From Comamonadaceae bacterium (lineage in GTDB: Bacteria; Pseudomonadota; Gammaproteobacteria; Burkholderiales; Burkholderiaceae_C), in assembly GCA_947442105.1 (NCBI GenBank), contig CANEVH010000011.1, positions 1 to 64,000 on the forward strand: DNA of 64,000 nucleotides. Reading direction: 5' to 3'. Positions within the stretch are counted from its first letter, which is position 1. Every line of letters starts with the position of its first letter. Made by a program: the position numbers and the translations under genes. The notes under the pieces were generated by a model. The model had not been told where the DNA came from and did not search any database. It saw nothing but the letters and a program-made list of their open reading frames with translations. Positions 1 through 64,000 of the stretch are shown piece by piece.

Positions 1-149
1 ATTTGGTCATAGGCCTTGGCCTGCCCGCCAAACTTGGCTGCCAGCACCGTGGTGATGGCCGCTGTCAGCGTGGTTTTGCCGTGGTCAACGTGGCCAATCG
101 TGCCCACATTGACGTGGGGCTTGGTACGTGTGAATTTTTCTTTTCCCAT
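1..149 (-). CDS. tuf: Elongation factor Tu, N-terminal part (truncated by window edge)
   Basis: Reverse-strand translation [49 protein letters not shown]. Confidence 0.97.
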
Positions 150-248
150 TTTCAGACTCCGAAAAGTGATGAGCTCAAACTACAAAATACGACGCGCGTC
201 CGCTGAAAAGAATCACCCAGCAGCCACACTACAACCGACAAACAATGG

Positions 249-320
249 TGCCCATTGCGGGAATCGGACCCGCGACCTCTCCCTTACCAAGGGAGTGCTC
301 TGCCACTGAGCCAAATGGGC
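249..320 (-). tRNA. tRNA-Thr (GGT)
   Basis: Reverse complement GCCCATT...CTCCCTTGGTAAGGGAG...GGTCCGATTCC...AATGGGCA; acceptor and anticodon stems pair. Confidence 0.93.
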
Positions 321-369
321 GCTCGCACCTGCAAAAGCAGACCGAATAAAACTTCAATTTCCACTTGCG

Positions 370-443
370 TGGAGCGGGGTAGGAGAATCGAACTCCTCGC
401 TTTAGCTTGGAAGGCTAAGGTATTACCACTATACGAACCCCGC
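370..443 (-). tRNA. tRNA-Gly (TCC), CCA encoded
   Basis: Reverse complement GCGGGGTTCGTATAGTGGTAATACCTTAGCCTTCCAAGCTAAAG...TTCGATTCTCCTACCCCGCTCCA. Confidence 0.95.
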
Positions 444-508
444 GTGACACTGACGCCGCGCAGAGCTAGCACAATGGCTTGTCCCGCGCGCTATGCAAAC
501 TACTTCAC

Positions 509-594
509 TGGTGGAGAGGGCTGGATTCGAACCAGCGTACTCGTAAGAGGGCAGATTTACAGTCTGCTGCCATTAACCACTCGGCCACCTCTCC
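509..594 (-). tRNA. tRNA-Tyr (GTA), CCA encoded, long variable arm
   Basis: Reverse complement GGAGAGGTGGCCGAGTGG...GCAGACTGTAAATCTGC...GGTTCGAATCCAGCCCTCTCCACCA; Tyr-Gly-Thr-tuf order is the classic arrangement. Confidence 0.95.
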
Positions 595-640
595 AAACGT
601 GAACCCCGAATTATGCCATGAAGTCAAACATGGCCCCCAG

Positions 641-1435
641 CTATTCCTTGGCTGCCGTGCGGTGGAAATTGAGGATCGGCATGCGTCCAAACTGAATCGG
701 CGCTTGCCCGAGCGACTCGAACCAGGCTTGCGTTTGCGAAAAGTGATTGCATCCTAAAAACGGCGTGGGTGGCCGCAAGGCAGACAAAGGCGAGGGGTGG
801 TTGGCCGTAAGCACCAAGTGCCGCGCATCGTCAATCAGGCCGCGCTTGGCCTGGGCAGACGCCCCCCAGAGCATGAACACCAGACGCTCGCAACGCTGGG
901 ATAAGTGCTGAATGACCGCATCGGTCAGTGCCTCCCAGCCCTGCCCCTGGTGGCTGCCGGCTTGTCCTTCTTCGACCGTGAGGCAGGTGTTGAGCAGCAG
1001 CACGCCCGCTTTGGCCCATTCGGTCAGACTGCCCCCCGGATGCGGATAGTCAGGCGCGCATAGACCCAGATCACGTTGTAGCTCTTTGAAGATATTGCGT
1101 AGGGATGGCGGCAGCGGCACGCCGGGACCGACCGAAAAAGCCAAGCCTTCGGCCTGTCCACGCCCGTGGTAGGGGTCTTGCCCGAGGATGACCAGGCGCA
1201 CCGACTCTGGCGGGGTTAGCTCCAAAGCGCACAGGGGTTGCGGCGGGAACACCACGGCCCCAGCGGCTAGCCGTTGGCACACATACGCGAGCAAACGGAC
1301 TCCCTCAGGGGACTGAAAAAACGCATTCACCAAGGCCTGCCAACCCGGCGCAACGGGCCAAGCAGCAGGATTTGCCACCTGCAACTGGCTTGCCGCTACA
1401 TCCTCAGGGAACAGGCTCACGGACGATTCAGCCAA
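641..1435 (-). CDS. ung: Uracil-DNA glycosylase
   Basis: [24 protein letters not shown] and [11 protein letters not shown] motifs; start assumed at TTG near 1435, slightly overlapping trpC. Confidence 0.95.
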
Positions 1436-2216
1436 ACAAGGCTGCGAGCGCCTCGCCCGGCTCAGGTGCACGCATAAACGCTTCACCCACCAGAAAAGCG
1501 TTGACGCCCGCTGCGCCCATGCGCAACACGTCGTCACGGGTCTGGATGCCGCTTTCTGTAACCAGAATCCGGTCGGCGGGCACCAGCGCGCGCAAGGCCA
1601 GCGTGGTGTCCAGCGACACCTCAAAAGTCTTGAGGTTGCGGTTGTTAATGCCCATTAGCGGCGTTTTCAGACGCAAGGCGCGCTCCAACTCTGCCTCGTC
1701 ATGCACTTCCACCAAAACCGCCATGTCCAGGCTGCGGGCGATGGCCTCGAAGTCCGCCATTTGCGCATCGTCGAGGCAAGACGCGATCAGCAGCACTGCG
1801 TCTGCGCCCATGGCGCGGGACTCGTAAATTTGGTAGGCGTCGACCATGAAGTCTTTGCGCAGCACTGGCAACTGGCACGAGGCGCGCGCTTGCTTCAAAT
1901 AGTCCACGCTGCCCTGGAAAAACTGTACGTCGGTCAGCACCGACAGGCAGGCGGCGCCGTGTTCGGCGTAGCTTTGGGCGATGTCCGCCGGAATGAACTC
2001 GGCGCGCAGCACGCCTTTGGACGGGCTGGCTTTTTTCACCTCGGCAATCACGGCGGGCAGGCCTGCGGCGATCTTGGCGCGCAGGGCGCCCACGAAGTCG
2101 CGGGTCAGCACGCGGGATTCGGCGTCGGCACGCATCACGTCGAGCGGCTTGCGCTTCTTGGCAGCGGCCACTTCCTGGTGTTTGACGGCTACGATTTTGT
2201 CCAGAATGTCACTCAT
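1428..2216 (-). CDS. trpC: Indole-3-glycerol phosphate synthase
   Basis: [20 protein letters not shown]..., [29 protein letters not shown]. Confidence 0.97.
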
Positions 2217-2257
2217 TTTTTCTTGTCCTGAAAGGGGCGGGTAGTAGCGCAAAGAGA

Positions 2258-3301
2258 CTAACTGGCCAAACGCTGTGACAAAGCCACTAGCGCCAGCATT
2301 TTGGCCTTGGCGGCGCCGGATTCGATGGCGGCTCTGGCAAGCGCCACGCCGTCCATCATGGTGGGCGCCACATTGGCGGCATACAAGGCCACGCCAGCGT
2401 TGAGCGCCACGATGTCTTTGGCCGGGCCCGTCTGGTTGTCCAGCACGCCGCGCAGCATGGCCATGGATTGGTCGGCGGTTTCCACCTTCAGGGCGCGGTT
2501 GCTTGCCATGACCAGGCCGAAGTCTTCGGGGTGGATTTCGTATTCGGTGATCTGGCCGTTTTTGAGCTCGCCCACCAGGGTGGCGGCGCCCAGGCTAACT
2601 TCGTCCAGGCCGTCGCGGCCGTAGACCACCACGGCGTGTTGGGCGCCCAGGCGCTGCAAGGCGCGCACCTGGATGCCCACCAGGTCGGCGTGGAAGACGC
2701 CCATCAAGATGTTCGGCGCGTCCGCCGGATTGGTCAGCGGCCCCAGGATGTTGAAGATGGTTTTAATGCCCAGCTCGCGGCGCACCGGGCCGACGTTTTT
2801 CATGGCCGGGTGGTGATTGGGCGCGAACATAAAGCCCACGCCCTGCTCGGCGATGCATTGGGCGATTTGAAGGGGCGATAGGTTGATGTTCAGGCCCAGG
2901 GCTTCGAGCACATCGGCGCTGCCGCTTTTGCTGCTGACGCTGCGCCCGCCGTGCTTGCTGACTTTGGCTCCGGCCGCAGCGGCCACAAACATGGCGCAGG
3001 TGGAGATATTGAAAGTGTGTGCGCCGTCGCCGCCGGTGCCCACGATGTCCACCAGGTGGGTTTTATCGGCCACCTCGACCTTGGTGGAAAACTCACGCAT
3101 CACTTGTGCGGCGGCAGTGATCTCGCCAATGGTTTCTTTTTTGACGCGCAGGCCGGTAATGAGCGCGGCCATCATCACCGGCGACATCTCGCCGGACATG
3201 ATTTGGCGCATCAGGTGCAGCATCTCATCATGGAAGATTTCGCGGTGCTCGATGGTGCGTTGCAGCGCTTCTTGCGGGGTGATGTTGGATGAAGAGGACA
3301 T
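2258..3301 (-). CDS. trpD: Anthranilate phosphoribosyltransferase
   Basis: [58 protein letters not shown]. Confidence 0.97.
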
Positions 3302-3349
3302 GGGACGCTTTCGGGTACGACGCTGGTCAGACGGGACAAACAATAAAAA

Positions 3350-4009
3350 TCAGGCCGGATTGTCCGACAAGGCCAGCTTCAGGCCAAAGCCGACAAACAT
3401 CAGGCCGGCCAGTTGGTCGAGCCGGTGCAGGCGGCGCTGAACCGCCGCGACGCGGCGCGCCATCCAGGCTGCCGCCAGCGCCCAGCCGATGTTGACCGGT
3501 ATGGCATTGAGGTTGAACAACACGCCCAGCAGGACAAAAGCCAGTGTCTTGTGGCCTTCGTCTGGGGCGATGAACTGCGGCACAAAGGCCAGAAAGAAAA
3601 TCGCCACCTTGGGGTTCAGCACATTGGTCCAAAAACCACCCATAAGCACCTGGCGCAAGGAAGCCGCTGGTGCGGTCGCGGGTGCGGGTGCGCCCAGCCA
3701 GGCGCCGGCTTTGTCGGCAGCCGGTGGGCGCGCCATCAGCAATCGCACGCCCGTCCACAGCAGATAGGCCGCGCCCGCGTACTTGAGCAGGGCAAAAGCG
3801 GTGCTGGAGGCAGCCAGCAGCGCGCCAACACCCACCGCCGCAGCGGCAATATGGACAAAACAACCCGCCGTGATACCCAGACCGGCCAGCACCCCGGCGC
3901 GCACACCAGCGCGCAGCGTGCTCGACACGATGTAGAGCACGTCCGGCCCGGGCGTCAGGTTGAGCAGCCAGCCTGCGGCGATGAACAGCAGGACTTGGTC
4001 GATGGGCAT
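3350..4009 (-). CDS. LysE-family translocator
   Basis: LLFIAAGWLLNLTPGPDVLYIVSSTLRAGVRAGVLAGLGI plus multiple hydrophobic segments. Confidence 0.9.
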   Translation of the reverse strand: MPIDQVLLFIAAGWLLNLTPGPDVLYIVSSTLRAGVRAGVLAGLGITAGCFVHIAAAAVGVGALLAASSTAFALLKYAGAAYLLWTGVRLLMARPPAADKAGAWLGAPAPATAPAASLRQVLMGGFWTNVLNPKVAIFFLAFVPQFIAPDEGHKTLAFVLLGVLFNLNAIPVNIGWALAAAWMARRVAAVQRRLHRLDQLAGLMFVGFGLKLALSDNPA

Positions 4010-4020
4010 CCGGCGCGAGT

Positions 4021-5103
4021 TCAGTACACCGCAGCCCGACCGGCAGCGGGTGCGCTGGCTGCCGCCTCGCTTTGGCTGAAGAAGGACTTGATCGCGTCCA
4101 CCGCACGGTCAATGCCCGCCGCGTCCACGTCCAAGTGGGTGACAAAGCGCAGGCCGATCAAGCCGGTTGCCAGCACTCCGCGCGCTTTGAGGAAGGCCAG
4201 CAAATCCGGCCCCCGGCCATCGGCCACGTCGACAAAAACGATATTGGTTTGGGCGGAACGCACTTGCAAGCCGTCAATGCCTTGCAAGCCCTGCGCCAGG
4301 CGCTGCGCCAGGGCGTGGTCGTCGGCCAGGCGCTCCAGGTGGTGCTCCAAGGCGTAACCCGCCGCTGCTGCCAGCACGCCCGATTGGCGCATGCCGCCCC
4401 CGGTCATTTTGCGAACGCGGTGGGCGCGGGCCATCAATTCTTTGCTGCCGCACAGCGCCGAGCCAATGGGCGCGCCCAGGCCCTTGCTGAAGCATACCGA
4501 CACGCTGTCAAAGTAGCTGGCAATGCGCCGGGCAGCCGCCGCCACGGCCTCGCGCGGCGCTGCGCTAGCGGCTGCGGCGTTGAACAGGCGCGCGCCGTCC
4601 AGATGCGCTGCCAGGCCGTGCTTGCGCGCCAGCGTGGTGGCCTGCGCCAGGTAGTCCATGGGCATGGGGTGGCCGTTCCAGGTGTTTTCCAGGCACAGCA
4701 ACTTGGTGCGGGCAAAGTGGCAGTCATCGGGCTTGATGGCGCTGGCAATGTCGGCCAGCGCCATTTGCCCGGAGGCGTTTTGCGCCAAGGGTTGCGGCTG
4801 GATGCTGCCCAGCACCGCCGCACCGCCGCCCTCGTAACGGTAGGTGTGCGCGGACTGGCCGACGATGTATTCGTCGCCGCGCTGGCAATGCGCCATCAGG
4901 CCGCACAAATTGCTTTGCGTGCCGGTGGGCATGAACAAGGCCGCCTCAAAGCCCAGCATGTCGGCCAAGCGCTCTTGCAGCGCATTGACCGAAGGGTCGT
5001 CGCCAAACACATCGTCGCCCAGAGGGGCGGCAAACATGGCCGCGCGCATGGCGGCGGTGGGCTGAGTAACGGTGTCGCTGCGCAGGTCAACTTGCTTGTT
5101 CAT
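4021..5103 (-). CDS. ltaE: Low-specificity L-threonine aldolase (PLP enzyme)
   Basis: VDLRSDTVTQPTAAMRAAMFAAPLGDDVFGDDPSVNALQ and SVCFSKGLGAPIGSALCGS. Confidence 0.93.
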   Translation of the reverse strand: MNKQVDLRSDTVTQPTAAMRAAMFAAPLGDDVFGDDPSVNALQERLADMLGFEAALFMPTGTQSNLCGLMAHCQRGDEYIVGQSAHTYRYEGGGAAVLGSIQPQPLAQNASGQMALADIASAIKPDDCHFARTKLLCLENTWNGHPMPMDYLAQATTLARKHGLAAHLDGARLFNAAAASAAPREAVAAAARRIASYFDSVSVCFSKGLGAPIGSALCGSKELMARAHRVRKMTGGGMRQSGVLAAAAGYALEHHLERLADDHALAQRLAQGLQGIDGLQVRSAQTNIVFVDVADGRGPDLLAFLKARGVLATGLIGLRFVTHLDVDAAGIDRAVDAIKSFFSQSEAAASAPAAGRAAVY

Positions 5104-5112
5104 GGGTGGCCT

Positions 5113-5688
5113 TTATTGCAAAAAGTTTTTCAGCATCGCGTGGCCGTGTTCGGTCAGGATGCTCTCGGGGTGAAACTGCACGCCTTCCATGCGCTGTGCA
5201 AAGGGCAGATGGGTGTGGCGCACACCCATGATTTCGCCGTCATCGGTCCAGGCGGTGACCGCCAATTCGGGGGGGCAAGTAGAGCGCTCAATCGCCAACG
5301 AGTGGTAGCGGTTCACGGTGAACTGCGCGGGCAGCCCGGCAAATACACCCTCTTGCGTGGTGCAGATGACGCTGGTTTTGCCGTGCATCAATTGCTGGGC
5401 ACGGATGATGCTGCCACCCAGCGCAGCGCCTATGGCCTGGTGGCCCAGGCAGACGCCCAAAATGGGCAGCTTGCCCATAAAGTGCTGGATGGCGGCCACC
5501 GAAATGCCGGCCTCTTTGGGTGAGCAGGGACCGGGCGAGATCACCAGCCGGTCGGGCGCGCGCGCGGCAATGCCTTCCAGGGTGATTTCGTCGTTGCGAA
5601 ACACTTCCACCTCGGCGCCGAGTTCGCCAAAGTACTGGACGATGTTGTAGGTAAAGCTGTCGTAGTTGTCGATCATCAGCAGTTTCAT
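5113..5688 (-). CDS. trpG: Anthranilate synthase component II
   Basis: [58 protein letters not shown]. Confidence 0.97.
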
Positions 5689-5690
5689 GG

Positions 5691-7277
5691 TCACTCCAAT
5701 CCCTCTTCCACCAGTTCGGCCGCACGCAAGAGCGCGCGGGCTTTGTGTTCGGTTTCGGCCCATTCCAGCTCGGGCACGCTGTCAGCCACCACGCCGGCGG
5801 CGGCCTGCACATAGAGCGTCTGGTCTTTGATGATGCCGGTGCGAATGGCAATGGCCACGTCCATGTCCCCAGCGTAGCTCAGGTAGCCGCAGGCGCCGCC
5901 GTAGATGCCGCGCTTGGTGGGCTCGAGCTGGTCGATCACTTCCATGGCGTGCACCTTGGGCGCGCCGGTCAGTGTGCCCGCCGGGAAGGTGGCTTTAAGC
6001 ACGTCCATACTGGTCATGCCGGGGTTGAGCGTGCCTTCCACGTTGCTCACGATGTGCATGACGTGGCTGTAGCGCTCGATGCAAAACGCGTCCGTCACCT
6101 TCACCGTGCCAATCTGCGCGATGCGGCCAATGTCGTTGCGCGCCAGGTCAATCAGCATCACGTGCTCGGCGCGCTCTTTGGGGTCGTTCACCAACTCGTG
6201 CTCTGCCGCCTTGTCCAGCTCGGGCGTGGCGCCGCGTGGGCGGGTGCCGGCCAGTGGGCGGATGGTGACTTTGGTGTCCAAGTTCGGCAAGGTTTCCTGA
6301 CGCACCAATATCTCGGGGCTCGCGCCCACCACATGGAAGTCGGCGCCGCCAAGGGCCGCACCGCTGAAGTTGTAGTAATACATGTAGGGGCTGGGATTGA
6401 GCGAACGCAGCGCGCGGTACAGGCTCAGGGGCGAGGCGGTGTAGCGTTTTTTAATGCGCTGGCCCACTTGCACCTGCATGAAATCGCCCCCGGCGATCAG
6501 CTCTTTGGCGCGCAGCACGGCGGCAATATAGTCGGCCTTGGCAAAGTCGCGCTGCGCCGGGTGGCCCGCGCTGGGCACCACGGCCGGGATTTGCACCGCC
6601 TGCGCCAGTTGGTTTTTGAGCGCCTGCAAGCGCGCGGTGCCGCGCGCGTAGGCATCGGGCGTGGCTGGGTCCACGTAGACCATCAAATGCAGCTTGCCCG
6701 AGAGGTTGTCAATCACCGCCAGCTCTTCGCATTGCAAGAGCAAGATGTCGGGGCAATGCAGTTCGTCGGGCGGGCAACTGGCCTCCAGCTTTTTCTCGAT
6801 GTAGCGCACCGCGTCGTAGCCAAAATAACCCGCCAGCCCGCCACAAAAGCGCGGCATGCCGGGGCGCAGCGCCACCTTGAAGCGCTGCTGGTAGCTGGCA
6901 ATGAAGTCCAGCGGATTCACAAACGAGGTTTCCACCACCACGCCGTCGGTCACCACCTCGGTGCGGGCCTGGGCGCCAAAGCCGCTGCTGCGCAATAGCG
7001 TGCGGGCGGGCAGGCCAATAAAGCTGTAGCGCCCAAAGCGCTCACCGCCCACCACCGACTCCAGCAAAAACGTGTACGGCGCGTTGGCCGTGAGTTTGAG
7101 GTAGAGCGACAGCGGCGTTTCCAGATCGGCAAAGGCCTGGGCGGTCAGTGGGATGCGGTTAAAGCCCTGGGCGGCCAGGGCGGCGAATTCGGTCTCAGAA
7201 GTTTGGGGGGTCACGACGGGTCCATGCCTTTTAGAAGTTCGGGGCGCAGGCTGCGCATGCCTTGTGGTGCGCAACAT
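5691..7277 (-). CDS. trpE: Anthranilate synthase component I (true start may lie about 60 nt downstream)
   Basis: [86 protein letters not shown]. Confidence 0.96.
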
Positions 7278-7535
7278 CGCTGTGGTGAAAGAAATTCAAT
7301 TCACGCGGACTTCGGGGCCTGGTGGGGCATCCCGTGCCGGTCCGGCGCGCAATGCGCCTGGGCCGCTGGGGGGAGGCAAAAGACCGCAGTCTTCAGGCCA
7401 CCCGCACCGCGCCAGACGCTGGCAAAGCGTGCCAGGTCCGCCAGGGCCAGGCTCCCCGGTCGCTGCAACCTGTAATGCTGATGCGGTGGATAAACATGGC
7501 GTTCAGTGTAGCAAAGCGAATGGGCGGCGCCCGCC

Positions 7536-8756
<1,221 letters not shown>

Positions 8757-8836
8757 TTACTTTTTGGAAGAAATTTACATCTCCAGTCGCTTTACTTTAT
8801 ACTTTTCTTTACTTTTTCAAAGCTTGGAGGATTTGT

Positions 8837-9070
8837 ATGTCAGAGATTGCAGAAGTAGAAGCCATCGTGTCCAGCAAAGGCCAAGTCACCCTGCCAGCGG
8901 CCATGCGCGCCAAGCTAGGCATCACGGCGGGCTCGCGCATCCATTTTGAACTGCGCGGCAACGAGCTAGTGGTCAAGCCAGAGCTGCCCATGAGCGCTTA
9001 TTACGGCATGCTCAAAGGCTATGACCTCGGCGACATTGAGCCCGAGAAAGAGCCAGACCGGGAGTTTTGA
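8837..9070 (+). CDS. AbrB/MazE-type antitoxin (VapB-like)
   Basis: VEAIVSSKGQVTLPAAMRAKLGITAGSRIHFELRGNELVVKPE; immediately upstream of a PIN-domain ORF. Confidence 0.88.
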   Translation: MSEIAEVEAIVSSKGQVTLPAAMRAKLGITAGSRIHFELRGNELVVKPELPMSAYYGMLKGYDLGDIEPEKEPDREF

Positions 9071-9451
9071 ATGAACGTCGTTGATTCATCCGGCTGGATT
9101 GAGTTCTTCCGCGCTGGTGCCAACGGCCCAGTGTTCAAACCCGTGATTGAAGACCGCAACAACCTGCTGGTGCCCACCATCGCACTGTTTGAAGTGCACC
9201 GGGTGCTCAGCCGTAGTCTGGACGCCGACTTGGTGAACCGCTGCCTGGACGTGATGCGCCTGGGCCGCGTGCTGGACCTGACCGACGCGCGCGCCGTGGC
9301 CGCTGCCCAAATCGCCGCGCGCCACAAACTGGCCATGGCCGACGCGGCAATGTACGCCATGGCGTGCGAATTTGGCGCCACGTTCTGGACGCAGGACGTG
9401 GACTACCAAGGGCTCGACGGCGTGCGCTACCAGCCCAAACCAGGCGCCTGA
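9071..9451 (+). CDS. PIN-domain toxin (VapC-like)
   Basis: MNVVDSSGWIEFFR...FEVHRVLSR...LAMADAAMYAMA...ATFWTQDVD acidic PIN motifs. Confidence 0.88.
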   Translation: MNVVDSSGWIEFFRAGANGPVFKPVIEDRNNLLVPTIALFEVHRVLSRSLDADLVNRCLDVMRLGRVLDLTDARAVAAAQIAARHKLAMADAAMYAMACEFGATFWTQDVDYQGLDGVRYQPKPGA

Positions 9452-9477
9452 GCCGGGCGCCGGGCAAGGCTGCCGAC

Positions 9478-10170
9478 TCAAGCCAAGTTTTTGCGGAAAA
9501 ACGCCAGCGTCTTGTCCCAGGCTTTGGCGGCCGCATTGGCGTCGTACTTCAGGTACGCCAGGTTGTTGCTATCGGCCTCCTCGTTGGCAAACGCGTGCTT
9601 GGCCTCGTAGCGGTCAAAGGCGTAGGCCACGCCGGCCTCGGTGAGCTTTTGCTCTAAGGCGTCCACCCCGGCAATCGGGAACACATCGTCGTGGATGGCC
9701 CAGCTGCCCATGAGCGGCACTTTGATCTTGCTGGCGTCCACATATTCCAGGGGCGGGTAGCCGTACCACACGGCGGCGGCGTCCACCTCGGGCACGAAAA
9801 CGCTGGACAAGAGCGTCAAAGCGCCGCCCATGCAATAGCCGGTGACGCCTACTTTGGGTGCGCCTGCGGCTTTGAGGAACTGCACCGCACCACGGATGTC
9901 TTGGCTGGCTGCGTCGCCAAAGTTCAGGCCGTCCATCAGGTGCTTGGCCTCGTTTTCTTTCAGCGCTAGCTGGCCCTTGTACAAATCAGGCACCAAAGCC
10001 TGGTAGCCCTGCTGCGCCAGGCGTTCGGCCACGTGCTTGATCTGCGCGTTCAGCCCCCACCATTCCTGAATGACCACGATGGCCGGCGCCGCGCTGCCCG
10101 CAGCGGGTTGCACCAGATAGCCGGTGGCGCTTTGCCCGTCGGGGCGTGTGTAAGTGACCATGGAACCCAT
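9478..10170 (-). CDS. Dienelactone hydrolase family protein
   Basis: AIVVIQEWWGLNAQIKHVAERLAQQGYQALVPDLYKG; GVTGYCMGGALTLL. Confidence 0.92.
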   Translation of the reverse strand: MGSMVTYTRPDGQSATGYLVQPAAGSAAPAIVVIQEWWGLNAQIKHVAERLAQQGYQALVPDLYKGQLALKENEAKHLMDGLNFGDAASQDIRGAVQFLKAAGAPKVGVTGYCMGGALTLLSSVFVPEVDAAAVWYGYPPLEYVDASKIKVPLMGSWAIHDDVFPIAGVDALEQKLTEAGVAYAFDRYEAKHAFANEEADSNNLAYLKYDANAAAKAWDKTLAFFRKNLA

Positions 10171-10240
10171 ATCAAACTCCTTGAAAGTACCGTTAAAAAA
10201 TCTGAAAAAAAGCATTTAAACCCAGCGCAGCAGCCAAAGC

Positions 10241-10993
10241 TCAAAACCGCCCCGACAGCAGCGCCCCAAAGCCTGGAGCCCGCGCCTCCAAACCCAGTTG
10301 CTTGAGCAGGGACCAGGTGGTGCATACCGCGCTGGACACCACGGGCAGGCCGCTGGCCGCCTCAATCAGCGGAACGGCGGCGAGCGATGGCATTTGCACG
10401 CAGGCCGACGCGACGATGGCATCGGCACCCTGCACATTGAGCCGCTTCCAAAGCTCTGCTGGTGCTGCTGGGTCACGGGCGCCCACCAGCAAGTTGTCGG
10501 GGATTTCCAGCGACAGGCTGTCGATCACCTCAATGCCTTCGTTCTCCAGGTAGTTGATCACCAACTGGGTCAGGGGTTTCATATAGGGCGCAATGATGGA
10601 CACTTTTTTGGCGCCCATGGCCTGCAAGCCTTGCACCAAGGCGCCCGCGCTGCTGGTGACCGGAGCGGCCCCGCCATTGGCCACCGTTACCCCGTGCAAG
10701 CGCTGCTGCGACACGCGGTGGTAGCCCAGGCCCATGCTCATGATGGCCACCAAGCACGCGTAGGCCATGGCGTCCATGCGCGCGTCGGACAACTCCAGCG
10801 CGCAGCGGTCCGAGTCGCGGTCCATGGCGGCCAGTTCTTCGGCCGTCACCTCCATCATGCGCATGCGGCTTGAATGGAAGGTGAAGCGCTCGGGCAGAAC
10901 GCCCTCGCGGGCACGCAACATGGCGGGAATTTCGGTTTCCATGGTGGTGTTGGAACTGGGAACGATCAGGCCGATGCGGTAGGCAGTTTTCAT
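10241..10993 (-). CDS. Maleate cis-trans isomerase / Asp-Glu racemase-like
   Basis: RIGLIVPSSNTTMETEIPAML; SIIAPYMKPLTQLVINYLENEGIEV; IVASACVQMPSL. Confidence 0.82.
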   Translation of the reverse strand: MKTAYRIGLIVPSSNTTMETEIPAMLRAREGVLPERFTFHSSRMRMMEVTAEELAAMDRDSDRCALELSDARMDAMAYACLVAIMSMGLGYHRVSQQRLHGVTVANGGAAPVTSSAGALVQGLQAMGAKKVSIIAPYMKPLTQLVINYLENEGIEVIDSLSLEIPDNLLVGARDPAAPAELWKRLNVQGADAIVASACVQMPSLAAVPLIEAASGLPVVSSAVCTTWSLLKQLGLEARAPGFGALLSGRF

Positions 10994-11099
10994 GGTGGAT
11001 CGATGATTGCAGTACTTGGAATTGACCGAATTTTGGTGGGCTTTATTCATACCGTCCAATACATAATTCAGATTCATTCATAGCCTAAAGGTATTGATT

Positions 11100-11999
11100 A
11101 TGGAAATGCGGCAGTTGCGCTACTTCACCGTTCTGGCCGAGGAATTGAGCTTTACCCGCGCCGCCCACAAGCTGCATGTGTCGCAGCCGCCGCTGAGCTT
11201 TCAGATCGCCAGCTTGGAAGAAGAGCTGGGCGCCCGGCTGTTTGAGCGCACCAGCCGCAGCGTGCAATTGAGCGCGGCAGGCGCCGCGTTTTTGCCCCAC
11301 GCGCGGGCGGTTCTGCAGCGCCTAGAACAGGCACGCACCCAGGTGCGGCAAGTAGCGCAAGGCTTTGAGGGCAGCGTGCACATGGGCTTGGCGGGTTCGC
11401 ACTTCTGGGGGCCGTTGCCGCGCTTTATCACCGCGTTTCGCCAAAGCCGACCCAAGGTGGATGTGGTCTTGCATGAAATGATGCCGGCCGACCACCTGCA
11501 AGCGCTGCACGACGGGGCGGTGGACATCAGCCTCATGCGCAGTCCGACGGAGCACCCCGGCTTGCAGGCGCAGCTGCTCTGGCGCGATCCGGTGGTCGTG
11601 GTGCTTCCGCTAAGGCACCCACTTGCCGAGCGCACGCATATCGCCCTGCAAGACTTGCAAACCGAGGCTTTGGTGATGTTGCGCCCGGCCTCTTCGGTCT
11701 ATGCGCAAAAGGTGTTTGACGCCTGTGTGGCGGCGGGCTTTGTGCCCCGCGTGGTACAGCAAGTCATTGAGGCCCCCGCCATGGTGACCCTGGTGGCAGC
11801 CGGCTTGGGCGTGGCGTTGGTGCCCGCCTCGTTGGCAAACATTCACAGCCACGAGGTGGTGCTGCGCCCCTTGACGGACAGCACGCTCAACGGCGACGTG
11901 CACGCACTGACCCGCACAGGGGCGGCACAGCCTGCGGCCACGGAGTGTTTGCAAGCCCTGCTTCACTGGGCCCAAAGCCACCCCCTGAACGCGGGCTAG
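11100..11999 (+). CDS. LysR-family transcriptional regulator (BenM/CatM-like)
   Basis: MEMRQLRYFTVLAEELSFTRAAHKLHVSQPPLSFQIASLEEELGARLFERTSRSVQLSAAG; divergent from the isomerase gene. Confidence 0.93.
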   Translation: MEMRQLRYFTVLAEELSFTRAAHKLHVSQPPLSFQIASLEEELGARLFERTSRSVQLSAAGAAFLPHARAVLQRLEQARTQVRQVAQGFEGSVHMGLAGSHFWGPLPRFITAFRQSRPKVDVVLHEMMPADHLQALHDGAVDISLMRSPTEHPGLQAQLLWRDPVVVVLPLRHPLAERTHIALQDLQTEALVMLRPASSVYAQKVFDACVAAGFVPRVVQQVIEAPAMVTLVAAGLGVALVPASLANIHSHEVVLRPLTDSTLNGDVHALTRTGAAQPAATECLQALLHWAQSHPLNAG

Positions 12000-12039
12000 C
12001 GCATGCGCCCAAGCGCGGGTTTGCTGAGCTTGAACTTTT

Positions 12040-13125
12040 TTACGGCGCGGTCGCCCGCGCCAGCAGCATCGCGTCCCCATAGCTAAAAAAGCGGTATTCG
12101 CTGGCAATCGCATGCTGGTACAGCGCGCGGATGCGCGCGTATCCGGCAAAGGCGCTCACCAGCATCATCAGGCTGGACTTGGGCAAGTGAAAGTTGGTGA
12201 CCAGCAGGTCGATCAACTGAAACTGAAAGCCGGGCGTGATGAAGATGGTGGTGTCGCCACGGGCCAGGCCGCTGGCGGCCCAACTTTCCAGCGTGCGCAC
12301 CGTGGTGGTGCCCACGGCCACCACGCGACCGCCGCGCGCTTTGCAGGCGTCAATGGCGTCTTGCGTGGCTTGGGGCACGTCGTACCACTCGCTGTGCATG
12401 CGGTGCTCGGCCAGGTTTTCGGTTTTCACCGGTTGAAACGTGCCCGCGCCCACGTGCAGCGTCACATGCGCTTGCTGCACACCCAGGGCGGCAAGCTGGG
12501 CCAGCAAAGCGGCGTCAAAGTGCAGCGCGGCGGTGGGTGCGGCCACGGCACCGGGGTGCTTGGCGAACACGGTTTGGTAGCGCTGGGCGTCTTGGGCAGC
12601 GTCGGGGTCCACGCCGTCTTGCTGGCGCGCAATATAGGGCGGCAGCGGAATATGACCGTGGCGCTCCATCAGGGTGTACGGGTCGTCGCCCGCGTCGTTG
12701 GATAACACAAAGCGAAACAGCGGCCCCTGCGCGTCAGGCCAACGCCCCAAGAGCGTGGCGCGCAGGCCGTCGGCTTGGCCGGGCGCGCAGTGCAGCGCCA
12801 CGGTGTCGCCCACGGCGGGCTTTTTGCTCACACGCAGGTGCGCGGCCACCTGGTTGCCGCCGAGCACGCGCTCCACCAGCAATTCCAACTTGCCGCCGGT
12901 GGCCTTTTCGCCAAACAGGCGGGCGTTGAGCACTTTGGTGTCGTTAAACACCAGCAGGTCGCCCGCGCGCAGCAGGCTGGGCAGTTCGTGAAAGATGCGG
13001 TCCACTGCGACGGCGCCACTGGCATCCAACAGGCGCGCGCCGCTGCGCTGGGGTGCCGGTTGCTGGGCGATCAGGTGTTCGGGCAGGGCGAAATCAAAGT
13101 CGCTGAGGGTGTAAGCGGGGGTCAT
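12040..13125 (-). CDS. queA: S-adenosylmethionine:tRNA ribosyltransferase-isomerase
   Basis: [72 protein letters not shown]. Confidence 0.97.
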
Positions 13126-13222
13126 GGTGCTTGAGGGCCGGACGGGCCCGTTCCAAGTGAAGGGTTCGAACAAGAGGAGGTGGATTGTCCCACCCAGGCC
13201 ACGCACTGGCCGTGGCGGCACA

Positions 13223-15337
13223 ATGCTTGGCATGCCGACCCCAGCGCCCGCCGCCGCGCCACCCTCCACGTCCTTGTCTGCGCCGCAAAAAGCGCTGCAC
13301 AAACTTGGCCTGTACCGCGACATTGACCTGGCGCTGCACCTGCCGCTGCGTTACGAGGACGAGACCCGCATCGTCAAGCTGCGCGACGCGCGCGAGGGCG
13401 ATGTGGTGCAAATTGAGGCCCGTGTGGTCGACAGCGAGCTCAGCTTCCGCCCCCGCAAGCAGCTCATCGTGCGGGTGGACGACGGCTCGGACGTGTGCAC
13501 CCTGCGCTTTTTCAACTTCTACCCGGCGCAGCAAAAGGCGCTGGCCGTAGGCCAGCATATTCGGGCGCGCGGCGAGGTCAAGGGCGGCTCTATGGGCTGG
13601 ACCATGCTGCACCCCAGCTTTCGCCCCGCTGGGGGCGATTTGCCCAACACCCTCACGCCCATTTACCCCACGGTGACCGGCCTGCCGCAAAGCTATATCC
13701 GCAAAGCGGTGCTCAGCGGCCTGGCGCGCGCCGATTTGTCTGACACCTTTGCCCCCGGCGACCTGAGCCCCTTGCCACACGACAGCCGCCAAGGCCTGTG
13801 GACGCTGCACGAAGCCCTGGCTTTTTTGCACCACCCGCGCCCCGACGTGTCGGTGGACGCGCTGATGGACCACAGCCACCCAGCCTGGCAGCGCCTGAAG
13901 GCCGAAGAACTGCTGGCGCAGCAACTCTCGCAACTGCAGTCGCGGCGTGAGCGCGCGGCGCTGCGGGCGCCGGTGCTGGCCCTGGCACCGGGTGCGGATG
14001 CGCTGCACCAGCGCCTGCTGGCGACGCTACCTTTTGCCCTGACCGGCGCCCAAGCGCGGGTGAGCGCCGAGATTGCCTTGGATATGGCCCGTCCGGTGCC
14101 CATGCACCGCTTGCTGCAAGGCGACGTGGGCGCGGGCAAAACCGTGGTGGCCGCGCTGGCCGCGACTATTTGTATGGACGCCGGCTGGCAATGCGCGCTG
14201 ATGGCGCCCACCGAAATTTTGGCCGAGCAGCATTTCCGCAAGCTGCTGGCTTGGCTGGAGCCCCTGGGCATCACCACCGCCTGGCTGACCGGCACGCAAA
14301 AGGCCAAAGAGCGGCGCGCCATGCTGGCCCTGATTGAGAGTGGCGAAGCCAAGCTGGTGGTGGGCACGCACGCCATCATCCAGACCAAAGTGCAGTTTCA
14401 TAATCTGGCGCTGGCGGTGATTGACGAACAGCATCGCTTTGGCGTGGCCCAGCGCCTGGCACTGCGCGGCAAGCTACAACACGAGGGCATGGAGCCGCAT
14501 TTGCTGATGATGACGGCCACGCCCATTCCGCGCACCCTGGCCATGAGCTACTACGCCGATCTGGACGTGTCCACCCTGGACGAGTTGCCGCCCGGGCGCA
14601 CGCCCATCGTCACCAAGGTGGTCCATGAGGCGCGCCGCCACGAAGTGATCGAGCGCATCCGCGCCCAGGTAGCCAAAGGCCGCCAGGTGTATTGGGTCTG
14701 CCCGCTGATCGAGGAAAGCGAGGCGCTGGACCTGAGCAACGCCACGGAAACCCACGCCGAAATCAGCGCCGCGCTGCAATCGCCCGACGCCACGTTCACC
14801 GTGGGCCTGCTGCATTCGCGCCTGGCACCTGACGAAAAAAAGGCGGTGATGGCCGAGTTTGTGCAGGGCCGCACCGCCGTGCTGGTCAGCACCACGGTGA
14901 TTGAGGTGGGTGTGGACGTGCCCAACGCCTCGCTGATGGTGATAGACCACGCCGAGCGCTTTGGGCTGAGCCAGTTGCACCAGTTGCGCGGGCGCGTGGG
15001 GCGCGGCGCGGCGGCGTCGGCCTGCGTGCTGCTGTATGCGACCGGCGACGCGCCACGCCTGGGCGAGGCCGCGCGCGAGCGCCTCAAAGCCATGGCCGAG
15101 ACCAACGACGGCTTTGAGATCGCCCGGCGCGACCTGGAGATTCGCGGCCCCGGCGAGTTTTTGGGCGCGCGCCAATCCGGCGACGCCATGCTGCGCTTTG
15201 CCGACCTGGCCACCGACGACGCCATCCTGGACTGGGCCCGCCGCGAAGCCCCTTTGTTGCTGGACCGCCACCCGGCGCTGGCGCACAAACACGTGCAGCG
15301 CTGGATGGGCACCAAGGCGGAGTTTTTGAAGGCCTGA
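13223..15337 (+). CDS. recG: ATP-dependent DNA helicase RecG
   Basis: [73 protein letters not shown]. Confidence 0.97.
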
Positions 15338-15343
15338 AATGCC

Positions 15344-15371
15344 GCGTGCGTGATAGTGCGTGCGTGATAGT
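15344..15371. repeat. Perfect tandem 14-bp repeat (GCGTGCGTGATAGT x2) upstream of vapBC-like genes
   Basis: Read directly: gcgtgcgtgatagt gcgtgcgtgatagt, about 45 bp before the antitoxin start. Confidence 0.85.
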
Positions 15372-15415
15372 ATTACCTGCTCTTACTTTTCATCCGCCAC
15401 GCTGCGGCCCCAGCT

Positions 15416-15649
15416 ATGCAACCCACCATCACCAGCAAAGGCCAGATCACCATCCCGCGCGACTTGCGGCGCCACTTTGGCTTGCATACCGGCACGGCGG
15501 TGTGTTTTGAAATTGAGGGCGACCACATCGCACTGCGCCCGGCGCCCGCCGCGCGCGATGTGGCCGCCTCGGGCTTTGGGCTGATTCGCAGCCACCGCCC
15601 GGCGGTGCCGGCCGACTTTGATGCAGCCAGCCTGGCACAAGAGCCGTGA
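15416..15649 (+). CDS. AbrB/MazE-type antitoxin (VapB-like)
   Basis: MQPTITSKGQITIPRDLRRHFGLHTGTAVCFEIEGDHIALRP; 4-nt overlap with PIN ORF. Confidence 0.88.
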   Translation: MQPTITSKGQITIPRDLRRHFGLHTGTAVCFEIEGDHIALRPAPAARDVAASGFGLIRSHRPAVPADFDAASLAQEP

Positions 15650-16080
15650 TTGGCCTGGACACCAATGTGCTGGCGCGCTATTACGTAGCCAGCGACGACG
15701 CGCCCACACAGCAGCAAAGCCTGGCCGCCAAGGCCTTGATCGACAGCGGGCAGCGCCTGTTTGTGGCCAAAACCGTGCTGCTGGAGCTGGAATGGGTGCT
15801 GCGCGGCTACTACAAAAGCCCGGTGGCTGACGTGGTGGCGGTGCTGGAGCACCTGCTCGCCCTGCCCAATGTGGAGCTAGAAGACCGCCAAGCCTGCCAG
15901 TGGGCCACCACGGCGCTGCGCGAGGGCTTTGACTTTGCCGACGCGCTGCACCACGCCTCCTACCGCCAATGCGCCAGCGTGGCCACCTTTGACGACAAAA
16001 AATTCGCCCAGCGCGCCACGGCGAAAGCCTGGAAGCCCCCGGTGAAGCTAATGAAACCGGTGAAAGACCCCACCCCATGA
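15646..16080 (+). CDS. PIN-domain toxin (VapC-like), GTG start
   Basis: MIGLDTNVLARYYVASDD...LLELEWVLRG...FDFADALHHASYRQ...VATFDDKKFAQRA. Confidence 0.9.
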   Translation: MIGLDTNVLARYYVASDDAPTQQQSLAAKALIDSGQRLFVAKTVLLELEWVLRGYYKSPVADVVAVLEHLLALPNVELEDRQACQWATTALREGFDFADALHHASYRQCASVATFDDKKFAQRATAKAWKPPVKLMKPVKDPTP

Positions 16081-17036
16081 CCCTGACCGAACTCAAATAC
16101 ATAGTCGCCGTGGCGCGCGAGCGGCATTTTGGCAAGGCAGCAGACGCCTGTTTTGTGTCGCAGCCTACGCTGTCGGTGGCGGTGAAAAAGCTCGAAGAAG
16201 AGCTGGATGTGAAGCTGTTCGAGCGCAGCGCCAACGAGGTGACGGTCACGCCGCTGGGCGAAGAAATCGTGCGCCAAGCGCAAAGCGTGCTGGAGCAGGC
16301 CGCCAACATCAAAGACATTGCCAAACGCGGCAAAGACCCGCTGGCCGGCGCTCTGAAGCTGGGCGTGATTTACACCATCGCGCCCTACCTGCTGCCCGAC
16401 CTGGTGCGCCAGGTGATCACCCGCACGCCGCAAATGCCGCTCATGCTGCAAGAAAACTTCACCGTCAAACTGCTGGAAATGCTGCGCACCGGCGAGATCG
16501 ACTGCGCCATCCTGGCCGAGCCTTTCCCCGACGCGGGTCTGGCGATTGCGCCCCTCTACGACGAGCCGTTTTTTGCCGCTGTGCCGCGCGACCACCCGCT
16601 GGCCCAACACAGCAGCGTGAGCGCCGACGCACTCAAGAATGAGACCATGCTGCTGCTGGGCAACGGCCATTGTTTTCGTGACCATGTGCTCGAAGTCTGC
16701 CCCGAGTTCGCGCGCTTTTCCAGCAACGCCGAAGGCATTCGCAAGAGCTTTGAGGGCTCGTCACTAGAGACCATCAAACACATGGTGGCCGCGGGTATGG
16801 GCATCACCCTGGTACCGCGCCTGAGCGTGCCCGAAGGCGCGCTGCTGCCCAAGAAGCGGGGCAAGGACGACGCCTTTGTCAAATACCTGCCGGTGCAGGA
16901 CGACAAGGGCGCCCCGCCGCCCACCCGGCGCGTGGTGCTGGCCTGGCGGCGCAGCTTTACCCGCTACGAAGCCATTGCCGCGCTGCGCAACGCGGTCTAC
17001 GCCTGCGCGCTGCCGGGTGTGACCCGTTTGTCTTAG
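16077..17036 (+). CDS. oxyR: LysR-type peroxide regulator OxyR
   Basis: MTLTELKYIVAVARERHFGKAADACFVSQPTLSVAVKKLEEEL; conserved Cys context LLLGNGHCFRDHVLEVCPEF. Confidence 0.92.
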   Translation: MTLTELKYIVAVARERHFGKAADACFVSQPTLSVAVKKLEEELDVKLFERSANEVTVTPLGEEIVRQAQSVLEQAANIKDIAKRGKDPLAGALKLGVIYTIAPYLLPDLVRQVITRTPQMPLMLQENFTVKLLEMLRTGEIDCAILAEPFPDAGLAIAPLYDEPFFAAVPRDHPLAQHSSVSADALKNETMLLLGNGHCFRDHVLEVCPEFARFSSNAEGIRKSFEGSSLETIKHMVAAGMGITLVPRLSVPEGALLPKKRGKDDAFVKYLPVQDDKGAPPPTRRVVLAWRRSFTRYEAIAALRNAVYACALPGVTRLS

Positions 17037-17082
17037 AAATCGGCGACACAATGAACCGCCGGGGGACACAAAGCGCATACCA

Positions 17083-20000
17083 ATGACACGCATTTTTGAC
17101 AACATCGACCAAGATCTGCTCACCACCTTGCGTGGCACCATGCAGATTTCGCAGCGGGCGGACTTTTGTGTGGGCTACCTAAATTTACGTGGTTGGCAAG
17201 CGATTGACGATTTGGTGCAGCCCTGGAACCCGGAAATCGGCCAGGTATGCCGCGTGTTGGTCGGTATGCAGCGCCCCCCGGCCGATGAAATCCGCGCCTT
17301 GTACCGCCAGACAGCGGACGGCGATTGGCTTGACAACGCCACCGCCAGCCGCATGAAGATGCAGTTTGCCGCCCACCTGCGCGAGCAAATCACCTTGGGA
17401 ATCCCCACTGGCAGTGACGAAGCGGGCCTGCGCCGTTTAGCGCGGCAGCTCCGCGCCAAGCAACTGGTGGTGAAACTGTTTTTGCCCTACCCCTTGCACG
17501 CCAAGTTGTATCTGCTCTTTAGAGATGACATCAATAACCCGATCACCGGCTTCGTGGGTAGTAGCAACTTGACCTTGTCGGGGCTGTCCAAACAAGGCGA
17601 ACTCAATGTGGATGTGCTGGACCATTTGGCTACGGACAAGCTCACACGGTGGTTCGACGCCCGTTGGGGCGACCGTTGGGCGCTGGACGTGTCTGAAGAC
17701 CTTGCCACCATCATCGAGACCAGTTGGGCGCGTGAAGACACCATTCCCCCGCACCACATCTACCTGAGCATGGCCTACCACCTGAGCACCGAGGCGCGTG
17801 CCGGCTTAAGCCAGTTCCGCCTGCCGGGGCGCTTTGAACAAGAGCTGTTCGAGTTTCAAAAGAGCGCGGTCAAAATTGCAGCGCGGCATCTGCACCGCCG
17901 TGGCGGGGTGATGATTGGCGATGTGGTGGGCCTGGGCAAAACCATCATGGCCACCGCACTGGCGCGCATGTTTGAAGACGATATGGGCTATGAAACCCTC
18001 ATCATCTGCCCCAAAAATCTGGAGACCATGTGGGAGGGCTACCGCACGGGCTACGGCTTGCGTGGCATGGTGTTGCCCGTGTCACAGGTCACCAAAAAGC
18101 TGCCCGACCTTAAGCGCTACCGCTTGGTGCTCATCGACGAAAGCCACAACCTGCGCAACCGCGAAGGCCGCCGCTACAAAGCCATTGCGGACTACATCAA
18201 GAGCTGTGATGCCAAAGTCATCTTGCTCACCGCCACGCCTTACAACAAGACCAAGAGCGACCTGTCATCCCAACTGCGCTTGTTTATTGACGAGCGGGCC
18301 AATATTGGCATCCGGCCAGAGCGCTTCATGCGCAAGAACGCCATGAGCGAAGCCGAGTTCGAACGCAAGCACCAATGCAAAGTCAATTCCATACTTGCCA
18401 TAGAAAAGAGCGACGAGTTTGACGATTGGCGCGAGCTCATTCGCCTCTACATGGTGCGCCGCACGCGCAGCTTCATCGTTCAGCACTACACGGCTGCCGA
18501 CGACAAGGGCAGGCGCTACATCACGGGCAAAGACGACGAAAAGCGCTATTTCCCTGTGCGCAAACCGGTGTCGCTCACCTTTGCCGTCAACGACGCGGAC
18601 CCGGCGGACCGCTACGCCCATCTTTACTCGCCCCACGTGGTGGACCAAATCAACGCGCTCCACGTACCACGCTACGGCTTGGGCTTGTACCTTGATCCCA
18701 CCGCTGAGAAAACCGCTTCCCCCGCCGAACGCAAGCACATTGAAAACCTGGGACGCGCGGGCAAGCGCTTGATGGGGTTTTGCCGAACCAACCTGTTCAA
18801 GCGACTCGAATCAAGCGGCTTTTCTTTTTTGCAGTCGATAGACCGGCATATTCTGCGCAACCAGATCTACTTGTACGCCATTGAAAACGGGCTGGACTTG
18901 CCAGTGGGAGTTTTAGACGCAGGCCTGCTGGACTTGGAGCGCGTGGACGAAGATGCCGACGGCATGGAAGGCGACCAAGAAGACCTGCTGGACGGCCTGG
19001 TAGACGCTGTACCGCAGCTTGACGCGGTGCCCGACGCCCTGGCGCGGGCCAAGGCGGTGTACGAACAATACGCCGGGCCATTCAAAAAGCGCTTCAAGTG
19101 GATTCGACCCAGTCTATTTAAGGCTGGCTTGGCGCAAGACCTTGCCCAAGACACCCAAGCACTGCGTGAACTGCTGGCCCACCAAGGCCCCTGGGAGGCC
19201 GCCAAGGACCACAAGCTACAAGCCTTTTTGCAACTGGTGACAAAAACCCATGGCAAAGACAAGGTGCTGCTGTTCACCCAATTTGCCGACACCGCTCGCT
19301 ACCTGGCGCGTGAGGCCCGCGCCGCAGGCATCACCCATGTGGAGGTGGCCACGGGTGCCAGCATAGACCCCTACGCGCTGGCATGCCGCTTTTCGCCAAG
19401 GTCTAACCAAAAGACAGTGGCTAAGGCGGACGAGGTACGGGTGTTGATTTGTACCGACGTCTTGTCCGAAGGGCAAAACCTGCAAGACAGCAATGTGGTG
19501 GTGAACTTCGACCTGCCCTGGGCCATCATCCGGCTCATTCAACGCGCCGGCCGCGTAGACCGCATTGGCCAAAAGGCCGAAGAGATTTTTTGCTACTCAA
19601 TCCTGCCCGCCGAGGGCGTGGAGCAACTGATTCAGTTGCGCTCGCGTATCCGCCAGCGCTTACAAGAGAACGCCGAAGTGGTGGGCACCGACGAAGCATT
19701 TTTTGACGACGAAGAAGCCAGCACCATACGCCACCTCTACACCGAACAACAAGGCGTGCTGGACGACGCGGACGATGAAGTGGACCTGGCCTCCTACGCC
19801 TGGCAAGTGTGGAAGCAAGCCACCCAAGACAACCCGGAGCTAGCCCGCGCCATAGAGGCTTTGCCCCCTGTGGTGTACAGCGCCAAAAGCTTTAGCCTAG
19901 ACAGTGCGCGCTTTGCGCAGCTAGGCCTTGATGCGGCCAAAGGCGGCGCGCTGGTGTACGTAAAGTCCCCCGAAGGCAACGACCACTTGGCGTGGGTGGG

Positions 20001-20469
20001 GCCTAACGGCAAGACGGTGACCGAATCCCAATTCACTGTGCTGCGCGCAGCCGAGTGCGCGCCCGGCACTCCCGCAGTGGCCCGAGCCGACCACCACCAC
20101 GACTGGGTGGCCGTTGGCCTGCAACTGGCAGCCAGCCAAGACAAGGCCGTAGGCGGAGGCTTGGGCCGCCCCAGCAGCCCGCGCAGGCGCGCCTATGAAC
20201 GCCTCAAACCCTACGCCACGGCGCAATTGAAAACCCTGTTCCGCGACGACGAGCTAGAGCGCGCCTTGGACGACATGTACCAACGCCCCCTGCTCGAAAC
20301 CGCCGCCGACATGCTCAACCGCCTGATGCGCGGCGGCGTAAATGACGACGAACTGGCGCAAGCAGTCAAGTCCTTGCGTGAAGACGGGCGCCTGACCTAC
20401 ACCGAAGACGACACCGCCTTGCGCGAGCCGCGCGTGGTGTGCTCCATGGGCTTGGTGCCAGCTGCCTAA
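17083..20469 (+). CDS. PLD-like nuclease domain fused to SNF2/RapA-type helicase (putative defence protein)
   Basis: PLD motif HAKLYLLFRDDINNPITGFVGSSNLT; helicase motifs GDVVGLGKTIMATALAR, LIDESHN, LTATPYN, ICTDVLSEGQNLQDSNVVVNFDLPW, QRAGRVDRIGQ. Confidence 0.9.
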   Translation: MTRIFDNIDQDLLTTLRGTMQISQRADFCVGYLNLRGWQAIDDLVQPWNPEIGQVCRVLVGMQRPPADEIRALYRQTADGDWLDNATASRMKMQFAAHLREQITLGIPTGSDEAGLRRLARQLRAKQLVVKLFLPYPLHAKLYLLFRDDINNPITGFVGSSNLTLSGLSKQGELNVDVLDHLATDKLTRWFDARWGDRWALDVSEDLATIIETSWAREDTIPPHHIYLSMAYHLSTEARAGLSQFRLPGRFEQELFEFQKSAVKIAARHLHRRGGVMIGDVVGLGKTIMATALARMFEDDMGYETLIICPKNLETMWEGYRTGYGLRGMVLPVSQVTKKLPDLKRYRLVLIDESHNLRNREGRRYKAIADYIKSCDAKVILLTATPYNKTKSDLSSQLRLFIDERANIGIRPERFMRKNAMSEAEFERKHQCKVNSILAIEKSDEFDDWRELIRLYMVRRTRSFIVQHYTAADDKGRRYITGKDDEKRYFPVRKPVSLTFAVNDADPADRYAHLYSPHVVDQINALHVPRYGLGLYLDPTAEKTASPAERKHIENLGRAGKRLMGFCRTNLFKRLESSGFSFLQSIDRHILRNQIYLYAIENGLDLPVGVLDAGLLDLERVDEDADGMEGDQEDLLDGLVDAVPQLDAVPDALARAKAVYEQYAGPFKKRFKWIRPSLFKAGLAQDLAQDTQALRELLAHQGPWEAAKDHKLQAFLQLVTKTHGKDKVLLFTQFADTARYLAREARAAGITHVEVATGASIDPYALACRFSPRSNQKTVAKADEVRVLICTDVLSEGQNLQDSNVVVNFDLPWAIIRLIQRAGRVDRIGQKAEEIFCYSILPAEGVEQLIQLRSRIRQRLQENAEVVGTDEAFFDDEEASTIRHLYTEQQGVLDDADDEVDLASYAWQVWKQATQDNPELARAIEALPPVVYSAKSFSLDSARFAQLGLDAAKGGALVYVKSPEGNDHLAWVGPNGKTVTESQFTVLRAAECAPGTPAVARADHHHDWVAVGLQLAASQDKAVGGGLGRPSSPRRRAYERLKPYATAQLKTLFRDDELERALDDMYQRPLLETAADMLNRLMRGGVNDDELAQAVKSLREDGRLTYTEDDTALREPRVVCSMGLVPAA

Positions 20470-22148
20470 TGCCTATGTCGCAGCACACCATTCCGTCAGC
20501 AGAAACACTGGAAGTCGAGTTCAAAAGCGACCGCGATTGCCTGAATGATGACGACCTGATCGAAGCACTTATCTGCCTCGCCAATGCCAACGGCGGCACC
20601 TTGTATTTAGGGGTGGAAAACGATGGCAGCGTCACCGGCCTGCATACCACCCGCCCGGCCAGTATTGCAGGGCTGGCCGCGCTGGTTGCGAACCGCACCG
20701 TGCCGCGCTTGCAAGTGCAGGTGCAAGAGATCCACACGCCGTCAGGCCGCGTCGCCGCCATGGCAGTGCCGCAGTGCTCGGACATCATTGCCCGATCCGA
20801 CGGCTTGGTAAAGCGCCGCCGCATCGGCGGCAAGGGCCAACCCGAGTGCGTGCCCTTCTTGCCCAGCGAATACACCAGCCGCCGCGCCGACTTCCGCTTG
20901 GTGGACATGTCAGCCGAGCCGGTGGCCGATGCCACCCTCGCCGACTTTGACCCCCTGCAACGTGCGCGCCTGCGCTCCATCATTGCCAACAACCCTCGCA
21001 GCGACAAGTCCTTGGTGGGGCTGAACGATGAACAGTTAGACGGCGCGCTCTCCCTCACCATCACACGCGCTGGCGTGCGCCAGCCCACCTTGCTGGGCCT
21101 GTTGCTGATCGGCAGCACCGACAGCTTGCGCCGCCTGGTGCCCACGCACGAGGTGTTGTTTCAGGTGCTTGATGGGACCCAAGTCAAGGTAAACGAAGGC
21201 TCTCGTGCCGCGCTGATTGAAGTGGTGGAGTGGCTGGACTTGCTCTCACGCGGCGTCAATACCGAGCAAGAATTTAACGAAGGGCTGTTCCGCATCGGCA
21301 TAGCCCGGGTGGAAGTAGACGCCCTGCGTGAAGCCATCAATAACGCACTCGTCCACCGCGACTACGCCCGCCGTGGCCCGGTGCGCGTGTGCTGGCAAAA
21401 GAACGAGCTCATCATCAGCAACCCCGGCGGCTTTGTAGATGGCGTGAGCCTGGCGAACCTGCTGACCACCGAACCCCGCCCGCGCAACCCCGCGCTGGCC
21501 GACGCCTTTAAGCGCTTAGGCCTGGTGGACCGCACAGGCCGCGGTGTGGACATGATCTACACCAGCATGCTGCGCTTTGGCCGCCCCGCGCCCGACTATG
21601 CGCAGTCCATGGCCGATCTGGTCAAGCTCAGCATCAGCACCGAGCCCGCCGACTTGGCCTTTGTGCGCATGGTGCTTCAAGAAGAGGCGCGCCAGAAGAG
21701 CGCCTTACCGGTAGAAACCCTGTTGGTGCTGACGGCTCTGCGCGAAGCGCGTCGGCTCAGCGCAGCCGACATTGCTGTGCAACTGCAATGCAGTGCGCCC
21801 CAAGCGACGGGTTTGATGGAGGCCTTGGCAGAAAGTGGATTGGTGCGTGCCCACAGCAGCGGCAGAAGTCGACAATTTACGCTGAGCCCGGCGGTCTACC
21901 GCACTCTGGGGCAAAAGGCTGAATACGTACGACAAGCGGCGTTTGAGCCAATACAACGCGTACAAATGATCAAAAACTACCTCAAAGAAAATGGCCAGAT
22001 TCGCCGCCAGGACGCGGCCGACCTGTGCCAACTGGCACCCCGCGAGGCTGGCGCCGTGCTGGAGCGCATGGTCAAAAACGGTGAAATAGTGCTCCACGGC
22101 GTACGCAAAACCGCCTATTACACCCTGCCACCCAAGAGCACGGTTTAA
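20469..22148 (+). CDS. AlbA_2 (Schlafen-like) + HATPase_c-like + C-terminal wHTH protein
   Basis: ETLEVEFKSD...ANANGGTLYLGVENDGSVTGL; REAINNALVHRDYARRGPVRVCW; IISNPGGFVDG; RTGRGVDMIY; start overlaps helicase stop (TAATG). Confidence 0.85.
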   Translation: MPMSQHTIPSAETLEVEFKSDRDCLNDDDLIEALICLANANGGTLYLGVENDGSVTGLHTTRPASIAGLAALVANRTVPRLQVQVQEIHTPSGRVAAMAVPQCSDIIARSDGLVKRRRIGGKGQPECVPFLPSEYTSRRADFRLVDMSAEPVADATLADFDPLQRARLRSIIANNPRSDKSLVGLNDEQLDGALSLTITRAGVRQPTLLGLLLIGSTDSLRRLVPTHEVLFQVLDGTQVKVNEGSRAALIEVVEWLDLLSRGVNTEQEFNEGLFRIGIARVEVDALREAINNALVHRDYARRGPVRVCWQKNELIISNPGGFVDGVSLANLLTTEPRPRNPALADAFKRLGLVDRTGRGVDMIYTSMLRFGRPAPDYAQSMADLVKLSISTEPADLAFVRMVLQEEARQKSALPVETLLVLTALREARRLSAADIAVQLQCSAPQATGLMEALAESGLVRAHSSGRSRQFTLSPAVYRTLGQKAEYVRQAAFEPIQRVQMIKNYLKENGQIRRQDAADLCQLAPREAGAVLERMVKNGEIVLHGVRKTAYYTLPPKSTV

Positions 22149-22150
22149 GC

Positions 22151-22180
22151 GGTTTATGACGCTTTATGACGCTTTATGAC
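22151..22180. repeat. Three 10-bp-phased direct repeats (G[G/C]TTTATGAC)
   Basis: ggtttatgac gctttatgac gctttatgac read directly; a fourth TTATGACGC lies at 22238-22246. Confidence 0.85.
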
Positions 22181-22226
22181 GGCGCACTCGTTTGTAAGTT
22201 ATTGAAAAATAAGGAGATTTATAAAA

Positions 22227-22277
22227 ATGTCGATAACTTATGACGCAAGCCACCCGCACCGGCAAAAAGGTCAATGA
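22227..22277 (+). promoter_or_regulatory. Possible 16-codon upstream ORF (MSITYDASHPHRQKGQ*) preceding the methylase start
   Basis: aaggag (22211-22216) spaced before ATG at 22227; TGA stop 22275-22277 overlaps the methylase ATGATG. Confidence 0.5.
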
Positions 22278-25200
22278 TGGCCAAACTCGACTTCCCCGCC
22301 TTTGAAAAGCACCTCGCCGCCTTCGACTTTGTTCGCCTGTTCATCGACATGCTGGGCTGGAACCGCGCCAGTGCGCAGGCAAGTTGGAGTGACGACGCAG
22401 CAGGCGAAACCACCTTCGCCCGCCGCACCGTGGCAGAGTTGGGCGGCGTGGTCGCCATCCAGGTGGTGATGGACGCGGGCTGGCCCGACGAGCAGCAGCG
22501 CATGCGCGTGTGGAAGCACATTGCCAGCAGCCACGCCGAAAACCTACTCATCTTCACCGACCAAAGAAGCGGCGCCGGCATGAGCCAGTGGTACTGGGTA
22601 AAGCGCGACAAACACCCCGACACCGGCAAACCCCGCCTCACATCGCGCCGCCACGAATACTTCAAAGGCCAGCCCGTCGATCTGTTTGCCAGCAAGCTCC
22701 AAGCCATGGTGGTGGAGCTGTCTGAGCTGGACGCATCCGGTCGCCTGCCCGTGCTGGAGGCCGCGCGCCGCATAGCCGCTGCGCTGGACGTCGAGAAAAC
22801 CACCAAAAAATTCTTTGCCGCCTACCAGCAGCAGCACCTGGCGCTGCTGGAGCACATCCACGGCATTGACAACGAGCGCGACAAACGCTGGTACGCCAGC
22901 GTGCTGCTCAACCGCCTGATGTTTGTCTGGTTTTTGCAGAAAAAAGGCTTTTTGCAAGACCAAACTGGCAGCCCGCGCTTTGACTACCTGCGCGAGCAGC
23001 TACACCACAGCGCGCAACGCGGCGACAACCGTTTCTATGGCGAGTTTTTGGCCGCCCTGTTTTTTGAAGCCTTTGCCAAGCCCGAGGCCGACCGCAGCCC
23101 CGCCGCCTTGGCGCTGACCGGGCGCATCCCCTACCTCAACGGCGGCTTGTTTTTGCCCCACAAGCTGGAGCTGGACGCCGACCACGCCCTGCGCCTTGGC
23201 AAAACTTTGCATGTGGCAGACGCCGCCTTCAAAGGCGTCTTTGAGCTGTTTGCCAGCTTCACCTGGCACCTGGACGACACGCCCGGCGGCGATGCAGACG
23301 AGATCAACCCCGACGTGCTGGGCTACATTTTTGAGAAATACATCAACCAAAAAGCCTTTGGCGCCTACTACACCCGGCCCGAGATCACCAGCTATCTGGC
23401 CGACCGCAGCATCCACCAGCTCATTTTGGAGCGCGTGTACGAGCCCGCCATGCCCGAGTTGGGCCTCAAAGAAATCAAGTTCGCCACCGTGTCCGACCTG
23501 CTGGCCCGCATGGACGCACGCACCGCGCTCAAGCTGGTCAACACGGTGCTGCCCAGCATCACCATCCTGGACCCGGCGGTGGGCTCGGGCGCGTTTTTGG
23601 TGGCCGCGCTCAAAAGTCTCATCAACGTCTACTACGCCGTGGTGGGCCGCGCCGAACTGGGTGCCAGCGCCGAGCTGGACAAGTGGCTCAAAGCCATCAG
23701 AAAAAACCACACCAGTGTGGGCTACTACATCAAACGCCGCATCGTCACCGACAACCTGCACGGCGTGGACATCATGGAAGAGGCCTGCGAAATCGCCAAA
23801 CTGCGCCTGTTTTTGTCCATGGTGGCCAGCGTGCGCCGGGTGGAAGACCTGGAACCCCTGCCCAATATCGACTTCAACATCTTGCCCGGCAACTCGCTGG
23901 TGGGGCTGATGCGGGTGGACGCTCAGCACTTTGATCGCAAAAACACAGCCATGACACAAATGAGCCTGTTTGCAGAAACGCAGGCTCGCTCATTCACACA
24001 ACTCTTAGTCGAAAAAAATCGTCAGCTTGATACCTATCGCCACCACGCTGACCGACTTGGGAAGACGGTTGATTTGAGAGGCCTGCGAGACGGAATTGAT
24101 GCAGAGATGCGCAGCGCCAATGTCGTGATGAACGAAATGCTGAGGGACGAATTTGAGAAATACGGTATCAAGTTTGAACAGGCCACATGGGATGCTGCAA
24201 AAAGAACCCTTGGCAAACCCAAAAAGCGGCTCGTTGAGCGGGCGGATATTGATGCACAAACCCCTTTCCACTGGGGCTATGTGTTTGACGACATTGTGCA
24301 AAAGCGCGGCGGCTTTGACATTATTTTGGCCAACCCGCCGTGGGAAGTGTTCAAGCCCCAGGCCAAAGAGTTTTTTGCCGAGTATTCCGACGTGGTCAGC
24401 AAAAACAAAATGACCATCAAAGAGTTTGAAAAAGAACAAGCCACCCTGCTGCAAAACGCCGAAGTGCGCGCGGCGTGGCTGGCGTATGAGAGCCGGTTTC
24501 CGCACATGAGCCAGTGGTTTCGCGCCGCACCCGAGTTCAAGCACCAAAGCGCCGTGGTGGGCGGCAAAAAAACGGGCAGCGACATCAACCTCTACAAACT
24601 GTTTGTGGAGCGCAGCTTTCACCTGCTGCGCGCGGGCGGCCACTGCGGCATCGTTATTCCCAGCGGCATTTACACCGATCTGGGGGCCAAGGGCCTGCGC
24701 GATTTGCTGTTTGGTCAGACGCAGATTGAGGGCCTGTTTTGCTTTGAAAACCGCAAAGAGATTTTTGAAGGCGTACACCGCAGCTTCAAGTTCGTCGTAC
24801 TCACCTTTCAAAAAGCTTCCACAGCCCGCTTGCAAACGGCAGGCGAGCGCAACGCCAGTGCCCCGCCCGACGACCTGCTGGCCGCGCAGGCCGTAGAAGC
24901 GCAAGGCGGCGCCACCGGCACCGCGCGATTTCCGGCGGCCTTTATGCGGCACGACGTGGCCGATCTAGACCACTTTCCGCACGAGGGCGCGCTGTGGCTG
25001 GAGGTAGAACTCATCAAGCGCCTGTCACCCGACAGCCATTCGGTGATGGAATTTAAGCAGATCAGCGAATTGGGCATTGCCGAGAAGCTGACGAAATTCA
25101 CCCCACTCGGAAAGTGGGGCAAGGGCGATCCCCTATCGATTTCACGTGAATTTATGTCTTCGGAAGATCACCCCTTGTTCAACCACGACGGCCAAGGCCT

Positions 25201-25867
25201 GGTGGTTTGGGAGGGCAAGATGATGGGCCAGTTTGATGGCCGGCTAGAAAAACCAAAGTGGTGGATTTCTGAAGAGAAATTCAAAACCACCCGGTTTTTC
25301 CCGCGTGACGACTGGCATCACTACCGTATTGCAATTCGACGCATTGCACGCAACACGGACGAGCGAACACTTTTTTGCACCGTCCTGCCGCCGAACTCGG
25401 TCGTCGTGCATTCGCTGTTTGTAAATGTGGACAAGATACTTGATCCGCAAAGCAGCTTGTATCTGTGTGCCGCACTGAATTCGTTCGTCGTAGATTATTT
25501 CATTCGGCAGCAAGTGACTTCCAACGTCAGCCAGTTTGCAATTCACCTACTTCCGGTGCCGAGACCTGTTGCAAGTGATGCTGCCTTTCGGACAGTTGTC
25601 AGCCGCGCCGCCCGCCTTATCTGCACCACCCCTGAGTTCGACGCCCTCGCCCTGTCCGTAGGCCTCACAGGCCACCAAGACGGCGCCACCGACCCCACCG
25701 AGCGCGCCAGACTCCGCGCCGAGCTAGACGGCCTGGTGGCCCACCTCTACGGCCTGAGCGAGGAAGAGTTCACCCACATTCTGGGCACTTTTCCGCTGGT
25801 GGCGCAGCCGGTGAAGGTGGCTGCGCACAATGCCTACCGCGATGTTGAACGAGGGTTAATCAAATGA
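22274..25867 (+). CDS. Eco57I-type N6-adenine DNA methyltransferase / type IIG-like restriction-modification protein
   Basis: Motif I TILDPAVGSGAFLVAAL; motif IV FDIILANPPWEVF; EKYINQKAFGAYYTRPEITSYLADRSI; C-terminal putative target-recognition region. Confidence 0.9.
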   Translation: MMAKLDFPAFEKHLAAFDFVRLFIDMLGWNRASAQASWSDDAAGETTFARRTVAELGGVVAIQVVMDAGWPDEQQRMRVWKHIASSHAENLLIFTDQRSGAGMSQWYWVKRDKHPDTGKPRLTSRRHEYFKGQPVDLFASKLQAMVVELSELDASGRLPVLEAARRIAAALDVEKTTKKFFAAYQQQHLALLEHIHGIDNERDKRWYASVLLNRLMFVWFLQKKGFLQDQTGSPRFDYLREQLHHSAQRGDNRFYGEFLAALFFEAFAKPEADRSPAALALTGRIPYLNGGLFLPHKLELDADHALRLGKTLHVADAAFKGVFELFASFTWHLDDTPGGDADEINPDVLGYIFEKYINQKAFGAYYTRPEITSYLADRSIHQLILERVYEPAMPELGLKEIKFATVSDLLARMDARTALKLVNTVLPSITILDPAVGSGAFLVAALKSLINVYYAVVGRAELGASAELDKWLKAIRKNHTSVGYYIKRRIVTDNLHGVDIMEEACEIAKLRLFLSMVASVRRVEDLEPLPNIDFNILPGNSLVGLMRVDAQHFDRKNTAMTQMSLFAETQARSFTQLLVEKNRQLDTYRHHADRLGKTVDLRGLRDGIDAEMRSANVVMNEMLRDEFEKYGIKFEQATWDAAKRTLGKPKKRLVERADIDAQTPFHWGYVFDDIVQKRGGFDIILANPPWEVFKPQAKEFFAEYSDVVSKNKMTIKEFEKEQATLLQNAEVRAAWLAYESRFPHMSQWFRAAPEFKHQSAVVGGKKTGSDINLYKLFVERSFHLLRAGGHCGIVIPSGIYTDLGAKGLRDLLFGQTQIEGLFCFENRKEIFEGVHRSFKFVVLTFQKASTARLQTAGERNASAPPDDLLAAQAVEAQGGATGTARFPAAFMRHDVADLDHFPHEGALWLEVELIKRLSPDSHSVMEFKQISELGIAEKLTKFTPLGKWGKGDPLSISREFMSSEDHPLFNHDGQGLVVWEGKMMGQFDGRLEKPKWWISEEKFKTTRFFPRDDWHHYRIAIRRIARNTDERTLFCTVLPPNSVVVHSLFVNVDKILDPQSSLYLCAALNSFVVDYFIRQQVTSNVSQFAIHLLPVPRPVASDAAFRTVVSRAARLICTTPEFDALALSVGLTGHQDGATDPTERARLRAELDGLVAHLYGLSEEEFTHILGTFPLVAQPVKVAAHNAYRDVERGLIK

Positions 25868-25938
25868 TGCTGGATTCCATCAAGATCAAAAACTTCAAGG
25901 CTGTGCGCGACTCTGGCACGGTAGTACGCTCCATCTGA
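25864..25938 (+). pseudogene. N-terminal stump of an AAA/SMC-like (AAA_15/OLD-type) ATPase gene, 24 codons
   Basis: ATGA overlap with methylase stop; translation MMLDSIKIKNFKAVRDSGTVVRSI* resembles the N-terminus of SMC-like ATPases (I-x-N-F-[KR]-x-[FV]); no continuation follows. Confidence 0.6.
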
Positions 25939-25953
25939 AGTGAAAGGTTCACC

Positions 25954-26451
25954 ATGGGCATAGAAACACTCAGCGATGAAAGAATAGTTCAGCTACTTGC
26001 TTTGCCAAAAAAGGTTGAAAACCCGCAGTCGCGCGAAAAAGCAGAAGGCAAGCACACGCGACGTGACTACCGCGTAGTCAGCAAAGACGGCGCGCACCGG
26101 TTCACTCTGTTTACCCGCCAAAGCACCAAAATTGCCAACGGGTTCAGCGCGGGCTTGCTGTGGCATGCCAAGTCTGGGGAGGATGTGATTTTGCTGCGAT
26201 GCAATGGCAGCGACCACCCACATCCCAATGTGCTGGAGCGCCAGCGGATTGAATACCGCTGTCATGTGCACCTGTTGACGGAGCGGTACCTACTGGCGAA
26301 TCGGAAGGGGGAAGGGTTTGCTGAAGTTACAGAGGCCTACAACACCCTATCAGGTGCTTTGCACGAGTTGGTGCACAGGGCCAATATAGAGGGTTTAACG
26401 ACCGATGCCGATGGACCGCAGACCCCGGACCTATTTGGAGATTCAAAATGA
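25954..26451 (+). CDS. Uncharacterised 165-aa protein (possibly DUF6978-like), partner of downstream gene
   Basis: Intact ORF with RBS-like aaagg upstream; stop overlaps next start (ATGA). Confidence 0.7.
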   Translation: MGIETLSDERIVQLLALPKKVENPQSREKAEGKHTRRDYRVVSKDGAHRFTLFTRQSTKIANGFSAGLLWHAKSGEDVILLRCNGSDHPHPNVLERQRIEYRCHVHLLTERYLLANRKGEGFAEVTEAYNTLSGALHELVHRANIEGLTTDADGPQTPDLFGDSK

Positions 26452-27221
26452 ACGCAACCGATATGCAAGCGACTCTCTGCAAAGCACTATGCGGCAGTGT
26501 GACGGTGCACGCGCGTGGCGACGCACTATGGCAGATAGATACGCCTTGGACTTTTCCTGACGGTGATGGCTATTCGATTTATGTGTCGCAGGCACCAGCG
26601 GGAGGATTGCGCATCAGCGATCAGGGCTTGACGATGATGCGCCTGAGCTATGAGAACGATATTTCCAAGTTGCGAGAAGGCACACGGGGGCGTTTGCTGA
26701 CCCAAGTGCTGGCGGATGCGGGCTTGTCTGAGGAAGATGGGGAGTTTTATCTTGATTCGACGACAGACAACTTAGGCACGAGTGTGATGCGCATTGGGCA
26801 GGCGTTAACACGGGTTCATGATTTGACGTTTTTGAACCGTCTGCGCGTGGAGAGTACGTTTTACGAAGATTTGCGAGAGAAATTGCAGACGGTGGTGGGT
26901 GCTGAGCGCTTGACGGAGGGCTATGTGGTACCAGGCGTAGCCAACGCACGTGACTATCCGGTCGATTACTTTGTAATGGGTGGGGCAGCGCCTTTGTATT
27001 TGTTTGGCGTGCCAAACCGAGACAAGGCTCGTCTTGCCACCATCATCTTGCAGCACTTGACGCGCGCGGGCCAGGATTTCAACTCCATGGTGGTTTTTCA
27101 GAATGCTGCCGACTTGCCGCGCGCCGATCTGGGGCGGCTCATGAATGCTGCCAACGACATGATTGATTCGCTAGACGCAACCGACGACTTTGAACGCAAG
27201 CTGTTGCGGAGGGTCAACTAG
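26448..27221 (+). CDS. DUF1828-domain-like protein
   Basis: [36 protein letters not shown] is reminiscent of DUF1828; 4-nt overlap with upstream ORF. Confidence 0.65.
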
Positions 27222-27226
27222 GCACG

Positions 27227-28090
27227 ATGGACTTCCCCGCTCACACCCGGCAACTCGCCCTCTACCTCGACCTCATCCGCTGGAGCCGCCCGGCCGGCTG
27301 GCTGCTGCTGCTGTGGCCCACGCTCAGCGCCTTGTGGCTGGCGGCTGGCGGCTTTCCGGGTTGGCATTTGCTTACCGTGTTCACCCTGGGCACGGTGCTG
27401 ATGCGCAGCGCGGGCTGCTGCATCAACGATGTGGCCGACCGCGACTTTGACCGGCATGTGCAGCGCACCGCCCAGCGCCCAATCACCAGCGGGCGGGTGT
27501 CGGTGCGGGAAGCTTTGGCTTTGGGCGCGGTGCTGGCGCTGCTGGCGTTTGGCTTGGTGCTCACCACCAACGCCGCCACCATCGCCTGGTCGTTTGCCGC
27601 GCTGGCGGTGGCGGTGGTGTACCCATATGCCAAGCGCGTGGTGGCCATGCCGCAGGCGGTGCTGGGGGTGGCGTTTAGCTTTGGCATTCCCATGGCGTTT
27701 GCGGCGGTCACTGGTGCGGTGCCGCCGGTGGCGTGGCTGTTGCTGCTGGGCAATCTGTTCTGGGTGCTGGCCTATGACACCGAATACGCCATGGTGGACC
27801 GGGAGGACGACTTGCGCATTGGCATCAAAACCTCGGCCATCACCTTGGGGCGCTGGGACGTGGCGGCCATCATGGGCTTTTACGCCGCCTACCTGGCGGT
27901 CTGGGGCGCGGTGCTTTCAGCCTCGGCCTTGAAAACCTACTGGCTGCTCGGGCTGGCAGTTGCGGGGGCGCAAGCGCTGTGGCACTTTGGCCTGATTCGC
28001 AGCCGCAGCCGCGACGGCTGCTTCAAGGCCTTTCGCCTGAACCACTGGCTTGGCTTTGCGGTGTTTGCCGGGATTACGCTGAGCGTTTAG
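27227..28090 (+). CDS. ubiA: 4-hydroxybenzoate polyprenyltransferase
   Basis: [84 protein letters not shown]. Confidence 0.96.
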
Positions 28091-28111
28091 CCCGGCGCGG
28101 GCCAAGCGGGT

Positions 28112-28903
28112 TCAAACGCCGAGTATTCGCGCCAGCCGCACCATCACGCCCTGAATCCAAGGCGCCACATAGCGCAGCCGGGGCCGCGCCGCTTCGCTGG
28201 CCTGGACGATTTTGGCGACGATGGAGTCGGTGCTGCGCGCTTCCACAAAGGCAAAGGTGCGCTTTTCTTTGGCCTTCATGGCCTCGGCCTGGCCGTAGAA
28301 GTAGGACGTCTCATTCATCCACGCGTATTTGCTGTCGCTCATCTGCTGGTTAAAACCGGTGTGGATGGCGCCGGGCTCAATCACCGCCACCTGCACGCCT
28401 TTGCCCAGCTGGTCCATCTCGGCGCGCAGTCCGGCGGCAGCCGCAGACAGGGCGAACTTGGTCATGGAGTACGGCATCAAAAACGGCATGGGCAGGCGCC
28501 CGGCAATCGAGCTGACAAAGAGCACCGTGCCCCGTTGGCGCGCAATCATGCCGCGCAGCGCCACTTGCGTGAGCGCCAGCGTGCCAAACACATTCACCTC
28601 AAACACCCGGCGAATGCGCTCCATGTCCACCTCGGCCAGCGAGCCCGATTCGCCCATGCCCGCGTTGTTGATCAGCACGTCCACCGGCCAGTCCAGCACC
28701 TGCGCGCGGTCGGAAGCGTCAGTGATGTCGAGCTTGTGCACTTCTAGCGCCACGCTGCGCCGGGCTGCTTCAGCGCGCAGTTCGTCGGCCTGGGCCAGGC
28801 TGAAGGTGGCGGCCAGCACGCGGTGGCCGCGTGCGGCCAGGGCGAAGGCGGCGTCACGGCCAATGCCGGTGCCCGCGCCGGTGATGAGAATGGTTTTTTT
28901 CAT
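28112..28903 (-). CDS. SDR-family oxidoreductase
   Basis: KKTILITGAGTGIGRDAAFALAARG; LINNAGMGESG; YSMTKFALSA. Confidence 0.93.
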   Translation of the reverse strand: MKKTILITGAGTGIGRDAAFALAARGHRVLAATFSLAQADELRAEAARRSVALEVHKLDITDASDRAQVLDWPVDVLINNAGMGESGSLAEVDMERIRRVFEVNVFGTLALTQVALRGMIARQRGTVLFVSSIAGRLPMPFLMPYSMTKFALSAAAAGLRAEMDQLGKGVQVAVIEPGAIHTGFNQQMSDSKYAWMNETSYFYGQAEAMKAKEKRTFAFVEARSTDSIVAKIVQASEAARPRLRYVAPWIQGVMVRLARILGV

Positions 28904-28944
28904 GGGATCAATGTCTGCAAAACTGGTGAACGGTCTGTTATGCC

Positions 28945-28997
28945 TAAAAAAACAAGACCCACCGCGCGGGGCCTGAAGGGCTTGGCGGGGTGGGTCT
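28945..28997 (-). terminator. Rho-independent-like terminator downstream of psiF-like gene
   Basis: AGACCCACC/GGTGGGTCT arms followed on the minus strand by TTGTTTTTTT. Confidence 0.6.
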
Positions 28998-29035
28998 GGC
29001 GGGCGGTGCCCCGGCAAACGGGGCATCGAAAGGGC

Positions 29036-29353
29036 TTACTTGGCCTTTAAGCACTCGCTCATGAAAGTTTTGCGCTCTTCGCCCTTGAGCTCTTTGGTCT
29101 TGGCGTCGGCGTTGCAGGTCTTCATCTTGTTTTGCTGTGGCGTTCCCGACGTAGCAGCAGAGGCTGCATCGGCGACCTTGGCGCTCAGGCACTCGCTCAT
29201 GAACTTTTTGCGCTCTTCGCCTTTAAGTTCTTTCGTCTTGGCGTCGGCGTTGCAGCTGCCCATCTTGTTTTGCTGGTCGGTGGCGGCGTGGGCGCTGCCC
29301 ATTGCCATCGCCAAGCCCAGGCCCAAAGAAATCAATACAAAAACTCGCTTCAT
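29036..29353 (-). CDS. psiF: PsiF-repeat-containing secreted protein
   Basis: Signal peptide then two repeats QQNKMGSCNADAKTKELKGEERKKFMSECL / QQNKMKTCNADAKTKELKGEERKTFMSECL. Confidence 0.9.
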   Translation of the reverse strand: MKRVFVLISLGLGLAMAMGSAHAATDQQNKMGSCNADAKTKELKGEERKKFMSECLSAKVADAASAATSGTPQQNKMKTCNADAKTKELKGEERKTFMSECLKAK

Positions 29354-29559
29354 ATATCCCCCATGGAAAAAAATGAGCCTTGCCCCAGTGGGCCGGCCCG
29401 CGCACAGACTATTCCGCGCGCTGGCGCAAGCATACAAGGTGCCAGTGAACGCTCGTTCACCAAAGCTTGCGGGACCGCGTCGCCAAGTCCCCTGTCGCCC
29501 TACCGCCGCCCAACGCCGTCCGCCGCCGTGCACCAGGGGCCACCGTAAAATCGCGCCCC

Positions 29560-31245
29560 ATGCTTTCTGTCAAAACCGAACTCCTCCACGCGCTGGCCAC
29601 CGCCCTCGAAACCCTGATGCCCGGCGCGGGCGCCAAAGCCGCTTTGGAGTCACCCAAGGTCGCCGCCCATGGCGACTTTGCCACCACCGCCGCCATGCAG
29701 TTGGCCAAGCCCCTGCAACGCAACCCGCGCCAAGTGGCCGAGCAATTGATTCAGGCCCTGCAGGCGCAAAGCGCGGTATCGCAATGGGTGGACGCTCTGG
29801 AAATTGCAGGTCCCGGTTTTATCAACATCCGCCTCAAGCCCGCAGCCAAGCAAGAAGTGGTGCGCGAGGTGTTGGCCGCAGGCGCCCAGTTTGGGCAACA
29901 AGCCTCCAACGGCCAGCAGTTGCTGGTGGAATTTGTCTCGGCCAACCCCACCGGCCCGCTGCACGTGGGCCACGCCCGCCAGGCGGCGCTGGGCGACGCC
30001 ATTTGCAATTTGTACGCCGCGCAAGGCTGGCAGGTCTACCGCGAGTTTTATTACAACGACGCCGGAGTACAAATCAACACCCTGGCCACCAGCACCCAGT
30101 TGCGCGCCCAGGGCGTGCAGCCCGGCGACCCGCTGTGGCCCGAGGCCTCGTACGCCGGCGACTACATCGCCGACATCGCCGCCGACTTTTTGGCTGGCAA
30201 AACCGTGGCGGCTGACGACCGCAGCTATACCGCCAGCGGCGACGTGAATGACCTGGACGGCATGCGCGAATTTGCCGTGGCCTATTTGCGCCGCGAGCAA
30301 GACCTGGACTTGCAGGCCTTTGCCCTGAAATTTGACAACTACTACCTGGAAAGCAGCCTCTACACCAGCGGCCGCGTGGACGCCGCCGTAGATGCCCTGG
30401 TGGCAGCGGGCAAAACCTTTGAAAAAGACGGCGCGCTGTGGCTGCGCTCCACCGACTACGGCGACGACAAAGACCGCGTCATGAAAAAAGGCGACGGCAG
30501 CTACACCTACTTTGTGCCCGACGTGGCCTACCACCTGGCCAAGTGGGAGCGCGGCTTTAGCAAGGTCGTCAACATCCAGGGCACCGACCACCACGGCACG
30601 ATTGCACGCGTGCGCGCCGGGCTGCAAGCGGCGTCCGAATTTCACCACCTGGGCATTCCGGTGGGCTACCCCGACTATGTGTTGCACACCATGGTGCGGG
30701 TGATGCGCGGCGGCGTGGAGGTCAAAATCTCCAAGCGCGCGGGCAGCTACGTCACCCTGCGCGACCTGGTGGAGTGGACCAGCAAGGACGCGGTGCGGTT
30801 TTTCTTGCTCTCGCGCAAGCCCGACACCGAATACACCTTTGACGTGGATCTGGCCGTGGCCAAAAACAACGACAACCCGGTGTACTACGTGCAATATGCC
30901 CACGCGCGCATTTGCTCGGTGCTGGCGGCCTGGGGCGGCGAGCGGGAGACGCTGGGCGGCGTGGACTTGTCGCCCTTGACGAGCCCGCAAGCGCAAGCGC
31001 TCATGCTGCTGCTGGCCAAGTACCCCGAGATGCTGACGGCCGCCGCCCACGACTTTGCGCCGCACGATGTGACTTTTTACCTGCGTGAGCTGGCCGCCTG
31101 CTACCACAGCTATTACGACGCCGAGCGCATTTTGGTGGACGACCTGGCGGTCAAGCTGGCGCGTCTGGCCCTGGTGGCTGCCACGGCGCAGGTGCTGCAC
31201 AATGGCCTGGCGGTGCTGGGCGTGAGCGCGCCGTCAAAGATGTAA
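29560..31245 (+). CDS. argS: Arginyl-tRNA synthetase
   Basis: [55 protein letters not shown]. Confidence 0.97.
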
Positions 31246-31261
31246 TGCACAGGGGAACACA

Positions 31262-31888
31262 ATGAACAATCAGCGCGGCGGTACGATTTTGGGCTTTGTT
31301 TTGGGCTTGGTGGTCGGCCTGGGCATAGCGCTGGGGGTGGCGGTTTACGTCACCAAGGTGCCGCTGCCCTTTATGAGCAAGGGCGTGACCCGTGGCGCCG
31401 ACCAAAGCGATGCGGAAAGCAAAAAGAACAAAGACTGGGACCCCAATGCGCTTTTGAACGGCAAACCGGCGGCCAAAGCTTTGCCCCCGCAGGCAAGCGC
31501 TTCAGAAGCAGCGCCCGCAGTGAGCAACACCCCACCGACGGCAACGGCGCCCGAGCCCCGTGCCTTACCCAAGGCCGAAGACAAGGCCGCCGCCAGCCCC
31601 GACCCGCTGGGGGCGCTGGCCAAAGCCAAGGCCGCCGCTGCCGAGGCGCCCCAGGTGTCTTACTTCGTGCAAGTGGGCGCCTTTCGCGTTTCCGACGATG
31701 CGCAAGCGCAGCGCGCCAAGCTCGCCTTGGCGGGCGTGGAAGCCAAAGTGACCGAGCGCGAACAAGGCGGCCAGCCCCTGTTTCGGGTGCGCGTGGGTCC
31801 GTTTGAGAAGGTGGACGAGGCCGAACGCGCCAAAGACAAGTTAGACAAGGCGGGCATTGACACCGCTTTGGTCAAGGTACAGCGCTAA
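31262..31888 (+). CDS. SPOR-domain (FtsN-like) protein
   Basis: N-terminal TM segment; SYFVQVGAFRVSDDAQAQRAKLALAGVEAKVTERE...FRVRVGPFEKVDEAERAKDKL. Confidence 0.88.
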   Translation: MNNQRGGTILGFVLGLVVGLGIALGVAVYVTKVPLPFMSKGVTRGADQSDAESKKNKDWDPNALLNGKPAAKALPPQASASEAAPAVSNTPPTATAPEPRALPKAEDKAAASPDPLGALAKAKAAAAEAPQVSYFVQVGAFRVSDDAQAQRAKLALAGVEAKVTEREQGGQPLFRVRVGPFEKVDEAERAKDKLDKAGIDTALVKVQR

Positions 31889-31925
31889 GGCGCCCCCCCG
31901 TTTTTCATCTTTTTTTGGAGTTGGT

Positions 31926-32639
31926 ATGACGCTCAAACGCCGTGAATTTTCCCAAGCCGCGATCGCCCTGGTCGCTGGTTTTGGCACCTTAGCCCAGGCC
32001 CAGGCGCAAAAACCCGTGGCAGGCACCGACTACGCCGTGCTGGAGACGCCCGCCAGCGTGGACGCCCCGGCGGGCAAGATCGAAGTGGTCGAATTTTTTT
32101 GGTACAGCTGCCCCCATTGCAACGCCTTTGAACCCACGCTGAGCGCCTGGGTCAAACAGCTGCCTAAGGACGTAGCGTTCCGGCGCGTGCCAATTGCCTT
32201 CAACGCCAGCTTTGTGCCCCAGCAGCGCCTGTACTACACGCTCGAAGCCATGGGTTTATTGGAAAAGCTGCACACCAAGGTGTTTGCCGCCATCCACGTG
32301 GACAAGCTCAAACTCGCCACCGGCGAGGCGATTGTGGAATGGGTGGGCAAAAACGGCGTGGACGCCACCAAATTCCAGGCCGAATACAACTCCTTTGGCG
32401 TGGTCACCAAAACCCAGCGCGCCTCCCAGTTGCAAAACGCCTACAAGGTAGAAGGCGTGCCCGCCCTGGGCGTGGCCGGCCGGTACTACACCGACGGCAG
32501 TATGGCAAAGAGCATGGAGCGCGCCTTGCAGGTGGTGGACAGCTTGGTCGCCGACCTGCGTCCCGCAGCGGCCAAATCGGCAGCTCCCAAGCCCGCACCG
32601 TCCAAAGCTGCACCTGCTAAAGCGGATAAAAAGGCCTAA
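31926..32639 (+). CDS. dsbA: Thiol:disulfide interchange protein DsbA
   Basis: VVEFFWYSCPHCNAFEPTLSAWVKQLP; VEGVPALGVAGRYYTDG. Confidence 0.93.
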   Translation: MTLKRREFSQAAIALVAGFGTLAQAQAQKPVAGTDYAVLETPASVDAPAGKIEVVEFFWYSCPHCNAFEPTLSAWVKQLPKDVAFRRVPIAFNASFVPQQRLYYTLEAMGLLEKLHTKVFAAIHVDKLKLATGEAIVEWVGKNGVDATKFQAEYNSFGVVTKTQRASQLQNAYKVEGVPALGVAGRYYTDGSMAKSMERALQVVDSLVADLRPAAAKSAAPKPAPSKAAPAKADKKA

Positions 32640-32641
32640 GG

Positions 32642-32673
32642 TTCATGAGGGCGCGCGCTCTCTTGATCATGAA
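32642..32673. repeat. Palindromic element TTCATGA-N18-TCATGAA
   Basis: ttcatgagggcgcgcgctctcttgatcatgaa; same arms as elements at 51116 and 52246. Confidence 0.5.
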
Positions 32674-32829
32674 CATTTATTCACCTTGGTGATGAAAGTG
32701 CTTTCACCCTAAGTTCGGGCTACAGGCCGCAGTGCCCACACGGGGCGCAAGCGAGCCCAAAACCGGCCCCCGGCACTGCGGCACCTTGGCGAACCCAGGC
32801 CCAAGTGCCATGGCTACAATGCGCCGAAT

Positions 32830-33450
32830 GTGCCCATCAGCAAGTTTCGTGCCTTTATGAAAATCGTTTCCATCGCCCTGCTAGTGGCCTGCACCGTGCT
32901 CGCCCTCCCTGCGCGGGCTGAAAAGGCTGATCGCAACAAACCCATGAACGTAGAGGCCGATGTGTTGCGCTACGACGATGTGCGGCAAATCACCCTGTTT
33001 ACCGGCCGCGTGGTGCTGACCAAAGGCAGCATCACCATCCGCGGCGCCAAGCTTGAGGTGCGCCAAGACCCCGAGGGCTACCAGTTCGGCACGGTGAGCG
33101 GCAGCGCAGCAGAACCCGCCTTTTTCCGCCAAAAGCGCGATGGACTGGACGAATACATCGAAGGCCAGGGCGACACCCTGGTGTACAACGGCAAGGCCGA
33201 CACGGTGCGCTTTGAGAAAAACGCGCTGCTGCGCCGCTACCGGGGCGCGGTGCTGGCCGACGAGGTGAGCGGCGCCTTGATCGTCTACGAAAACCTGACC
33301 GATAAGTTCAGCGTGGACGGCAGCACGCCCGGCGCGGCGGACGCTCCCAAAGGCCGGGTGCGCGCCACGCTCACGCCCAAACCGGAAACCGCTGCCAGCA
33401 CCCCAAGTGCACCCCGCAGCCCCGCCACACCGGAAAGCAAGCCGCAATGA
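32830..33450 (+). CDS. lptA: Lipopolysaccharide transport periplasmic protein LptA (start may be the internal Met near 32857)
   Basis: KPMNVEADVLRYDDVRQITLFTGRVVLTKGSITIRGAKLEV; followed by lptB. Confidence 0.9.
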   Translation: MPISKFRAFMKIVSIALLVACTVLALPARAEKADRNKPMNVEADVLRYDDVRQITLFTGRVVLTKGSITIRGAKLEVRQDPEGYQFGTVSGSAAEPAFFRQKRDGLDEYIEGQGDTLVYNGKADTVRFEKNALLRRYRGAVLADEVSGALIVYENLTDKFSVDGSTPGAADAPKGRVRATLTPKPETAASTPSAPRSPATPESKPQ

Positions 33451-34226
33451 ACGGCGGCGCAGCCACGCTGCCCCCGGCGACCGCCATCGGCGTGCTCGAA
33501 GCCCAGCATTTGCAGCGCGCCTACGGCAAGCGCCAGGTCGTGCGCGATGTGTCGCTTGCAGTGCGCACCGGCGAGGTGGTGGGACTGCTTGGCCCCAACG
33601 GCGCGGGCAAAACCACCTCTTTCTACATGCTGGTGGGCTTGCTACGCGCCAGCGCCGGCGAAATCACCATTGACGGCCAGCACATAGAACACATGCCCAT
33701 CCACCGCCGCGCGCGCTTGGGGCTCGGCTACCTGCCACAAGAAGCGTCGATTTTTCGCAAGCTCAACGTGGAAGAGAACGTGCGCGCGGTCCTGGAACTG
33801 CAACTCGGCCCAGACGGCAAACCGCTGTCCAGCACCGCCATCGAAGCGCGCCTGATCGCCTTGCTGCAAGACCTGCGGGTCGAGCATTTGCGCCTCTCGC
33901 CCGCGCTGGCGCTCTCCGGTGGGGAGCGACGCCGGGTAGAAATCGCCCGCGCTCTGGCCACGCAGCCGCGCTTTATCTTGCTCGACGAGCCTTTTGCCGG
34001 CATCGACCCGATTGCCGTCATTGAGATCCAGCGCATCATCACCTTCCTGAAAAACCGCAACATCGGCGTGCTGATCACCGACCACAACGTGCGCGAGACC
34101 CTGGGCATTTGTGACCACGCCTACATCATCAGCGAAGGCCGCGTCTTGGCGCAAGGCACCCCGTCCGAGATAGTCCACAACGCCGAAGTGCGCCGTGTGT
34201 ATCTCGGCGAGAACTTCAAGATGTAG
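33447..34226 (+). CDS. lptB: LPS export ABC transporter ATP-binding protein
   Basis: GLLGPNGAGKTTSFYMLVGLLRASAGEITIDG; LSGGERRRVEIARALATQPRFILLDEPFAGIDPIAV. Confidence 0.96.
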   Translation: MNGGAATLPPATAIGVLEAQHLQRAYGKRQVVRDVSLAVRTGEVVGLLGPNGAGKTTSFYMLVGLLRASAGEITIDGQHIEHMPIHRRARLGLGYLPQEASIFRKLNVEENVRAVLELQLGPDGKPLSSTAIEARLIALLQDLRVEHLRLSPALALSGGERRRVEIARALATQPRFILLDEPFAGIDPIAVIEIQRIITFLKNRNIGVLITDHNVRETLGICDHAYIISEGRVLAQGTPSEIVHNAEVRRVYLGENFKM

Positions 34227-34232
34227 ACCGTT

Positions 34233-35834
34233 ATGCGGCAAGGCCTATCCCTTCGCGTTTCGCAGCACCTGGCGCTCACGCCGCAGTTGCAGCAGTCGAT
34301 CCGGCTGTTGCAGCTCTCTACGCTGGAGCTGAGCCAAGAGATTGAGCAAATGCTCGAAGCCAATCCGTTTTTGGAGATGGACCACGAGGCGGCTGAGCGC
34401 GAGCAGTTTGGGCTGGCGCAGGCAGACATGCCGGTGAGCGAAGGCGACCGCATTAGCGAATACGCGCCCAGCGCCCCGAGCGACTTCACCAGCAGCGCCA
34501 CCGACACCGTCAAAGACCAGGACGCCACGCCACTGAGCGCCGAGCCCGGCGAGGACGGCGTGAGCTGGGAGGGCGACGGCACCACCGAAACCACGCCCGA
34601 CGATGGCGAATGGGGCGGGGACGCCAAGGCGCGCAGCAACAACCTGGGCGACGAGGAAGACAAAGACGCCACCGAGCTGGCGCGCGTACAGGAGTCGCTG
34701 CAAGCCCATTTGCTGCGCCAGGCGCTGCGCTTGCGCCTGAGCGATACCGACAGTGCGGCGCTGCGCTTTTTGATTGAGTCGCTGAGCGACGACGGCTACC
34801 TGGAAGACCCGCTGGAGTCGCTGGCGCAAAGCCTGGCCGGTGACGACCTGGCACACATCGAAGACCTGGTGCACCACTTCACCGTGGCGCTGGGCCTGCT
34901 GCACAGCCTGGAGCCAGTGGGCGTGGGTGCCCGCGACCTGGGCGAATGCCTGCGCCTGCAAGTGCGCGCGCTTCTGGCCGATTTGGAAACGGATGCGCCC
35001 GAAACTGACCTCGACCAGGACGTACTAGAAGTGGCGCTGCGCATCTGCCAGCAGCCCATGGACCTGCTAGCGCGACGCGACATCAAGCGCCTGGTGTTGC
35101 TGGGCGTAGGCAGCGACGCGCTGGTGCGCGAGGCGATTGCGCTGATTGCGCGCCTGGAACCCAAGCCAGGGCGGCGCTTTGTGGACGTGGAGCGCAACAT
35201 CGTGGTGCCCGATGTGCTGGTCAGCGCCCTGCACAAGGCGGGGGCCACGCCGAAGTTTCGGGTGCAGCTCAACCCCGATGTGATGCCGCGCCTGCGGGTG
35301 CACGACGTCTACGCCAATGTGCTGCGCAACCACAAAGCCAGCTCCAGCCACGCGGGCTTGCAGCAGCGCCTGCAAGAGGCGCGCTGGTTTATCAAAAATA
35401 TCCAGCAGCGCTTTGACACCATATTGCGCGTCAGCACGGCGGTGGTGGAGCGGCAAAAAAGCTTTTTCACCCACGGAGAGCTGGCCATGCGCCCGCTGGT
35501 GCTGCGCGAGATTGCAGAAGAACTCGGCCTGCACGAGTCCACCATCAGCCGCGTGACCACCGCCAAGTACATGGCCACGCCCTTTGGCACTTTTGAGCTG
35601 AAGTACTTTTTTGGCTCGGGCCTGGACACTGAGTCGGGCGGCAGCGCGTCCAGCACCGCAGTGCGCGCCATCATCAAGCAATTCATTGCCGCCGAGAGCC
35701 CAAAAAAGCCCTTGAGCGACAACCAGCTGTCCGAAATGTTGAAAGAGCAAGGCATCGAATGCGCCCGCCGCACCGTGGCCAAGTACCGCGAGGGGCTGAA
35801 AATTGCCCCGGCGAGTTTGCGCAAAGCGCTTTGA
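34233..35834 (+). CDS. rpoN: RNA polymerase sigma-54 factor
   Basis: MRQGLSLRVSQHLALTPQLQQSIRLLQLSTLELSQEIEQMLEANPFLE; RPLVLREIAEELGLHESTISRVTTAKYM; CARRTVAKYREGLKI (RpoN box). Confidence 0.97.
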   Translation: MRQGLSLRVSQHLALTPQLQQSIRLLQLSTLELSQEIEQMLEANPFLEMDHEAAEREQFGLAQADMPVSEGDRISEYAPSAPSDFTSSATDTVKDQDATPLSAEPGEDGVSWEGDGTTETTPDDGEWGGDAKARSNNLGDEEDKDATELARVQESLQAHLLRQALRLRLSDTDSAALRFLIESLSDDGYLEDPLESLAQSLAGDDLAHIEDLVHHFTVALGLLHSLEPVGVGARDLGECLRLQVRALLADLETDAPETDLDQDVLEVALRICQQPMDLLARRDIKRLVLLGVGSDALVREAIALIARLEPKPGRRFVDVERNIVVPDVLVSALHKAGATPKFRVQLNPDVMPRLRVHDVYANVLRNHKASSSHAGLQQRLQEARWFIKNIQQRFDTILRVSTAVVERQKSFFTHGELAMRPLVLREIAEELGLHESTISRVTTAKYMATPFGTFELKYFFGSGLDTESGGSASSTAVRAIIKQFIAAESPKKPLSDNQLSEMLKEQGIECARRTVAKYREGLKIAPASLRKAL

Positions 35835-35844
35835 AAGACCTCCC

Positions 35845-37185
35845 TTGAACCAACTCCAACTCTTCCTCCCCTGCGCAGCCGGGGTGGAAGACTACCTGGC
35901 CCCCGAGATATTGCAGATCACCGGCCTGCCGCCGGGCTGCATCACCAAGCAGCGCGGCGGCGTGGCGGTGCGCACGTCCTTGAGCGACGCGATGCGCCTG
36001 AACCTGTACTGCCGCCTGGCGCAGCGCGTGCTGGTGCTGGTGTTGTACACCGAGTACCGATCAGAGGCCGACCTCTACCGCGCTGCCATGGCGGTGGAGT
36101 GGGAGCGTTGGTTCACGCCGCGCCAGAGCATCAAGATCGAGGTCACCGCGCAGCACAGTCCGCTCACCAGCCTGAACTTTGCCGCGCTCAAGGTCAAAGA
36201 CGCGGTGTGCGACCGCTTTCGCGAGACCTCGGGCGGCGTGCGCCCGGATGTGAATACGCAATGGCCCGATGTGCGCATTTACGCCCACCTGACCACCGAC
36301 GCCTGCTCGCTCTACATCGACACCTCGGGCGAGCCACTGTTCAAGCGCGGCTGGCGCGAGGACAAGGGCGACGCGCCCCTGAAAGAAACCCTGGCTGCGG
36401 CCATGATTGCCGCCAGCGGCTGGGCCTCGGGCGACGACGACCTGCTACCGCTGTACGACCCCTGCTGCGGCAGCGGCACGGTGGTGATTGAGGCGGCGCA
36501 GATCGCCTGCAATATTGCAGCCGGCTCCTTGCGCCGCTTTGCCTTTGAGAAGTTTGTGCCCTTTCGCGCCCCAGAGTGGACTGCGATGAAAAAGGACGCT
36601 GCCGAGGCGGTGGTCAAACCCGAACCCGGCCAAGCGGCGCTGATTTATGCTAGCGATGTGTCCTTTCGCATGGTTGACTTTGCGCAGCGCAACGCCCAAC
36701 GTGCCGGGGTGGCCGATGTGATCGACTTTCGGGGCGGCGACGCCTTGCAGCGCATGCCGCCGATTGACGCCGCAATCACCGGCGGTGGCGTGATGATCTT
36801 GAACCCGCCCTACGGCGAGCGTATTGAAGTCGGCGGCGTGGCCGGTGCCGGACGGCGCCAGGACGCACCTTCGCGTGACCGGCGCGACGACGACGCACAA
36901 CAAGCCCGCTTTGGTGCGCGCGAACTGGCGCACACCGAAGACGGCGGCGAATTCTTCAGCCAACTGGCCAGCCACTGGAAGAAAAACTTCAGCGGCTGGA
37001 GCGCCTGGGTGCTCACGCCCGACCTGAAGCTGCCGGGCAAGATGCGCCTGAAAGAATCGCGCCGCGTGCCGATGTGGAACGGCCCCATCGAATGCCGCCT
37101 GTTCAAGTTCGACATGGTGGCCGGGCGCATGGCCAAAGAAGCAGCAGCGGCCAAAGCGGCTGGCGCTCCAACCGCCGGCGACTGA
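35845..37185 (+). CDS. THUMP-domain class I SAM-dependent RNA methyltransferase (RlmL-like)
   Basis: LYIDTSGEPLFKRGWREDKGDAPLKETLAAAMI; LYDPCCGSGTVVIEAAQIA; MILNPPYGERI. Confidence 0.92.
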   Translation: MNQLQLFLPCAAGVEDYLAPEILQITGLPPGCITKQRGGVAVRTSLSDAMRLNLYCRLAQRVLVLVLYTEYRSEADLYRAAMAVEWERWFTPRQSIKIEVTAQHSPLTSLNFAALKVKDAVCDRFRETSGGVRPDVNTQWPDVRIYAHLTTDACSLYIDTSGEPLFKRGWREDKGDAPLKETLAAAMIAASGWASGDDDLLPLYDPCCGSGTVVIEAAQIACNIAAGSLRRFAFEKFVPFRAPEWTAMKKDAAEAVVKPEPGQAALIYASDVSFRMVDFAQRNAQRAGVADVIDFRGGDALQRMPPIDAAITGGGVMILNPPYGERIEVGGVAGAGRRQDAPSRDRRDDDAQQARFGARELAHTEDGGEFFSQLASHWKKNFSGWSAWVLTPDLKLPGKMRLKESRRVPMWNGPIECRLFKFDMVAGRMAKEAAAAKAAGAPTAGD

Positions 37186-37201
37186 GCGCAGCGCTAAGCC
37201 C

Positions 37202-37648
37202 GTGCCTCCGATCTCAAAACCCGCGCAGCCTGCCTGCGTGGTGATAGACACCAACATCGTGCTCGACCTGTTCGTGTTCCAAGACCCGGCCACGTTGGCC
37301 CTGAACCAAGCCTTGACCGCCGCCCTCACCCTAGGCCAGCCGCGCTGGCTGGCCACTGCCGCGATGCGTGAGGAGCTAGCGCGGGTACTTTGCTACCCGC
37401 AGGTCCTCAAACGCATGGCGTTTTACGTGCGCAGCGCGCCTGAGGTGCTGGGGCACTTTGACCGCCTCTCGCACACCGTGGACGTGGCACCCAAAGCCAG
37501 CGTGACGTGCAAAGACCCGGACGACCAAAAGTTCATCGACCTGGCCGTGGCGCACGGCGCGGCGCTACTGAGCAAGGACCGGGCGGTGTTGTGCATGGGC
37601 AAGCGGATGGCTTTGCTAGGCGTGCCGTTTGTGGGCACTGCGTGGTAG
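37202..37648 (+). CDS. PIN-domain protein (COG1569-like putative toxin), no recognisable adjacent antitoxin
   Basis: CVVIDTNIVLDLFVF...LARVLCYPQV...CKDPDDQKFIDLAVAHGAALLSKDRAV. Confidence 0.85.
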   Translation: MPPISKPAQPACVVIDTNIVLDLFVFQDPATLALNQALTAALTLGQPRWLATAAMREELARVLCYPQVLKRMAFYVRSAPEVLGHFDRLSHTVDVAPKASVTCKDPDDQKFIDLAVAHGAALLSKDRAVLCMGKRMALLGVPFVGTAW

Positions 37649-38051
37649 TCGGCGCCGAGGGCTTAACGCTGACGCCATCGCTACCGCTTCCCTTGCTTTG
37701 CGGCCCCTTCTTGGATTGCATGGTGAAGAATGAGCGCGGCTTGCTCTATTGCGCGCGGCTGTGGTTTGGGCGCCTTGTACGCGGCGTTCTTGTCTTTGGC
37801 TTTGCTGCCTGGCCTGACGCGGTGGTGCTTGCGGGCTCAGAATTGCGTCATTAACGCATCTGCTCGCTTTGAAGCCTTTGCAGATCGCGCGAGGCGCGCT
37901 CCGTGCTCGCAGCTGGCAGGCGGCTCGCCATTGGTGGGGCGGCTCGTTCGGCATCGTCTGCCACACTGCGCGTGCGCATGCGGTGACGATGGGAATGAAT
38001 CCAGGCGGCACTTGGCCCGCGAGGACCCAGGCCCAGACCAAGACCGTCTGA

Positions 38052-38846
38052 CTAGCACCCGGTCCAGCGCGGCGGTCTTTTTTCGGAAAAAGCCAGTGGG
38101 CCTTCTGCCGCGTCTTGCGAGCGCAGCATGGCGCGGTAGGTGGGTAAATCGCCGTGGCGCAGCGTTTGGTACGCCACCTCTAGGGTTTGGCCCTCGGTGG
38201 CACGGACTATCTCTTTGACTGCGGCCACGGCCAGGGGCGCGCACTGCACGATGTGCTGCGCCAGCGCCTGCGCAGCAGCCATCAGGTCAACGGGCGCCAC
38301 CACCTGGTTGACCAGACCCCAGCTTTTGGCCTCCGATGCGCCCATGCGGCGCCCGGTGAGCAGCAGCTCCATGGCCACCGCGCGCGGCAGGCGCTGGGGT
38401 AGGCGCAGCAGGCCGCCGGAGTCGGCCACCATGCCGAGTTTGACTTCGGGCAGCGCAAATTCGGCCGCTTCGCTGGCCACCATCAAATCAGCCGCCAGCG
38501 CCAGCTCAAAACCGCCGCCCATGGCCAGGCCGTTGACGGCTGCAATGACCGGCTTGTCCAGGCTGAAGAATTCGGTAAGGCCGCCAAAGCCGCCAGGGCC
38601 GTGGTCGGCGTCTATGGCCTCGCCCTCGGTGGCGCCGGTCAGGTCCCACCCGGCAGAGAAAAAGCGCCCGGTGCCGGTCAGGATGGCCACGCGCAGCGCC
38701 GGGTCGTCTTGCAATTGGGCAAAGGCAGCGTACAGGGCGTGGCTGGTGGCGACGTTGATGGCGTTGGCCTTGGGCCGGTCCAGGGTGATGGTGAGCACGC
38801 CGCCTTCGGCGTGGGTGCGAACCGCAGCGGGGGTGGCGTCAGACAT
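38052..38846 (-). CDS. Enoyl-CoA hydratase/isomerase (CaiD-like)
   Basis: [68 protein letters not shown]. Confidence 0.9.
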
Positions 38847-41205
38847 GGGGCGCTCCTTCGGCAATGGGGTCAACAACAGGGTCAATACATCGAATCAACG
38901 CGTCCACCGCCAGCACGCCGTAGGGCATGACCAGCACCGGGTTGACATCGAGTTCGAGCAGGCGGTCGGCATGGCTTTGGGCGTAGTCAGCCACAACCAT
39001 GACCGCGTCCACCAGCGCAGCCACGTGGCCCGCAGGCTTGCCGCGAAAGCCGCGCAGCAGCGGCCAGACGCGCAAGGACTCCAGCGCCGCCTGCACCTCG
39101 TGGCGCTGCACCGGCAGCAGCAGGGTGCGGGCGTCTTGCAGCAGCTCCACCAAGACACCCCCGGCGCCCACGGTGAGCGACAGGCCAAACTGCGCGTCGC
39201 GCTGCACGCCCACAATGACTTCGGCCACTACGTTGGTGGCCATTTGCTCGACCAAAAACTGGTCCGAAAGATGGGCCATTTTGTCCAGCGCCGCGTGCAC
39301 TTGGCTCGCATTGGCCAGGTTCAGGTGCACCGCACCGGCCTCGGTTTTGTGCGCCAACTGCGCGGACACGGCCTTGAGCACGACGGGATAACCCAAGTAA
39401 TCGGCAGCGTCTGCCACCTGCGCGGCGGCCACCACCTGGCCTTTGGGCACCGGCAGGCCAAAGGCGGCCAAGGTGCGCTTGGCGGTGGCCTCGTCCAGGG
39501 TGCGCGGGCTGCCCGCTTGCAGCGCTTGCACCGGCGGGATTTGCTTCAACACGGCCAGCGACCGCGCCGCCGCGCCCACTTGGGCCGCGTGGGCAATGGC
39601 GTCCAGGCAATCGGGCAGGCCGTGCATGGGCGCAATGCCCTGGGCCATGAGCGCCTGGGCGTAATCCTCGGGCAGGTCTTCGGGCAGGCTGGCGACTACG
39701 GTGGCGGCTTTGCTGCGCGCGCTGCCCCCTGCGCCTCCCACTGAGCCGCCTGATACGCCTCCCACTAGGCCGTTGACTAAGCCATCTACTGCGTCACTAC
39801 TTGCAATGCTGCCCAGCGCGTCACCGGCGTGGGCTGCGGCCACAAAGGCGTCTACCGTGGTGCCCCAGCTGTCCGCGCTGCAGCGGTCCAAACGCGGATA
39901 GTCCAGCACCAGCAGGTGGGCGTCAAAGTTGCAGTCCATCAGGCCGGTAAAGCATTCGGTCTGCGCCGCCAGGTCGCCCCAGATATAGGTGTGGTAGTCC
40001 AACGGATTGGCCACAGTGACTTTGTCGCCCAGCACCGCGTGTAGGCGGGCGTGCGCCGGACCTGGGATGGGCGGCATGTCCAGGCCACGCGGCTGCGCCA
40101 AGTCGGCCACCAGCGAGGCCTCGCCGCCCGAGCAACTGGCCGAAATAATGCGCTTGCCGCCCAGCGCGCCGTGCACGTGCAAGAACTTGCAGGTCTCTAT
40201 CAGCCCGGCCGGGTCGCGCACGCGGGCCACGCCGCAGCGGGCGAATAGCGCGTCGTACAAGGCGTCGGGTCCGGCCAGCGAGCTGGTGTGGCTCATGGCG
40301 GTTTGTGCGCCCAGCGCGGACGACCCGGCCTTGAGCGCCACCAGCGGCACGCCCTGGCGCAGCGCCTTGAGCGCCACGCGCGAAAAAGCCGCCACATCGT
40401 CCAAGCCCTCAATGTGCATGCCAATCACGCTCACGCGCGGGTCGGCCAGCAGCGCATCGACCAGGCTTTCCACGCTATTGCCCGCTTTGTTGCCCACGGT
40501 AATCAAATAGGCCAGCGGCAGTGCGCGCCGCTGCATGGTCAGGTTCAGGCCGATGTTGCCGCTTTGGGTGATGAGTGCCACGCCGCGCTCCACGCGCTGG
40601 CCGCCGTGCTGGTCGGGCCACAAGGCCACGCCATCCAAATAGTTCAGCATGCCGTAGCAGTTGGGGCCGAGCAAGGCCATATCGCCCGCCTTGTGGACGA
40701 GCTGCTGCTGCAACGCCACGCCCGCGCCGCCCACTTCGGCAAAGCCCGAGGCGTAGCAAACCACGCCGCCTGCGCCGCGCGCGGCCAACTGGCCCACGAT
40801 GTCCACCGTGGCTTCGCGCGGCACAGCAACGAAGCTGGCGTCGGGCGCCTGGGGCAGCGCGGCCACGTTGGGGTAGCAGGCGATGCCTTCCACCGACGCC
40901 CGCGTGGGGTGCACCGGCCACAGGTCACCGGCAAAGCCCAGCTTGCGGCATTGGCGAATGGCCTCTGCGGCAGCGTTGCCGCCAAACACCGCGATGTGGC
41001 GCGGTGAAAACAGGCGTTGCAACTGCGCGCGACCGGCGCGGTCTTGATCGTCGCTTTGATCGTCGTCTTGATCGTCATTCCGCAGGCCGTCTTGCGCACC
41101 GCTCGTCACACCGCTCGTCACACCACTTACCTCGCCGTTTTCCATCCGCAACCCGTCTTGGGCCGCGTGTTCCCCCGCCGTGGCTGGCGCTGCGGGCGCG
41201 CTCAC
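38839..41205 (-). CDS. Acetate--CoA ligase (ADP-forming)/acyl-CoA synthetase family protein
   Basis: [67 protein letters not shown]-terminal ATP-grasp-like region [28 protein letters not shown]. Confidence 0.88.
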
Positions 41206-42374
41206 GCGCCGTGCACGCGCAGCATGGCGCGCGAGATGATGTGGCGCTGGATTTCGCTGGTGCCGTCCCAGATGCGCTCTACCCGGGCGTCGCGCCAGTA
41301 GCGCTCAATAGGCAGCTGGTTCATCAAGCCCATGCCGCCAAAGATTTGCAGCGCGTTGTCAGTAACCCGCGCCAGCGCCTCAGAGGCAAATAGCTTGGCC
41401 ATCGCGGCGTCCGAATCGGTCATGGTGCCCTGGTCGCACTTCCAGGCGGCTTGCAGTGTCAAGAGTTCGGCGGCTGCCAGCTCGGTGGCCATGTCGGCCA
41501 GCTTGAATCCTGTTCCCTGAAACTTGCCGATCGGCTGGCCAAACTGCTTGCGCGTGGCGGCCCACTCGGTGGCCATTTCCATTACCCGCTGGCCCCGGCC
41601 CACGCTGGTGGCGGCCACGGTCAGGCGCGTGGCGCCCAGCCACTGGCCCATCAAATCAAAACCGGCACCTTCGTCGCCCAGGCGCTTGTAGGCGGGCACG
41701 CGGCAGTCGGTAAAAAACAGCTCGCACTGGTGGTAGCCCCGGTGCGACACGCAGGCCGGGCCACGGCGCACCGTCAGCCCCGGCGAATTCAGGTCCACCA
41801 AAAAGCCGGTGATCTTTTTCTTGGGGCCGTGCTTGGTGTCCTCGACCCCGGTGGCGGCAAACAGCACCACAAAGTCGCTCATGTCGGCATGGCTGATGAA
41901 GTGCTTGGTGCCGTTGATCAGGTAGTCGGCGTTCTCACCTGCGCCGTCGCGCGTGGCCCGGGTTTGCATGCCGCGCACGTCCGAGCCGGCGTTGGGCTCG
42001 GTCATGGCCAGGCAGTCGTGGCGCTCGCCACGGATGGTGGGCATCAAATATTCTTCAATCTGCGCGCCTTCGCAAGCCCGCAAGATGTTGCTCGGGCGGG
42101 CAATCAGCATTTGCAGGCCGTAAGAAGCGCGCCCGAGTTCGCGCTCCATGAGCGTGATGCTGAAGTTGTCCAGCCCGCCGCCGCCCAGCTCGGCCGGCAT
42201 ATTGGCGGCGTACAGACCCACTTCAATGGCCTTGGCCTGGATGGACTGTGCCAGCGCGGGGTCAATCGCGTCGGTGCGCTCCACCTCGTCTTCAAACGGG
42301 TACAGCTCTTTTTCGACAAAGGCGCGCACCGTGTCGACGATCATGGTGTGTTCGGTGCTCAGGGCGAAATGCAT
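41202..42374 (-). CDS. Acyl-CoA dehydrogenase
   Basis: ERHDCLAMTEPNAGSDVRGMQTRATRDG; DNALQIFGGMGLMNQLPIERYWRDARVERIWDGTSEIQRHIISRAML. Confidence 0.95.
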   Translation of the reverse strand: MHFALSTEHTMIVDTVRAFVEKELYPFEDEVERTDAIDPALAQSIQAKAIEVGLYAANMPAELGGGGLDNFSITLMERELGRASYGLQMLIARPSNILRACEGAQIEEYLMPTIRGERHDCLAMTEPNAGSDVRGMQTRATRDGAGENADYLINGTKHFISHADMSDFVVLFAATGVEDTKHGPKKKITGFLVDLNSPGLTVRRGPACVSHRGYHQCELFFTDCRVPAYKRLGDEGAGFDLMGQWLGATRLTVAATSVGRGQRVMEMATEWAATRKQFGQPIGKFQGTGFKLADMATELAAAELLTLQAAWKCDQGTMTDSDAAMAKLFASEALARVTDNALQIFGGMGLMNQLPIERYWRDARVERIWDGTSEIQRHIISRAMLRVHGA

Positions 42375-42406
42375 GGTGCAGCTCTTTCAAATAGTCGGTA
42401 CGAACT

Positions 42407-42982
42407 TCAGGCCGTCTTGCGGCGTATGCCCATGGGCTTGCCCACCTGGAGCGGTGTGGGCAGGATGGCGTGGGCCAGGGCGATAGCGTGCAGGCGCGCC
42501 TGCAAGTCGGCGGGCATGGGCGTAGCGCGGCCTTGGGCCATGTCCACATGCACCAGCATTTGCTCGCCCGTGGCCAGCAAGTCGCCACTGGCGCCGTGGT
42601 GCATGGCGTGAAAAATGTGCACGCGCTTGTCGTCAAAGTCCAGCAGTTGCAGGGTCAGGCGCAGCGGTTCGCCCTCAGCCACTTCGCGGATGTTGTGGAT
42701 GTGGGTTTGCACCGTGTAGAGCGAGTGGCCGCCCTGGTCGCGGTAGGCCTCGTCAATGCCCACCAGGCGAAAAAACGCATCCGAGTTGTCGCCAAAAACC
42801 AGCAAGTAGCAGCACTCGCTCATGTGGCCGTTGTAGTCCACCCAGGCGGGCAGCACGGTGGGGCGGTACAGGCACAGGGGCGCGGCAATGGGCGCGGTCG
42901 GGTCCCACAGCGGCGCGGGCGTGCCTTCGAGCGGGGTGCCCAGGCCGTGGGATTTTTTGGCGGGGGAATCAGGGCTTGTCAT
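42407..42982 (-). CDS. Hotdog-fold thioesterase (betainyl-CoA thioesterase-like)
   Basis: PAWVDYNGHMSECCYLLVFGDNSDAFFRLVGID; similar to 44112..44609. Confidence 0.82.
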   Translation of the reverse strand: MTSPDSPAKKSHGLGTPLEGTPAPLWDPTAPIAAPLCLYRPTVLPAWVDYNGHMSECCYLLVFGDNSDAFFRLVGIDEAYRDQGGHSLYTVQTHIHNIREVAEGEPLRLTLQLLDFDDKRVHIFHAMHHGASGDLLATGEQMLVHVDMAQGRATPMPADLQARLHAIALAHAILPTPLQVGKPMGIRRKTA

Positions 42983-42995
42983 TTGCAAAACACTT

Positions 42996-44102
42996 TCAGG
43001 GCGGCGCGAGCAGCACGATTTTTCCGACGAAGTTTTTCGCGCTAAAGGTGGCTTGGGCCTGGGCGATGTCGCGCAGCGCAAAAGTGTGGGCCACCACCGG
43101 CGCAATCTCACCGCGCTCGATGTAGCCCAGCAGATTGTCAAAAATACGGTCGTCCTGGAAGGTGCAGCCCACCAGGGTGAGGTCTTTGAGGTACAGGGTG
43201 CGCAAATCCAGGGCCACCAGCGGCCCGGCGATCGCGCCTGAGGTGGCGTAGCGGCCCCCGCGCTTCAAGACATCCAGCAAGGTTGGCCACTGCGGACCGC
43301 CCACCAGGTCGATGACCACGTCCACGCTCTCTGCGCCCAGCGCGTGCGCCAGGTCGGCGTCGCGCGCCAGGCATTCGGCGGCGCCCAGCGCGCGCACGGC
43401 GGCGTGTTTGTCGGCGCCCGCCACGGCAATGACGTGCGCGCTCCGGCGGCCGGCCAGTTGCACCGCCGCGCTGCCCACGCCGCCCGAGGCACCGGTGACC
43501 AGCACGCGCTCACCCGCCTTCACCCCCGCGCGGTCCACCAGGTTTTCGGCGGTGGAATAGGCGCAGGGGAAGGACGCCAGTTCGGCGTCACTCAAGGCGC
43601 TGTGAATGGCCACAGCGGCATCCGCTGGCACCCGTGCGTATTGGGCAAAGCCGCCATCGCACTCCGAGCCAAAGTACCAGCAGGCGTATGGGCGGTAGTC
43701 GGCATAGGCCCGCAATATGGGCCGCACCAGCACGCGCTGGCCGATGCGCGCGGCGTCCACGCCCGGCCCCACGGCGGCAATGTGGCCGCAGCAGTCCGCA
43801 CCCTGGATGCGCGGAAAGGCCATGGGCGTGCCGCCCCAGCTGGGGTCGGCGTCCTGCGCGGTGTCAAACACCGCTGCGCTGCCTTCGGTAGCGCTGCCTG
43901 CGGTCTTGGAATACCAGCCCACGCGGGTGTTGATGTCGGTGTTGTTGACCGCGCTGGCCGCCACGCGAATCAGCACCTCCCCCGCGCGCGGCAGGGGCAG
44001 CGGCAGATCGTCGCGGTAATGCAACACCTCCGGCCCGCCAAAGGCGGTGAGCACCACCCCGTGCATGGTGGAAGGCAAGGCGGCGGCGTGCTCGGAGGTC
44101 AT
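42996..44102 (-). CDS. Zinc-type alcohol dehydrogenase / quinone oxidoreductase-like (MDR) protein
   Basis: AFGGPEVLHYRDDLPLPLPRAGEVLIRVAASAVNNTDINTR; GERVLVTGASGGVGSAAVQLA. Confidence 0.9.
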   Translation of the reverse strand: MTSEHAAALPSTMHGVVLTAFGGPEVLHYRDDLPLPLPRAGEVLIRVAASAVNNTDINTRVGWYSKTAGSATEGSAAVFDTAQDADPSWGGTPMAFPRIQGADCCGHIAAVGPGVDAARIGQRVLVRPILRAYADYRPYACWYFGSECDGGFAQYARVPADAAVAIHSALSDAELASFPCAYSTAENLVDRAGVKAGERVLVTGASGGVGSAAVQLAGRRSAHVIAVAGADKHAAVRALGAAECLARDADLAHALGAESVDVVIDLVGGPQWPTLLDVLKRGGRYATSGAIAGPLVALDLRTLYLKDLTLVGCTFQDDRIFDNLLGYIERGEIAPVVAHTFALRDIAQAQATFSAKNFVGKIVLLAPP

Positions 44103-44111
44103 GGTTATGCC

Positions 44112-44609
44112 TTATTTGGCCGGTGGCAGCGCCATCACGCGCCCCACCTGGGCCGGGCGCGGCAGATGCGCGTGCTGCGCCGCCAGCGGCTGCAAATAGG
44201 CTACCACCTGGGGCGCAAACGGCGTGGCGCGCGGGCCAGACATGTCCACATTGAGAAGCATTTGTTCGCTCACAGCCATCACGGTGGTTTGGCCCGCTGG
44301 GTGCAGGCTCAGGCACACATGCAGGCGCTTGGCGTCTACGCCCAAGACTTGCAAGCGCACTTCTACCACCGCACCTTGTTTCACCTCGTGCAGGTAGTTG
44401 ATATGCGCCTCCAGCGTGAACCAGGAGTGGCCGATGGCTTTGCGCCCGGCGTCATCCAGACCCGCCAAATCCATCAACGCGTCCACCGCGCTGCTGAACA
44501 GCACCATGTAATAGCCGTCGCGCAAGTGGCCATTGAAGTCCACCCACGCGGGGACTATGGTGGTGCGGTAGATGACGGGCAGCGCCGGGGCGCTGGCGGT
44601 GTCAGGCAT
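44112..44609 (-). CDS. Hotdog-fold thioesterase (betainyl-CoA thioesterase-like)
   Basis: [33 protein letters not shown]; stop-start overlap with carnitine dehydrogenase-like gene. Confidence 0.82.
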
Positions 44610-45567
44610 CGGGCGCGATACCGTGTTTGAGTTTGGTGGCTTTGATGGCCTCTTGCACCGCCATCAGGCAGTCGTCGCGGTAGCGTTCCCAATCGGCAAT
44701 GCTGCGCTCGCCGAGTTGCTCCACGCTGCCTTCGGCCACGGCGTCGAGCAGGCTGTCGGTGAGTTCCGGGGCTTCGAGCTTGGTCCACGGCAGCTTGAGC
44801 GCCGGGCCAAACTGGGCCATGAAGTGGCGCATGCCCGCATCGCCCCCAGCCAGGGTGTAAATCAAAAAGCTGCCCATGAAGGACCAGCGCATGCCCGCGC
44901 CAAAGCGGATGGCGTCGTCAATCTCGCCGGTGGTGGCCACGCCGTCGTTGACCAGGTGCAGGGATTCGCGCCACATGGCCTCCAGCAGGCGGTCGGCGAT
45001 AAAGCCGGGCACCTCTTTGCGCACATGCAGCGGGCGCATGCCCAAGCTGCGGTAGACCCGCATGGCGGCTTGCACCGCCTCGGGCGCGGTGTGGACGCCG
45101 CCCACCACTTCCACCAGCGGCAGCAAATACACCGGGTTAAACGGATGGCCGACCACGCAGCGCTCGGGGTGCTGGGCGCTGGCATAAAAGTCGCTGGGCA
45201 AGAGGCCCGAGGTGCTCGAACCAATCAGCACATTAGGCCGCGCCGCAGCGGTGATTTGCGCGTGCAGCGCCAGTTTGAGGTCTTGGCGCTCGGGCGCGCT
45301 TTCTTGGATGAAGTCGGCGTGGGCCACGCATTCCTCCACCGTGGCCACAAATTTCAGGCGGTCTTGCGAAGCGCCGAGCGCCAGGCCTTGGGCGGTGAGC
45401 GCCCCCCAGGCTTTGGCGGTGCGCGCGCGCAAAGCGGCTTCGGCGCCGGGCGCTGGGTCCCAGGCAATCACGTCCAGGCCATGGGCCAGGGCGCGGGCGA
45501 CCCAGCCGCTGCCAATGACGCCGGTGCCCAGGGCGGCGAAGGTTTTGATGTCGGTAATGAAGTTCAT
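44602..45567 (-). CDS. L-carnitine dehydrogenase-like 3-hydroxyacyl-CoA dehydrogenase-family protein
   Basis: [85 protein letters not shown]. Confidence 0.87.
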
Positions 45568-45606
45568 GGTGGCTTGTCTCTTTTCAGATTACGTGCAGGC
45601 GGCGGA

Positions 45607-46494
45607 TCAGCCGCGCTTCTTCAGGCCCATTTTTTCGCGGCCCTGGGCTGGCGTCATGGGCGTGCCGCCCAGCCGGGTGATGATCTCAATCACGCGCTCG
45701 GTCAGCGAGCCGTTGGTGGCCAGCACGCCTTTGTCCAGCCAGAGGTTGTCTTCCAGCCCCACGCGCACATTGCCGCCCAGCAGCATGGCCTGCGCGGCCA
45801 TGGGCATTTGCGTGCGGCCAATGCCAAAGCCCGACCACACCACGCCCGGCGGCAGGTTGTCGACCATGGCTTTCATGGTGGTGGTGTCAGCCGGTGCGCC
45901 CCAAGGAATGCCCAGGCAGAGCTGGAACAGCGGGTTGTCCAGCAAGCCTTCCTTGATCATTTGCTTGGCAAACCACAGGTGGCCGGTGTCAAAAATCTCT
46001 AGCTCAGCCTTAACGCCCAGTTCGGTAATGCGTTTCGCACCGGCGCGCAAGGCGGCCGGGGTGGAGACATAAATCGTGTCGCCGTCGCCAAAGTTCAGCG
46101 TGCCGCAGTCCAGGGTACAAATTTCGGGCAGCAGTTGCTCCACATGAATCAGGCGCGCCAGGGGGCCAATCAGGTCGGTGTTGGGGCCAAAGCGGGTGGG
46201 CGTCTCACCAGATCCGATCTCCAGGTCGCCCCCCATGCCCGCGGTCAGGTTGACGATGATGTCCACGCCCGAGTCGCGAATGCGGTCCATCACCTCGGCA
46301 TACAAAGCCGGGTCACGGCTGAATTGGCCAGTCTCCGGGTTGCGCACGTGGCAGTGCACCACGGTGGCACCGGCCTTGGCCGCCTCCACCGCAGCGGCGG
46401 CGATTTGCGTGGGGGTGACGGGCACGTGCGGGCTTTTGCCTGCGGTGTCGCCCGCGCCGGTGAGCGCGCAGGTAATGATGACGTTGGGGTTCAT
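45607..46494 (-). CDS. 3-keto-5-aminohexanoate cleavage enzyme family (BKACE; dehydrocarnitine cleavage candidate)
   Basis: [72 protein letters not shown]. Confidence 0.92.
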
Positions 46495-47234
46495 GATTTG
46501 TACTCCGGTTCTTCTTGGTCAAGGATGAGTTTGAGCGCCGCAAAGTGCAGCTCGCTGAAAGCGGTCGGGTAATCGTTCCACTGCGCGCAGGCCAGCGCGG
46601 CCAGCGGCTCAGGAATCAGCGCCAGTGGCCGCCCGGTGGACAGGGCCAGCACCTGCAGCTTGGCGGCTTTTTCCAGGTAATACAGTTCGTCCAGCGCCTG
46701 CGCCACCGTGGGGCCGACCACGATGACGCCATGGTTGCCCATGAAGAGCACGCTTTTGCCCTGCCCCATCAATCCGGCCACGCGCTGACCCTCGGAAGCG
46801 TCCAGCGCCATGCCCGCGTAGTCGCGGTCGTAGGCAATGCGGCCATGAAAGCGGCAGGCGTTTTGGTCCAGCGCCATCCATTCAAAGTTTTGCAGGCAGC
46901 ACAGCGTGGTGGCGTAAGGCATGTGGGTGTGCAGAATGCAGCGCGCCTGCGGCAGGCGCTTGTGCAATTCGGCGTGCAGGTGCCAGGCGGTGGGGTCTGG
47001 CGCATGGGCCGCCTGCGCGGCGACAGGCTGCGTAGCGTCCACCCGCAGCAAATCGCTGGCGCGGATGCGCGAAAAATGGCTGCCCGCCGGGTTGAGCAAG
47101 AACTGCGTGCCCGATGCGTTGAGCGCCAGGCTGAAATGGTTGGCAATGGCCTCGTGCATGTCCCAGCGCGCGGCCCAGCGAAAGGCGGCCGCCAAATCGG
47201 TGCGCGCTTGCTGCTCGTCGGTGGAGGCGGTCAT
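46491..47234 (-). CDS. Class II aldolase/adducin family protein
   Basis: [12 protein letters not shown]...[74 protein letters not shown]. Confidence 0.93.
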
Positions 47235-47460
47235 TTTTACCTGCTGTGGAAGGTCCGTCGGTTGGCGCACTGTAAGGGGCAAAGGGGGCGAAAAATGGCG
47301 CGTAGACGACGATTTTCCCGAATTTTGCGACGATTTTTGCGCTTGCCAGAGCGCCGAAACTCCCCGGTAGCGCGCAAAACGTCGCTTTTTGAGTAGCCCA
47401 GGCCCAGCGGCTGTGTCACCATGGCGCGTATTGCTCTAGCCGCCCCTGCGCCCTCGCCCC

Positions 47461-48744
47461 ATGACCTCTCTTCGCAAAAACGTCCTTACCTGGCCCCTGG
47501 CCTCGCTGCTCAGCGGCGTGAGCATGCTGGTGGTGGGCATTGCGCTGTTGTCGGTAGCCATTGGCGCGCAAGCGGGGTATGCCAAGTACTCGGCGCTGGT
47601 CACCGGCATGATCATGTCGGCCTACTTTGCCGGTTTTGTCTACGGCAGCTATGCCTGCCCGGCGCTGATACGGCGCGTGGGCTATATCCGCGCGTTTGCG
47701 GTGATGGCCTCGGTGGCTTCGGCCCTGCCGGTGCTGCACGCAGTGTGGACCAACCCCTGGTTTTGGGGATTGTTGCGCTTTGTTACCGGCCTGTGCATCG
47801 TGGGCTTGTACATGGTGATCGAGAGCTGGCTCAATGTGGTGGCCGACCGCGAGAGCCGCGGCAAGGTGTTTGCGGCCTACATGGCGGTCAGCGGCGTGTC
47901 CATGGCGCTGGGGCAGTGGTTGATTTTGGTGGGCGACCGCTTTGGCTTTGTGCCCTTTGCGCTGGTATCGGTGCTGTTTTCGTTTGCCCTCATTCCTACC
48001 ACCATGACCACCATCCGCGAGCCGCGCCAGGCGGAGGCGCCGTCGATGAACCTGCTGACCTTGTTTGTCATCTCGCCCATTGGCTTTATTGCCGCCCTAG
48101 GCTCAGGGCTGATCAACGGTACGTTTTACAGCCTGGGCAATGTGTTTGGCGACGGCGTGGGCTTTAGCGACAACCGCACTGCGGCCTTCATGGCCATCAC
48201 CATTCTGAGCGGCGCGGCCTTTCAGTGGCCGGTGGGGCATTTGTCCGACCGCTACGACCGCCGCTGGATTTTGTTTTGGATTTGCGTGACTTCGGCGGTG
48301 CTGGCGGCGGTGGGCTTTTATCTAGCGCGCGAATACGAGAACTTTCTCATTTTGCTGGGCGTGCTGTACGGAGCCCTGTCGTTTGCCATCTATGGCCTGA
48401 GTGTGGCGCACACCAACGATTTGATCGAGCCGTCCAAAGTGCTGGAGACCACGGGCGGCTTGCTGCTGCTCTATGGCATTGGCGCCACCATCGGCCCCAC
48501 GCTGGCGGGTGGCTTGATGGACTACATCGGCCCCGAAGGACTCATGATGTTTTTCGCCCTGGTGCTGGGCGCACTGGCGATGACGGTTTGGTATTACACC
48601 AAGCGCCAAGGCCGCGAACTGCCGGTCCCGCCGCACCGCGCCGACTACGTGATGATGGATGCCAGCTCTCAAGCCGTGCTGCAAATGGACCCGCGGGGTT
48701 TGGCGCCCGTTGAGGCGGGCGAGGCGCGCGAAACGCCGTCCTAA
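47461..48744 (+). CDS. MFS transporter (YcaD-like)
   Basis: Twelve-TM-type ORF: VTGMIMSAYFAGFVYGSYACPALIRRVGYIRAF; GLYMVIESWLNVVADRESRGKVFAAYM. Confidence 0.9.
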   Translation: MTSLRKNVLTWPLASLLSGVSMLVVGIALLSVAIGAQAGYAKYSALVTGMIMSAYFAGFVYGSYACPALIRRVGYIRAFAVMASVASALPVLHAVWTNPWFWGLLRFVTGLCIVGLYMVIESWLNVVADRESRGKVFAAYMAVSGVSMALGQWLILVGDRFGFVPFALVSVLFSFALIPTTMTTIREPRQAEAPSMNLLTLFVISPIGFIAALGSGLINGTFYSLGNVFGDGVGFSDNRTAAFMAITILSGAAFQWPVGHLSDRYDRRWILFWICVTSAVLAAVGFYLAREYENFLILLGVLYGALSFAIYGLSVAHTNDLIEPSKVLETTGGLLLLYGIGATIGPTLAGGLMDYIGPEGLMMFFALVLGALAMTVWYYTKRQGRELPVPPHRADYVMMDASSQAVLQMDPRGLAPVEAGEARETPS

Positions 48745-48837
48745 GCGTTGAACGTGCTTTCCTGCCGATTCGCGGCAATCCCCTCCAAACCCCTTTTTTC
48801 GCCATCGACGGTTTTTTTTTCCTGCCACACCCCCCAC

Positions 48838-49165
48838 CCCCCTCTCCTCCCCAGCGGGGAGGAGAGGGGGAGCTAAACAGCCACATTGGGTTTCGTCGCC
48901 CCGGCTAGGGCACCACCGGGAACTGCCCTTTGGCTAAAGGCTGCGGAGGTTGGCAGCGGCGGCGCGCAGCCGCGAACCTTCGAGAAGCCTGCAATACCCA
49001 AACCCCGTAAGCCGTCGCGGCGACGGCGCCGTTCCTAGACGTCGCAGGCCTACCCACAGGCGCCCCGCCAGTAGAAGCCTGGCCGTTGCGACGAAACCCA
49101 ATGTGGCTGTTGGCCCCCCTCTCGCCCGCTGGGCAAGGGGTTGGGGGAGAGTGGGAGAAAACCCG
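48838..49165. repeat. Imperfect ~0.3-kb inverted-repeat (MITE-like) element
   Basis: 22-bp perfect inverted repeat CAGCCACATTGGGTTTCGTCGC (48878-48899) / 49088-49109, plus flanking CT/GA-rich similarity; 15-bp-stem hairpin at 48838-48870. Confidence 0.7.
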
Positions 49166-49275
49166 TCCACTTCAATTACACAAATTGCGCACGGGCACGC
49201 CCCGGCTGGCAAAGGCGAAGGGCTGGATTAGTATCACGACGGGTTCACCCATATCCACCGATAGGAACGCTTGTT

Positions 49276-50391
49276 GTGACTGCCATTGAAATCAACCCCT
49301 CCGCCACGCCGCCCCAAGTCATGCTGCGAAGCGATTCGGGCACCACGCCCCTGCCCGCCCTGTGGCTGCGTGCCCGCAGTTACGACCCCAGCCAGCGCGA
49401 CCTGGTGACTGGCCAGCGCCTGATGAACCCGCACCAGCTGCCCACCGACCTGCAACTCACCGCCGCCCGCTGGAACGCCGACCAGTCCCAGTTGCACCTG
49501 GCGTTTAGCGACGGCTTTGTCGGCGACTTTGACCCCCAAGAGCTGATGGCCGGCGCGGTCTTGTCCGAAGAATGCCCGGCGCCGCGCCCTTGGACGGCCG
49601 ACATCTCGCCGCAACCCAGCTATGCATGGGACGACCTGGCGCAAGACGAGGTGCTGCACCGCGCGCTGCGCGACTTCATTAGCTTGGGCTTTTTGCTGGT
49701 GCATGGCAGCCCCACCCAGGCCGATTCGATTCTGGAAGTGGCGCGGCGCTTTGGCTATGTGCGCGACACCAACTTTGGCGCGTTTTTTGAGGTGTATTCC
49801 CGCCCCGGCTCCAACGACCTGGCCTACCGCCCGGTGCCCCTGGGGCCGCACACCGACAACCCCTACCGCGACCCGGTGCCCGGCATCCAGATCTTGCAGT
49901 GCCTGCAAAACGAGACCTCGGGCGGCTTGTCCACCCTGGTGGACAGCCTGGCGGTGGCCGAGCAGGTGCGCGCTGAAGACCCCGAAGGCTTTGCGCTGCT
50001 GAGCAAGGTGCCGGTGCGCTTTGAATACCGCGACGCGGACAAGACACACTTGGTGGCCGTGACGCCGCTGATTGAGCTGGACGGCCAGGGCCGTATGACC
50101 GGCGTGCACTACAGCCCGCGCCTGGACGATATTCCACTCATGTCCCAAGCCGACACCCAGCGCTACCACGCGGCGCGCAAACGGCTGGGTAGCCTGTTTG
50201 AAGACCCACACTACGAGCTGCGCTTTCGCCTGGACCCCGGCTGGTTCATGATGTTTGACAACAACCGCGTGCTGCATGGCCGCACCGAGTTTGACCCATC
50301 GCAAGGCCATCGCCAACTACAAGGCTGCTACATTGACCGCGACGGCCCGCGCAGCACCTACCGGCTGCTGAGCCGACGCTTCGGGGCCTAA
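49276..50391 (+). CDS. Gamma-butyrobetaine dioxygenase-like (TauD/TfdA family) Fe/2OG oxygenase; TmpA-like candidate
   Basis: RPVPLGPHTDNPYRDPVPGIQILQCLQN (HxD), GWFMMFDNNRVLHGRTEFD (distal His), GCYIDRDGPRSTYRLL; GTG start. Confidence 0.9.
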   Translation: MTAIEINPSATPPQVMLRSDSGTTPLPALWLRARSYDPSQRDLVTGQRLMNPHQLPTDLQLTAARWNADQSQLHLAFSDGFVGDFDPQELMAGAVLSEECPAPRPWTADISPQPSYAWDDLAQDEVLHRALRDFISLGFLLVHGSPTQADSILEVARRFGYVRDTNFGAFFEVYSRPGSNDLAYRPVPLGPHTDNPYRDPVPGIQILQCLQNETSGGLSTLVDSLAVAEQVRAEDPEGFALLSKVPVRFEYRDADKTHLVAVTPLIELDGQGRMTGVHYSPRLDDIPLMSQADTQRYHAARKRLGSLFEDPHYELRFRLDPGWFMMFDNNRVLHGRTEFDPSQGHRQLQGCYIDRDGPRSTYRLLSRRFGA

Positions 50392-50442
50392 GCCCCGCGT
50401 CCCTTATCCGTAAAAACCAAACTTTTGCCCAGAGGCTTTGCC

Positions 50443-51018
50443 ATGAACCAAGTTGCATTCATCCAAATGAAAGACGGCACAGCCGAGGAATACCAGTTTT
50501 TGCAGGCCTTGGAGCATGACTACATCCGCGCCCTGCCCGACCGCTTGCTGACTGCGCTTGAAGGCCTGGGCGATTCGCTGCAGGGCTACCAAGTCAGCCG
50601 CCTGGAACACTCGCTGCAAAGCGCCACCCGCGCTGAAGCGGATGGCGCCGACATCGATATGGTGGTGGCCGCCCTGGTGCACGACATTGGCGACGCGCTG
50701 GCGCCCGAGAACCACTCGCAAATGGCCGCAGCCATCCTGCGCCCCTATGTGCGCGCCGAAGTGACCTGGGTGATTGAAATGCACGGCCTGTTTCAAATGA
50801 AGTACTACGCCCACCACTACGGCAACAACCCGGACGGGTATTTGGCCCACGCAGGCCACCCGTGGTTTGAGAGCTGCAAACGCTTTTGCGAGCTGTACGA
50901 CCAGGCCGCCTTTGACCCGGCCTATCCGACCAAGCCGCTGGCCTACTTTGCGCCCATGCTGCGGGAGGTGTTTGGGCGCAAGGCGTTTGATCCGGCGGTG
51001 ATTCAAGGGGCGGATTAA
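50443..51018 (+). CDS. HD-domain protein, PhnZ/TmpB-like candidate oxygenase
   Basis: SRLEHSLQSATRAEADGADIDMVVAALVHDIGDALAPENHSQMAAAILRPYV...VIEMHGLFQMKYYAHHYG...FCELYDQAAFDP; directly after BBOX-like gene. Confidence 0.82.
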   Translation: MNQVAFIQMKDGTAEEYQFLQALEHDYIRALPDRLLTALEGLGDSLQGYQVSRLEHSLQSATRAEADGADIDMVVAALVHDIGDALAPENHSQMAAAILRPYVRAEVTWVIEMHGLFQMKYYAHHYGNNPDGYLAHAGHPWFESCKRFCELYDQAAFDPAYPTKPLAYFAPMLREVFGRKAFDPAVIQGAD

Positions 51019-51115
51019 GGGCGCTGATGGGGCGTTAAAGGGGCATTGATGGGGCGTTCGCGCGCATTGAGGCACTGGGTAGCAGATCGCACCGTCTTGC
51101 TTTTTTGTACGCTTT

Positions 51116-51155
51116 AACTTTCATGAAGGTACGCAGCACCCCAATCATGAAAGTT
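51116..51155. repeat. Palindromic repeat, 11-bp perfect arms AACTTTCATGA/TCATGAAAGTT
   Basis: aactttcatgaaggtacgcagcaccccaatcatgaaagtt read directly. Confidence 0.8.
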
Positions 51156-51332
51156 ATTCCAACTTAAAAATCTCTCTCATGTGAGCCCAGCCCATTCAAG
51201 CTGGCTTTGATGGTTCGCCACGACCAGCGGTGGGCAACACGAACCGGCGATCTGCAGCGCTATGCGGCAGTGCGGAGCTTTCCTTCTTGGCAAACCCCGG
51301 TGCTACCATGGTGCCACTTTTTGGAGAGTCCT

Positions 51333-51647
51333 ATGTCCAGCACCACTTCGCTCAAGCTGCCCGACGCTTTGAAGACCCGCATAGCCCAAGTCGCGGCGTT
51401 TGAAGGTAAGACGGCCCATGCGCTGATGGTGGAAACTTTGCAAGAGGCCATGGAACACGCTTTGGCCCGCCAGCGCTTGTATGCCGACGGCGAGGCCTCT
51501 TACCAAGAGACTTTGGGCACCAACGCCGTGTTTGGCGCGGCGGACGTCAAGGCCTATGTTCTGGCCCGACTCCAAGGCGGCAAACCGGGTCGACCGCAGG
51601 CGCGCCCTTTGGATGGTGCCAAGCCCATGGCCCCACCGCATGGCTGA
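51333..51647 (+). CDS. Putative RHH-type antitoxin
   Basis: MSSTTSLKLPDALKTRIAQVAAFEGKTAHALMVETLQEAMEHA; overlaps downstream ParE-like ORF. Confidence 0.8.
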   Translation: MSSTTSLKLPDALKTRIAQVAAFEGKTAHALMVETLQEAMEHALARQRLYADGEASYQETLGTNAVFGAADVKAYVLARLQGGKPGRPQARPLDGAKPMAPPHG

Positions 51648-51936
51648 TCTGGTGTACGTGGCGCAGGCGCTGCTGGACTTGGAGAGGCTGAGTGATTTTC
51701 TGCAAGAGACTGACGCACAAGCCGCACAAAACACCGCCGCACTGATTTTTGAAGCGCTGGAGATTTTGGTCCAGCACCCCGAGATAGGGCGCAAAGTCCA
51801 CTTTGGACAGCGCGAACTGGTGATCTCACGGGGAAGAACCGGATACTTGGCGCTTTACCGTTTTTTGCCAGACCTAGACCGCATTCTTGTGCTGGCCATT
51901 CGCCACCAGCGGGAGTCTGGCTACCAGGGCGGTTAG
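51640..51936 (+). CDS. ParE/RelE-family toxin
   Basis: YVAQALLDLERLSDFLQETDAQAAQNTAALIFEALEILVQHPEIGRKV...ELVISRGRTGYLALYRFLPDLDRILVLAIRHQRESGY. Confidence 0.85.
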   Translation: MADLVYVAQALLDLERLSDFLQETDAQAAQNTAALIFEALEILVQHPEIGRKVHFGQRELVISRGRTGYLALYRFLPDLDRILVLAIRHQRESGYQGG

Positions 51937-51959
51937 AAAAATCCAGGCTTGCCCTGGCT

Positions 51960-52075
51960 GCATCCTTAGGACAGGGCCGCGCCTGTGCCGCTCAGGCCTT
52001 CCTTACCCCTTTCCAGCCCGTCGCAATAAATCCTCAGCAAACCATGGCGATGGCTGCGGGCGATGAACCGGGCGC
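51960..52075 (-). pseudogene. imuB: Decayed imuB (Y-family polymerase-like) C-terminal fragment 1
   Basis: Reverse-strand RFIARSHRHGLLRIYCDGLERGKEG; about 85% nucleotide identity over ~55 bp to fragment 2 by hand alignment. Confidence 0.6.
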
Positions 52076-52245
52076 GCGCTGCGGTAAGCCTTGGCGCCAA
52101 GGTGTGTGGGGGCTCTGGTCAGGGCCCGCGCCATCGACAGGCCTGGCCTGCGCGAAACCAAGCGCAAGGCTTGGTCGGTGAAGTCATCGCTGACCGAGAG
52201 CCGCTTGATTGTTCGCAGCAAGCAGCACGCCGGTTAAGGTGAAAG

Positions 52246-52286
52246 AACTTTCATGATGGGCGGTGCTGCGCGCTTTTATGAAAGTT
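52246..52286. repeat. Palindromic repeat copy (same family as 51116, inverted core); partial copy at 52288-52316
   Basis: aactttcatgatgggcggtgctgcgcgcttttatgaaagtt then gaggggtgctgcgcaccttcacaaaagtt. Confidence 0.75.
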
Positions 52287-52314
52287 GGAGGGGTGCTGCG
52301 CACCTTCACAAAAG

Positions 52315-52968
52315 TTAGCGGGCCAAAAAATCGGGCTGGCGGAACTTCATTTCCAGAAAGCGGCCGTTGCTCAGCAGCGCCTGTGCGTCGGCGCTGGCAA
52401 CATTGCGCACGATCTCGCGCATCTTTTCATCAAGCAAGGCCAGTTGCTCGGCCAGGAGTTGGCGTGCCGTCTTGCCGTCCTTTAGCGTGTGCGTCGTGCG
52501 AAAGACCGGCGGCAGTGCGACGTAGTTGGCCAGCGTTTCGGGCAGGTAGCGCAGCACGGTCTCGCGCACGGTGTACAGGTCCGCGTCTGTGCCGCGCGTG
52601 CCCACCAGGCGCGGCAGCACCTCGGCCACTGACGATTTCACGCTGTCCAGATGGCCGCGCATGTCTGGCGTCAAATGCGGCTGCGCGCGCACGACCACCG
52701 TGTCCAGGTGCTCTAGCGTCTGCTCCAGGGTCAGGCTGTCCTCAATGCGGCGTTCGATTTCGGGTGCACTGCCCAGGCTGCGGCCCAGCAGCCAGCCCAC
52801 GCCGTACAACCCGGCGGTGATGAACAGCCAACCCGGCCCGATAAGACCGGCGAAGAGCAGCACTGGCCCGGCCAAGGCCAGTGCGCAGCCGGCGATGTTG
52901 GCGTTGCCGTAGATGAAGAGCATCAGCCGCAGAGCCAGCGGTCGCCTGGCAGGCGAGACAGCGTTCAT
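52315..52968 (-). CDS. XpaC-like (5-bromo-4-chloroindolyl phosphate hydrolysis family) membrane protein
   Basis: Two N-terminal TM segments, cytosolic helical region; position after TelA gene; start overlaps upstream stop (ATGA). Confidence 0.65.
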   Translation of the reverse strand: MNAVSPARRPLALRLMLFIYGNANIAGCALALAGPVLLFAGLIGPGWLFITAGLYGVGWLLGRSLGSAPEIERRIEDSLTLEQTLEHLDTVVVRAQPHLTPDMRGHLDSVKSSVAEVLPRLVGTRGTDADLYTVRETVLRYLPETLANYVALPPVFRTTHTLKDGKTARQLLAEQLALLDEKMREIVRNVASADAQALLSNGRFLEMKFRQPDFLAR

Positions 52969-54566
52969 TGGTAGCCGCGAATGTCTTTGAAAACCAGGCT
53001 CAGCGCTGCCCGGCGACCGTCGAACACGCGCCCGCCGCTGAGCTGTGCCAGCGTGGCCATCTCGGTGTTGCTGGCCTCGCCAAAGAGGATGGGGAAGATG
53101 CGCACCGGCGTGCCGCTGCCCTGCTGCGACTGGAAGGCCGCCAGGTCTGGCCCTGCCGTGTTTTCGCCATCGGTCAGCAGCACCACGCTCACATAGCGCT
53201 CAGGATCCCGCTTTTGTTCGTCCGCTGCCAGCGCTTGTGCCTCCAGAAGAGCGGCATAAATGCCGGTGCCACCATTGGCCCGCAAGCCATCGGCATAGGC
53301 CAGCACCTGCTTGCGTGCGGCCTCAAGCGAGCGCGGCTCGAAACCCACGCGCACGGGCGGCTCGACGCGGTCGGAGAAGGCGATCAGCACCACGTTCTCG
53401 CGGCTCTGGAAGCGCGTGTAGCGGGCGCTGGCACTGCTGGCGTCCGCGCCGGCCAGTATCTTCAGCGCGCCGCGCATGGCTTCTAGCCGCTCGCCCGCCA
53501 TGGAGCCGCTGATGTCGAGCACGAAAATCGACGTTGCCGGGCGCCGCCACACGCCCTGGTAGGCGCCCAGCACGGCGTCCACGACGTCGAGCCGGTTCGG
53601 GAAGGTGAGTTCGACCACGGCTGTTGTGGGCAGGCCAGCGCCCAAGGGCACATCGGCCACCGCCGGGCGCACAAATTCTTGGGCGCTTAGCTGGCGCTGC
53701 ACGTCGGGCGCTTTGAAGGCACCGACGAGCCGTGTGTAGTCGTCGCGACGCGCCTCGGCCAGCAGCATCAAGGGGTAGTCGGCCGAGATCACGCCGTCCT
53801 TGGGATAGATCAGCGTCAGCTTGTCGGCGGCGGCCAGCTTTTCGTTGGCGCGCAAGATGACGGCCTCGTAATTGACCATGGCGTCCAGCGCTGAGGGGTC
53901 CTTGACAAAGGCCTCGGCCAGCCAGCCCGAGCTGCCGGCGGTGAGCTTCTGGCCCGACAAGAAGGCCTTGAGCACGGCGCCGTCGACCTCCTGCACCGTC
54001 AGGTCCTCGGTCTTGCCAGCCACTGCGGAGGCGACGGCGAAGAGCGCGCTCATGCCGGTGTTGCTGCTGGTGGGGTTGGTCATGGCATAGCGCAGGCTGC
54101 CCTTGCCAGCGGCCTTGGCGATCTCGGCCCAGCTTGGCGCCTGGGTGGTCCAGCCCAGGGCTTGGGCCTTGGCCTCTTTGACGCCCAATGCAACCCGCGA
54201 ATAAAACAGTTTCTCGCGCGCCAGCGGCTTCGTGGTCAGCGCCAGTGAGGGGTAGGCCCCGTTGGCGGGCAGCATGGCGTCAAAGGCCTCACCGGCGTTG
54301 ACGCGCTCCACAATGTCCAGCGTGCCGGCGTAGCTCAAATGCAGGTCCAGGCCCACGCTGCTGGCTGCGGCCTTGAGCGCGGGCTCTAGGTCACGCACCT
54401 CAGAACCTGCCAGCACCTTGAATACCTTGGCCGCCGGTGCCGCAGCAGCCGGTGGCGCTTCTTGCTTTTTGCCGCAGGCGTTCAGGCCCAGAAGCATCGC
54501 CAGGCCGGCCGCCACCGCCAGGGCGCCCAGGCCACGGCGGCGGCGCAGCGCAAGCGCTGGTGTCAC
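52965..54566 (-). CDS. Lipoprotein with substrate-binding-protein-like domain plus VWA domain
   Basis: Lipobox LGLNACGKK; PBP-like VFKVLAGSEVRDLEPALKAAASSVGLDLHLSYAGTLDIVERVNAGEAFDAMLP; VWA MIDAS FVLDISGSMAGERLEAMRGAL; VVLLTDGENT. Confidence 0.88.
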   Translation of the reverse strand: MTPALALRRRRGLGALAVAAGLAMLLGLNACGKKQEAPPAAAAPAAKVFKVLAGSEVRDLEPALKAAASSVGLDLHLSYAGTLDIVERVNAGEAFDAMLPANGAYPSLALTTKPLAREKLFYSRVALGVKEAKAQALGWTTQAPSWAEIAKAAGKGSLRYAMTNPTSSNTGMSALFAVASAVAGKTEDLTVQEVDGAVLKAFLSGQKLTAGSSGWLAEAFVKDPSALDAMVNYEAVILRANEKLAAADKLTLIYPKDGVISADYPLMLLAEARRDDYTRLVGAFKAPDVQRQLSAQEFVRPAVADVPLGAGLPTTAVVELTFPNRLDVVDAVLGAYQGVWRRPATSIFVLDISGSMAGERLEAMRGALKILAGADASSASARYTRFQSRENVVLIAFSDRVEPPVRVGFEPRSLEAARKQVLAYADGLRANGGTGIYAALLEAQALAADEQKRDPERYVSVVLLTDGENTAGPDLAAFQSQQGSGTPVRIFPILFGEASNTEMATLAQLSGGRVFDGRRAALSLVFKDIRGYQ

Positions 54567-55792
54567 AGCCGCACCTCGGTGCTGGTGGACAAGGCCTGTG
54601 CGCTTTCCTGGCGTCGCACGCGGTCAAGGTAGGTGCGTGACTTGTCCAGTTCGCCGCTCAAGGTGTCCACAGTCGTCTGCATCGAACTCAGCGCCTTGGT
54701 CTTGAAGTCGGCAATCGCGTCCATGCTCTGGTAGACGTTGGCAAAGGCCAGCTGCAGCTTGGCGATGTCGATGGTGCTGCTGGCCGCCTGCGTGTGGATG
54801 GCCGTGCTCTGGTCGCGCAGCATTTCGCTGGTGCTGGCGATGAGGTTGCCGGTGGTGGTGTTGAGCGCGCTGATCTGGTCGAGCACCAGCTTCTGGTTGG
54901 CCAGGGCCTGGGCCACGATGACCGCAGTGCGCAGCGCCGACACGGTGGTGGTGGTGGCACGGTCCACGCCCTTCATCAGCTCCAGGTTGTTCTTGCGGAT
55001 CAGGTCCAGCGCCAGGTAGCCTTGGATATTGACCGCCATCTGCGTCAACAGGTCGGTGACCTTCTGGCGGGTGTAGAACAGCATTTCTTCGCGCACCACG
55101 CGCGCCTTCTCGGGGTCGGACGCCTCCAGAGCCACTGCGCGCGCAGCAAGCTCGCCGTCCAGCTTTTTGCCAATGTGGATGTACTTCTCCAGCCGCTCCA
55201 TCAGGCCCCAGAGGTTGGCTTTTTCCGTCTCGATGGCGGCGTTGTCGCGCAGCAGCTCGTCCTTGCCGCGCTTGAGCGACTCAATAATGGCGTTGAGGTG
55301 CGCCTGGCTGCTCTGGTACTTGTCAAAGTAGTCGACCAGCTTGTTGCCCATGGGGATGAAGCCCAGCAGCTTGCGCGCCGAGAACAAGTCGCCCTGGCGC
55401 GAGGGGTCTAGGGCCTCGATTTGGCGGCGCAGGTCGACCAGGCCCTTGCCGATTTCGGCGCCCTTGTCGAACAGACCGTTCTCCAGCGACTTCACGGGCC
55501 TCTCCAGCATGCGGTTGGACACCGAGGCCGATGCCTCAATGTCCTTCACGCCCATGCTGTGGATGCGCTCCACGGCCTCCTTGAACTTCGGGTCTTGGCT
55601 GTCGTGCGCGGTAATGTCGTCGATGAACTGGCGCACCTGCGTGTCCAGCGCATTCACATCCTCGGCCTTCAAGCGCACGCGGCCGCTGGCAGATTCCACG
55701 GGCACAGCCGCCACGGCGGCAGGCGGCTCCAGCGTAAAGCTCTGCGGCGGCGTGAGTTCGGTGGCCACAGGCGGGGTGAGCGGTGTGTTCAT
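54563..55792 (-). CDS. Toxic anion resistance protein TelA family
   Basis: SLENGLFDKGAEIGKGLVDLRRQIEALDPSR...GNKLVDYFDKYQSSQAHLNAIIESLKRGKDELLRDNAAIETEK. Confidence 0.9.
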   Translation of the reverse strand: MNTPLTPPVATELTPPQSFTLEPPAAVAAVPVESASGRVRLKAEDVNALDTQVRQFIDDITAHDSQDPKFKEAVERIHSMGVKDIEASASVSNRMLERPVKSLENGLFDKGAEIGKGLVDLRRQIEALDPSRQGDLFSARKLLGFIPMGNKLVDYFDKYQSSQAHLNAIIESLKRGKDELLRDNAAIETEKANLWGLMERLEKYIHIGKKLDGELAARAVALEASDPEKARVVREEMLFYTRQKVTDLLTQMAVNIQGYLALDLIRKNNLELMKGVDRATTTTVSALRTAVIVAQALANQKLVLDQISALNTTTGNLIASTSEMLRDQSTAIHTQAASSTIDIAKLQLAFANVYQSMDAIADFKTKALSSMQTTVDTLSGELDKSRTYLDRVRRQESAQALSTSTEVRL

Positions 55793-55802
55793 GGGGGTGT
55801 CC

Positions 55803-56993
55803 TTACTTGAAGCGGGCCTCAATGGCCACAGTCATGCGTTCCAGCCACTCGTAGCTGGGCGGGTCGATCACGTCGACGAGCACCTCGGGCACGGCAATGC
55901 CGCGCTGCGCCCACAACTCGGGGCCGCGCTGCTCGCCGCCGGTGCGGTAGCCGTACTCGTGGGCCAGGGCGCGCAGGACCGGGTCGTTTTCGAGCACCGT
56001 GCCCAGGCGTACGCCTGCGGGCGTGTAGGGCACCAGCACATGCTTGGAATACACGGTGGGCTTGGGGTACATCACGACCATGCCGCCCGCGTCATTGCTC
56101 TTGAATTTGTCTGGGTGCTTGAGCCAGAACTCGATCAGCTGCGACTCGTAGGCCATGAGCAGCGGCGCCTTGCCCATGCCCAGCGCCAGGTAGTCCTCGA
56201 AAGGCCCGGCCGAGGACTGTTCTTGGAAGCCCTGGCGCAGGAAAAGCGGCGCCACCACCGGCAGCACGCGGTCGACGTCCTCTTGGCTTTGCACGATCTG
56301 CTGCTTGTTGGCCAGGTAGCTGGCCAGCGCCAGGTACATGGCTGCACTGTTGGAGGTGCGCACGTCGGTAGAGTTGACGAGCACGGCCTTGCTGGTGGCG
56401 AAGGCCTCGCTTTTTTTGAGCTCGCGCCAGCGTGTGCCCTTGTCCACCAGCGCCATCAGGGCAGGCAGGTCAACGACGTAGTAGACGTCGCCCTGGCGTT
56501 CGGCGATGCCGTTAGCCACCAAGATTTCCGCGATGGGTCGCCAACTGGCAAACACCATGGGCGTGTAAAAAGGGTTGAAGACGGCAGCCGCCTTGGCCTG
56601 TGCCTTCAGCTGCGCAGCCGCTGGCGCGCCTGAGGGGAAGCCGAAGTCGTACTTGCTGGCGTCATAGCGGGCGGCAATGGCGCGGGAACCGGCTTTTTCG
56701 ACGCTAACGGTAATACCCTGCGCGGCCAGGGCTTTGACGACGCGCGGGTCGGCAAAGTAGGCCTCTTTCTCGGAGCCGATAAGCCCGCGCACGCTCACCT
56801 GACGGGCTGCTTCTAGCTTGGCAGTCTGCTGCGCCGTGCGTTCGTCGACCACACGGCTATTGGAATACCAGATACCGCCCGCCACGCCACCGAGCAGCAG
56901 CAAAGCGAGGGTGGGAGCTAGCAACTTTCGAACTTCCAAGAACGCTCTCCTTGTGGGCTGCGGCACAGGCTTGCGGGCGGACCTCGCAAACAA
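55803..56993 (-). CDS. Membrane-anchored substrate-binding-protein-like protein
   Basis: N-terminal TM anchor LLAPTLALLLLGGVAGGIWYSNSR; VRGLIGSEKEAYFADPRVVKALAAQGITVSVEKAGSRAIA...YDFGFPSGAPAA. Confidence 0.75.
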   Translation of the reverse strand: MFARSARKPVPQPTRRAFLEVRKLLAPTLALLLLGGVAGGIWYSNSRVVDERTAQQTAKLEAARQVSVRGLIGSEKEAYFADPRVVKALAAQGITVSVEKAGSRAIAARYDASKYDFGFPSGAPAAAQLKAQAKAAAVFNPFYTPMVFASWRPIAEILVANGIAERQGDVYYVVDLPALMALVDKGTRWRELKKSEAFATSKAVLVNSTDVRTSNSAAMYLALASYLANKQQIVQSQEDVDRVLPVVAPLFLRQGFQEQSSAGPFEDYLALGMGKAPLLMAYESQLIEFWLKHPDKFKSNDAGGMVVMYPKPTVYSKHVLVPYTPAGVRLGTVLENDPVLRALAHEYGYRTGGEQRGPELWAQRGIAVPEVLVDVIDPPSYEWLERMTVAIEARFK

Positions 56994-57091
56994 ACCTCTC
57001 TTGAATCAGTTTATCAGTAGCTTATGGAGGCGAGATGATGTGGCGAGATGATCAACCGGCTTCGCTCTGCCTGCGTCAAAACGGGGCGAGG

Positions 57092-57358
57092 TCAGCATGT
57101 ACCGTCTAAATGTTGTTGAACACCCGGCGGTGCGGCACTTCGCAAAAAGTCGGCCAGCCTTTTCCCCGCTTCGTCCTTGAACTCTGCGCCCTGGCCCTCC
57201 ATGGGAAGCACGCTCGCCATTCGGTCCATGCGAAAGCTGCGAAACCCCTCACGCACTTCGCACCACGCGGCCAAAGTCCAGACTTTTCCCCAATAAAAGC
57301 AGCCCAGTGGCCGCACAAGGCGCAGCGTTACACGGTCAGCTGCATCCTTGTACTGCAC
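57092..57358 (-). pseudogene. Truncated WYL-domain (YafY-type) transcriptional regulator, C-terminal fragment
   Basis: VQYKDAADRVTLRLVRPLGCFYWGKVWTLAAWCEVREGFRSFRMDRM; N-terminal HTH part not found upstream. Confidence 0.7.
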
Positions 57359-57534
57359 ATGGACCTTGCGGTGTGCTTGTACCGCTTCGCTTCCGCATGC
57401 GCATCGGAATCGTCAGCGGCCCGTCGTTCACCGCTTGCACCTGCGCGTCCTCCGTACCGCAAGGGGCTTGAAAGCGCACTGATTTATGCGTTGGTGTGCG
57501 CGCTGGTTTGTGCCTTATGCCGACACGCAGCCAT

Positions 57535-57900
57535 GCCCTCTTCAGGCAAAAAACGATGCAAGTACCACTGCGCCTTCGCCTGCGGCATCTCCTGCGCAGC
57601 GTCCTGTCTCGCCTCCAGGTCACCCTTGCCGCCGCTGCCCTGCTTGCTTCCCAGCCGGTCGCAATAAATCCACAACAGGCCGTGGCGCTAGCTGCGGGCG
57701 ATGAAGTAGTCGCGCAGCGCTGGGGCTTCGCCTTCTAGCCAACCCGCCTCCAGCCGCTGCGGGCCTACCAACAGGGCCAGCGGGCCGTGGAATTGGGGTT
57801 GGGCGTGTTGCACCAGCAGGCTTTACGGAGTAGCCAGCAGCCAGCTGGGGTAGAGCGCGCCGGGCGCGGGCGATGACGGCAAGTCGGCAATGGGGCTGGC
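57535..57900 (-). pseudogene. imuB: Decayed imuB C-terminal fragment 2 with two in-frame stops
   Basis: Reverse-strand SPIADLPSSPAPGALYPSWLLATP*SLLVQHAQPQFHGPLALLVGPQRLEAGWLEGEAPALRDYFIARS*RHGLLWIYCDRLGSKQG...QWYLHRFLPEEG. Confidence 0.8.
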
Positions 57901-58179
57901 CACTGGGGCCGCACCCCGCGTGCCCTTGTGCTTGACCCGCTCCAGTGCGCATGGAATTGCTCCTGTCACCGACAGTAGGGCGCTCCACCTTGCAGCGAAC
58001 AGCAGTAGCGCCTTGCCGGTTCAATTGGTACGAGACCTAGTCGGCACCGGGCACCCGCATGTGGGAGTGCCATACTTGGCGAATGCGCGTCTTTACAGTT
58101 AAGGAACGCATTATTTTCATGATTTAGACGGTTTGTCGCGCCTAATCAGAACAATCAACCTTGAATCGAGTTCTCCTGC

Positions 58180-59355
58180 ATGAAACTTTCAACGCTCGCT
58201 GCCATTGCTATCGCCCTGGGTGTGTCCACCTGGGCCCAAGCCGACTGGTCGCAGACCCAAAACGAAGCCAAAGGCCAAAAGGTGTATTTCAATGCCTGGG
58301 GTGGCAGCGAGGCGACCAACGCCTACATCGCTTGGGCCGCCAAAGAAGCCAAAACCCGTTATGGCGTTGACGTGCGGCACGTCAAAATCACGGATGCCGC
58401 CGAGGTCGTTAAGCGGGTGCAAACTGAGGTGGCTGCCGGGCGCACCGGTGACGGCTCTGTGGACCTGATGTGGGTCAATGGAGAAAACTTCCGCAAGCTC
58501 AAAAACGGTGGCTTGCTGTTTGGTCCGTGGGCGCAAAACCTGCCGAACTGGGACCTCGTGGATTTGAACAAGCCCGTGCGCACCGACTTCTCGGTGCCCA
58601 CCGAAGGCTATGAGTCGCCCTGGGGCACAGCGCAACTCACCTTTATTGCTGACCGCGCCAAAACACCCACACCCCCGCGCTCTGCAGCCGATTTGCTGGC
58701 GTTTGCCAAAGCCCATCCGGGGCGTGTCAGCTACCCCAAACCGCCTGACTTCCATGGGACGACTTTCGTCAAGCAAATGCTGCTGGAGCTGGCGCCCAAC
58801 AAAGCCGCATTGCAACAAGCCGTCACCCCCGCAGCGTTCGTTACCGCAACGCAGCCGCTGTGGGCTTATTTGGACCAGTTGCACCCCAGCCTGTGGCGCA
58901 ATGGCACAACGTTCCCGGCCAGCGCAGCCGAGATGCACCGCATGCTGGGTGATGGTGAACTCAAAATGTCGATCACTTTCAACCCCAACGAAGCGGCCAA
59001 TCTGATTGCCAGCAAACAACTGCCGGCCACTGCCTACAGTTTTGGATTTACAGGCGGAACCATCGGGAACGTTCATTTTGTGGCGATACCTGTAAACGCA
59101 CGCGCCAAGGCGGGGGCAGAGGTGTTTGCCAACTTCCTGCTCTCTGCTGAGGCACAAACCCGCAAGGCCGATATCAGCGTATGGGGCGATGGCACGGTTT
59201 TGGATATCAACAAACTTCCGGCGGCCTCGCAAGCCCTGATTCGCAAAACCGCACCCGGCGCCTTGAATGAGGCGGTACCGACCTTGCCTGAACCACACGC
59301 CAGCTGGGTAGAGGCCTTGGAGGCCGAGTGGCTCAAGCGCTACGGCTCGCGCTAG
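58180..59355 (+). CDS. ABC transporter substrate-binding protein (YnjB-like)
   Basis: Signal peptide; VYFNAWGGSEATNAYIAWAAKEAKTRYGVDVRHVKITDAAEVVKRVQTEVAAGR; LMWVNGENF. Confidence 0.88.
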   Translation: MKLSTLAAIAIALGVSTWAQADWSQTQNEAKGQKVYFNAWGGSEATNAYIAWAAKEAKTRYGVDVRHVKITDAAEVVKRVQTEVAAGRTGDGSVDLMWVNGENFRKLKNGGLLFGPWAQNLPNWDLVDLNKPVRTDFSVPTEGYESPWGTAQLTFIADRAKTPTPPRSAADLLAFAKAHPGRVSYPKPPDFHGTTFVKQMLLELAPNKAALQQAVTPAAFVTATQPLWAYLDQLHPSLWRNGTTFPASAAEMHRMLGDGELKMSITFNPNEAANLIASKQLPATAYSFGFTGGTIGNVHFVAIPVNARAKAGAEVFANFLLSAEAQTRKADISVWGDGTVLDINKLPAASQALIRKTAPGALNEAVPTLPEPHASWVEALEAEWLKRYGSR

Positions 59356-60989
59356 AGCGAAATTTGCCCAAGCCCCCTGGCAGCCGCGCTGGGCTGCCCT
59401 GGCGATGGCTGTCTGCTCTTCCGGTCTTGCTGATCTTTGGCCCCGTGCTGCCGGGGCTTTATTGGGCCGTAAATCCGGCCTTAGACCCTGCGGTTTGGCA
59501 ATCCCTGTGGTTTGACGGACAGTGGGTGCAGGCCTTGCGCTCAACCCTGGTCTCCAGTGTTATCGGCACGGTGCTGGCGTGCGGCATAGCGGGCTTGCTG
59601 GCCACGCTGCATTATCCAAGTCAGTTATGGATGTCGCTCCAGCGACGCTTGCCGCTGCTGCTGTCCGTGCCGCACGCTGCCTTTGCCCTTGGCTTGTTTT
59701 TCTTGATCGCGCCTTCCGGTTGGTTGGCAAGGGCTGTTGCCCATTTCGCGCAATGGACCAGCCCACCCGATTGGGTCACAGTGCAAGACCCCTATGGCCT
59801 GAGCCTGGCCTTGGCACTGGCTATCAAAGAAAGCTGGTTCTTGCTGTGGGTGCTAGCGGCGGTATTGGGTGAGCAAGCCGTCTCACGCCAGATGGTCATG
59901 GGCCGCTCCTTGGGCTACAGCCGCACGCAAACCTGGCGCTTGGTTGTGTGGCCGCAGTTGCTACCGCGCTTGAAGTGGCCGGTGATGGCAGTGTTTGCTT
60001 ACGGTCTTTCAGTGGTGGACATGGCCATCATTCTGGGACCCGGCACACCACCGACTTTGGCAGTTTTGATCTGGCGCTGGTTGACCGACCCCGACCCCGC
60101 CCTGCAAGCACGTGGCAGCGCGGCGTCCCTGATTCTGTTGACTGTGATGCTGGCTTGCGCTCTGGCGGTGCGCGGTCTCGCGTGGCTAATGAAACTGCAT
60201 CGGCCTTATCCGACGGGGCAGCGCAAGCCTGCTGCAAGTCCGCGTTGGCCCAGGGTGCACACCCCCCTTTTTTTGCTCGGCTATGCGGTGATGGCTGTGT
60301 TGCTGCTTTGGTCTGTGGCGCAGGAATGGTTTTTTCCGGCACTGCTGCCTGCCGCCGTATCGTTAGAGACTTGGCAACAGGCTGATGGGGCACCGTTTTG
60401 GACGACTTTGTGGCTGGCCCTGGCAGCGAGCTTGCTGTGTTTGCCTGCGGTGCTGGTTTGGCTGGAATGGGGGCCCAAGCGGCTGAACGCGCTGCTGTAC
60501 CTGCCACTGATCGTGCCGGCCTTGCCATTGGTCGCCGGACAATATGCTGCTTTGCTGCATGTGCATTTGGACGGCACCGCTGTCGCGCTGGTCTGGAGCC
60601 ACCTGCTGTGGGTGCTGCCTTATATGATGCTCACACTCATCGGGCCCTATCGGGCGTTTGATCCGCGCCTGATGACCATTGCTCGGGCCTTAGGATATTC
60701 GCCTTGGAAGGCCTGCTTGGCCGTGAAGTGGCCCGTGCTCTTGCGCCCTATTTTGGCGACGCTGGCGCTTGGTTTTGCAGTAAGCGTGGCGCAATACCTG
60801 CCCACCCTGTTTGCCGGGGGCGGTCGTTTCACCACGGTCACGACCGAAGCGGTGGCACTGAGTGCCGGCGGCAACCGGCGGGTGTTAGCGGTGCAGGCAT
60901 TGCTGCAAATCGCCTTACCCATGGCGGCCTTTGGCTTGGCGGCGGTCGCCACACACTGGCTTGGGCGACATCGAAAAGGATTGCGTTGA
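59328..60989 (+). CDS. ABC transporter permease (YnjC-like, double permease)
   Basis: Many TM segments; two binding-protein-dependent transport domains (SRQMVMGRSLGYSRTQTWRLVVWPQL; LMTIARALGYSPWKACLAVKWPVLLRPI). Confidence 0.88.
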   Translation: MAQALRLALERNLPKPPGSRAGLPWRWLSALPVLLIFGPVLPGLYWAVNPALDPAVWQSLWFDGQWVQALRSTLVSSVIGTVLACGIAGLLATLHYPSQLWMSLQRRLPLLLSVPHAAFALGLFFLIAPSGWLARAVAHFAQWTSPPDWVTVQDPYGLSLALALAIKESWFLLWVLAAVLGEQAVSRQMVMGRSLGYSRTQTWRLVVWPQLLPRLKWPVMAVFAYGLSVVDMAIILGPGTPPTLAVLIWRWLTDPDPALQARGSAASLILLTVMLACALAVRGLAWLMKLHRPYPTGQRKPAASPRWPRVHTPLFLLGYAVMAVLLLWSVAQEWFFPALLPAAVSLETWQQADGAPFWTTLWLALAASLLCLPAVLVWLEWGPKRLNALLYLPLIVPALPLVAGQYAALLHVHLDGTAVALVWSHLLWVLPYMMLTLIGPYRAFDPRLMTIARALGYSPWKACLAVKWPVLLRPILATLALGFAVSVAQYLPTLFAGGGRFTTVTTEAVALSAGGNRRVLAVQALLQIALPMAAFGLAAVATHWLGRHRKGLR

Positions 60990-60990
60990 C

Positions 60991-61638
60991 ATGCTGAACA
61001 TCAAAAACCTGACGATCTCGAACGCGGAGAAGAATCTTTTTTCAGACTTGTCGCTGGCCCTCAACCCCGGCGAGGTCGTGACCCTTACCGGCGTGTCCGG
61101 CTCCGGTAAATCGACGCTCTTGAACTGGGTGATCGGCGACCTGGACCCCAGCTTTTCTGCCACTGGCGAGCTGTGGCTCAACCAGGTGCGATGCGACACC
61201 TTGCCCGTTGAGGCGCGCCGCATCGGCCTTTTGTTTCAGGATGACTTGCTGTTTCCCCATTTAAGTGTGGGGCAAAACCTGGCTTTTGCACTGCCTGCCC
61301 GGTTCAGGGATGGCAAAGCACGCCGACAGCGCGTGGAGCAAACTCTGTCAAATATTGGCCTGGATGGTTTTCATGACCGCGACCCGGCCACGCTGTCTGG
61401 TGGCCAGCGGGCGCGGGTCAGCCTGATGCGCACGCTGCTGGCCGAACCTTTGGCGCTCTTGCTGGACGAGCCGTTTTCCAAGTTGGACGCGGTGTTGCGC
61501 ACCCAGTTTCGCGCCTTTGTGTTCGAGCAAATTGAACATCAAAACATTCCGACCTTGCTGGTCACCCATGACCCGGCCGATGTGCCACAGGCTGGACGGG
61601 TGATCGAAATCAGTGATTGGCAGCACATCCATGTTTGA
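60991..61638 (+). CDS. ABC transporter ATP-binding protein (YnjD-like)
   Basis: VVTLTGVSGSGKSTLLNWVIGDLDPSFSATGELWLN; LSGGQRARVSLMRTLLAEPLALLLDEPFSKLD. Confidence 0.92.
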   Translation: MLNIKNLTISNAEKNLFSDLSLALNPGEVVTLTGVSGSGKSTLLNWVIGDLDPSFSATGELWLNQVRCDTLPVEARRIGLLFQDDLLFPHLSVGQNLAFALPARFRDGKARRQRVEQTLSNIGLDGFHDRDPATLSGGQRARVSLMRTLLAEPLALLLDEPFSKLDAVLRTQFRAFVFEQIEHQNIPTLLVTHDPADVPQAGRVIEISDWQHIHV

Positions 61639-62254
61639 TCAAGCCTTAAACAATACGGTGCATCGCCCCCTCAAGCGCGTGGCCGCAAGCCTGATTGCCT
61701 GGGGCCTGCGGGCCAATCAAATGACCTGGATCGGGTTTGTGCTGGGGCTCACGGCCGTTCCATTGATTGCACTGGGTCAGCCCCAGTGGGCGATTCTCAG
61801 CATCGCTCTCAACCGGGTGGCTGATGGGCTTGACGGTGCGATGGCACGGCTGACCCGGCCGACCGACCTGGGGGCGTTTTTGGACATTTCCTTAGATTTC
61901 CTCTTTTATTCCTCCATTCCACTGGCCTTTGTGGTGGCGGATCCGGGCAGAAACGGTCTGGCCGGGGCCTTGTTGATCTACAGCTTCATTGGGACCGGCT
62001 GCACTTTCCTGGCGTTTGCCGCACTGGCAGCTAAACGGGGCATCACGAGCACGGCTTACCCTGGCAAGGGGTTTTATTACCTGGGGGGATTGACCGAGAG
62101 CACCGAGACCATTGCGGTTTTTGTGTTGATGTGCCTTTGCCCCGAGTGGTTCGGTGCACTCGCCTATGGTTTTGCCGCGCTGTGTGCTCTGACGACCATC
62201 ACCCGGATTGCCGCTGGCATGTCGGTCTTCCAAGCTGCGGCACCACTTCCGTGA
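61631..62254 (+). CDS. CDP-alcohol phosphatidyltransferase family (YnjF-like)
   Basis: LNRVADGLDGAMARLTRPTDLGAFLDISLDFLFY matches D-G-A-R-G-D-D signature. Confidence 0.88.
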   Translation: MFDQALNNTVHRPLKRVAASLIAWGLRANQMTWIGFVLGLTAVPLIALGQPQWAILSIALNRVADGLDGAMARLTRPTDLGAFLDISLDFLFYSSIPLAFVVADPGRNGLAGALLIYSFIGTGCTFLAFAALAAKRGITSTAYPGKGFYYLGGLTESTETIAVFVLMCLCPEWFGALAYGFAALCALTTITRIAAGMSVFQAAAPLP

Positions 62255-62997
62255 CACTGAAGATGGCCGCACGCACCCTGGCTGCGATGGTGGTCACGTC
62301 CGTAGTGGCCCTCCATGTGCAGGCGGCCGGTGTTGCCGTGGTGCCGCTTTCATCGGCGACGACAGATCAGCCGCCCGCCCCATGGCGCGTAGTTGGGATT
62401 CCGGGCGGGAAAATTCCGATCACCCGCTTTGCGATGGCAGATGTCGATGGGCGCAAAGTGTTACGCGTAGCAGCGCTTCAGTCTTATGGCAATCTGGTAC
62501 ACGATCTGCCATCGGGCGCGACCGCCACCGGCTTGCGGTTGACCTGGCGATGGCGGCTTGAGGTAGCGCTTCAAGGGGCAGACCTGTACTCGCGTCAGGG
62601 CGACGACAGTCCTCTCAAGGTGTGCGTTTTGTTTGACATGCCACTTGACAAGCTAGGTCTGATAGAACGCAACCTGTTGCGCATGGCACGCGTCGCCAGC
62701 GCTGAGAAATTGCCGTCTGCCACGCTGTGCTACGTGTGGGACGACAATTTGAATCCGTCAACCATGCTGCCCAACGCGTATACGTCGCGTGTGCGCATGA
62801 TTGTGACCACAAGCGGCCATCAGCATTTGGGGCAGTGGATCGCGCAATCGCGCGACCTCGCTGCTGACTTTCGGCAGGCGTTTGGTGCGGAAAGTGACGC
62901 CTTGCCTCCGCTGCTGGCAATCCTGGTAGGGGGTGACGCCGACAATACCGGCGGTCACAGCCTGGGCTATGTTGACGATGTCCGGCTGGAACCCTGA
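62251..62997 (+). CDS. DUF3047-like secreted protein, GTG start
   Basis: PPAPWRVVGIPGGKIPITRFAMADVDGRKVLRVAALQSYGNLVHDL...LRLTWRWRLE; GTGA overlap with upstream stop. Confidence 0.8.
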   Translation: MTLKMAARTLAAMVVTSVVALHVQAAGVAVVPLSSATTDQPPAPWRVVGIPGGKIPITRFAMADVDGRKVLRVAALQSYGNLVHDLPSGATATGLRLTWRWRLEVALQGADLYSRQGDDSPLKVCVLFDMPLDKLGLIERNLLRMARVASAEKLPSATLCYVWDDNLNPSTMLPNAYTSRVRMIVTTSGHQHLGQWIAQSRDLAADFRQAFGAESDALPPLLAILVGGDADNTGGHSLGYVDDVRLEP

Positions 62998-63045
62998 TTC
63001 AGAAAGTCGCAAGCTAATTGAGCGCCGGAACAACCACGGACAACA

Positions 63046-63870
63046 TCAGGGCTTGCCGCCCTTGGCAGACCCACTGACGCCATTGAGTCGCCAGTCGTAG
63101 TCCAAAAACTCGATGTCAAGTTGGCCTGCTGCCAGCCCACTGGCCACGTCAGCATTCAGCGCCAAAGCTTCGCGGTAGAGCGCCAAAAACTGAGCCAAGG
63201 TGTTGGCGCCGCGCCATCCTTTTTCAAAGTCTGACCGGTACCATTTGAAAATGCTCGACACCTTGAGCACGTCAGACGCAAGGCGGTTGCGCGTTCGGTC
63301 AGATAAAAACATCTGCGTCGACTCCTCCAGCTGCGCGTTCAAACGATCGGCCACATAGGCTTCCTTGCGCAGCGCCGGACAACCAATGCTGGCACAGTTC
63401 ACCGCAAAATGAATGCGCGGATCGTTGTAGCGACCAGAGCCGCGAATCAGGCCATGCTCGATATCGTCGAGCGACCGGGTTTCGCCCAGCAAGGGGATGA
63501 AGCGCTTTTTCCAGGGTGATTGAATGAATGAGCCCACATCTTTGATGGACTTGATGCCTGGGTAGCCGGTGAGCACTGCCTCTACCGTCCAGGCGTTGTA
63601 GGCATTGATCAAGAACGCCAGTTGCGCCGGGTTGCTCCAGCGGTCAAACTCCGGCCGCGTTACTTTGGCGGTGTTGTCCAGAACGGTTTGAAGGGAGACG
63701 CGTTCCACCTTGAACCCGTCGTAATCCACTTCGGTGGCTTGCCCACCAAGCAGTAATTGCACATGTTTTTTGAGCAGTGTGTCCCATGCGGCACTGTCAA
63801 ACCCCTGTGTCTGGGCTTGCGCGGTCAAACTTGCTAACAGGCACAGCGCAAGAAAAATCCTTTTAAGCAT
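63046..63870 (-). CDS. DUF547-domain secreted protein
   Basis: LAFLINAYNAWTVEAVLTGYPGIKSIKDVGSFIQSPWKKRFIPLLGETRSLDDIEHGLIRG...DPRIHFAVNCASIGCPALRKEAY. Confidence 0.92.
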   Translation of the reverse strand: MLKRIFLALCLLASLTAQAQTQGFDSAAWDTLLKKHVQLLLGGQATEVDYDGFKVERVSLQTVLDNTAKVTRPEFDRWSNPAQLAFLINAYNAWTVEAVLTGYPGIKSIKDVGSFIQSPWKKRFIPLLGETRSLDDIEHGLIRGSGRYNDPRIHFAVNCASIGCPALRKEAYVADRLNAQLEESTQMFLSDRTRNRLASDVLKVSSIFKWYRSDFEKGWRGANTLAQFLALYREALALNADVASGLAAGQLDIEFLDYDWRLNGVSGSAKGGKP

Positions 63871-63875
63871 CTCCG

Positions 63876-64000
63876 TTAGCCCCGCTTCCAGGCATGGAAC
63901 CGCCCTAGCAGGCTCAGCACTTTTTGAGGTGCATGCGCGCGCTTCCATTCGCCTGCCGCGTACTTGTTGGCCTCTGCCAGCGTGGGGTAGGTGTGGATGG
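63876..64000 (-). CDS. C-terminus of pyridine nucleotide-disulfide oxidoreductase/mercuric-reductase-like protein (truncated by window edge)
   Basis: Reverse-strand ...IHTYPTLAEANKYAAGEWKRAHAPQKVLSLLGRFHAWKRG*. Confidence 0.65.
   Translation of the reverse strand, partial: IHTYPTLAEANKYAAGEWKRAHAPQKVLSLLGRFHAWKRG

Follow-up and report, generated by a model that had tools for sequence, protein, structure and literature searches.

We propose that a block of about 10 kb in a 64,000-nucleotide stretch of a Comamonadaceae genome (contig CANEVH010000011.1; hereafter the window) probably encodes a compact anti-phage system, an ATP-dependent restriction-modification system with a core of two proteins, P0001 and P0003, and a set of exchangeable accessory genes (Table 1). 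The block contains five intact ORFs on one strand between oxyR and ubiA. It is an insertion, as these two genes adjoin, with a gap of 0-100 bp, in 15 of 17 genomes of the same genus, the remaining two having a gap of about 1 kb. Its GC content is 0.55-0.61 across most of its length versus 0.63-0.67 outside. An earlier note on this DNA had described a packed same-strand block inserted at this point, and the reading frames, which open where it had placed them, and the gaps in the congeners confirm this. Its assignment of PLD+SNF2, AlbA_2/HATPase/winged-helix and Eco57I-type proteins likewise agrees with the Pfam matches, those to winged helices being weak.

Table 1. Features of the inserted block (positions in the window).
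Feature	Position	Strand	Basis
Inserted block, oxyR|ubiA	17037..27226	.	oxyR-ubiA adjacency in congeners; junctions read directly
P0001, HKD/PLD nuclease + RapA-like SNF2 translocase, predicted restriction subunit	17083..20469	+	Pfam, motifs, fold
P0002, Schlafen AlbA_2-HATPase_c_4-winged-helix accessory	20439..22148	+	Pfam; same slot in relatives
Operator-like array, three TTTATGACG units, exact 10-bp spacing	22153..22182	+	p=0.003 vs dinucleotide shuffles
P0003, N6-adenine DNA methylase with target recognition region	22274..25867	+	Pfam Eco57I, motifs, fold
P0003 target recognition region, ~residues 929-1110	25058..25603	+	exchanged vs closest homologue
ABC ATPase stump, 23 codons, lost before Walker A motif	25867..25938	+	alignment with intact relatives
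P0004, DUF6978-like, first gene of swapped-in pair	25954..26451	+	weak Pfam, PADLOC, phage homologue
P0005, DUF1828, second gene of pair	26448..27221	+	Pfam, PADLOC, phage homologue

Pfam searches recovered PLDc_2, SNF2-rel_dom and Helicase_C domains in P0001 (1128 aa) and an Eco57I match in P0003 (1197 aa). The motifs of both proteins are intact: H139, K141 and GSSN (159-162), together with GLGK (283-286), DESH (352-355) and QR-G-R-DR (820-827), are invariant in 31 relatives of P0001, while DPA-GSG (433-439) and NPP (687-689) are invariant in 26 relatives of P0003. The protein-by-protein structure comparison that the earlier note had called for placed the predicted structure of P0001 nearest to RapA and that of P0003 nearest to BrxX/PglX, using models of medium confidence (pLDDT 66-67). 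The best PADLOC match of P0001 is to the candidate C3a139 (HKD+Snf2), at 146 bits and over part of the model only. A literature search found no published phage or methylation experiments on any P0001 homologue.

The helicase and the methylase constitute a strictly conserved pair. The methylase is encoded in every one of the 32 relatives whose sequence extends far enough beyond an intact helicase, and the nuclease, ATPase and methylase motifs that we examined are invariant down to 26% identity. The earlier suggestion that these two genes form a unit of three with the AlbA_2 gene is not borne out: the conserved core is the two-gene pair, to which the AlbA_2 protein is added as a mobile accessory. 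Complete small plasmids of 20.6 kb and 17.7 kb carry the pair. DUF499 (PF04465) is absent from 12 of the 16 other carrier genomes, and because 11 of these 16 lack both DUF499 and PglZ, the pair seems to be self-sufficient, with no third partner required by the core.

Comparisons across the relatives further show two new features of this pair, namely that the helicase has been repeatedly re-paired with very different methylases and that recognition domains have been exchanged between methylases. The methylases fall in two classes, A and B, and the helicase tree demands eight class changes (mean of 8.5 under shuffling), of which well-supported branches force six or more; the re-paired methylases are only ~30% identical to each other. 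Recognition regions are often 20-40% identical between methylases that are elsewhere 83-93% identical. In the window, the DNA match of P0003 to its counterpart in L034 (82-84%) is interrupted over the recognition region and then resumes, and the DNA of another relative, L038, matches across this region uninterrupted at 79%. Most likely, both target recognition and the add-on genes were repeatedly swapped during evolution.

One such change can be located in Synechocystis, where strains PCC 6803 and 7338 share 93.5% DNA identity over the helicase, VapBC and the first ~105 methylase codons, past which the methylase class differs. The PCC 6803 homologue, a class B methylase, is one of the two annotated DNA methylases on pSYSX; its locus tag, which we take to be slr6050, and the reported essentiality of that gene carry no evidential weight here. 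Both M.Ssp6803IV and M.Ssp6803V are located on pSYSX, the latter being slr6095, and M.Ssp6803IV methylates GAm6AGGC at 1446 of 1451 sites (PMC6604393, PMC7296061). As slr6095 is a type I methylase it was rejected as the homologue, which is the other pSYSX methylase and is linked to GAAGGC by elimination. Given this indirect link and the class B affiliation, GAAGGC cannot be carried over to the window; for site-specific methylation by such a pair, the pSYSX methylome is indirect support.

The first accessory gene encodes P0002 (up to 569 aa), with SLFN_AlbA_2 and HATPase_c_4 domains in Pfam and weak winged-helix matches in its C-terminal region. An AlbA_2 gene occupies this slot in nine loci including the window (the others being L015, L018, L022, L023, L025, L028, L032 and L034), with seven presence/absence changes on the helicase tree. 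P0002 is likely to be a regulator or a backup effector. Also new is a 10-bp-spaced, operator-like repeat array that accompanies the AlbA_2 gene and precedes the methylase gene. Beyond the array in the window there is a further TTATGACGC at 22238-22246, and L034, L018 and L032 have repeat arrays of their own (p 0.003-0.007); the array is significant in only four of eight loci, and in the other four it is not.

The slot downstream of the methylase is exchangeable as well. Relatives (L034, L019, L027, L038, L039 and L043) have intact ABC ATPases in this position, whose first ~20 residues align with the ATPase stump (MLDSIKIKNFKAVRDSGTVVRSI and a stop); the ATPase of L034 matches PADLOC HEC-01A. 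A further new finding is thus that the stump represents the N-terminal end of a module of ABC ATPase and DUF4276, which is intact in relatives and has been replaced here by the DUF6978/DUF1828 pair. The AAA ATPase stump of the earlier note is hence real, but the "missing ATPase" that it implied is seemingly unneeded by the core, the stump being part of an exchangeable slot. Of the two proteins that the note called a DUF1828-like pair, the description holds for P0005 (257 aa; DUF1828, E=5e-20) and fails for P0004 (165 aa), which matches DUF6978 (PF22398) weakly, at E=1.5e-6 and below the cut-off. Matches to PADLOC PDC-M24A (P0004, weak at E=9e-4) and PDC-M24B (P0005, E=5e-15) fall in neighboring genes, and phage homologues match these models too. 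P0004 is 44% identical to its phage 5399 homologue and P0005 48% identical over its full length, and the two genes overlap by 4 nt in both the window and the phage. DUF6978/DUF1828 homologues adjoin cI in Pseudomonas phages. Relatives of P0005 were found in this genome only among 348 genomes of the same order, and DUF6978 in two of 399 genomes of the same phylum. In one of these two (G769) the DUF6978 gene lies inside an apparent type I restriction locus, as judged by gene order and sizes.

In the system that we propose, the C-terminal recognition region of P0003 would read a short, probably asymmetric site, at which an adenine would be marked on host DNA. At an unmarked site the conserved N-terminal part of P0003 would recruit or activate P0001, which would then move along the DNA with ATP and cut it with its PLD nuclease. 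Since a nuclease with one HKD motif is expected to need two copies for an active site, cutting is likely to be triggered when two complexes meet or dimerize. P0002 would most likely bind the 10-bp repeats and set the expression of the methylase, with a possible second role as a backup effector. Downstream of the methylase, the slot would provide an independent second defense, which is an ABC ATPase with DUF4276 in relatives and a prophage-type DUF6978/DUF1828 pair here.

An action like that of BREX or Hma, in which methylation would label self while P0001 would block phage DNA replication or join a larger complex instead of simply cutting in a site-dependent manner, strikes us as unlikely. Both nearest predicted folds do lie in or near BREX-type components, HKD-SNF2 fusions are described in Type-2 BREX-related systems (PMC12839542), and contig 4 of this genome holds a BREX locus; however, most carrier genomes have neither DUF499 nor PglZ, and P0001 has its own fused nuclease domain with an invariant motif. 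Membership in BREX was rejected as PglZ and BrxC are found in the contig 4 locus and not in this one, and membership in the Hma/BREX-related group, with which the locus shares an HKD-SNF2 helicase and an N6-methylase, as the DUF499 ATPase is missing from the whole genome. PADLOC assigns P0003 to the REase_MTase_IIG family, and one relative matches that model over its full length, as would befit a type IIG enzyme that cuts and marks alone, with the helicase a separate defense gene travelling along. We hold this to be very improbable: an intact helicase never occurs without the methylase where this can be judged, and no D...(D/E)xK nuclease residues are conserved at the sequence level across 26 relatives in P0003 residues 1-145, which span its N-terminal ~130 residues, leading us to reject a type IIG identity.

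The reduction of the ABC ATPase to 23 codons and the broken helicases of some relatives (L035, L036) might instead betray a decaying island without current function. This too is quite improbable, as all five genes are open, their motifs are complete and an intact pair has replaced the lost module. A divergent DISARM is barely credible. Its component classes (SNF2 helicase, PLD and N6-methylase) agree, but MZB/DUF1998 (PF09369, DrmB) is absent from the whole genome in a search that was positive in eight control genomes, the PLD domain is fused to the helicase, and DrmD models match only partially and far below the cut-off (NCBIfam DISARM_DrmD, 119 bits versus 610, C-terminal helicase part only). 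With its defining genes absent, DISARM membership was rejected, and so was ARMADA/YprA, which requires a YprA-family helicase with MZB. That no drmB-like gene is visible and that PLD and helicase are fused had been remarked upon earlier, as had the general conclusion that the locus is methylation-linked and built of DISARM/BREX component classes yet distinct from both; the missing defining features support this.

It is quite possible, if still tentative, that the ATP-dependent restriction-modification locus proposed here represents a distinct, minimal and widespread type, a stripped-down relative of BREX, Hma and DISARM in which one HKD-SNF2 motor works with interchangeable methylases of widely differing sequence, joined via their N-terminal domain, alongside a regulator-plus-operator cassette and a slot that captures defense modules, one of them prophage-derived. 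BREX, Hma/BREX-related systems and DISARM have in common a helicase resembling RapA and a methylase resembling PglX, and need several further proteins; a stand-alone two-protein version would open the basic job of this pair to biochemistry. The natural swaps, with two methylase classes on near-identical helicases and the Synechocystis switch near codon 105, point to a docking surface, and also to a specificity that the exchange of a single gene is enough to alter.

Among known systems, the locus agrees with ATP-dependent restriction-modification in the broad sense, having a motor, a nuclease and a cognate methylase with a recognition domain. The PADLOC names C3a139, HEC-01 and PDC-M24, the best matches of P0001, of a relative's ATPase and of P0004/P0005, are candidate labels. 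Type ISP enzymes such as LlaGI similarly combine a nuclease, a translocating motor, an N6-methylase and a recognition domain with marking of one strand, but do so in a single chain with an Mrr-type nuclease, whereas here there are two proteins and a PLD nuclease. Translocation and cutting upon ATP hydrolysis are established for PLD-helicase enzymes. SauUSI (type IV, PMC7913695) carries its PLD domain at the N-terminus of the same chain that holds its helicase-type motor, but reads methylated DNA via its own recognition domain without a methylase partner, whereas the motor here always occurs with a methylase. CglI/NgoAVII (PMC4267653, PMC5737866) share the PLD-type nuclease, helicase ATPase, methylase and asymmetric site, but their nuclease and helicase, fused here, are separate in R2H2 complexes, and the methylase here belongs to the N6-adenine enzymes and brings a recognition region of its own. 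Type-2 BREX-related systems (PMC12839542) likewise place an HKD nuclease-SNF2 helicase fusion beside an N6-methylase, with Schlafen-HATPase-wHTH and OLD-ABC accessory genes, but are centered on the DUF499 ATPase, with DUF3780. It is not DISARM but Hma/"BREX-related" Type-2 and the ATP-dependent restriction enzymes of the PLD-helicase kind that come closest among the described systems.

Relatives of the helicase P0001, a protein joining HKD/PLD and SNF2 domains, were gathered from genome contigs, plasmids and class-level genomes. An N6-adenine methylase follows every intact helicase with enough downstream sequence, on the same strand and either directly or after one or two small genes; this holds at 21 loci on genome contigs and 8 on plasmids, in 2 further genomes and for 1 distant paralogue in the same genome. 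The core is thus the helicase-methylase pair: within the PLD-SNF2, AlbA_2 and methylase triplet of the earlier note the pairing is constant, but the gene between varies, being AlbA_2, another or none. Comparison of 31 helicases, 26-90% identical to P0001, shows no variation in the residues H139 and K141 (HKD), GSSN 159-162, Walker A GLGK 283-286, DESH 352-355 or the QR-G-R-DR motif; DPA-GSG and NPP are likewise unchanged in 26 methylases (27-81% identity). The pair is also found on complete plasmids, one of 20.6 kb and one of 17.7 kb; two plasmid methylases are truncated or disrupted by insertion elements, and the helicases of two contig loci, L035 and L036, are broken. A single Giesbergeria assembly has two helicase copies (L020 and L024), one of them paired with a class B methylase, the other with a methylase of class A (P0003-like). 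The methylase fragment upstream of the L033 helicase suggests tandem or rearranged copies there.

The five reading frames of the window block are all open as the earlier note had them, and its ATPase stump is present as a short relic; of its DUF1828-like pair only P0005 is DUF1828, P0004 giving instead a sub-cut-off match to DUF6978. Of 17 genomes of the same genus in which ubiA was matched, 15 have oxyR and ubiA 0-100 bp apart (~1 kb in the other two), so that the window carries a ~10.2 kb insertion between them, as had been claimed; GC content is lower over most of it. A toxin-antitoxin pair is likewise inserted between recG and oxyR, which lie ~10-40 bp apart in seven congeners where both are visible.

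Features of the window and of related loci
Feature	Location	Content
Inserted block	17037-27226	between oxyR and ubiA
P0001	17083-20469 +	PLDc_2, SNF2-rel_dom, Helicase_C (Pfam)
P0002	20439-22148 +	SLFN_AlbA_2, HATPase_c_4 (Pfam)
Repeat region	22153-22246	TTTATGACG units
P0003	22274-25867 +	Eco57I (Pfam)
ATPase relic	25867-25938	23 codons, MLDSIKIKNFKAVRDSGTVVRSI*
P0004	25954-26451 +	DUF6978, below cut-off (Pfam)
P0005	26448-27221 +	DUF1828 (Pfam)
Toxin-antitoxin pair	15416-16080	MazE-like antitoxin, PIN toxin
Second, distant pair, source genome	G000 contig 10, L053:8999-18978	HKD-SNF2, PglX-like methylase; integrase-like fragment before; Bro-N protein (PADLOC PDC-S13) and AAA protein after
Methylase C-terminal fragment	L033:3-269	71% to P0003 residues 1101-1189
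Phage 5399 gene pair	L090:3480-4771	DUF6978/DUF1828-like
Downstream of class A methylase	L019, L027, L034, L038, L043, L054	ABC ATPase, DUF4276
Downstream of class A methylase	L029, L039	ATPase, then other or no recognised partners
Downstream of class A methylase	L018, L022	larger AAA protein
BREX locus, source genome	G000 contig 4, L095	BrxC, methylase, PglZ, BrxL; ATPase and further gene between methylase and PglZ

In medium-confidence models of P0001 and P0003 (pLDDT 66 and 67) the nearest solved structures are RapA, also nearest by sequence, and BrxX/PglX, respectively; by sequence P0003 is closest to BsaXI and BrxX. Its N-terminal part is a small alpha/beta domain in which conserved nuclease residues were sought across 26 relatives and none found. 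Hence the type IIG label given to P0003 by PADLOC does not imply cutting, and on this sequence-level evidence we rejected the reading of P0003 as a self-cutting type IIG enzyme; the modelled domain may be a degenerate nuclease fold. In the PLD-helicase enzymes SauUSI and CglI/NgoAVII, movement and cutting are coupled to the hydrolysis of ATP (PMC7913695, PMC4267653, PMC5737866). By analogy with them, recognition of the unmarked site would fall to P0003, and P0001 would move along the DNA, cutting once two nuclease copies meet.

The methylases form two classes, A and B, which share ~30% identity overall, rising to ~45% across residues 131-390. In a helicase tree from a short search, whose lineages beyond the proteobacterial group include several long branches, the class label requires 8 changes against a mean of 8.5 with shuffled labels, at least 6 changes being forced by well-supported branches. 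Helicases near-identical to P0001 therefore carry either class: B at L014 and L030 (86-87%), A at L034 and L038 (90% and 86%). Class B methylases are 83-93% identical to one another over residues 131-560, and often 20-40% identical in the recognition region. The window's match to L034 is interrupted at 25058-25603 and then restored, whereas that to L038 is unbroken; P0003 and the Rhodoferax methylase therefore probably share a target. Plasmids of Synechocystis PCC 6803 and 7338 (L042 and L049) have 93.5% DNA identity over helicase, VapBC and ~105 methylase codons, beyond which the methylase class differs. The methylase N-terminal domain is a candidate for the part needing to fit the helicase; chance may also have placed the Synechocystis breakpoint there.

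The plasmid pSYSX, which carries a relative of the pair, encodes M.Ssp6803IV and M.Ssp6803V (PMC6604393), the former with the motif GAm6AGGC (1446/1451 sites) and the latter belonging to the slr6095-6097 type I system (PMC7296061). The DNA methylases annotated on this plasmid, in a gene table self-described as incomplete, are a type I enzyme (88-90 kb) and the enzyme linked to the helicase (47.8-51.1 kb). Because the type I enzyme is M.Ssp6803V, GAm6AGGC is by elimination assigned to the helicase-linked methylase. The site is asymmetric; with no adenine in its complement, it can be marked on one strand only.

Between helicase and methylase, class A loci contain nothing, an AlbA_2-HATPase-wHTH gene such as P0002, VapBC (cyanobacteria) or a KilA-N protein (L038). 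A different AlbA_2-HATPase protein often follows the methylase in proteobacterial class B loci, in several with a DprA-like gene after it. The operon core has one real gap, at 22149-22273, which opens with three TTTATGACG units spaced 10 bp apart. In the corresponding gap, L034, L018 and L032 have three-unit 10-bp arrays of their own (p 0.003-0.007 vs shuffles), four other loci gave no significant array against shuffles, and the class A loci seen without an AlbA_2 gene are essentially gapless before the methylase. The repeats are possibly binding sites of the AlbA_2/wHTH protein, and gene and repeats together would constitute a regulator-operator cassette. In the case of RptR a restriction locus is repressed via three operator repeats, by a regulator unrelated to the AlbA_2 protein (PMC12255303). 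Schlafen-HATPase-wHTH and OLD-ABC genes have been described as auxiliary effectors of both BREX and BREX-related loci (PMC12839542).

Besides the downstream arrangements tabulated, further class A loci have other genes after the methylase. The L034 ATPase matches HEC-01A in PADLOC; the window relic is the N-terminus of an ATPase of this kind, and P0004/P0005 are a replacement of the lost ATPase. The pair in Pseudomonas phage 5399, close behind the cI repressor, is 44% and 48% identical to P0004/P0005 with the same 4-nt overlap, and a staphylococcal phage-like plasmid has a DUF1828 gene between an S24-type repressor and an integrase. The region close behind cI is a usual site of prophage defence genes.

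The core seems to need no third component. The source genome has no DUF499 ATPase and no MZB/DUF1998 protein, and the PglZ that it does have is part of a separate BREX locus rather than of the window block; among 16 other carrier genomes DUF499 is missing from 12, PglZ from 14 and both from 11. The open-access literature searched held no description of the stand-alone pair, which may be named elsewhere. BREX, Hma/BREX-related systems and DISARM share both core folds with the pair, but it does not have their defining features, in keeping with the earlier description of a DISARM/BREX-related but distinct architecture. We conclude that the pair is a predicted ATP-dependent restriction-modification system, a new variant standing outside BREX, Hma/BREX-related systems and DISARM.
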